From the NCBI GenBank assembly GCA_016934575.1, contig JAFGSN010000149.1, positions 1 through 42,204 of the forward strand: a stretch of DNA of 42,204 nt, given 5' to 3'. Each line of letters starts with the position of its first letter. Position 1 is the stretch's first letter. The translations under genes were made by a program, and so were the position numbers. This document shows positions 1 through 42,204 of this stretch, piece by piece. Under the pieces are notes generated by a model. It was not told where the DNA came from. It was given only the letters and a program-made list of their open reading frames with translations, and made no database searches. This stretch comes from Vicinamibacteria bacterium. Its GTDB lineage: Bacteria; Acidobacteriota; Vicinamibacteria; Fen-336.

Positions 1-22
1 GTTGCGGCTCACAGGTTCGCTC

Positions 23-42
23 ACCCGGCCAAGCCGGGTTTT
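23..42 (+). terminator. Rho-independent terminator-like hairpin
   Basis: A perfect 7-bp stem (ACCCGGC pairing with GCCGGGT) closes a CAA loop and runs into TTTT. It would end a transcript entering from the left of the window. The T tract is short, so efficiency is uncertain. Confidence 0.5.
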
Positions 43-162
43 ACTTGGGGCGTCTGACGGTCGGTCGCCCTCGCGCCAGCCCACGTCGCTACCGGGGCGC
101 ACCGATAACTCCCCGGGTGAGACTTCCACTCACTGGTCTATTCCGCCTTTCGTGACGCACTG

Positions 163-178
163 CGGTGTCCCAGGAATT
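163..178 (+). repeat. Direct repeat copy 1, left of vapBC
   Basis: CGGTGTCCCAGGAATT matches a second copy at 1269-1284 in 15 of 16 positions. Similarity continues with CGTAAGTG here and CGTAGGTG there. The two copies bracket the toxin-antitoxin pair. Confidence 0.5.
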
Positions 179-282
179 CACGTAAGTGCCACCTACGACT
201 CAAACAACGACCTCTGGTCGATAAGCGCGACCTCACAATATTGTGATAAAGTAAGGAAATGGTAAAGGAGTAAGGAGGAGGC

Positions 283-534
283 ATGCCCACCGCCACCACG
301 ACCAGCAAGGGACAGATCACTATCCCACGAGAAGTCCGCGAGCATCTGCATCTTGAGGCGGGTCAACGGATCGAGTTCATCATCGACGAGGCCGGGCAGG
401 TCACGATCATTCCGGCCACGCTCGATGTCCGCTCAATCAAGGGCATTTTCACCCCGCCGCAAAACACTGTTACGTTGCAACGGATGAAGGATGGGATTCG
501 CCGGCGCGGCGCACGCAAGGGCCCCAAACGATGA
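283..534 (+). CDS. AbrB/MazE-fold antitoxin (VapB-type)
   Basis: An 83-residue DNA-binding antitoxin that should neutralise the PIN toxin encoded next and repress the pair. Residues 5-45 carry the swapped-hairpin AbrB/SpoVT pattern (TSKGQITIPREVREHL, then GQRIEF and GQVTIIP). The C-terminal 35 residues are basic and probably hold the toxin-binding tail. The start is supported by an AAGGAGGAGG ribosome-binding site just upstream. Its stop overlaps the toxin start by four bases (ATGA), the usual coupling in these modules. The family assignment is firm. The name vapB rests on the partner being a PIN protein. Confidence 0.88.
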   Translation: MPTATTTSKGQITIPREVREHLHLEAGQRIEFIIDEAGQVTIIPATLDVRSIKGIFTPPQNTVTLQRMKDGIRRRGARKGPKR

Positions 535-929
535 AGGGTCTCGACACTAACGTCATCGTTCGCTATATGGTGCAGGACGATCCCGGCCAGTCCGCCGTGG
601 CATCGCGATTCATCGAGCGGGAATGCTCGGAGGACAACGCCGGATTCATCAATCGTATTGTCTTGTGCGAGCTGGTCTGGGTTCTCGACAGCGTTTACGG
701 CTATTCCAGGCGGCAAGTCGCCGACGCGATTGAGCGGATACTGCGTATCAACGTCTTTTGCGTCGAAGATATCGACGCCGCGTGGTGCGCATTGCGCGCT
801 TATCGGGAGGGACGTGCCGATTTCGCCGACCATCTCATCGCCGAGGTCAACCGGAGGGCTGGCTGTGAGAGCACCGTCACATTCGAGAAAGCCGCGAACG
901 ACGTCGAGGGATTCAAGCGTTTGGGATGA
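531..929 (+). CDS. PIN-domain ribonuclease toxin (VapC-type)
   Basis: A 132-residue PIN-fold toxin, expected to cleave RNA (tRNA or rRNA in characterised VapCs) with Mg2+ when not held by its antitoxin. The acidic active-site residues are present: D5 in LDTN, E47 in CELVW, and D97 and D100 in the DFADHLIAE segment. The fourth motif, usually TFD, reads TFE (117-119), a conservative change. The length is normal for the family. It overlaps the antitoxin gene by four bases, so the two are co-translated. The target cannot be read from the sequence. Confidence 0.88.
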   Translation: MKGLDTNVIVRYMVQDDPGQSAVASRFIERECSEDNAGFINRIVLCELVWVLDSVYGYSRRQVADAIERILRINVFCVEDIDAAWCALRAYREGRADFADHLIAEVNRRAGCESTVTFEKAANDVEGFKRLG

Positions 930-1235
930 GTCGAAGCAAACAAATTTGTAGCAGCATTTGGCAACGCTAGCCATGCGGGCCTCGACCAGGAGATCGATCA
1001 CCGCCTCCCGGACATACGCTGCGCGATCGACGGTATTCGCACGTCGCTCGTAGAGATCGCCTTGCCTGGTCCCGAGTGGGACATACCACAGCCGTGGAAG
1101 GACGATCCAGGTAGTCATGTGCGTTCAGCGCAACGCGCTCTGGAGATTCTCGACTCACAACACGCGCGGACGGTCGCGCGCCTGGCGCTAATCGCCGATC
1201 GCGTCGAGGGTGCGAACGCACATACCGGCGATTGA
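930..1235 (+). pseudogene. Possible gene fragment without start codon
   Basis: After the toxin stop the same frame stays open for about 100 codons, to a TGA at 1233-1235. It reads as a protein-like, partly helical sequence (for example LDQEIDHRLPDIRCAIDGI and RALEILDSQHARTVARLAL). No ATG or GTG lies near its beginning and there is no ribosome-binding site. It could be the tail of a decayed gene, or a chance open frame in GC-rich DNA. I do not recognise a family. The opposite strand is also open here, which lowers confidence. Confidence 0.22.
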
Positions 1236-1268
1236 TCAGTTATTCGTTGGTTCCCATCATAATAGTGT

Positions 1269-1284
1269 CGGTGTCCCCGGAATT
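1269..1284 (+). repeat. Direct repeat copy 2, right of vapBC
   Basis: CGGTGTCCCCGGAATT is the second copy of the motif at 163-178, in the same orientation and about 1.1 kb away. Nothing else recognisable lies between the gene fragment and the stop of the next gene at 1365. Confidence 0.5.
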
Positions 1285-1364
1285 GCGTAGGTGGGCTATT
1301 CCGCGTGGACGAATGTGCTTTAGGCTCGCCGGTCGAGCGTCCGGGTCGGCCTCGTCCGTCACTT

Positions 1365-2864
1365 CTATTCCTTGGGGTTTCCTACCGCGGTCTCTACGAT
1401 GTCGACAACCCGTTCCGTGACACGCCTAAACAATCCAGCGGCGCGCACCTGCACGATCCAGAACGGTTCAGCCTCCGTGTAGGTGTGAAGGACCGCAAAG
1501 GACGGTAGCCGGCCGTGCTTGCGTGGCCAACGGAGACGCGCCAGCTCCATGTCGGTCCCCCGACCTCCAGCCACAACCTTGAGCGCAATCACATTGTATG
1601 TGACACCCAAGCCTACGGCTTCGCGCCGGCGCCCGATGACTTCGCAGAGAAGAAATGCGTCCTCGGGTTTCGCGACCAGGCGAAGACCGGGCTCATCCTT
1701 GGCTGCTTTTTTGATCTCCTCGACAGCGCTGGCGAGAGCGCCCGGCTTCTCGCTCCGCATCAACCAGCCATCCGCAAATGCGGCTGCCTCCTTCAAGAGT
1801 CCCGCGTTCAATTCCGCACGTTCCAGCTCCCGGGTAGCAGCATCCGGCCAGGTCTCCTTGCCGACCCCGTGCGTGGCCTTGAGGTTCCGCTCGAGGGCTT
1901 CGAGAGCGTTCTCCGCTTCATTGGCCCGCTGCTTTCGCAACCTTGTCTCCGCCTCGGCGGCAACCTTGTCGAGCGCGTCAGAGACAGGCGTACCAATCCT
2001 GAAACACACGTCTATCTGTTGGTTCGATTCAGAGCGCCGTGCCGTGTCGATGACGCGCGCCGTGAGAACGAGGACGAGAACGGCGCCTTCCTCTCCGAGG
2101 CCCGTTTTCCCGATGACGACGTACTGGCCCGAATGCAAGGTGGTGTCGGCTCGCAGCCCGATGTTCATGTAGTCGATGGCCTGGCCGCTGGTTCGTATCG
2201 GCAGCTTCGCGGTGAATCGGACCCCCTCCAGCTTGAGGACCGCATCCTTCCCTGAGCCCATCACTGTCGCCTTCCGCGCCTCGAAGTCGTACACCAGCGG
2301 CGCCACTTCTCCGGCGCGAGAGGGAGCGATGGAAGAAACCATGACTCCGCCAGGAGGGGAGGCGTGCGCCACGAGTGTGTCCTGAAGCGTGTAGCCCGAG
2401 TAGTCGAACAATGCATGGAGCTGTCTCGCGACGGGTCGGAGCCGCTCGGGAAGGTCGTCGAGCTTCCCCGGCGTCGTCTCGGCCTGGACGACGTAGAGGG
2501 TCAGGACAATGCTGGGCTCCGTCGGCGGGGGGACGTCGAGGCGCTTGATGGTCTGCTCGATCACCGCCATGATAGCCGGCTTGGCCGAGACGGCCAACGC
2601 CGGGAGGTGGGTGGAGTAGCTGATCTCCGCGGGGAACGCCTTCAGCAGGCGGGCCATGCTCCCCACGTCGACGTAGCGCAGGGTGAAGACACGCTGAACA
2701 TAGCCGGGCAGTGCGGCCCGGCGCGGTTCAGACGTCGGTTGAGGGGCGCTTGGCTCGGGCGAGGGTGTCTCCTGCGCCATCACGACACCCCGCGAAGGCA
2801 CCAGAACGAGTAGACCTCCGACCAGCGTCAGGATCCCGATCAGCAGCTTGCACCGATATGTCAT
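1365..2864 (-). CDS. Exported protein with secretin-N-like domain
   Basis: A 499-residue protein with an N-terminal signal segment (about residues 7-30, ending near AQE) and a proline-rich spacer. Residues 53-115 resemble a secretin short N domain (FTLRYVDVGSMARLLKAF, then LPALAVSAKPAIMAVIEQTIKRLD). A beta-rich region around 220-280 (GLRADTTLHSGQYVVIGKTG, then VLVLTARVID) follows, then a helical stretch and an unrecognised C-terminal domain. No full secretin pore domain is evident, so it is unlikely to be an outer-membrane secretin. The start has a good GGAGGTG site and overlaps the anti-sigma stop by four bases. It is the third gene of a sigma/anti-sigma operon and is probably an envelope output or sensor of that switch. 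Confidence 0.65.
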   Translation of the reverse strand: MTYRCKLLIGILTLVGGLLVLVPSRGVVMAQETPSPEPSAPQPTSEPRRAALPGYVQRVFTLRYVDVGSMARLLKAFPAEISYSTHLPALAVSAKPAIMAVIEQTIKRLDVPPPTEPSIVLTLYVVQAETTPGKLDDLPERLRPVARQLHALFDYSGYTLQDTLVAHASPPGGVMVSSIAPSRAGEVAPLVYDFEARKATVMGSGKDAVLKLEGVRFTAKLPIRTSGQAIDYMNIGLRADTTLHSGQYVVIGKTGLGEEGAVLVLVLTARVIDTARRSESNQQIDVCFRIGTPVSDALDKVAAEAETRLRKQRANEAENALEALERNLKATHGVGKETWPDAATRELERAELNAGLLKEAAAFADGWLMRSEKPGALASAVEEIKKAAKDEPGLRLVAKPEDAFLLCEVIGRRREAVGLGVTYNVIALKVVAGGRGTDMELARLRWPRKHGRLPSFAVLHTYTEAEPFWIVQVRAAGLFRRVTERVVDIVETAVGNPKE

Positions 2865-3589
2865 GACCCACCTCCGTTCGACTCGAAAGACCAGTAGATG
2901 ACGACGTTCGGATCTCCCGTCGCGAGGCGCACCGTCGCGGTCGGTGGCGTGTCCCTCGGGGCCTCGGCATCGGGCCCGAGATCGTCGAGCTTCTCGATAC
3001 GCGAGAGCAGGACGATCGCGCGCGCGAGCTGGTCGGCCTCCGCGGACGTGAGGGGCACATCCGGCTCTTCCGACGCGTCGTCGTTGAGCGTGGGCGCGGG
3101 GACATGTGGTCTCACGACGGCTGCGCGGCGCACACCCGACGACCTCGGTGCCGCTTCCGGCATCGTCTCGGCTGCTCCGGCCGACGCCCGAGATACGACA
3201 ACCACCGGGGCTGCCGTGGCCGTCGCTTGCGTCTCGCGCGACCGGTCATTCCGTCGACTCACGAGGCCGACGATAATCAAACCCGCCGTCAGGACCACAC
3301 TGGCAGCAACGGCCCAGCGCCACACGACCGCGATCCTGTTGCCTCGCTGCGCCAGTTTCGCGCGCACGCGCGTCCGGACGACATCGAGCGCCGCCGCATC
3401 GATCGGCTCGCCCGCCAGCGCGTGTAGCGAAGCCTGGCTCTCGCGCAGGCCTGCCAGCAGATCTCGACAACTCGCACACGCCGCGAGATGGGCTTCGGCA
3501 GGCGCTACCTCGCTCTCCGACAGGTCGCCTTCGACGTACAGCGCCAGAGCCAGCTCCCACACGCGGCACGCCCCACGCACATCTGTCAT
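2861..3589 (-). CDS. Membrane-anchored zinc-finger anti-sigma factor
   Basis: A 242-residue anti-sigma factor expected to hold the neighbouring ECF sigma factor at the inner membrane. Residues 34-41 show the zf-HC2 signature H34-x3-C38-x2-C41, with a further Cys at 8. One transmembrane segment lies at about 88-110 (WRWAVAASVVL to IIVGLV). The periplasmic part is Ala/Pro-rich with a charged C-terminal region. The frame is open far upstream, but the ATG at 3589 fits because it overlaps the sigma stop as ATGA, putting the zinc finger at the usual N-terminal place. Its own stop overlaps the next gene in the same way, so the three genes are coupled. Confidence 0.82.
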   Translation of the reverse strand: MTDVRGACRVWELALALYVEGDLSESEVAPAEAHLAACASCRDLLAGLRESQASLHALAGEPIDAAALDVVRTRVRAKLAQRGNRIAVVWRWAVAASVVLTAGLIIVGLVSRRNDRSRETQATATAAPVVVVSRASAGAAETMPEAAPRSSGVRRAAVVRPHVPAPTLNDDASEEPDVPLTSAEADQLARAIVLLSRIEKLDDLGPDAEAPRDTPPTATVRLATGDPNVVIYWSFESNGGGS

Positions 3590-4299
3590 GGCCGTCCCCC
3601 GCGCCGCGCCTCGACGAAGCGCCGGATCTTGAGCCGAGCCGTCGAAATCTGCGATCGTACGGTCCCCTCGGACGAGCCCAGGGCGCGCGCGACCTCGGCC
3701 GTCGTGAGCCCCTCGATGTCGCGCAGAACGAGGGCCGCGCGCTCCTTCTCGGGCAGTGTCACGAGCGCCGCCTTCACAAGACGCCTCTTCGCGTCGAGAG
3801 CCAACTGCCGCTCGACTTCTTCGGCCCCGCGGCGCGTGTCCGGCTGCCGGCTTTCGTCCAGCTCGTCGAGTGGCACCAGCCGCGCGCGCGCCGACCGTCG
3901 GCTGATGTCGTGGCAGGCATTGACGACCAGGCGATAGAGCCACGGCGCGAGCGGTCGCGTGACGTCGACCCGCCCGAGGTGGCGGTGGAGTCGGAGGAAC
4001 GTCTCCTGGACCGCATCCTGCGCGATATCCAACCGGCCGAGCAGACGCAATGCGGTCCGAAGGACCATGCGCTCGTGGCGCAGGACGAGGTGCTCGAAGG
4101 CCCCGCCGTCACCCGCGCGCGCACGCTCGATGAGGGCTCGCTCCGCCCCGTCCACCGTCTCGGAACCGACGTCCGCATCACCATGCGCCAAGGCGAACTC
4201 TTCCGTCCGGGTCGCTGTCACGGCGCGGCTCTCTGGATTCGCCCGGCCATTCTCCCCTATCTGAGATACGCGCGGCGCAGGAAGAACGTTGACCGCCAC
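3586..4299 (-). CDS. ECF-type RNA polymerase sigma factor
   Basis: A 237-residue extracytoplasmic-function sigma factor. Region 2 spans about 55-135 (RARAGDGGAFEHLVLRHERM, then DIAQDAVQETFLRLHRHL and WLYRLVVNACHD). Region 4 spans about 170-230 (LPEKERAALVLRDIEGLTTAEVA, read in two pieces, then GSSEGTVRSQISTAR). A linker of about 35 residues stands in place of region 3. The start shown is GTG at 4299. It lacks a clear ribosome-binding site, and the first 50 residues are not part of the fold, so an internal GTG start is possible. It probably directs transcription of its own operon, with activity controlled by the downstream zinc-finger partner. The signal is unknown. Confidence 0.85.
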   Translation of the reverse strand: MAVNVLPAPRVSQIGENGRANPESRAVTATRTEEFALAHGDADVGSETVDGAERALIERARAGDGGAFEHLVLRHERMVLRTALRLLGRLDIAQDAVQETFLRLHRHLGRVDVTRPLAPWLYRLVVNACHDISRRSARARLVPLDELDESRQPDTRRGAEEVERQLALDAKRRLVKAALVTLPEKERAALVLRDIEGLTTAEVARALGSSEGTVRSQISTARLKIRRFVEARRGGRP

Positions 4300-4870
4300 C
4301 CGCGAGGGGAGCCCCGGGGTGATCGGGACATCAGCGAGCGGCCCCAGGGGCCGCCTCTACGGCCATGATGGTCCGCGCGTCATCGGGGCTCGGGCTTCGG
4401 GTGTCCATGGGTGGTCGAGCACGTGCTCTACTGATTTGGCCGACGCCGCTCCCGCCTGCGTCCGATAATACGGGAAGCGACAGAAGTGTTGCGTATCTTC
4501 CACGCTACTTGGCGTATGAGCACTATCACGGTATCTGGCGCACTCACCCCCGCGCGCTGCCCCCGCTACGCCGAAGAACGGCGCGGTTTTCGGCCCTCGC
4601 GCCGGCCTTGGCCCCGCCCGCATGCAGAATGTGGCGGAGCCAAGGCGTCTCCCGTCCTGGCAGCCAAGGCTCTTGGCCTACTCTCGCAGTAGGTTCATCT
4701 GAGCCTGGACCCTCTGGTTACCGGTGAAGATTTCCGGTGCAAGCCGGAAGTCCGTGCCGGATCGCCTTCGCCTCAATGGCGGATAGCCGTGCCTGCAGGG
4801 AATCGCGACCGTGATGGCAAGTGCAAAAAGCCAAACCGAAACAACCCCCTCACTTCCAGCTTGGCATTCA
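4300..4870. other. Intergenic region, no gene recognised
   Basis: About 570 bases separate the sigma operon from the HxlR-like remnant. The stretch has several short palindromes and small open frames in both directions, but none has a convincing ribosome-binding site or family resemblance. It must contain the sigma-operon promoter, though I cannot pick out a clear one. The segment at about 4715-4770 looks superficially like part of a cobalamin riboswitch but lacks the conserved B12 box. Confidence 0.4.
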
Positions 4871-5158
4871 TCACAGCGACTCTCCCCATTTCTGCGCCCA
4901 GGGATCCAGGGGCGCGATCAGGGCGAAGAGCTCTTGGCCGAGGGGGGTCAGCTCATAGCCTTCGATGGTTCGGGTCAGGAGCTTGGCCTCGTTGAGATCC
5001 TTGATCCGCGCATTGAGGATCGAGGGTGAGATGGTCCCCTTGTTGCGCTCGCAGGCGGACTGCAGGGCCCTGAATGTCAGCGGCCCCGCAGAGAGGTTCC
5101 AGATGGGATCGTGAACTGAACCTATGGTTGTTGAAGTAGCCGGGAACGACGCCAGCAT
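4871..5158 (-). pseudogene. Truncated HxlR-like winged-helix regulator
   Basis: The C-terminal three quarters of an HxlR-type winged helix is well preserved: GPLTFRALQSAC, then ISPSILNARIKDLNEAKLL, GYELTPLGQELFALI and PLDPWAQKW. The first helix and the conserved G-R/K-W segment that normally precede it are missing. In their place are about 18 unrelated residues after an ATG at 5158, with no clear ribosome-binding site. The coding sequence may have lost its 5' end. It could still make a 95-residue protein, but DNA binding would probably be impaired. Confidence 0.5.
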
Positions 5159-5296
5159 TTGTCGAGTAACATATCATAAGCATGATGGATCCAGATCAAA
5201 CGCTCGGATCATATTAACGGAACCCATCGGCACGTTCGTTCTTGCGAGCCACGACGGACGTCATATTGTTGCCAAGGCCGTGTCGGGAGGATCGTC

Positions 5297-7297
5297 GTGA
5301 ATTGCCGTCATGCCCGCGCTCTCGCGCTCTCCGCGCTCGTCGGCCTGTTCAGCGCAGCAGGCGTGCTCGTTGTCCGCTCCAGCGACGTGCGCCTCACTCC
5401 GAGCAGCGTGGGCTGGCGCTTTCTCGTCAGAGGCGGCGCTCCAGAACGCGAGCGGTTTGTCCTGCTCCTTTCGGGAATCGAACGCCACGAGCCGCGATTG
5501 CTACTCCTCTCCGGCGCTGCCGACGACGCCGGAATCGATGCTCGCATCGACGTTGATCAACGTTCAGTGGGAGCAGTACGGATCACGCGCCGTCGAGAAG
5601 CGGTCATTGTCGTTCCTTCGTCGCGAGCTCCGGGCGCGCGCATCGACGTCTCGGTCTCCGCCCCGGTGCGACTCTCCTCAATCGCGATCCGCGGAGTGAG
5701 CGCTCCTCCAATCGCGTCCGCGTTGCTGGCCTTCTTGCTGACGATGGGCCTGACTCTGTATGTCGGGCGTTTCATGCGCTCCCGATCCTCCGTCTCAATC
5801 GGGATCGCTTTCGGTTCTTTGCTCGTCGCGGCGCATACGCCCGCCCTGGTCTGGCTCGCTGTTCCAGGCGGCGTACGATACGCGCTGCTGGCGCCGCTCA
5901 TGGCGCTGACCGCGATTGTGTCGGCGATCGCCGCGCCCCGTTCCGATCGACGGATCATCTTCCAGGGATCGCTCTTGCTCGGCGCCATTGTCTTTGGCGC
6001 CTGGGTGCGTGGCGCCTTTCTGCCGTCGGCCGGCTCATGGGACACCGAATACTGGAAGGCGTGGACGCATCGCGCCGTCGATGCCGGTCTGACTCGAGTA
6101 TATGGAGACCCGGACAGCGTTCCGCCAGGGCATTTCTGGGCGCAGTTCAACGGCCAGGAACAGCGCTTCGAGGCGTCGTACGACGGCCGCGAATTTCCGG
6201 TGGACTATCCGCCGCTCGCCATGGCGCTCTGGTCGCTTTCCTATCGCATGGTCGCCCGTTACGTTACGGGCCTGGATGCCGCCGAGATCCGCAACGTCTC
6301 GGTAAAGCTGCCCGCCGTGGCCGGAGACCTCGCCGCTCTTGTCGCGATTCTCTGGGTGCTGCGCCGACGGCCTCGAAGAGCCGTTGCGCTCGCCGTTCTC
6401 TACTGGGCCCTGCCTGTATCCTGGCTGAGCTCAGCCGTTCTCGGCTATTCCGACGCGACCTACGCTCCGCTCTCGGCCGTCGCCCTCTGCGCGGCAGGCA
6501 GCGGCGCTCCCGTTCTCGCCGGCCTCGCCCTGGCGACAGCCTGCCTGCTCAAGCCGACAGCCGGAGTGATCGCGCCCGTCATTTTCGCGGGTCTCATCCG
6601 GCGTCGCGGCGCATCTTGGCGTGCGGCTCTCGCCGCCGCTATCGTCGGCGTTGTCGCCTTTGCTCCTTACGCCGCTTCAGGCACGCTGGCCACCGCCGTG
6701 ATCCATCTCTATCGCATCGTCCACCAGCGTACGCTTTCCGGCGGCTTTCCGAATCCCTGGTGGCTGATCGGCCACATGCTGACGATGCCGTCAAAAAACG
6801 TCGCCTGGCATGGTCCCGTGCAGTACGCGTCGGTCGATCTCATACCCGAGGCGCGCGTCTGGGGGCTCGTCTTGTTCCTGCTCGCGACGGTTGCCGTACT
6901 TTACGGAATGCAACGGTGTTCGTCTTCCATCCACGTGATGATCGCCGGCGGCGTGCTTGTCTTCTCCTACGGCCTGCTGGCCGTTGGCGTTCATGAGAAC
7001 CATCCTCACGCGTTGTTCCTCATCCTGCTCGCAACCGGCCTTGCCCAACGCCGCTGGCGTTTGTTCTTTACGGGAGTCGCGCTATCGTACGTCCTCACGA
7101 TGCTCTGCCTGTCCGGCTTGGGCCGCTTCTATGGGACGCGTTACGTCGCCATCGATCCGATCATCGATCTCGTTCTTGAGCTGCGAATGGCCTCGGGCCT
7201 GGATATTACGCTGCTTCTCGTTCCCATCAACGTCCTGCTCCTAATCTCCGCCCTCGCGCTTCGAGAACACTGGAAAGAATTCGAGACACAGCATTAG
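5297..7297 (+). CDS. Polytopic GT-C-type glycosyltransferase
   Basis: A 666-residue integral membrane protein that looks like a lipid-linked sugar transferase of the GT-C fold. It has an N-terminal signal/anchor, a soluble stretch to about residue 135, then roughly ten or more membrane segments. GT-C hallmarks are an acidic motif in the first large loop after a membrane helix (SWDTEYWKAW), an exposed DYPP segment, an SVKLPAVAGDLAAL helix, and a VHENHPH motif near the C-terminus like that of ALG6/ALG8-type glucosyltransferases. The GTG start at 5297 has a GGGAGG site six bases upstream. It stands alone, so the acceptor is unknown. Export of sugars for glycans or glycoproteins is inference. Confidence 0.68.
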   Translation: MNCRHARALALSALVGLFSAAGVLVVRSSDVRLTPSSVGWRFLVRGGAPERERFVLLLSGIERHEPRLLLLSGAADDAGIDARIDVDQRSVGAVRITRRREAVIVVPSSRAPGARIDVSVSAPVRLSSIAIRGVSAPPIASALLAFLLTMGLTLYVGRFMRSRSSVSIGIAFGSLLVAAHTPALVWLAVPGGVRYALLAPLMALTAIVSAIAAPRSDRRIIFQGSLLLGAIVFGAWVRGAFLPSAGSWDTEYWKAWTHRAVDAGLTRVYGDPDSVPPGHFWAQFNGQEQRFEASYDGREFPVDYPPLAMALWSLSYRMVARYVTGLDAAEIRNVSVKLPAVAGDLAALVAILWVLRRRPRRAVALAVLYWALPVSWLSSAVLGYSDATYAPLSAVALCAAGSGAPVLAGLALATACLLKPTAGVIAPVIFAGLIRRRGASWRAALAAAIVGVVAFAPYAASGTLATAVIHLYRIVHQRTLSGGFPNPWWLIGHMLTMPSKNVAWHGPVQYASVDLIPEARVWGLVLFLLATVAVLYGMQRCSSSIHVMIAGGVLVFSYGLLAVGVHENHPHALFLILLATGLAQRRWRLFFTGVALSYVLTMLCLSGLGRFYGTRYVAIDPIIDLVLELRMASGLDITLLLVPINVLLLISALALREHWKEFETQH

Positions 7298-7318
7298 TGT
7301 GTCTTAATAACCCTGTGC

Positions 7319-7346
7319 TTGACATTAATATTTCGATGCATAGGAT
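7319..7346 (+). promoter_or_regulatory. Promoter of the LysR gene, leaderless transcript predicted
   Basis: A perfect -35 TTGACA (7319-7324) is followed after 16 bases by TAGGAT (7341-7346, 4 of 6 to the consensus). The GTG start codon at 7353 lies only six bases beyond the -10 box, where transcription should begin. No ribosome-binding site precedes the GTG. Confidence 0.5.
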
Positions 7347-7352
7347 CTATAT

Positions 7353-8348
7353 GTGCAGATTACGGCGCTTCAGGTTTTTCATGACATCGGCCGTCTTCGG
7401 AGCATCTCCCGCGCCGCGGCGGCCAACGGCGTCACCCAATCGGCCGTCAGCCAGCTCGTCCGCCAGATCGAGAACCGTCTCGGCGTCCAGCTTCTGGACC
7501 GCTCGGTGCGACCGCTCGAACTGACGCCGGAAGGCCGTCGATACCATGAAGGCTGCAAGGATCTCATGGAACGTTATCAAGATCTCGAAGCCAGCCTTCA
7601 CCAGACCGCAGCCGAACGAGCAGTCACAGTCCAGGTGACGGCGATCTATTCCGTGGGACTGCGCAATATGAACCATTATGTCACGCGTTTCGTCGCCCAG
7701 CAGCCTGGCGCTTCGGTGCACATCGAGTACCTGCATCCTGACCGTGTTTATGAAAAAGTGCTCGACGGCACGGCGGACCTGGGCCTGCTCTCTTTTCCCA
7801 GAAAATCGCGCGATCTGGCCATCATTCCCTGGCGCGACGAGGAGATGGCGGTTGTGTGCCGGAGAAACGATCCCCTGGCGCGCCTTGCACACGTTCCGAT
7901 CGCCCGCATCGCGGGACACAACTACGTCCACTTCGACAAGAACCTGGTCATTCGCCGAGAGGTGGATCGCTTTCTGCGCCAACACGGCGTCACTGTCGAT
8001 GTGGCGCTCGAATTCGACAACATCGAGAACATCAAGCACGCCATCGAGGTTTCCGGCGGTCTATCGCTGTTGCCTCTGCCCACCGTTCAGCGTGAAGTAC
8101 GGACAGGAACCCTGGCGGCTCTCCCCCTGTCGGATGCACGAATGGTGCGGCCTCTGGCCATCATACATAAGCGCCGGCAACGCCTGACCGAGGCGACTCG
8201 TCGCTTCATCAAGCTCCTCCAGCAAGCCGATGAGCCTGACGGCCCCATGATCTCGACAAAGGTTCGTGAGTCTCATGGAAACAGGCCGGCGAAAGCGTCC
8301 ACGCGGTTGCATTCAACTCGACAAGCGCCGCGCCGTCGCATGAGCTGA
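7353..8348 (+). CDS. LysR-family transcriptional regulator
   Basis: A 331-residue one-component regulator. Residues 1-62 form the LysR winged helix-turn-helix (ISRAAAANGVTQSAVSQ, then IENRLGVQLLDRS and LTPEGRRYHEG). Residues 90-295 form the periplasmic-binding-like effector domain (ADLGLLSFPRKSR, then GHNYVHFDKN, NIENIKHAIEVSGGLSLLP). The last 40 residues are a basic, low-complexity tail not needed for the fold. The GTG start aligns with the family start. Its target is unknown: the upstream glycosyltransferase is on the same strand and the antiporter is convergent, so there is no divergent partner. Confidence 0.88.
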   Translation: MQITALQVFHDIGRLRSISRAAAANGVTQSAVSQLVRQIENRLGVQLLDRSVRPLELTPEGRRYHEGCKDLMERYQDLEASLHQTAAERAVTVQVTAIYSVGLRNMNHYVTRFVAQQPGASVHIEYLHPDRVYEKVLDGTADLGLLSFPRKSRDLAIIPWRDEEMAVVCRRNDPLARLAHVPIARIAGHNYVHFDKNLVIRREVDRFLRQHGVTVDVALEFDNIENIKHAIEVSGGLSLLPLPTVQREVRTGTLAALPLSDARMVRPLAIIHKRRQRLTEATRRFIKLLQQADEPDGPMISTKVRESHGNRPAKASTRLHSTRQAPRRRMS

Positions 8349-8364
8349 GCGACGAAAGCGTCGC
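8349..8364. terminator. Hairpin between convergent genes
   Basis: GCGACG pairs perfectly with CGTCGC across an AAAG loop, directly behind the LysR stop codon and before the antiporter stop at 8380. Only two T residues follow, so it is a weak intrinsic terminator at best. The position between convergent genes supports the call. Confidence 0.45.
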
Positions 8365-8379
8365 TTGCGAACAGGGTCG

Positions 8380-10536
8380 TCACAAGGGCTCACGACGCTT
8401 CAGCGCTTCAACAGCTCCAGAGCTTCCGATGACAAGCAGGCAGTCTCCCGCCGCCAGACGTTCGGTCGGCACAGGCGTCGTGATCCGATTTTCACGCCGC
8501 CTTATGCCCACGACGGTCACGTCATGTTCTTGACGAAAACGAACGTCGGCCAGTGTCCGACCCGCCAGCGGCGAATCGTCCGCCATCTTGATTTCAGCAA
8601 CGATGAAACGATCTCCGCTCTGCGCATCACCGCCGTCCTTGATTTCGTTGAGCAGCGTCTCGGCTTGGCCCAGATCCTCCCCGGATCCCATGACAACAAG
8701 ACGATCGCCGGGGTAGATGCGAAAATCGGGCTTGGGATCGTAGTGCACGCGGCCGGCTCGGCTCACCGCCAGAATGGACACTCCCGTCATCGATCTCAAC
8801 GGAATGTCCTTGATCACTTGACCGGCCACCGACGCTTCCGACCGAATGCGTACTTCCCGGAACGTAATCGGCCAGTCGACGTGTCCCGGCAGCGAGTCCA
8901 TTGCGTGCGTGAGCGCGTCGGCCGCTTGCTCCGCGGCGTCGGTAAACGGTCGAAAGACGACGTGCGCGCCCGCTTTCACGAAAAGAACCGCTTCTTCCTG
9001 GTTCATCGCGGTCAGCGCCACTCGACTCCGATATCCACGGCTCTTGACATGCCGCAAGAGACAAAGGCTCAGTTCCTTTGAACGAATGGTGCTCACCACC
9101 CATCGGGCCTTGCGCAACGGCAACTGTTCGTGCATTTCCGGATCGGCAATGTCTCCGTACAGGACGGACATCCCCCGGGCACGCCATCGTTCGAGGGAAA
9201 CGGGATCGAAATCGACCCCGATGACGGACTTTTCGCGACGTAAAAGATACTCCGCGAGGCCGCTTCCATATCTGCCCAGACCCACCAGGACGACGTCCAC
9301 TGATTGTGTCTCCCGGAAAGAGTCGACAACCGCCTCCCGATACGGCGTTCGTTTCTCGAATATCCTCAGCGGACCGGCCAGCCAACGGTAGAGAGGGCCG
9401 GAATAAAGGATCATGTAGGTGGAGGCAAATATGGTCACAACTCCCACCAGCGTGATCAGTCCCATGGTTTCCTGCGTGATGTGGCCGATCTTGAGCCCCA
9501 AGGCCGCCACGATCAGCGAAAACTCGCTGATTTGCGCCACTGTCAGCCCCGCAAGAAAACCCGTGCGACGACGATAGCCCATGACTCCCATGATCACCAG
9601 TACGATCAGGGGATTGCCGATTAACACGAAAAGGGACAACACGACGGATGAGCCGATCTGAGATCCCACCATGGACCAGTCCAGACGTGCGCCAAGATCT
9701 ATGAAGAAGAACAGTAGCAGGAAATCCCGGAGAGTCGTGAGACGCGCCCCGATGGAGTCGCGATAACCGGTCGACGCCAGCGAAACTCCCGCAAGAAAGG
9801 CTCCGACTTCTTTGCTGAAGCCGAGCAACTCGCCGGCGGCGCCGAGCAATACGGCCCATGAAATGGCGAAAAGGATCAGCGTCTCCTGTGATCGCGCCAG
9901 TCGCCGCGTCAGACGAGGAAGAACGTGCTTCATCAAGAGGGCGATGGCGCCCAGGAATCCAAGGCCCTTGGCGGCGATGATCAACAACGTTCCCTGGACG
10001 GGATCGTCTCGCGCGGCCTGCGATCCGAAAGTGGTCAGACCGACCAGAGCCAGAATGGCGGCGATGTCCTGGACGATCAGAAACCCGACGGCGATCTGTC
10101 CATGGAGAGAATCGATCTCTTTCTTGTCCGACAACAGCTTGACGATGATGATCGTGCTCGAGAACGTCAGCGCCACCGAGACATAGGCCGCGCTCGCGAA
10201 AGACATGCCAAGAGCGACGGCGATCCCGAATCCGATGATGGACGTGAAGAGAATCTGGCCCATTCCCGTTGCCAGAGCCACGGGTCCGGTGACGCGGATG
10301 AGACCCAAGTCGAGCTTGAGGCCGACGATGAACAGCAGGAGGGCGATGCCGATATGCGCAAGCAACTCGATCTGCTGGTAATTCTCGACGAAACTGAAAC
10401 CCGAGGGACCGACGAGAATGCCGGTCGCCAGAAACATAATGAGAAGCGGCTGGCGCAGCTTCTGCCCGACGAGCCCCAGCAAAGTCGCGAGACTCAGTAT
10501 GGCGGCGATTTCGACAAAGGCGTTGTCGTGATTCAT
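8380..10536 (-). CDS. Kef-type cation:proton antiporter (CPA2)
   Basis: A 718-residue inner-membrane antiporter or glutathione-independent K+ efflux relative. Residues 1-385 form the CPA2 membrane domain, with the Kef-like QD pair at 156-157 (IVQDIAAILAL) in a membrane helix. Residues 413-530 are a TrkA-N/RCK Rossmann domain (VVLVGLGRYGSGLAEYLL, acidic VDFDP at the end of strand 2). Two TrkA-C domains follow (about 555-640 and 645-718), one more than many Kef proteins have. The frame is open 53 codons further upstream, but that would run into the ferredoxin gene; ATG at 10536 matches the family start. It lies 32 bases behind the NapG-like gene and may be the last gene of that operon. Confidence 0.88.
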   Translation of the reverse strand: MNHDNAFVEIAAILSLATLLGLVGQKLRQPLLIMFLATGILVGPSGFSFVENYQQIELLAHIGIALLLFIVGLKLDLGLIRVTGPVALATGMGQILFTSIIGFGIAVALGMSFASAAYVSVALTFSSTIIIVKLLSDKKEIDSLHGQIAVGFLIVQDIAAILALVGLTTFGSQAARDDPVQGTLLIIAAKGLGFLGAIALLMKHVLPRLTRRLARSQETLILFAISWAVLLGAAGELLGFSKEVGAFLAGVSLASTGYRDSIGARLTTLRDFLLLFFFIDLGARLDWSMVGSQIGSSVVLSLFVLIGNPLIVLVIMGVMGYRRRTGFLAGLTVAQISEFSLIVAALGLKIGHITQETMGLITLVGVVTIFASTYMILYSGPLYRWLAGPLRIFEKRTPYREAVVDSFRETQSVDVVLVGLGRYGSGLAEYLLRREKSVIGVDFDPVSLERWRARGMSVLYGDIADPEMHEQLPLRKARWVVSTIRSKELSLCLLRHVKSRGYRSRVALTAMNQEEAVLFVKAGAHVVFRPFTDAAEQAADALTHAMDSLPGHVDWPITFREVRIRSEASVAGQVIKDIPLRSMTGVSILAVSRAGRVHYDPKPDFRIYPGDRLVVMGSGEDLGQAETLLNEIKDGGDAQSGDRFIVAEIKMADDSPLAGRTLADVRFRQEHDVTVVGIRRRENRITTPVPTERLAAGDCLLVIGSSGAVEALKRREPL

Positions 10537-10568
10537 TGCCCCGCGATAATCATGTCGTGAACACGGGG

Positions 10569-11291
10569 CTATCCGTAGCCGTCCGTGAGCAGAATCTGAT
10601 TGTCGGGATGGCGCGTCTCGCCCACGCTCGTAACGATGATCGCAGCCCGGTCTGCCATGGGGCACTTGTTCTGACAGATACCGCAACCAACGCACTTTTC
10701 CGCGTCGACATGGGGCTGCTTGAGCGTTATTCGCTGACCTCTACGGTCGACGACCTCGACGTCCTGAAGCCAGATGGCCTTGTCGGGTATCGGGCAGTGC
10801 TCTTCGCAGACAATGCAGGAGCGCGCATAGGCCCAGGGCAGGCAGCGATTGCGATCGAAATGCGCCAAGCCCATCCGCGTCTGATGCTTCTCCTCGACGG
10901 ACAGCTCACGGATGGCGCCCGTCGGGCAGACCTGTCCGCATAACGTGCACTCGTACTCGCAGTAACCGACATCCATATTGAGCACGGGAGTCCACGTGCC
11001 TTCGAGGCCTCCCACGCACCAAGCGGCCTGGATCGCGTTCGTCGGGCAGACTTTCATGCATTCGCCGCAACGAATGCACTTGGCCAGAAAGTCCTTTTCG
11101 GGCAGCGATCCCGGCGGCCGGATGAGCAGAGGACTGTGAGATCGTCCGCCCCCCAGAGGCTCTGTCTTGACGAGCAATGCGCTTCCGGCGCCCGCAAGCG
11201 CTGAAGCGACGAGCGCTCGGCGACCAAGCGCGATACGCTCCGCCTTTGGCGGTCGAATGAATCTCCGCAGCCAGCGACCGATCGCCATCAT
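10569..11291 (-). CDS. NapG/MauM-like polyferredoxin, Tat-exported
   Basis: A 240-residue protein with four [4Fe-4S] cluster motifs (CIRCGECMKVCP, CTLCGQVCP, CIVCEEHCP, CVGCGICQNKCP). A twin-arginine-like leader (GRRALVASALAGAG, about 23-36) suggests folded export to the periplasm. In NapG and MauM relatives such proteins pass electrons from a membrane NapH/MauN partner. Here that partner is the gene just upstream, which it overlaps by four bases (ATGA). No nitrate reductase or methylamine dehydrogenase is nearby, so the terminal acceptor is unknown. Confidence 0.85.
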   Translation of the reverse strand: MMAIGRWLRRFIRPPKAERIALGRRALVASALAGAGSALLVKTEPLGGGRSHSPLLIRPPGSLPEKDFLAKCIRCGECMKVCPTNAIQAAWCVGGLEGTWTPVLNMDVGYCEYECTLCGQVCPTGAIRELSVEEKHQTRMGLAHFDRNRCLPWAYARSCIVCEEHCPIPDKAIWLQDVEVVDRRGQRITLKQPHVDAEKCVGCGICQNKCPMADRAAIIVTSVGETRHPDNQILLTDGYG

Positions 11292-12238
11292 ACCCGATCC
11301 TCCCTCGGCGGTCCGAATCGGATGCGGATACCCTGCGTCGGACAGGCGTCATGGCAGTTCCAGCAATAGAGGCATTCAGCCGGTTTCCAGCCGTCGCCGC
11401 CCGAGGGATTGGCGCCGCCCTGGCAGTCAGCCACGCACAATAGGCACTCGTTGCATCGCTCCGGCGCCTTGGTGACACGCACGAGAGGGTTCTTCCCGAC
11501 GACGCCAAGCAACGCGCCCAGCGGACAGATGAAACGGCACCAGAAGCGCGAGCGGTACAAATTGAGCGCCGTGACGGCGACGAAGAGACCGCCAATGAGC
11601 AGCGCCCCTACGTAGCGCGGCTGCTCGAGCGCCAGAAAATGGCGCCGCAAAACCTCGTATGCCGGCTCGGAGACAGCCGTGACGCGCGCTTTGCCGACAC
11701 CGGGATCGACGTCGTAAATCCACGTGAACACGCTCTGCGTGGCGAAGTTGACCGCGGGATACACGGCCGTCGCCGTTGAGCGGTAGAGAAACGATATCGG
11801 ATCGAGCCAGCCGACCGCGTTCACGCCCGCCAGGGCGCCCGCCAGGAAAACAACAAGCGCCGCATACTTGGCTTTCTGCCAGGGCGAGTATCCGCCGATC
11901 GCGATTCTAGCTTTGGCCTTGCCGCCACGCAGCGCCGAAAAAAACGTATGGACGGCGCCGAAAGGGCACACCCATCCGCAAAACCAGCGTCCGAGAAGCA
12001 GCGTGACGAGCACCACGATAAGCGAGAGCAAGAAAGCCGCCGGCACGGCATGCCTCGCGACCCAAATGGTGAGCGCCACGAGAGGATCCATCTCGAAGAA
12101 GAGCTTGACCGGGCCGCCCACGCGATTGACGGGGTGAAACACGGTTTCGAGAAACAGCCAGACAAACAGCAGGAAGAACGCCGTCTGGCTGAGCCGCCGC
12201 AGCCAGATGACTTTCGACGTCCGCTTTTTCGGAGCCAT
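11288..12238 (-). CDS. NapH/MauN-like membrane iron-sulfur protein
   Basis: A 316-residue quinol-linked electron carrier candidate with about five membrane segments. Two cysteine motifs of the NapH/NosR/RdxA group, FCGWVCPFGA (around residue 89) and WCRFICPLGA (around 230), lie at membrane helix ends. Two C-terminal ferredoxin clusters follow (CNECLLCVADC and CLYCWNCHDACP). NapH-type proteins are thought to move electrons from quinol to a NapG-type partner, which follows immediately here. Its start is 12 bases behind the DUF362 gene stop. Confidence 0.85.
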   Translation of the reverse strand: MAPKKRTSKVIWLRRLSQTAFFLLFVWLFLETVFHPVNRVGGPVKLFFEMDPLVALTIWVARHAVPAAFLLSLIVVLVTLLLGRWFCGWVCPFGAVHTFFSALRGGKAKARIAIGGYSPWQKAKYAALVVFLAGALAGVNAVGWLDPISFLYRSTATAVYPAVNFATQSVFTWIYDVDPGVGKARVTAVSEPAYEVLRRHFLALEQPRYVGALLIGGLFVAVTALNLYRSRFWCRFICPLGALLGVVGKNPLVRVTKAPERCNECLLCVADCQGGANPSGGDGWKPAECLYCWNCHDACPTQGIRIRFGPPREDRV

Positions 12239-12250
12239 CCCGTGTTCGCC

Positions 12251-13183
12251 TCAGATGTCGGCGCGCTTCGGCGCCAGCGATTCGAAGTCCATCTTGCCCA
12301 GGCCGCGCGCCTGCGCCTCGACGAGATGACCGACGTCGCCCGGCTTTGCGCCGAGCCAGGTGGCCCCTAGGGCGTCAATCGCCACCTGATCGGTACCAGC
12401 CGCAACCGCGCCGAGATGCTTGACGTCGGCGAGGTTGCCGCCCACGGGACCATGATCCATCAGAACGCGCACGCCGTCCATGACGACGAGCGTGGGCTTG
12501 AAAAAGGCTGCCAGGTCGGGAAGCGCGTTGTCGAGATCCTGATGCAAGCGGTTGCGTGCTCCGCCGATGACTCCCATGAGATTCTTCATGCCGAGAGTGG
12601 CCCTGCACAAATTATGGTGCTTGACGATCGGAACATTGATGAGCTTGTCGGCCTCGACGGCGTCCGTATAGACCTCCCACTCCTTGAGCACCTTGCCCTT
12701 GATGGGCATCTTGCGAAACTTGCGCGAATCAAGAAAAAAGGATTCCGCCCCGGCCTTCCTGGCGGCCTCCTGGATGCCGCTGCGCGCGAACGTGCGTTGA
12801 GCGGCGTTCGTCGCATTGTCGCTGACGATGACGCGCTTGGCGCCCGCTTCCAAGCATATCTCGACCAGCGTCGCGATAACGTCGGGATTGGTGTTGGCCG
12901 CCTGTTCCGGACGTTTGTCCCAGCCGATATTGGGCTTAACCCAGACCACGTCGCCCCTCGACACGAAACGTTTCATCCCGCCGAGCCCATCGATCGCCCG
13001 ACGCGTGAGCTGACGTGCTTGATTCGCAACGGCTGCGGCGTCCTTCGGCTCTCCGCGAGAGCGCGCAATGCTCAGAACGGCCGGCGCCGCGGCTTCGGCC
13101 TTCCTCACTGACCAGTCCGCCGGCAAACCGACTCCGGCGATCGCGCACGTCTTGAGGAACCATCGACGATCATATTCCAACAT
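12251..13183 (-). CDS. DUF362 protein, Tat-exported
   Basis: A 310-residue protein of the DUF362 family, whose biochemical role is not established. The leader DRRWFLKTCAIAGVG has the twin-arginine pattern, so the product is probably exported folded. The body shows the family pattern: GDVVWVKPNIGW, NTNPDVIATLVEICLEAGAKR in two pieces, VIVSDN, INVPIVKHH and GMKNLMGVIGG. No ferredoxin clusters are present, although some DUF362 proteins carry them. A GTG at 13201 could start it, but ATG at 13183 sits correctly behind AAGGAGG and puts the twin arginines near the N-terminus. It is in one operon with the DUF6599 and iron-sulfur genes. Confidence 0.85.
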   Translation of the reverse strand: MLEYDRRWFLKTCAIAGVGLPADWSVRKAEAAAPAVLSIARSRGEPKDAAAVANQARQLTRRAIDGLGGMKRFVSRGDVVWVKPNIGWDKRPEQAANTNPDVIATLVEICLEAGAKRVIVSDNATNAAQRTFARSGIQEAARKAGAESFFLDSRKFRKMPIKGKVLKEWEVYTDAVEADKLINVPIVKHHNLCRATLGMKNLMGVIGGARNRLHQDLDNALPDLAAFFKPTLVVMDGVRVLMDHGPVGGNLADVKHLGAVAAGTDQVAIDALGATWLGAKPGDVGHLVEAQARGLGKMDFESLAPKRADI

Positions 13184-13222
13184 CAATGCCTCCTTCCGCA
13201 CGATTCAAGCGCGTCTCTCGTC

Positions 13223-14155
13223 TCAATGCTTGAGGCTCGTCCGAATCGCTTCGATCAGCTTTCCGGGATCGTCCGGCGGCGGCGTCAAGATGACGAGGCG
13301 CGATCCCAACGCCATGAAGAGCATCTGGCCCTCGAACGAACTGGTTCCCAGAAACGCGCCCTCCATGATCGTCGCGGGCGCCAGACTCCCGGCCTTTTGA
13401 AAGTGTGACTCGAGTTGGCGCCGTCGTGCAAGCGCGTCTTCATCGCCGAGCCCTTCGGAGATCACGAGCTTCGTTTCCACTCCCCCGCAGGCATAACGCG
13501 CCATGAATGCGGGCGCCAGGAACGCGTGGCCAAGGGGCGCCGTTAGTACGAAACTCTCGGAGCGCGGCACACGACTTTCTTCGGGCAACAGAGCCAGTTC
13601 CTCGGGGAACACGCGCGCTCCGCCGATGGTATCGGCCACGGTTTTACCGAGCTTCAAGAGAATCGGCGTGGCGGCGCCGCCTGAACGGAATCCCGCGATC
13701 TTCACGTAGTACGGCCCCTGAAAAAGACACAACGTAAAATCGTCGGCGTGCCCCTCGACTCCGATCTCGACGATCTTCGCTTCGCTCGAGCGTTCGGCGA
13801 CGTATACGCCAAAAGCGTTTCGCGGCTCCCCCATGTCGTAAATGTCCAGAGTGACGTCCACGTCGCCGGCGCGATATTCTTGATGGATCAAGGCGACGAA
13901 TCCGTATTGGTGGAACGCCTCGGCCGCTCCATTGATGTACTCCCAGAGGTTTTCGCCATAGAAGATGGGCGCGCCGGCGGCTCGCGCTCCGAGCTTCACA
14001 GGATCGGGGAGAAGCGCACGCAGCCTTGCCTGCGTTTCCCGGGTCACCGCCGCCTGCGCGCGAACGTTGTCGTCCTCTATTATGTTCTGCTCCTGCGCTT
14101 GTGTCGGGCGGTTCGAAAACATTCCGACCAGCATGACGGCGACCAGAATTCTCAT
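13223..14155 (-). CDS. DUF6599-like secreted protein
   Basis: A 310-residue protein with a signal peptide (about residues 1-20, TQAQ at the end). It resembles the DUF6599 group often found beside DUF362 and NapH/NapG-like genes; its function is unknown. Recognisable features are the segment YGENLWEYINGAAEAFHQYGF (two pieces), the DIYDMGEPRNAFGVY motif, and a FLAPAFMARYACGG stretch. The frame is open to 14596, but ATG at 14155 has a GGGAGG site and starts the signal peptide. It is the first gene of the minus-strand operon and is transcribed away from the serine protease gene. Confidence 0.72.
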   Translation of the reverse strand: MRILVAVMLVGMFSNRPTQAQEQNIIEDDNVRAQAAVTRETQARLRALLPDPVKLGARAAGAPIFYGENLWEYINGAAEAFHQYGFVALIHQEYRAGDVDVTLDIYDMGEPRNAFGVYVAERSSEAKIVEIGVEGHADDFTLCLFQGPYYVKIAGFRSGGAATPILLKLGKTVADTIGGARVFPEELALLPEESRVPRSESFVLTAPLGHAFLAPAFMARYACGGVETKLVISEGLGDEDALARRRQLESHFQKAGSLAPATIMEGAFLGTSSFEGQMLFMALGSRLVILTPPPDDPGKLIEAIRTSLKH

Positions 14156-14199
14156 GGCATTTCCCTCCCATGACGAACGAGCATGACCCGTTCTTTGCA

Positions 14200-14208
14200 A
14201 GAATATCA
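14200..14208 (-). promoter_or_regulatory. Extended -10 of the DUF6599 operon
   Basis: On the minus strand TGATATTCT fits an extended -10 (TG-n-TATTCT), 53 bases upstream of the ATG at 14155. No good -35 element is visible, as expected for extended -10 promoters. Confidence 0.35.
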
Positions 14209-14233
14209 CGAAGAGTGGCGCGCGCCGGATACG

Positions 14234-14242
14234 TGATACTAT
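14234..14242 (+). promoter_or_regulatory. Extended -10 of the serine protease gene
   Basis: TGATACTAT (TG-n-TACTAT) lies 51 bases upstream of the start codon at 14285, with an A/T-rich run behind it. It is divergent from the DUF6599 promoter. No -35 match is apparent. Confidence 0.35.
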
Positions 14243-14284
14243 TTTGTAAATCGTTGTGAAATCCGAATCGACGGTGGATGGGAC

Positions 14285-15805
14285 ATGAATACGATCGAGC
14301 GTGAACCATGCTTCTTCTGCGCCGAACCGGTCGCGCTGGACGCCAGGGTCTGTCCGCACTGCAAGCAAGACACGCTCGTCGACGTCGTGCTCGAACGGGC
14401 CGTCGCCGACTCGCGACGACGTTACCGAGTCGCGCGCGCGCTGGCGTCGCTGGGCGCGGCGATGCCGCCTTTCATGACCATTCAGCAGGCGCTGGCGACG
14501 CCGGGATCCACGGTCGCGCGACGCGTGACGCGCGGTCTCGCCCGGCAGATCGCCGGAGTGCTCACGCCGGAAGGCGTGAGCACATTCGTTCAACACTCAA
14601 ACGACCTGTCCGTTACAAAGCGCCCATGGAAAGCCCTGGCGATCGGAGCCGGCGCCTTGCTCATCGCCGGAGTCGCATGGCTCGGCGTGCGCCTGCTCCA
14701 TTCCGACAGGCCGGAAAAGCCCGCGCTCGTCCCGCTGTCGTCGCTCCAACCGAGCGACATCGAGTATTCGTCCGATCTCTCGACGCGTGAGCTTGCGGAG
14801 AGAGCCTTGCCGTCGACAGTGTCGCTACGCTGCGCCGAATCGGTCGCCTCGGGCTTCTTCGTCGCGAAGGACTTGGTCCTGACCAACGCCCACGCCGTCT
14901 GCCCGGATGGCGTCATAAGAATCATTCTCTCCGACGGACGAGAGCTCAGCGGCCTCTCCACGCAAACCGATCGGACGCTCGATCTCGCGCTCGTCAAGGT
15001 GGCCGGCGGGGATGCATTGCCGCTGCCGCTGGGTGACGCGGGCGTCGCCGCCGTCGGCGACAAGGTGGTCTTTATCGGCAGCCCTGTCGGCCTCGAGTTC
15101 ACCGTGCATGAGGGCTCGATTAGCAGCCTCTCGCGATCGCTGAACGGTTTGGCGTATATCCAGATGGACGCCAAGGTCAATCCCGGAAACAGCGGCGGGC
15201 CATTGCTCGACAGCCATGGCCGTGTCATCGGCATCGTGTCGCTCAAGCACATGGCGGCCGAGGGCATCGGCCTGGCCCTGCCGATCAACTACTCCTACAC
15301 CGGAACACGGCCGATTCTGGCGGCTCCACAGGACGCGCCGGCCTCGACGCGGTTCGAGGAGATGATGGCGCACGCCCGGCGAGAAAGCCGGGAAGAGGCA
15401 TTCGAAGAACCCGAGACGCCACCGCAGCTTCCGATACTGGTCGCCGCTTCCGTCGACCAGTATGACCGCTTGCTCGCGCACATCGTGCTTCCCGCCTCGC
15501 AGACACCCGGTTTTCGCGAGATCTCAATCAAGATCTGGGCCGGCGCCGAGATGATCTGCGCGCTCAAAGGAGACGTTTCTGACTGGGCGCCTTTCGACGA
15601 AAACGCGCCTCCCGTCGCGGTCGATCGCAACATTCTCCATTTCATCGCCACGCAACACGCGCGGTCTCAACTCTTTCTCGGCGAATCACCGCTCCGGTGG
15701 GACCTTTGCCCGCGCGAGCGCATGCACGGCACGATCGTCCTCGAACTGGATGGAGCCGATCCCCAGGCATCCCGACTCGTCGTGCGTGTGCAACGATATC
15801 GTTGA
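14285..15805 (+). CDS. Membrane-bound trypsin-like protease with zinc ribbon
   Basis: A 506-residue protein. An N-terminal zinc ribbon uses C9, C12, C23 and C26 (CFFC and CPHC). A small helical domain follows (about 45-100, RYRVARALASLG, TIQQALATPGSTVARR), then one membrane helix at 117-138. The S1C/HtrA-type protease domain spans about 170-340, with the catalytic triad H203 (TNAHAV), D233 (TLDLALVKV) and S303 (NPGNSGGP). No PDZ domain follows; the last 150 residues are an unrecognised, probably beta-rich domain. The ribbon and small helical domain should be cytoplasmic and the protease periplasmic, which suggests signalling or quality control across the membrane (inference). Confidence 0.85.
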   Translation: MNTIEREPCFFCAEPVALDARVCPHCKQDTLVDVVLERAVADSRRRYRVARALASLGAAMPPFMTIQQALATPGSTVARRVTRGLARQIAGVLTPEGVSTFVQHSNDLSVTKRPWKALAIGAGALLIAGVAWLGVRLLHSDRPEKPALVPLSSLQPSDIEYSSDLSTRELAERALPSTVSLRCAESVASGFFVAKDLVLTNAHAVCPDGVIRIILSDGRELSGLSTQTDRTLDLALVKVAGGDALPLPLGDAGVAAVGDKVVFIGSPVGLEFTVHEGSISSLSRSLNGLAYIQMDAKVNPGNSGGPLLDSHGRVIGIVSLKHMAAEGIGLALPINYSYTGTRPILAAPQDAPASTRFEEMMAHARRESREEAFEEPETPPQLPILVAASVDQYDRLLAHIVLPASQTPGFREISIKIWAGAEMICALKGDVSDWAPFDENAPPVAVDRNILHFIATQHARSQLFLGESPLRWDLCPRERMHGTIVLELDGADPQASRLVVRVQRYR

Positions 15806-15867
15806 TCTTGAAGAATGTCGACGATCCGAAAGCGTCCGTGTCCCCGGCCGAAAACGAGAATCCACGC

Positions 15868-16425
15868 ATGACTCACGTCATCTCTCACGGCGGCGACGAC
15901 GGCACGACAGGCCTGGCAGGGAGCGGTCGCTTACGTAAGAATCACCCGCGTATCACGGCGATCGGCGAGCTGGACGAGTTGAACGCGACGCTCGGCGCGG
16001 CCCGCGCTTTCGTGCACGACCTGGACCTACAGGAGATCCTGGAATCGCTTCAGCGCGATCTGTTCACGATCGGCGCGCGACTCGCGGATTCATCGAAAGC
16101 TCGGCCGCGTGCTTGCGCAAAGACCGGCCTGACGTCCGCCGACGTGAACCGCCTCGAAACGCGCATCGCTCGCTTCGAGGCGGTTCTTCCTCCGCTCCAG
16201 CGGTTCACGTTCCCCGGCGGAGCGCAAAGCGGAGCGATGCTCCACATGTCGCGCACCGTGGCCCGCCGCGCCGAGCGCGCCATCGTCGCCCTCGACGAAC
16301 TCGATCCGATCGATCCGCTCGTGCTCGTGTACCTCAATCGCCTCTCCTCTCTGCTGTACGTCCTCGCGCGCGAGGCCAACCGTCGCGAGGGCGTTCCGGA
16401 AGAGGAGTGGCGACCTACCAGTTAA
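15868..16425 (+). CDS. PduO-type cob(I)alamin adenosyltransferase
   Basis: A 185-residue enzyme that transfers the adenosyl group of ATP to cob(I)alamin, making coenzyme B12. The ATP-binding N-terminus is present (GGDDGTTGLAGSGRL, then GELDELNATLGAA), as is the C-terminal helix with LNRLSSLLYVLAREANRREG. The central FPGGAQSGAMLHMSRTVARRAER segment (two pieces) is typical. The length is normal. The frame is open upstream into the protease gene, but ATG at 15868 matches the family start; its ribosome-binding site is weak. nrdJ, which needs its product, lies 3 kb away. Its 3' end overlaps the convergent small protein gene by 11 bases. Confidence 0.92.
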   Translation: MTHVISHGGDDGTTGLAGSGRLRKNHPRITAIGELDELNATLGAARAFVHDLDLQEILESLQRDLFTIGARLADSSKARPRACAKTGLTSADVNRLETRIARFEAVLPPLQRFTFPGGAQSGAMLHMSRTVARRAERAIVALDELDPIDPLVLVYLNRLSSLLYVLAREANRREGVPEEEWRPTS

Positions 16426-16813
16426 CGCACTGAAAGCCGACGGGGGTCCAGACCACGCTCACCAGAATGCCTTCGTAGCTTCGGCGGCTTGCGGGGCATT
16501 GGCCCACGCCTACGACGCGCTCGTCCGTTTCGGCCCTGAATTTGTATCCGTGGCCGATATCGAGGCACATCAAAAGCGTTCGTGAGTCGCCCGAGTCGAG
16601 CAACTTCTCGTGCGTGGCCCGCTCGCCTGGACCGAGCACGTAGTATGCGCCGCGCGTCTGTTCGCTGTTGACAAGCGCCACGCGCACATCCTCGCAGGTC
16701 TTGAAGCGGTCGGACAGGTAGTCGTCGACGTTCAGGCAGGCCGGGCCCATGATGCACAAGACGACGGCGAAGGCTGAAAGGACGACTCTTTCGGCAAAGC
16801 GCGCGCGACTCAT
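16415..16813 (-). CDS. Small exported protein, function unknown
   Basis: A 132-residue product if started at the ATG at 16813. It opens with a signal-like hydrophobic stretch (VVLSAFAVVLCIMGPAC). The Cys at the end could be a lipid-attachment site, but the preceding residues are not a canonical lipobox. The mature part has several more cysteines that may form disulfides. No family is recognised. The frame is open 26 codons further up, but that would put charged residues before the signal. It overlaps the convergent pduO by 11 bases. Confidence 0.5.
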   Translation of the reverse strand: MSRARFAERVVLSAFAVVLCIMGPACLNVDDYLSDRFKTCEDVRVALVNSEQTRGAYYVLGPGERATHEKLLDSGDSRTLLMCLDIGHGYKFRAETDERVVGVGQCPASRRSYEGILVSVVWTPVGFQCVNW

Positions 16814-16906
16814 TGGCCTGTCATTTTCATTCCCGGACGCGCGACGGTCAAGCGACGGTCCCGGCCGGCGATGAGCGCCTTTCGTATTCACGGTTCATGA
16901 CCCGGC

Positions 16907-17329
16907 TCACTCTCCGATGACCTTGATGAGCAAGCGTTTCGGCCTCCGTCCGTCGAACTCGCCATAAAAGATCTGCTCCCAAGGACCGAAATCGAGCCTT
17001 CCCTTCGTGACCGCCAGAACCACCTCTCGTCCCATGATCTGCCGCTTGTGGTGCGCGTCGCCGTTGTCCTCTCCGGTCCGGTTGTGCCGATAACGCTCGG
17101 GACTGGGATCAAAAGGGGCGAGAGCCTCGAGCCACTTCTTGTAGTCCTCGTGCAGTCCCGGCTCGTCGTCGTTGATGAACACCGAAGCCGTGATGTGCAT
17201 GGCGTTGACCAGGCAAAGGCCTTCCTGCACCCCGCTCTCCGCCACGGCGTCCTGAACGCGCCGCGTGATGTTCACGAAGTCCATGCGCGCCGGTACGTTC
17301 ATCGTGAGATAGTTGGTGTGCGTTTTCAT
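16907..17329 (-). CDS. YjbQ/UPF0047 family protein
   Basis: A 140-residue protein of the YjbQ (UPF0047) family, some members of which have thiamine-phosphate synthase activity in vitro. Family residues are conserved: H45 in [19 protein letters not shown], the DAHH motif at 91-94, and [11 protein letters not shown] near the C-terminus. The length is the family norm. The gene stands alone, divergent from the 300-residue unknown protein. The physiological role of the family is not settled. Confidence 0.88.
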
Positions 17330-17482
17330 GCTCTTCTCGCATCTGGATCGATCCGGACCCGGAGATGATACGATACCATATGACGTCCGAGGACACCCTG
17401 TCGTATGGCATGACGCCCTCCATCGCGCGAGCGATGTACAATTGTCCTATGGCGGAAAGGGACATGAGCGGACAATAGGCCG

Positions 17483-18385
17483 ATGCAATCTCTCAACACC
17501 ATCGTCGCGCGCGCTTCGCTTCCGGTTCCCGAGTATCATCTCGATCGTTTTCAGGGCCGCGTGCTCGAGGAGCTGCACTTGGAGTTCTTTTTCGCCAGGT
17601 GCCAGGTGCTGATCACGCCGACGCTCAAGTACTTCGCCACAGGCGAGGCAAGCGACGAAGAACGCTCGCAGATCGAGTCGATTCTTGCGCAACGTCAGTC
17701 GTTCATCGACGATCTCAAACGCTACTTGATTTTCTCGCTCTCGCTTTACTCGGCCCTGCTCGAGACGAACTCATACATCATCTCGGTCAATGATCATCTG
17801 ATGATCGCTCGTTTCGTGAGCCTGAGCGGGCAGCGTGAAGGCTTCGAAGTCAAGCTCTACACGCTGCGGCGCGAAGACCTGCCCACGCGTTACGCCGACA
17901 AGATCTACCTCGGTCGCGATTTTCTTTTTCTCGACCGTCTGGATCGCGATCATTTCGGCCTGCGACAGATCCGCACGGCCCTCAGAGAGCAGAACGTCCG
18001 CCTGCGCGGACGTCTCGAGACGCACGTCCCTGGGTCGTTGCGCGACAGCCTGGAACGCGACTTTCTTTTGGATCTTCGGGAGCTGATCGAGGAGTTTTCT
18101 CGAAAGGCGGACGACCTTTTACGGGACTTCCCTCCGTCTTTCCCGGGCGATCACGTCGAGGAACCGACGTTGCTCGACATGAACGGCCGCTTCCGCGAGC
18201 TGAAGCATTTGTTGATCGAGTCGGATGACGTCCTGCGAGAAATGGAAGAACGACTTTTCGAAAAGGCGCCCCGCGCCGCCCGATACGTCACCAAGTACCG
18301 CAAAGACGTCGCCAACGACGTCAATTACATCATGCTCAAGATCAACGGCCGCATCAGCGACGCCGTCAACGGCATCCGCCTGTGA
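17483..18385 (+). CDS. Unknown 300-residue helical protein
   Basis: I do not recognise this protein. It is soluble and mostly helical, with no signal peptide. Features are an acidic/aromatic N-terminal region (FQGRVLEELHLEFFFARCQV), a DRDHFGLRQIRTALREQNV stretch, a central coiled-coil-like part (about 175-245) and a basic C-terminal helix (YVTKYRKDVANDVNYIMLKI). Codon use is like its neighbours, so it is surely a gene. A tiny open frame (17464-17478, four codons with an AAAGGGAC site) ends four bases before the ATG and may couple its translation. The neighbours give no clear functional link. Confidence 0.72.
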   Translation: MQSLNTIVARASLPVPEYHLDRFQGRVLEELHLEFFFARCQVLITPTLKYFATGEASDEERSQIESILAQRQSFIDDLKRYLIFSLSLYSALLETNSYIISVNDHLMIARFVSLSGQREGFEVKLYTLRREDLPTRYADKIYLGRDFLFLDRLDRDHFGLRQIRTALREQNVRLRGRLETHVPGSLRDSLERDFLLDLRELIEEFSRKADDLLRDFPPSFPGDHVEEPTLLDMNGRFRELKHLLIESDDVLREMEERLFEKAPRAARYVTKYRKDVANDVNYIMLKINGRISDAVNGIRL

Positions 18386-18404
18386 GTCGCTTGCGCCGGC
18401 CGCC

Positions 18405-18980
18405 TCACTGCCGTCGAAGACGACGTAGAGCGGAACGTGTGACCAGCTCCCGCGCCTCCCTGCGTCCCTGCAAGACGCGCCGCACGGTAAAAGGAAGAAA
18501 TCCCAGCGGCGTTCGCGCCCGGCGTGCGTCAAGCGGGATGTAGTAGCGGCCGTGCGCGACGGAAGGTCTGGCGTAAGGCGGCAGCCTTGCCAGGTCGTTC
18601 AACTCGACCTCGACGCGCACGAACGCCATGCCGGCGGCGCTGTCGATCTGGGCGTGTTCGCCCAGCGCGCGAAGCAGCGCCGAGACGATCACCGCCGGAC
18701 CGCTCTCCTCGCCGGCCAAACGCAGGAGGACGTCGACTCCGTCGGCCGGATCAGTGGTCCAACTCACGGTCGTTTCCACGAGCAGTCCGACGAACGAAAA
18801 AACCGTCGCGATGCGGCTCAAACGATCAGCTCTGCCACAAACAAGCTGGCGCGCAAAGCCCACGATGTCGGGATGACGCGCCAGACCGACGCTGAGGTCG
18901 TTCAGGGCGCCGGGCTGGCTCCCGCTTCTTATGAAGTCAGCCGCGGAAAAAGCAGGACGTCCGACACTGGACACTGTCAT
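18405..18980 (-). CDS. Unknown protein, faint transglutaminase-like segment
   Basis: A 191-residue protein without signal peptide or membrane helices. Residues 80-125 (VDVLLRLAGEESGPAVIVSAL, then LLRALGEHAQID) echo the helix of transglutaminase-like proteins, where a catalytic Cys normally sits after Gly-Asp. Here the position is Glu or Ser, so a catalytically dead relative is possible. This comparison is by eye and weak. It lies 13 bases behind the small helical protein gene and on the same strand as nrdJ, so it may be the last gene of that operon. Confidence 0.5.
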   Translation of the reverse strand: MTVSSVGRPAFSAADFIRSGSQPGALNDLSVGLARHPDIVGFARQLVCGRADRLSRIATVFSFVGLLVETTVSWTTDPADGVDVLLRLAGEESGPAVIVSALLRALGEHAQIDSAAGMAFVRVEVELNDLARLPPYARPSVAHGRYYIPLDARRARTPLGFLPFTVRRVLQGRREARELVTRSALRRLRRQ

Positions 18981-18993
18981 GACGTGATCCCGG

Positions 18994-19413
18994 CTAGTAA
19001 CCCCAACTCCGGTCCGAGCATCGTTCCCTGAGACGAGACGCCGCCCAGGCCACCACCTGTTCGGCGAGATCGAGCGCGTTCAAGGCGTCTTCCTTGGCGG
19101 AGAAACCTTCCAGCAGCTCCAATGGCGCGGAAAGCCGCCTCAGGCCCTTCATGATTCCGCCTTCGAAGCGCGCGTCATGAACATGCAACAAAGCACGGCA
19201 GGCGCACTCCATCGCCATCTCGCAAGCCGTTTCGATAAGCGCGCGCGAGCCTCCGTCATGATTCAATAAGCGCGCGATCCGTATGCTGTTACGACAGTTC
19301 CGCCACAACGTCTCGGACGCCGGCGATCTAACCGCGACCGTGTTCTGGACGAGCACCATCGCACCTCCGATATGATGTCGGGCCTGATCGGACCCGCCTT
19401 CCTCACAAGCCAT
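18994..19413 (-). CDS. Small helical protein coupled to nrdJ, unknown
   Basis: A 139-residue protein if started at the ATG at 19413, one base behind the nrdJ stop. An alternative start is the ATG at 19359 or the GTG beside it, which has the better ribosome-binding site (GGAGGT). It is almost entirely helical and Ala/Leu-rich (ALIETACEMAMECACRALLHV, two pieces, then AKEDALNALDLAEQVVAWAASRL), a pattern like HEPN-type helical bundles, but without the R-x4-6-H ribonuclease motif. Its position suggests a role linked to nucleotide reduction (inference). No family is recognised. Confidence 0.55.
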   Translation of the reverse strand: MACEEGGSDQARHHIGGAMVLVQNTVAVRSPASETLWRNCRNSIRIARLLNHDGGSRALIETACEMAMECACRALLHVHDARFEGGIMKGLRRLSAPLELLEGFSAKEDALNALDLAEQVVAWAASRLRERCSDRSWGY

Positions 19414-19414
19414 G

Positions 19415-22171
<2,757 letters not shown>

Positions 22172-22304
22172 GGGATTGCCTCTCCTTCTCAGCCAGGGCG
22201 TTTTTCATATCCGTCATCAGCTCGTCGCCTCACCGCAAATCCCATCGAAAAGCAGGAGCCCAAAACGAGGAATCGCTCGATGGGACGGTAAGAAGAACGA
22301 AAAG

Positions 22305-22334
22305 ATTATGGATCCGGCCTGGAGTCACTGTCAA
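22305..22334 (-). promoter_or_regulatory. nrdJ promoter
   Basis: On the minus strand a perfect -35 TTGACA (22334-22329) and a -10 CATAAT (22310-22305, 5 of 6) are 18 bases apart. Transcription should begin near 22298, giving a leader of about 127 bases. No cobalamin riboswitch fits in that leader. Confidence 0.6.
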
Positions 22335-22341
22335 GCCTAAA

Positions 22342-22388
22342 ACGCAATATATTGTGGCCCTGATCACATGATCTTCAATATATTGACA
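22342..22388. promoter_or_regulatory. Tandem NrdR boxes upstream of nrdJ
   Basis: The palindrome CAATATATTG occurs at 22345-22354 and again at 22376-22385, exactly 31 bases apart. Both fit the core of the known NrdR box (ACACWATATATWGTGT), and paired boxes about three helical turns apart are the usual NrdR arrangement. They lie just upstream of the -35 element, as expected for repression when dATP/ATP-loaded NrdR binds. nrdR itself is not in the window. Confidence 0.82.
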
Positions 22389-22459
22389 TGGCTCGAAATG
22401 AAGACCCGGAGATGAGAGTATCTCAGTAGCTCATAAATATCTCTTGTATCGAGACTTGA

Positions 22460-22726
22460 CATGAGGGCAGAGATGCTACCGACCTCGAGGAAGAGCTTCT
22501 CTTCAAGGGTCGACTACGGGACGCGCGCCCCGAGGACGCCGTCGCCGGCCTACCGGCCGAGCTTCTGCCGCGACGCGACTATCGCCGTATCGGCGCGACA
22601 ATCGGACGACCCACATCTTCCGTCCAGTGCGTTGGCGTTGCGCCGCCAACAGGCGGCGCCCTTCTCGACGTATTCTCGGCCTCGCTTGCTCCGCGACGGA
22701 ATCACCGCAGAGCCTATGGCAAGAGC
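22460..22726 (+). other. Gene-free stretch with a start-less open frame
   Basis: Between the nrdJ promoter region and the exoA stop one plus-strand frame (beginning at 22460) reads like coding sequence (LEEELLFKGRLRDARPEDAV, then GLPAELLPRRDYRRIGATIG). It has no start codon and no ribosome-binding site. It runs on into the antisense of exoA. It may be a remnant of a lost gene. I see nothing else in this stretch. Confidence 0.25.
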
Positions 22727-23497
22727 TCACGACTCGAATTCGGCGATGACCGGAGTGTGATCGGACGGGAGCTTCCCTTTTCGTTCCTCTCGATCGATCG
22801 CAGCGTCCACGCATTTCGCGGCCATTTGTTGCGAGGCGAGGATATGGTCGATCCGCAATCCCATGTTCCTGGGAAAAGCCAGCATCCGGTAGTCCCACCA
22901 GGAGTAGCAACCGCTCTCCGCATGATGCAAACGAAACACGTCATCGAGCCCCCAATCGACGATCGCGCGCAGCGCTTGACGCGCGTCTTGATGAAAGAGC
23001 ACCGAGCCTTCCCAAGCTGCGGGATCGTGAACGTCCCTTGCTTCGGGAGCGACGTTGAAATCGCCGCACAGGACAAGCGGTTCGAATCGGTCGTAGCGCT
23101 CTTCAAGATGACGGCGCAATCGATCCAGCCATGCGAGCTTGTAACGCCACTTCTCGGAGCCCACCTCGAAGCCATTGGGCGCATAGGCCGACAACACCCT
23201 GACGCCGGCGATCCAAGCGGAAATGAGCCGTGCCTGAGAATCGTCGACACCGTCATCAAGTCCGCGCACAACATCGTCCGGCCGCTCGCGCGCGAGTATC
23301 GCCACGCCGTTGTAAGTCTTCTGGCCCAGCACGACGGCGTGATATCCCGCACGATCAAAAGCTTCGCGCGGGAACCGCTCCTCGGTCGTTTTGATCTCCT
23401 GAATGCAGACGATGTCCGGTTTCCGCCGAGCGAGCCAGGAAATCAGCCTCTCGCAACGCGCCTTGACCGAGTTCACGTTCCACGTCGCGATTTTCAT
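22727..23497 (-). CDS. Exodeoxyribonuclease III / AP endonuclease
   Basis: A 256-residue base-excision-repair nuclease of the exonuclease III family, cutting at abasic sites and degrading DNA 3' to 5'. Family motifs are intact: ATWNVNSVKAR at the start, QEIK with the metal-binding E34, YAPNG, CGDFNVAP and the SDHTPV histidine motif at the end. The tryptophan-rich WWDYRMLAFPRN segment is typical of the XthA branch. Length is normal. The ATG at 23497 follows GAGGAG. It is divergent from the thioesterase gene. Confidence 0.94.
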   Translation of the reverse strand: MKIATWNVNSVKARCERLISWLARRKPDIVCIQEIKTTEERFPREAFDRAGYHAVVLGQKTYNGVAILARERPDDVVRGLDDGVDDSQARLISAWIAGVRVLSAYAPNGFEVGSEKWRYKLAWLDRLRRHLEERYDRFEPLVLCGDFNVAPEARDVHDPAAWEGSVLFHQDARQALRAIVDWGLDDVFRLHHAESGCYSWWDYRMLAFPRNMGLRIDHILASQQMAAKCVDAAIDREERKGKLPSDHTPVIAEFES

Positions 23498-23631
23498 GGC
23501 TCCTCTTCAGTCAGCGCCGGCTCTCAGTTTGTCTCGATCAAGAGTATCTCAAATCTCCCGAGTATTCCTCTCAAAAGACGTGTTTTACGTCACGCCGTCC
23601 TGTGGCGAGGATTCTTGGCCAAAAGCCGTTC

Positions 23632-23660
23632 TTGCAAACCAATCCTTGGGCCATGATAAT
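23632..23660 (+). promoter_or_regulatory. Promoter of the thioesterase gene
   Basis: TTGCAA (23632-23637) and GATAAT (23655-23660) are 17 bases apart, with TGATAATGT giving an extended -10. The start codon is 33 bases further on. Confidence 0.5.
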
Positions 23661-23692
23661 GTGCCCGCTTTTGGCGCCTGAAACGAAAAGAG

Positions 23693-24196
23693 ATGGCGAT
23701 GGTTCACGATGACGACAAGCGGACCTTGCTTCCTTGGAGCAGGTCCTGTTTTGTTTGCGGCGAATCGAATCCCCAGGGATTGCGCGCCAGACTGTATCAA
23801 GTCGGCGACACGACCGAACTGTCCTTTGTTCCTCGACCCGAGTTCGCCGGTTGGAGCAACGTCGTTCACGGCGGACTGATCAGCACGGTGCTCGACGAGG
23901 TCATGACCTGGGCCGCGATCGTCTTCGGTCGTCAGGGCTATTTCTCGGCCGAATTCAATGTCCGCCTCAGAAAACCCTTGCCTCCGGAGACGAAATGTGT
24001 CGCGCGAGCGCGCGTCCTCGGCGAGCGCCGTCGTATTCTCGACGCCGAAGGTCGCCTCGAAGGCGCGGACAACACGCTTTTCGCGACCGCCAAAGGCCGT
24101 TATTTGCCTGTCCCTCCCGGAAAAATGGCCGAGTTCCGACACGATTTCGTGTGGTCGGAGGAATGCCTCGATCTGCGCTCCGTCTTTGAAAAGTAG
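23693..24196 (+). CDS. PaaI-like hotdog thioesterase
   Basis: A 167-residue hotdog-fold protein, probably an acyl-CoA thioesterase. An N-terminal CFVCGESNPQGL motif (residues 19-30), which marks the subgroup with a Cys-x2-Cys-Gly start, precedes the hotdog domain. The signature VVHGGLISTVLDEVMTW includes H59-G60-G61 and D68 on the central helix. It ends with the strand FATAKGRYLPV. Substrate is not evident. It may start at the ATG at 23693 or at 23699; both are in frame behind a GAAAAGAG site. It has its own promoter. Confidence 0.85.
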   Translation: MAMVHDDDKRTLLPWSRSCFVCGESNPQGLRARLYQVGDTTELSFVPRPEFAGWSNVVHGGLISTVLDEVMTWAAIVFGRQGYFSAEFNVRLRKPLPPETKCVARARVLGERRRILDAEGRLEGADNTLFATAKGRYLPVPPGKMAEFRHDFVWSEECLDLRSVFEK

Positions 24197-24223
24197 CGCC
24201 GGTCGCGAAAGACGTTTCTCCGC

Positions 24224-24544
24224 TCAGGATCGCCTGCCAGGCAGGAAACGAGCGCCGACATGCATCAGCTCGGATCCTTCGACAGGCTCGATGCGGCAGA
24301 TCACGGCGCGCGTTTCGTAAACGGTCCGCCCTCCGAAGTGCTTGCGCAACGAGTACGGTATGTCAATCCGCAGTCGCACGCGACTCCCAACCACGAGTTT
24401 CTGGCGGCTTGCGAATAAAATCCCGCCGGCGCTGACGTTGAGCGATCGCGTCTGTTCGGCGAATGAACGCTCTCCGGCGTTTTCTCCCGACAACTCGATT
24501 TCAAGCTGGAGGGGCAGGCGTTTTTTTCTGTCGACAAGCGTCAG
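24224..24544 (-). CDS. PilZ-domain protein with apparent CTG start
   Basis: A small PilZ protein (106 residues from the CTG at 24544), a likely c-di-GMP binder. The domain has the RxxxR-type basic motif (DRKKRLPLQLEIEL), then TRSLNVSAGGILF (the usual D/N-x-S-x-x-G motif) and LMHVGARFL at the end. The frame begins after a TAA and has no ATG or GTG upstream of the basic motif. A CTG codon lies seven bases behind GGAG. A TTG at 24493 would start after the basic motif and lose it. An A7 run at the basic motif could also allow frameshifting from a TTG start in another frame (24537). Confidence 0.7.
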   Translation of the reverse strand: MTLVDRKKRLPLQLEIELSGENAGERSFAEQTRSLNVSAGGILFASRQKLVVGSRVRLRIDIPYSLRKHFGGRTVYETRAVICRIEPVEGSELMHVGARFLPGRRS

Positions 24545-24679
24545 TTTTTGACTCCGCTGTTAACGCTGTTAATGCGATCCTATGATCGATCGCCGCCTGC
24601 TGTCAACATCTCTGCCGGCGTCTCGACGCTTCACCGTAAAGGGCGCATCCACGCAAAATCTCGCCTCGGTCATCCATCA

Positions 24680-24690
24680 TGATAGACTCC
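24680..24690 (+). promoter_or_regulatory. Promoter-like motif upstream of top6B
   Basis: TGATAGACTCC contains an extended -10 (TG-n-TAGACT) 44 bases upstream of the top6B start. The identical 11 bases occur 49 bases upstream of top6A (27240-27250). Confidence 0.45.
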
Positions 24691-24723
24691 CGCGATCGTG
24701 AAACGTGATTCGAGGAGGAGCCA

Positions 24724-26481
24724 TTGACGCGAAAGGGGACAAAAGTCGCGCGCCACAAGGCCGGCGATCGCGCCGCCGATCGACGTAAAAGCAAATCCGC
24801 GCGAGCACAGCTCGAGCTCTTCACGGCGGCCAAGTCAGAACCCGTGAAGACGCATGAGAAGGCATCACCCGCTCCGCCGCCTGCCGGGCGACCACCCGTG
24901 AATCAATCCCCCTTGACTGCGACTCGACGCGCAACGGCCGAGGTCTTGGCACAGAAACAGCGCGAGATCTCCGTCTCCGAGTTTTTCGTCAAGAATCGGC
25001 ATCTGCTCGGCTTCGACAATCCCCAAAAAGCGCTCTTGACGGCGGTTCGCGAGTGCGTCGACAACTCGCTTGACGCCTGCAGCGACGCCGGCATCCTGCC
25101 CTCGCTGCGTATCGAAATCGTTCAGCGCGCGGAGAACCGCTTCCGCATCTCGGTCGAGGACAACGGACCGGGAATCGTGCGCGGCCAGATCCCCAAGATT
25201 TTCGGCAAGTTGCTTTATGGATCAAAGTTCCACACGCTCAAGCAGCAACGCGGCCAGCAGGGCATCGGCGTCTCGGCAGCCGGGATGTACGGCCAGCTCA
25301 CGACCGGCAAGCCGGTGACGATTCTCAGCCGTACCGGGCCGAACGCCGCAGCCCATCACTTCGACGTTACCGTCGACACCAAGAAGAATCAACCGCTCGT
25401 GTTACGGGACGAGAAAGCGGACTGGGACGTCAAGCATGGGACGCGAGTGACGATCGAGCTGGAGGCGATCTACAAACGAGGACGCCGCTCTGTTGATGAC
25501 TACATCGAGCAGACCGCCCTCGCCAATCCGCATGCCGAGATACACTATGCGCCGCCCAACCAGGAAGCGCTTCATTACCCGCGCGCCGTGAGCGTTCTTC
25601 CGCAAGAACCCAAGGAAATCAAGCCGCATCCGTACGGCGTGGAACTGGGCATGCTCATGCGACTGCTTCAGGATACGCCGGCGCGCACGGTGGCCGCCGC
25701 GCTGAAAAACGACTTCTCGCGCGTTTCCGACAAAGTCGTGGCGGAAGTGACGAAATCCGCATTGATCAAGCCCAATGCTCGCCCGAGGGACCTCACGCCA
25801 TCCGACGTTGAGCGACTGCATGCAGTGCTGCAAAACGTCAAGCTGATGTCTCCGGCGACGAACTGTCTCTCTCCGATCGGGGAGGAATCCATCCGCGCCG
25901 GTCTCAGTAAACGCTTCGTCGCCGATTACGTCGACGCTGTCACTCGTCCTCCCTCCGTCTATCGTGGCAATCCCTTTCAGGTTGAAATCGGATTGGCCTA
26001 TGGCGGGGACATCCCGGCGGATGAGCTGATCGATCTCTATCGCCTCGCGAACCGCGTTCCGCTCCAGTATCAGTCGTCCGCTTGCGCCATCACCAAGGCC
26101 GTTCTGAGCGTCGACTGGCGAGCGTACGCGATGTCGATGTCGAAAGGAGCCCTGCCCACCGGCCCGATGATTCTCATGATCCATATCGCATCGGTTTGGG
26201 TTCCCTTCACATCCGAATCCAAGGAAGCGATCGCCCATTATCCGGAAATCATACGCGAGCTTCGCCTGGCTCTGATGGAACTGGGTCGTAGGCTGGCGAG
26301 CCACATCCGACATCGCCGCAGGGTGGCGGACGAGGCGAAAAAGAAGTCCTATATCGACAAATTCATCCCGCATATCGGAATCGCCCTGAGGCAGATTCTC
26401 GCGCTGGCGGAGCGCGAGGAGAAGCGTATCGTGACAACGCTGCGTCAAACTCTAGAGCGAAGCCGCGAGCGCATGGTATAA
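24724..26481 (+). CDS. top6B: Topoisomerase VI subunit B
   Basis: A 585-residue ATPase subunit of topoisomerase VI, which passes one DNA duplex through another together with subunit A. The GHKL ATPase domain starts near residue 80 (REISVSEFFVKNRHLLGF): N-box E110-x3-N114-x2-D117, DNGPGI at 146-151 and the GQQGIGVSAAGMYGQ lid loop at 178-192. A helix-two-turn-helix region and the transducer domain follow (VPLQYQSSACAITKAV, WVPFTSESKEAIAHYPEI). An extra basic, Lys/Arg/Pro-rich tail of about 60 residues precedes the ATPase domain. The start is TTG, seven or so bases behind GGAGGAG. Topoisomerase VI is typical of archaea and plants and is uncommon in bacteria. Confidence 0.95.
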   Translation: MTRKGTKVARHKAGDRAADRRKSKSARAQLELFTAAKSEPVKTHEKASPAPPPAGRPPVNQSPLTATRRATAEVLAQKQREISVSEFFVKNRHLLGFDNPQKALLTAVRECVDNSLDACSDAGILPSLRIEIVQRAENRFRISVEDNGPGIVRGQIPKIFGKLLYGSKFHTLKQQRGQQGIGVSAAGMYGQLTTGKPVTILSRTGPNAAAHHFDVTVDTKKNQPLVLRDEKADWDVKHGTRVTIELEAIYKRGRRSVDDYIEQTALANPHAEIHYAPPNQEALHYPRAVSVLPQEPKEIKPHPYGVELGMLMRLLQDTPARTVAAALKNDFSRVSDKVVAEVTKSALIKPNARPRDLTPSDVERLHAVLQNVKLMSPATNCLSPIGEESIRAGLSKRFVADYVDAVTRPPSVYRGNPFQVEIGLAYGGDIPADELIDLYRLANRVPLQYQSSACAITKAVLSVDWRAYAMSMSKGALPTGPMILMIHIASVWVPFTSESKEAIAHYPEIIRELRLALMELGRRLASHIRHRRRVADEAKKKSYIDKFIPHIGIALRQILALAEREEKRIVTTLRQTLERSRERMV

Positions 26482-26925
26482 GCATAACCGCAACACCGCC
26501 GCCGCCGCCGGAGCATTCGCGTCGGATACGGCTCCGCTCAGCCGCCATACGGCATTCCTCAACTGTCACCGGATCAGCTCGCGTCCCTGAGCACCGTTGA
26601 CACGTCCGCGACTTCAGCCTTTTACAAACCAACACATACTTACGGATTGATGCGCCCCATGCGTGCGTCGTAACACACCTTGCGGCAGAATCGACACGTT
26701 GTCGTAACTGATTCGCAGCGCCGTCCACGGCCGTCCAGACGTGCGATTGTGACAGTATCCCGAAAAGCAAGTGATATACCGGGAAAACGCCCCAAAAACC
26801 ACTTCGCCGCGCCTCGTGTCGTTTTCATGTGAGATAGCAACCAGGCTTGGCATGCATATTGCTTACAAAGTATCGTGAAATATCGCGTCCGAGGGTACGA
26901 TCCGGTCCGATAGACAAGGAAGTTG
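26482..26925. other. Gap between top6B and the YtxH-like gene
   Basis: These 444 bases hold a short CCG-type repeat just behind the top6B stop (26503-26514) and several small open frames in both directions without ribosome-binding sites. I see no terminator, RNA gene or known motif. The A/T-richer right end (from about 26850) may contain the promoter of the small membrane protein. Confidence 0.4.
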
Positions 26926-27156
26926 ATGATGCCAAAGGAAATAAATCATATAACATGGCTCCTTTCCGGCGCTTTCATCGGCGCGGCTGTCGCTTTACTC
27001 GCCACGCCGTCGTGTGGAAAAGAGACACGCCGCCGCATCGCACGGTGGGCGCGCGGAGAAAATCTCAAAATCGCATATATCCCGATCGATCAGGGCCTTC
27101 TCGACGACAGTTATACGGATGCGGATATTCGTCTTGCACAAGTCGTGAACGGTTAA
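26926..27156 (+). CDS. Small YtxH-like membrane protein
   Basis: A 76-residue protein with one N-terminal membrane helix (WLLSGAFIGAAVALLATPSCG) followed by KETRRRIARWARG, the pattern of YtxH-type small proteins, and a short acidic C-terminal tail. The ATG at 26926 (or the next one at 26929) sits behind AAGGAAG. Function is unknown; YtxH relatives are linked to stress responses in Firmicutes. It is placed between the two topoisomerase VI genes, on the same strand, which may be coincidence. Confidence 0.7.
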   Translation: MMPKEINHITWLLSGAFIGAAVALLATPSCGKETRRRIARWARGENLKIAYIPIDQGLLDDSYTDADIRLAQVVNG

Positions 27157-27239
27157 CTGTCTCGATGGCGGACATAGCCCTCCCAGGGTGAGCCCGATCG
27201 GCGCATCTCATTGCCGTGCGAGATCTCCCTGCTCTAAAG

Positions 27240-27250
27240 TGATAGACTCC
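27240..27250 (+). promoter_or_regulatory. Promoter-like motif upstream of top6A
   Basis: TGATAGACTCC is an exact copy of the motif upstream of top6B, with the same extended -10 form, 49 bases before the likely TTG start. No close -35 match is visible. Confidence 0.45.
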
Positions 27251-27288
27251 ATTCGACTTGGAGCCTGAGCTCCATGAAGGAGGGTGTG

Positions 27289-28392
27289 TTGTCAAAAGGC
27301 GTTGGGAGTCAAGCCTCCGTCGTCCGTCAAATCACATCCTCCGTCTCCGAAATCCATAAAAAAATCGTCGGTGGACGCAAACCTTCAATGCGATTCCCGT
27401 TGCGAAGTCTTTCTAACGTTCGCTATTCGCCGAAAAAAGGGCATTTCGAAATGGTTGGAAAGACGAAGGAGCGAACGCTCACCGTCTCCACGGTCAAGAC
27501 CTTCGCTCAAACTCTTCGTATGGTCGCCCTGTCAAAGGAACTGATCGAGACCGATGATTTCGCCACTAAACGGGACGCGTATTATCAGACTAAGAACTGG
27601 GATGAGGCGCGCTGTGACGATCAGGTCGAGTCTGACACGATCATGGACGACATCGAGTCGTTCTACGGCCTCAACAAGGAGCAACTCGGGTTCAGGCCCG
27701 ACGAGCATGGAGGTTTGGTTGCCGGACGACTGATCGTTCTCGACCAAGAGCAAGGAACAGGCCGTTCGCTGGAAGTCGATTGCACTCGGTTCGGATCCGG
27801 GGCCTACGGCATACCTTCCGCCGTGGAGCATCTGGGGTTCAAGACCCGAGCCAAGTTCATCCTGGCGATCGAGACGGGCGGCATGTTCGAGAGACTCAAT
27901 TATCACCGTTTCTGGGATGGCGCGGACTGCATCCTGGTCTCGATGGCCGGCGTGCCAACGCGCGCCGTACGTCGCTTCATCCGTCGTCTCGCCGACGAAA
28001 AGAAACTGCCGGTATACGTCTTCGTGGATTGTGATCCTTACGGAATCGGCAACATCTATCGCACTCTCAAGGTCGGATCAGGCAACAATGCTCATCTCAA
28101 CGCGTTCTTCTGCGTTCCGCAGGCGCGCTTTCTCGGAGTCACTCCCCAGGATATAATCGACTACAAGTTGCCCACTCACCCGCTCAAGGACGTGGATATC
28201 AAACGCGCCAAGGACGCGCTTAAAAACGATCCCTTCTTCCGACATCACAAGGAATGGACTCGCTCTCTCGAGCAATTATTGAAAATGGGCGTTCGCGCGG
28301 AGCAGCAGGCGTTCGCCAAGTTCAACCTCAACTATGCAATGAACTCCTATCTGCCGGCCAAGCTCGCCCATCCGGAAAAGTTTCTACCATAG
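27289..28392 (+). CDS. top6A: Topoisomerase VI subunit A (Spo11-like)
   Basis: A 367-residue DNA-cleaving subunit that forms a covalent tyrosyl-DNA bond. The winged-helix domain carries the catalytic motif TKRDAYYQTK, with Y99 the likely nucleophile. The Toprim domain has the metal-binding E195 (AIETGGMFERL) and D247-x-D249 (FVDCDPYGIGNIYRTLKVGS). The ATG at 27274 is in frame, but the AAGGAGG site lies after it and points to TTG at 27289 (GTG at 27286 is the alternative). An N-terminal region of about 50 residues before the winged helix is basic. The gene is followed 10 bases later by a Lys-rich protein gene. Confidence 0.95.
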   Translation: MSKGVGSQASVVRQITSSVSEIHKKIVGGRKPSMRFPLRSLSNVRYSPKKGHFEMVGKTKERTLTVSTVKTFAQTLRMVALSKELIETDDFATKRDAYYQTKNWDEARCDDQVESDTIMDDIESFYGLNKEQLGFRPDEHGGLVAGRLIVLDQEQGTGRSLEVDCTRFGSGAYGIPSAVEHLGFKTRAKFILAIETGGMFERLNYHRFWDGADCILVSMAGVPTRAVRRFIRRLADEKKLPVYVFVDCDPYGIGNIYRTLKVGSGNNAHLNAFFCVPQARFLGVTPQDIIDYKLPTHPLKDVDIKRAKDALKNDPFFRHHKEWTRSLEQLLKMGVRAEQQAFAKFNLNYAMNSYLPAKLAHPEKFLP

Positions 28393-28402
28393 GAGAAGCA
28401 TC

Positions 28403-29266
28403 ATGGCTCCGTTGAAAAAATCTATGAAAAAGAAACCCGTAAAAACCTCCAAGCCCACGTCCGCCCGGCGCAAGGTCCGTTCCAAGGAAAAGTCCGCAAA
28501 GAAAAAGCAATCCATGAAGATCAAGGAAGGGAAAAGGCGAAGCGTTTCTCGTTCGAAGACGACCCCCATTTCAGGACGCGCCACGCGTGCGACATCTCAT
28601 CACTCAACGTCCGCTCCGGCGTCTTCCGTCAAATCAGCGGCCGTGGCAACCGCAGGGTCCGGCAGGAAACCCGGTAAAAGACCCATTCAAACGATGCGTC
28701 GCGGAGTTGACGGAAGAACCTATGCGCCAGGCGAGCTGATTCTCACCAACGGTCCGCAGTCGGCGGAGGAGGTTCAGTATTTACTGCGCGGCTGTGTCGC
28801 AGCCGAGCACGACGCACGGACATACGGCGTCGACGAAATCATATTGAAAAAGCGTCTCTCCGAGGACGAGCATGCGCGGCACGGCCTCGAAGACCAAATG
28901 GCCGCCGTGGAAGAGCGCTTCAAGAGCCGCATCGAGCCGCTGCTGCCCACTCGTTCCAACAATCGCCGTACCTTCGCCAGCGTGATCGAGCGGGCGCGAA
29001 ACCGTCGTCGAGAGATCGGAGCGTTTCTGCGCGGCCTCGATCTCGGGCGCACGGAAGTTTCTCACATGGACTCCTACGGCGAGGCCAGTCTACAGAGCCT
29101 CTTGCAGTGGGCCGCGCGACTCGAGACGCTGAGCGAGATAGAGGAGCCCGAACAGGCGGACTACACTCATTTCCATCGCGGCCTGGATCAGCTCGACAAC
29201 ACCACGGAGGCGCTGATTGTCGACGTCGAGATGACGCTCAGACGTCTGCGTGACAAACTGAAATAG
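28403..29266 (+). CDS. Histone-H1-like-tailed protein, unknown
   Basis: A 287-residue protein that I do not recognise. Residues 1-100 are a Lys/Arg/Ser/Pro/Ala-rich tail like histone H1 or bacterial H1-like proteins (MKKKPVKTSKPTSARRKVRS, KSAKKKQSMKIKEGKRRS) and should bind DNA without specificity. The remaining 185 residues form a folded, mostly helical domain (YAPGELILTNGPQSAEEVQY, then LEDQMAAVEERFKSR, ERARNRRREIGAFLRGLDLG). It has an AGGAGAAG ribosome-binding site and begins 10 bases after top6A, so the two are surely cotranscribed. A role as a DNA-binding partner of topoisomerase VI is inference. Confidence 0.78.
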   Translation: MAPLKKSMKKKPVKTSKPTSARRKVRSKEKSAKKKQSMKIKEGKRRSVSRSKTTPISGRATRATSHHSTSAPASSVKSAAVATAGSGRKPGKRPIQTMRRGVDGRTYAPGELILTNGPQSAEEVQYLLRGCVAAEHDARTYGVDEIILKKRLSEDEHARHGLEDQMAAVEERFKSRIEPLLPTRSNNRRTFASVIERARNRRREIGAFLRGLDLGRTEVSHMDSYGEASLQSLLQWAARLETLSEIEEPEQADYTHFHRGLDQLDNTTEALIVDVEMTLRRLRDKLK

Positions 29267-29280
29267 GCGGGCGGCCCCGC
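29267..29280. terminator. Short hairpin between convergent genes
   Basis: GCGGG pairs with CCCGC across a CGGC loop in the 42-base gap between the Lys-rich protein gene and rpoC. There is no T tract. It is the only terminator candidate for either transcript. Confidence 0.3.
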
Positions 29281-29308
29281 TCGCTGCGGTCTCCGGACGA
29301 GAACCAGA

Positions 29309-33496
<4,188 letters not shown>

Positions 33497-33597
33497 CTTT
33501 CACCCTGCCTCGGGGCGGATGCCGCCATCCGGGCCCCTCATGAAAGCCGCGCCGTGCGCGACTCCACGCAAAATGCCGCACGCCGCCGCGCAGCGCA

Positions 33598-36500
33598 TCA
33601 GGACCTCGCCGCGCGAGATCCCGTCTTGATCAACTCGACGTCCAATCCCAAGCTCTGCAACTCGCGAATCAGAACGTTGAAGGACTCCGGCAATCCCGGC
33701 GTGAACACCGTGTCTCCCTTGACGATCGCCTCATATATCTTGGCACGGCCATAAACGTCGTCGGATTTCGCCGTGAGCAACTCCTGCAGCACGTGCGCCG
33801 CGCCGTAAGCTTCGAGCGCCCAGACTTCCATCTCGCCGAATCGCTGACCGCCGAACTGCGCCTTTCCGCCCAGCGGCTGCTGCGTGATGAGCGAGTAAGG
33901 GCCGATCGAGCGAGCGTGAATTTTATCGTCGACCAGATGCGAAAGCTTCATCATGTAGATGTATCCCACGGACACCCTCTGTTCGAAAGGTATTCCGGTC
34001 ATGCCGTCGATAAGCGTGACCTTGCCCCGATCGAGCACGCTCGGCCGTATCGGATTCCGGCGTTTCTCGGCCTCGTTGGCCAGGTTCAGGTACTGAGCGA
34101 CCTCCTTCTCGCTTGCGCCGTCGAAGACCGGGCTGGCGAAATGCATTCCCAGCACGGAAGCGCACCATCCCAGATGCGTTTCGAGAATCTGCCCCACGTT
34201 CATTCGCGACGGCACCCCAAGCGGGTTGAGAACGATGTCCACGGGCGATCCGTCCGGGAGATACGGCATGTCCTCCTCGGCCAAAATCCGCGCGATCACT
34301 CCCTTGTTGCCGTGCCGTCCGGCCATCTTGTCGCCGACCGAGAGCTTGCGCTTCATGGCGACGAAAACCTTGACCAGCTTGATCACGCCGGGCGGAAGCT
34401 CGTCGCCGCGCTTGAGACGCCCCTCTTTCTCGGCGAAGAGCGTCTTGAGAACGTCGATCTGCCGCTCGGTGCGATCGACGATCTCGTCCAGTTGAGCCAT
34501 CACGTCCTCGTCATCTCGGCCCTGAGCGCGTAACGTGAGGATTTCGGCATGACGCAGCTTGTTCACCGCCTCGCGCGTGAGCACCTGGCCTTTCTTCAAG
34601 ACCTTTTCGCCGCGGCTGTTCACGAGATCGCTGACGACGACTTTGCCTTCGAGCAGGTCCTCGATGCGCTTGTCGCGCTCATCCTGCAAGATGCGGATCT
34701 CGTCCTTCAAGTTCTTCTCCATCATGAACAGCTCGGCGTCCTCGATCTGCCGCGCCCGCTCGTCCTTTTCGACGCCCTTGCGAGAAAAAATCTTGACGTC
34801 GACGACGATGCCTTCGATTCCGGGAGGGCAGATGAGTGACGCGTCGCGCACGTCGCCGGCCTTCTCGCCGAAGATGGCCCTGAGCAGCTTTTCCTCCGGC
34901 GTGAGCTGCGTCTCCCCCTTGGGCGTGACTTTGCCCACCAAAATGTCGCCGGGCTTGACGCTGGCGCCGATGCGGATGATGCCGCTCTCGTCGAGGTTGT
35001 TGAGCAGCGACTCGGACACGTTGGGTATGTCGCGGGTGATCTCCTCGGGCCCGAGCTTGGTGTCGCGCGCTTCGATCTCGAATTCCTCGATATGAATCGA
35101 GGTGTACATGTCTTCCTTGACCAGTCGCTCCGACACCAGGATGGCGTCCTCGAAGTTGTAACCGCGCCAAGGCATGAACGCCACGAGCACGTTACGACCG
35201 AGCGCCAGCTCTCCCATGTCCGTGCAGGGGCCGTCGGCCAGTATCTGCCCCTTGTTCACGCTTTGCTCCACGCGCACGATAGGCTTCTGATTGATGCTCG
35301 TGTTCTGGTTCGAGCATTTGAATTTCGTCAGATTGTAGATGTCCGCGCCGATCTCCGTTTTCTCGTCGGCGCCGTGAACGCGCACGATGATCCGGCGTGA
35401 GTCAACCGAGTCGACGACGCCCGCGCGCCGGCAGACGATCGCCGCTCCGGAGTCCTTGACGGTGATGTGCTCCATGCCCGTCCCCACGAGCGGCGCCTCG
35501 GAGCGCAGCAACGGAACCGCTTGCCGCTGCATGTTCGAGCCCATTAACGCCCGGTTGGCGTCGTCGTGCTCGAGGAACGGGACGAGCGACGCGGCCACCG
35601 ACACGAGTTGCTTCGGGCTCACGTCGATGTAATCGATCTCGTCGCGCCTGGCAAGCACGGTGTTTCCCGCTCGACGGGCGTCCACGCGGTCCTCCACGAT
35701 CGCTCGGTCGTCTCCCAAACGAACGTTGGCCTGCGCGATGGTATGCCGGTCTTCCTCCCAGGCCGAAAGATAGAAGCAGTAGGGCTCGACCTCGGCGGTC
35801 TTCTTGCCGCGTGAGCGCACGACGGCGTTCTCGCGACCCACCTCATCCTGCTCCACCACGTCGCCCACCTTGAATGCCGTGTCCCCCGCCTCGACCACCT
35901 GAAAGTACTCGACCACGTGCCCATTACGCACCTTGCGATACGGACTCTCGATGAATCCGAACTCGTTGATACGGGCGAAGCACGAGAGACTCGATATCAG
36001 TCCGATGTTCGGCCCTTCGGGCGTTTCGATCGGACAGATGCGGCCATAGTGCGTCGGATGGACGTCACGCACCTCGAAGCCGGCGCGCTCGCGCGACAAA
36101 CCCCCGGGTCCAAGCGCCGACAACCTGCGCTTGTGCGTGATCTCCGAGAGAGGATTGGTCTGATCCATGAACTGGCTGAGCTGGCTCGAACCGAAAAACT
36201 CGCGGATGCTGGCCATGACCGGTTTGGCGTTGATGAGATCGTGCGGCATGGCCGTGGAGATCTCCTGATAGACGCTCATCTTCTCCTTGATGGCTCGCTC
36301 CATGCGCACGAGACCGATGCGGAACTGGTTTTCGAGCAGCTCACCTACGCTACGGACGCGTCGATTCCCGAGATGGTCGATGTCGTCCACGTCTTGCGGC
36401 GATCGGCGCAGCTTGAGCACGAAGGCCATCACCGCCAGAACGTCCTCGAGACTCAGCACTTTCTCGGACAACGGCGTGGACAGCCCTAGCTTGGTGTTGA

Positions 36501-37917
36501 GCTTGAGCCTTCCCACGCGTGAGAAATCGTATTTCTGAGAATTACGGAACATTCCTTCGAAAAGGCCGCGCGACGATTCGAGCGTCGGAGGATCGCCGGG
36601 CCGCATACGCCGATAGATCTCGATCAGCGCCTCCTCGGGGCTGCGGATCGCGTCACGTTTCAGCGTCGTGGTGAGCATCGTGCCGATGTCGTCTCGGTCC
36701 GGAAAAAAAACTTCAAAAGCTTCAATCTGCCGCTCCGGCTGTTGCACGACCGCCAGCACCTCCGGCGTAATCGGCTCGTTGGTTTCGAGCAGGACCTCGC
36801 CAGTGCGCGTGTCGATGATGTCGGTCAGCGCGAGGGCGCCGGTGAGATCGGGCTCGCCAATCTCGATCTCTTCCACTTCAAGCTTCTGTAGCTGCTGGAT
36901 GACGGACGGCGTGATCTTCTTGCCGGCGTGCAGCAGCTCCTCGCGCTTGCCCGAGGCGTCGCGCGGACCATGGATCGAGCGGCTGGGCTTGATTCCGACG
37001 AGATTCTCCGATACCCGCCAGAAGAGCTTGCCCTCGACGACACGGATGCGGTCATTCTTGTAAAAAGACCGCAGGATCTCCGAATTGGAGCGGATGCCCA
37101 TCGCGCGTAGAAAGACGGTGGCCAGGAACTTACGCTTTCGATCGATGCGTACGTGCAGCAGGTTCTTCGAATCGTACTCGAACTCCAGCCAACTGCCGCG
37201 ATAAGGGATGATCTGGGCCGCGAACAAACCTTTGTCCGGCTGGGAAAAGAAGACGCCCGGCGAACGATGCAACTGACTGACGATGACCCGCTCCGTTCCG
37301 TTGATAATGAAGGTTCCGTTGTCGGTCATGAGCGGAATATCCCCGAAGTAGACTTCCTGCTCCTTGATGTCGCGCACCATGCGCGCGTTGGTTTCAGGAT
37401 CCCGATCATAAACGGCCAGACGTATCGTGACCTTGAGCGGAACGGCGAAAGTCATGCCTCGTTCCTGGCATTCCTCGACGTCGTACTTGAGCTTGAGGCC
37501 TACTGGTTCGTCGCAAGTGTCGCACGTCAACGGTCGGTTCTCGTTGAGGCGCTCGCACTTGGGGCATGGCAGCTCGCCGTCGCCGTGCGGATCGAGGATC
37601 AACGTCGCTCCGCAGAAGGCGCAGGGCCGCCCCAGCTTGTCCAGGCCGACCAACCGGCCGCACTTGCACTCCCAGTTGCCGATCGAGAACTCGACGAACT
37701 CGAGCGAGCAGTTCTCCCTGAGATCGGTGATCGGAAAAACGCTCTTGAAGACCGATTGAAGACCGACGTCCTCGCGGTCCTTGGGCAGAATCCGCATCTG
37801 CAAAAACCGCTCGTAGGACTTCTTCTGAATGTCGATGAGGTTGGGAATCGGGATGGAAGTCGGAATCTTGGCGAAATCCACTCTGTCCCGATAGTGATTC
37901 TTTGACGCCGTATGCAT
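33598..37917 (-). CDS. rpoB: RNA polymerase beta subunit with Cys-rich insertion
   Basis: A 1439-residue subunit. The start at 37917 is chosen because GAGGTG lies six bases upstream; the frame is open 23 codons further. The rifampicin-pocket region is standard ([21 protein letters not shown] in two pieces, [11 protein letters not shown]), with the D, H and S residues found in sensitive enzymes. The C-terminal [21 protein letters not shown] (two pieces) is intact. Residues 81-141 are an insertion with four Cys pairs (C84/C86, C99/C102, C118/C121, C132/C135), absent from E. coli RpoB, placed before [20 protein letters not shown]. It probably folds as one or two zinc ribbons in the protrusion/lobe area. 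Confidence 0.97.
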
Positions 37918-38093
37918 CTCAAGCACCTCGGTAATTCGGAGCATGTGAGCCGCGAGCGCGTCGCGGGCGAACGACCGTCGGAACACGCTTCAGCCCGCGC
38001 GGGCGCACGCTTCCGGGCGGACGCCTTCGGTCCTCAACAAACGCGGTCCTGCAACGAGCAACCATCAATACGGATTCTCGCGCGCGCGAAAAC

Positions 38094-38471
38094 CTACTTA
38101 ATCTCGACTTGTGCGCCGACTTCCTCGAACTTCTTCTTGATGGCGGCGGCCTCGTCCTTGGTCAAGCCTTCCTTGACGAGCTTCGGCGCGCCGTCCACGA
38201 GATCCTTGGCTTCCTTGAGCCCCAGGCTCGTCACCTCGCGCACGACCTTGATGACGTTGATCTTCTTATCGCCGGTGCTCGAAAGGTGCACGGCGAACTC
38301 CGTCTTCTCCTCCACTGCCGCGGCGGCCGGGGCGCCTGCCGCGGCGACCATCACCGGAGCCGCGACTGCGGCTGAAACGCCCCATTTCTCCTCAAGCTGC
38401 TTGACGAGATCCGCCACTTGAATCACGTTGAGCTCGCTGAGCTGATCCACTATCTTCTGAATATCGGCCAT
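38094..38471 (-). CDS. rplL: Ribosomal protein bL12 (L7/L12)
   Basis: A 125-residue stalk protein. It has the N-terminal dimerisation helices ([20 protein letters not shown]), the Ala-rich hinge and the C-terminal factor-binding domain ([21 protein letters not shown] in two pieces, [20 protein letters not shown]). The frame is open 14 codons upstream, but ATG at 38471 has a GGAGG-rich site and matches the family start. It follows rplJ by 127 bases and precedes rpoB by 176 bases. Confidence 0.97.
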
Positions 38472-38598
38472 GCTCCTCTTCCTCCTCAAGTCCCTCGATG
38501 AAGGACTACACAATCATTCCAAACACGATACGACGTCCACTCGCGCACGAAACGTCTCGACAAGAATCATTCCGCCAATCGCCACTGCCGTGCGGACC

Positions 38599-39534
38599 TT
38601 ATTTGAAGTTGGCGTTCCCACATATGTATAGGCCGCCAGACGTCGTCCAAACGCAGACGGACGTGGCGGTGTCGCCGTCGCTCGATGACACGATCTGCGC
38701 GCAGCCCATCGCGCCCGCGATGTTGACGTCGAAGCGCTTGAAACCCGTCTCGCGGGCCGTTCTCTCTAGATTTGATAGCACGCGGCTCTTGAGATCGCTC
38801 TCGCTTTCACAAAGCAGCTCTCGGGAACCCCACGCGCCCTTGAGACCTTCGAACTCGCGCTTGACTCGATCAACGGCCACCTCGGGCGACTGTGGAACGG
38901 CTTTCTCGAACAACTCTTCGACCGCCTCTCCTGGGGAAGTCGTCGTCGTCAAGGACAAGAGCTCGCGTCCTTGGTATCGCTCGGCGGCGGGCGTCTTGGC
39001 TCTGCCGGCGTGCGCGCCGCCGATCTTCTTACGGCGCTCGTCGAACACGCGCGCGAGTTGCGTTGCGGGAGCGTCGAGCAGTCGCACGAGCTGCGCCATG
39101 GGCGCCATGAGAACGCCGAGCAGACGCGCGCGCATCTCGGGCAATCCGGGCATGCTCGACAACGCCTTGACGCCGTCGGCGTCCAGGATCTGCGATCCGG
39201 CGAGCAGGCCGGCCTTGACCACGAGATTCGGATTCTCCTTGTTGAAATCGATGAGCACCTTGGCCAGAACCACGGGATCTTCCCGCGAGTAGGCCACTCC
39301 GGTCATGCCCGAGAAGCCCTGTTTGACCATTTCAAGCGGCGTTCCCTGGATCGCACGAAGCGCCAAGGTGTTCTTGACGACGCGATAACCGCATCCGCTC
39401 TTCCGGATCCTGCGACGAAACTCGGTCGCTCTCGGAACCGTGAGCCCCGTGAAATCCACGAGGATCGCGTGCGGCGCCTGCGTGAACTCTTCTCGCAGGC
39501 TCTCAATCTCAGTCTGTTTCTGGGTGCGATTCAT
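38599..39534 (-). CDS. rplJ: Ribosomal protein uL10 with C-terminal extension
   Basis: A 311-residue L10. Residues 1-171 are a complete bacterial L10: rRNA-binding domain (HAILVDFTGLTVPRATEFRR, RVVKNTLALRAI, FSGMTGVAYS) and the L12-binding helix (RLLGVLMAPMAQLVRLLDAP, ARVFDERRKK). Ordinary L10 ends here. The frame continues for about 140 residues: a linker (AHAGRAKTPAAERYQG), a helical part (GEAVEELFEKAV, VDRVKREFEGLKG) and a likely beta-rich end (FDVNIAGAMGCAQIV, TSVCVWTTSGGLYIC). I do not recognise the extension and see no frameshift. The ATG at 39534 follows GGGGAG. Confidence 0.93.
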   Translation of the reverse strand: MNRTQKQTEIESLREEFTQAPHAILVDFTGLTVPRATEFRRRIRKSGCGYRVVKNTLALRAIQGTPLEMVKQGFSGMTGVAYSREDPVVLAKVLIDFNKENPNLVVKAGLLAGSQILDADGVKALSSMPGLPEMRARLLGVLMAPMAQLVRLLDAPATQLARVFDERRKKIGGAHAGRAKTPAAERYQGRELLSLTTTTSPGEAVEELFEKAVPQSPEVAVDRVKREFEGLKGAWGSRELLCESESDLKSRVLSNLERTARETGFKRFDVNIAGAMGCAQIVSSSDGDTATSVCVWTTSGGLYICGNANFK

Positions 39535-39552
39535 GACTGCTCCCCGTATTGG

Positions 39553-39576
39553 GCCGAAGAGGACGCCTCTCTCGGC
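39553..39576 (-). promoter_or_regulatory. Hairpin in the rplJ leader
   Basis: Just upstream of the rplJ ribosome-binding site the RNA can form a 10-bp stem with one bulged base and a 3-base loop (GCCGA-AGAGG pairing with CCTCT-TCGGC, read on the transcribed strand). Its position in the rplA-rplJ gap is where bacterial L10-leader autoregulatory structures are found. The conserved L10-leader core was not verified. Confidence 0.4.
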
Positions 39577-39655
39577 ATCTCCGATCGAGCCACGTTGAAT
39601 CCCCGCGTCATCGCGCGCATCGACGGCGCGACACAGAAAGGCGTATGAGAAAACC

Positions 39656-40360
39656 TCACTCCTTGGCCTCCATGGAGCTCGGATCCACCCTCACGCCCGG
39701 TCCCATCGTCGAAGACAATGTCACCGAGAGGACGTATCGTCCCTTGGTGCTCGCCGGCCGGGCCTTGATGACGCTTCCGATCAAACTCTGGACGTTGTCC
39801 ACGAGCTTTACGCCGTCGAAGGAGACCTTGCCGATCGGGGCGTGCACGATCCCGGCTTTGTCCACGCGATACTCGACCTTGCCCGCCCGTATCTCCTGCA
39901 CCGCGCGCGCCACTTCAAAGGTCACCGTGCCTGTCTTGGGGTTGGGCATCAGGCCGCGCGGTCCGAGGATTTTGCCGAGCTTCCCCACGGAGCGCATCAT
40001 GTCGGGCGTCGCGACGACGGCGTCGAAATCCAGCCAACCCTCCTGGATCTTGGCAACGATCTCATCGCCGCCCACGTGATCGGCCCCCGCATCCTGCGCT
40101 TCCTTCGCCTTTTCACCGGAGGCGATCACGAGGACGCGTTTGGCTTTACCGCCCAAGCCATGGGGCAATACGACGGTTCCACGAACCATCTGATCGGCGT
40201 GCTTGGGATTGACTCCCAGGCGCATCGCCACCTCGACGGTTTCGTCGAATTTGGCGAACGCGCTTTTCTTGACGACATCCACGGCCTCGGGGATCTGATA
40301 GATCGGCTTGACCTTGGCCGCTTTCCGCGCCTTTTCATAATTCTTGCCGACACGTCGCAT
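39656..40360 (-). CDS. rplA: Ribosomal protein uL1
   Basis: A 234-residue protein of the L1 stalk and a probable translational repressor of its operon. Family motifs are present: [60 protein letters not shown] and [21 protein letters not shown]. The ATG at 40360 follows AAAGGAG. Length is normal. It lies 115 bases behind rplK. Confidence 0.98.
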
Positions 40361-40475
40361 TGAAGACTCCTTTCGCCGATGGGAATCCGGCGCTCGCCGG
40401 CGCCGTCATCCTTCATGGCTCCCACCTGTCCGCCGCCGCCCCCAAGGGCGCCCGGTGGTCATGACACCCTCGGGC

Positions 40476-40898
40476 TCAACTCGCCACTTCCACTCCCATG
40501 CTACGAGCCGTTCCCATGACTATCTGAATCGCGGCTTGCAGGTCTTCGGCGTTGAGATCCGGCATCTTCTGCCTGGCGATTTCCTCGACCTGCTTCATCG
40601 TGACCTGCCCGACCTTCGCCTTGTTCGGCTCTCCGCTGCCCTTGGCGATCCCGGCCGCTTTCTTCAAAAGCACGGCCACGGGCGGCGTCTTGGTGATGAA
40701 CGTATAGGACCGATCGGCATAGACCGTGATCACCACGGGGATAATGAGGCCCTCTTCCTTCGAGGTCTTGGCGTTGAACGCCTTGCAGAAATCCATGATG
40801 TTGACGCCCGCCTGACCCAAGGCGGGACCGACCGGCGGCGCCGGTGTCGCCTTGCCTGCCGGAATCTGCAGCTTGATTTGACCGACCACTTTCTTCAT
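40476..40898 (-). CDS. rplK: Ribosomal protein uL11
   Basis: A 140-residue protein of the GTPase-associated centre. The N-terminal domain has [20 protein letters not shown] and [17 protein letters not shown]. The C-terminal RNA-binding domain has [19 protein letters not shown] and [17 protein letters not shown]. Length is normal. Its ATG shares one base with the nusG stop (TGATG), so the two are translationally coupled. Confidence 0.98.
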
Positions 40899-41455
40899 CA
40901 GAGCTTCTCCACTTGCAGAAAGTCCAATTCGACCGGAGTCGATCGACCGAAAATCGTCACCATCACCTTGAGCGTGCTCCGATCGAGGTTGACCTCCTCG
41001 ACGACGCCCTGAAAACTCGAAAAAGGCCCGTCAATGATGCGAACGGACTCTCCTCGTTCGAATATGTATTTCGGCTTGGGTTTCTCGATCGATTCCTGAA
41101 CCTGTACGAAGATCTGCTCCGCTTCCTCCGGGGACAGCGGAATGGGACGTTGGCCTGATCCCACGAAGCCGGTCACTCGCGGCGTGTTCCTGACGAGATG
41201 CCAGGTCGTATCCGGGATCTTCTTGCCGTCCGGACCGTCCTCCGTCTCGATCTCCACCAAGATATAGCCGGGAAAGAAGCGCGTGGCGGTCTGCACCTTC
41301 CTGCCGCCCTTCATCTCCACGACTTCCTCCGTCGGGATCTCGATGCGTCCGATCTGATCCTCCAGATCGTGCGCCTTGGCCCGTTGCCTCAGACTTTCGG
41401 AAACCTTCTTCTCGAAACCCGAGTATGTGTGAACGATGTACCATTGCTTCGCCAT
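40898..41455 (-). CDS. nusG: Transcription antitermination factor NusG
   Basis: A 185-residue elongation factor that binds RNA polymerase through the NGN domain ([20 protein letters not shown], then [34 protein letters not shown]) and Rho or S10 through the KOW domain ([20 protein letters not shown]). The frame is open to a GTG at 41470, but the ATG at 41455 begins at the usual [13 protein letters not shown]. Its ribosome-binding site is weak. It lies 20 bases behind secE. Confidence 0.97.
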
Positions 41456-41474
41456 CTGCGCGCGTTCCACTCCG

Positions 41475-41744
41475 CTACCTGAGCACCAAAGACATCAACT
41501 GCGAGAAACCCACATCGAGCGCCCAAAGATAGAAGCCGAAGAAAACCGTCGTCAATATGACGACGATCGTCGTGCTCCGGACCTCCTGACGCCCCGGCCA
41601 TGTCACCTTCTTCAGCTCGCTTTTAACCTCGGTGACGAACGCCTTGAGCTCGCCCGCTTTGTTCGGCGCCCATGCCAACCAAGCCGGCCGTTCCGAGGAC
41701 GTTTGCGCACCCTTGTCGATCGCCGTATCTGACCTCTTTCCCAT
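41475..41744 (-). CDS. secE: Preprotein translocase subunit SecE
   Basis: An 89-residue single-span SecE. The amphipathic helix and membrane helix are typical (AFVTEVKSELKKVTWPGRQE, then VVILTTVFFGFYLWALDVGF). A charged N-terminal stretch of about 35 residues precedes them. The ATG at 41744 is preferred over the in-frame TTG at 41750. It starts 13 bases behind the tRNA-Trp gene, so both are likely cut from one transcript. Confidence 0.95.
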   Translation of the reverse strand: MGKRSDTAIDKGAQTSSERPAWLAWAPNKAGELKAFVTEVKSELKKVTWPGRQEVRSTTIVVILTTVFFGFYLWALDVGFSQLMSLVLR

Positions 41745-41757
41745 CTTCAAGCTCTTC

Positions 41758-41833
41758 TGGCAGGCCAGGAGGGACTCGAACCCCCAGCCCCCGGTTTTGG
41801 AGACCGGTGCTCCACCAATTGAGCTACTGGCCT
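41758..41833 (-). tRNA. tRNA-Trp (CCA anticodon)
   Basis: The minus strand gives a complete 76-base tRNA with encoded CCA. The acceptor stem AGGCCAG pairs with CTGGCCT. The D arm is TAGCTCAATTGGTGGAGCA-like, the anticodon loop CTCCAAA carries CCA, and the T arm has GGTTCGAGTCC. The position between rpmG and secE is a common bacterial arrangement. Confidence 0.97.
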
Positions 41834-41905
41834 ACGTTTAATCCAACGTTTGACGATCCTTCGACTCGTTCAGGACAACCACAATCCGCGCAAAACGGCA
41901 CATTG

Positions 41906-42055
41906 TCACTTGGTTTCCTTGTGGCGCGTATGCTTTCTGCAAGCCGGACAGTACTTGTTGAACTCCAGACGCTCGGTTGTCTTCTTCTTGTTCTTGGTGG
42001 TGGAGTAATTGCGTCTTTTGCACTCCGGACACTGAAGCGTGATGATTTCCCTCAT
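41906..42055 (-). CDS. rpmG: Ribosomal protein bL33
   Basis: A 49-residue L33 of the zinc-binding (C+) type, with two Cys pairs (CPEC near residue 9 and CPAC near residue 36) and the [15 protein letters not shown] core. It begins MREIITLQ. The ATG at 42055 follows AGGAAGAGAAG. It sits between tuf and tRNA-Trp, as in many bacteria. Confidence 0.97.
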
Positions 42056-42118
42056 CTTCTCTTCCTAATTTTCGCACGTTCCATCAGGACAGCTCGATCC
42101 CATTCGGCGCCGAACTCC

Positions 42119-42204
42119 CTACTCGATGATCTCGGTCACCGTCCCGGCGCCGACCGTCCGGCCGCCCTCGCGGATCGCGAAGCGCAGTCCCTTCTCCATC
42201 GCGA
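42119..42204 (-). CDS. tuf: Elongation factor Tu, C-terminal end (partial)
   Basis: The last 27 codons and the TAG stop of EF-Tu are in the window; the gene continues beyond the right edge. The end AMEKGLRFAIREGGRTVGAG followed by TVTEIIE is highly characteristic. It is the first visible gene of the minus-strand transcription/translation cluster and lies 63 bases upstream of rpmG. Confidence 0.95.
   Translation of the reverse strand, partial: AMEKGLRFAIREGGRTVGAGTVTEIIE

Follow-up and report, generated by a model that had tools for sequence, protein, structure and literature searches.

The analysed window is a stretch of 42,204 nucleotides from contig JAFGSN010000149.1 of a Vicinamibacteria bacterium (assembly GCA_016934575.1). 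It contains rplK, rplA, rplJ, rplL, rpoB, and rpoC in their usual order, all on one contig. rplK (40476..40898) and rplA (39656..40360) encode ordinary L11 and L1 proteins, and rplL (38094..38471) encodes an ordinary L7/L12 of 125 residues, as identified with Pfam. rplJ (38599..39534) encodes uL10; its frame starts with ATG, stays open for 311 codons and, like the three other ribosomal protein genes, lies on the minus strand. The gap between the rplJ stop and the rplL start, also read on the minus strand, measures about 128 nt (38472..38598), against 34-79 nt in relatives of the same family. No coding signal is observed in this gap, and its RNA fold is not unusual (z = -0.14). A search for promoters and terminators gave nothing above chance, and the inverted repeats flanking the insertion amount to just one short, chance-like pair. 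Elsewhere in the window, positions 1-135 (minus) match the Rfam group-II-D1D4-4 intron with 77 bits and are truncated by the contig end, and an open reading frame at 1368-2864 (minus) has a weak Secretin_N match, barely over the cut-off.

The L10 protein is made up of an ordinary part and a C-terminal extension. The ordinary part, residues 1-172 (39019..39534, minus), matches L10 entries of Pfam, NCBIfam, and the PDB, including 1zav, and ends in three predicted helical segments. The Pfam model Ribosomal_L10 (PF00466) covers residues 1-99, and the NCBIfam model of bacterial L10 (NF000955) covers residues 5-170 with 159.4 bits, where the cut-off is 85. The core is in frame with the alignment of relatives up to about residue 170. 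The extension, residues 173-311, is uncovered by Pfam and NCBIfam models. It spans 139 residues (38599-39018, including the stop) and is divided into a putative linker (about residues 173-200; 38935..39018, minus) and a putative extra domain (about residues 201-311; 38602..38934, minus). An earlier note, made from the sequence alone, had described an L10 with a C-terminal extension whose ordinary end lies near residue 170, and both points are borne out: relatives end at about 170-178.

The extension has the character of coding DNA. Its G+C content at the three codon positions (0.59/0.53/0.75) resembles the pattern of the L10 core (0.65/0.42/0.79). With the other genes of the window as training set, a codon score compared with 5000 dinucleotide-preserving shuffles gives z = 3.7, a value equalled by about 1 in 5000 shuffles. 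The frame stays open in 4% of shuffles, and none of the 5000 combines an open frame with an equal codon score. The signal starts at residue 173, is weaker over the last 50 residues, and becomes negative past the stop at 311. Over 20-residue windows, the extension has an entropy of 3.23 bits, compared with 3.35 bits for the core. It is close to neutral, with a charge of -2, and contains Trp and four Cys residues (242, 278, 294, and 305).

A sequencing or assembly error, in which a base error masks a stop near residue 175 or foreign DNA has been joined to the gene, is very unlikely. The source is a draft assembly of 247 contigs, the extension is known from this single genome, and single substitutions would turn some codons around residues 173-180 into stops. 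A single substitution masking a stop is conceivable, but it would leave more than 500 nt, more than 400 of them coding-like, in place of the 34-79 nt spacer of relatives. The order of rpoC, rpoB, rplL, rplJ, rplA, and rplK on one contig is normal, which argues against an error. The earlier note had also raised a stop near position 39020 hidden by a sequencing error. Past the conserved end, the first stops in the other frames occur at codon 195 (frame 1) and codon 221 (frame 2). No single-base insertion or deletion can therefore conceal an ordinary L10 end, and a frameshift masking a stop is excluded. A changed genetic code is likewise ruled out by the neighbours L12, L11, L1, and NusG, which have normal lengths and match their families.

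L10 is 174-178 residues long in all genomes with a complete copy that are closest to the window, six of the same family and one of the same order, and these are the relatives with the short rplJ-rplL spacer. The earlier note had counted ordinary L10 in close relatives as a sign against the extension; ordinary L10 is what the family has, and the feature is thereby lineage-specific, not false. A wider survey, purposely enriched for long open frames, covered 97 different L10 sequences up to their stops; 80 of them are 170-179 residues long, and the lengths of two (G001 and G087) are not true because N runs or a partial match interrupt these rows. Eight L10s of the phylum reach 249-284 residues through acidic Ala/Pro/Glu tails, and one family accounts for seven of the eight. 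A whole-protein scan of genome contigs returned a single L10 relative of 203 residues, which is without such a domain.

Some genomes of the survey are uninformative on the extension. Over the part that it retains, G001 is the relative with the highest L10 identity, and N runs in its L10 leave the status of the extension unreadable. In this genome (L041, G001:C126), several 2-base N runs lie in L1, L10, and nearby genes, and coding sequence is missing at some breaks. L1 and L10 are both missing from G002, G003, G008, G011, and G013, members of the same family with a stated completeness of 85-100%, probably because a contig is missing; these genomes thus say nothing about the extension.

Searches with the extension alone gave no match beyond chance in samples of 192 other genomes of the class and 395 other genomes of the phylum. 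E-values of these searches are per genome, and values of 0.005-0.05 are thus expected. Among the weak matches, one (L032) is antisense, opposite hisD-like open reading frames, another (L059) is antisense to a further open reading frame, and several others are interrupted by stops. The source genome itself gave no match beyond chance either. The same holds for phage records, PHROGs, viral contigs, PDB sequences, and plasmids, where the best match has an E-value of 0.3. A literature search found no report of such an L10 domain among the papers it covered. None of the sequence searches returned a homologue against which conservation of the extension could be judged.

The earlier note had suggested that the extension may come from fusion with a once separate gene, which would have been captured behind rplJ. 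This origin is compatible with a functional domain and is rather improbable. The domain is coding-like and follows a linker, and short purine-rich stretches precede two weak TTG starts within the frame, at residues 193 and 208. The suggestion is not upheld by the searches, as a free-standing homologue is absent from the genome, the class and phylum samples, phages, plasmids, and viral contigs.

The main rival of an accessory domain is a functionless passenger, which would have arisen in this lineage by insertion between rplJ and rplL or by stop loss and whose translated tail would be tolerated at the flexible end of the stalk. This explanation is unlikely. It accommodates the absence of the extension from all relatives measured, the lack of relatives of the extra domain, and the long low-complexity L10 tails tolerated in other lineages of the phylum. 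Codon bias and normal complexity speak against random or recent non-coding DNA as its source; a passenger could instead derive from a coding gene.

AlphaFold2 models of the extension alone and of the whole protein, the latter with a two-row alignment, have mean pLDDT values of 39 and 48, so only their outline is usable. In the L12-binding region of the core, three helical segments are predicted (132-142, 144-154, and 157-172). In Thermotoga and Thermus, L10 has been reported to carry three L12 dimers (PMC10931766, PMC4592705), and the three segments are consistent with the same number here, which is the probable copy number. An uninterrupted lengthening of the L12-binding helix was also considered; the low-confidence model ends this helix at residue 172 and places the linker next. 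In both models, about residues 173-200 form a coil, mostly without secondary structure and with the lowest pLDDT. The tentative outline of the extra domain is three helices followed by two to four strands, and both models place helices near 201-211, 217-235, and 245-263 and strands near 276-283 and 290-298 with low confidence. These predictions fit the helical part and Cys-containing beta-rich end described in the earlier note. The projection towards the factor-binding site proposed there is not supported. The extension follows the last L12-binding helical segment and would thus be suspended from the distal stalk end.

The extension is probably a genuine, translated, lineage-specific C-terminal addition to bacterial uL10. 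It is read as real because its frame is open, codon-biased, and continuous with L10, its complexity is near that of the core, and the models agree on the helices and two central strands. The lack of a homologue, the low model confidence, the single draft genome with a contamination of 4.38%, and the drop in codon score over the last 50 residues are points against this reading. The likeliest reading is a real domain, specific to the genus or species, that a linker attaches to the tip of the stalk. L10 and the extension would be translated as one protein. Residues 1-172 would keep their usual role, binding 23S rRNA with L11 and presenting L12 dimers, of which there are probably three, on the C-terminal helix. 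Behind them, a flexible linker, about 28 residues long, would tether a small alpha/beta domain with a size of about 110 residues, which is presumed to fold. As the linker lies beyond the L12-binding helix, the domain would sit at the stalk's outer end in one copy per ribosome. It may serve as a tethered accessory that binds a partner working on or near the ribosome, or that adjusts stalk assembly, and would not take over any factor-recruitment step. An accessory role is on balance likely, and the sequence does not specify which. The narrower proposal, in which a new folded stalk domain, one per ribosome, recruits a partner close to the factor-binding region or regulates it there, is doubtful.

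Few parts of the bacterial ribosome are as constrained as the base of the stalk. A folded-looking orphan domain on L10 would show that a single lineage can gain new parts at this site. The extension is a testable case of ribosomes gaining lineage-specific protein mass.

Bacterial uL10 (NF000955, PF00466; Thermotoga maritima 1zav) resembles the window protein over residues 1-170, in gene order, and in the helical C-terminal L12-binding region. The window protein differs by 139 further residues that lie outside every L10 model. With 311 residues it exceeds the typical length of 165-180, a range that is not strictly defining and that the eight other long L10s of the phylum exceed as well.

These eight L10s (G357, G397, G322, G336, G542, G350, G364, and G321; loci L143-L147 and L149-L151), from one family and one genome of another, are also lengthened at the C-terminus. 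Their Ala/Pro/Glu-rich tails are of low complexity, with an entropy of 2.1-2.3 bits and a charge of -23 to -35 in the three tails computed. The window extension is unlike them in charge, entropy, and the presence of Trp and Cys, and the acidic tails seem to represent a separate, independent way of lengthening L10.

Cyanobacterial L10 has a lengthened C-terminal part and binds four L12 dimers (PMC4592705, PMC10931766). There, the lengthened part is the L12-binding region itself, whereas the window L10 has a different kind of sequence after a linker. Archaeal L10/P0 likewise continues past its L10 core with additional C-terminal sequence. The window extension has no similarity to the archaeal models, which match only within residues 2-136 and far below the cut-off, in agreement with the earlier judgement that it is not the P0 extension. 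Judged by model match and gene order, the window L10 is a bacterial uL10, and its extension is neither an archaeal P0 part nor an acidic tail.
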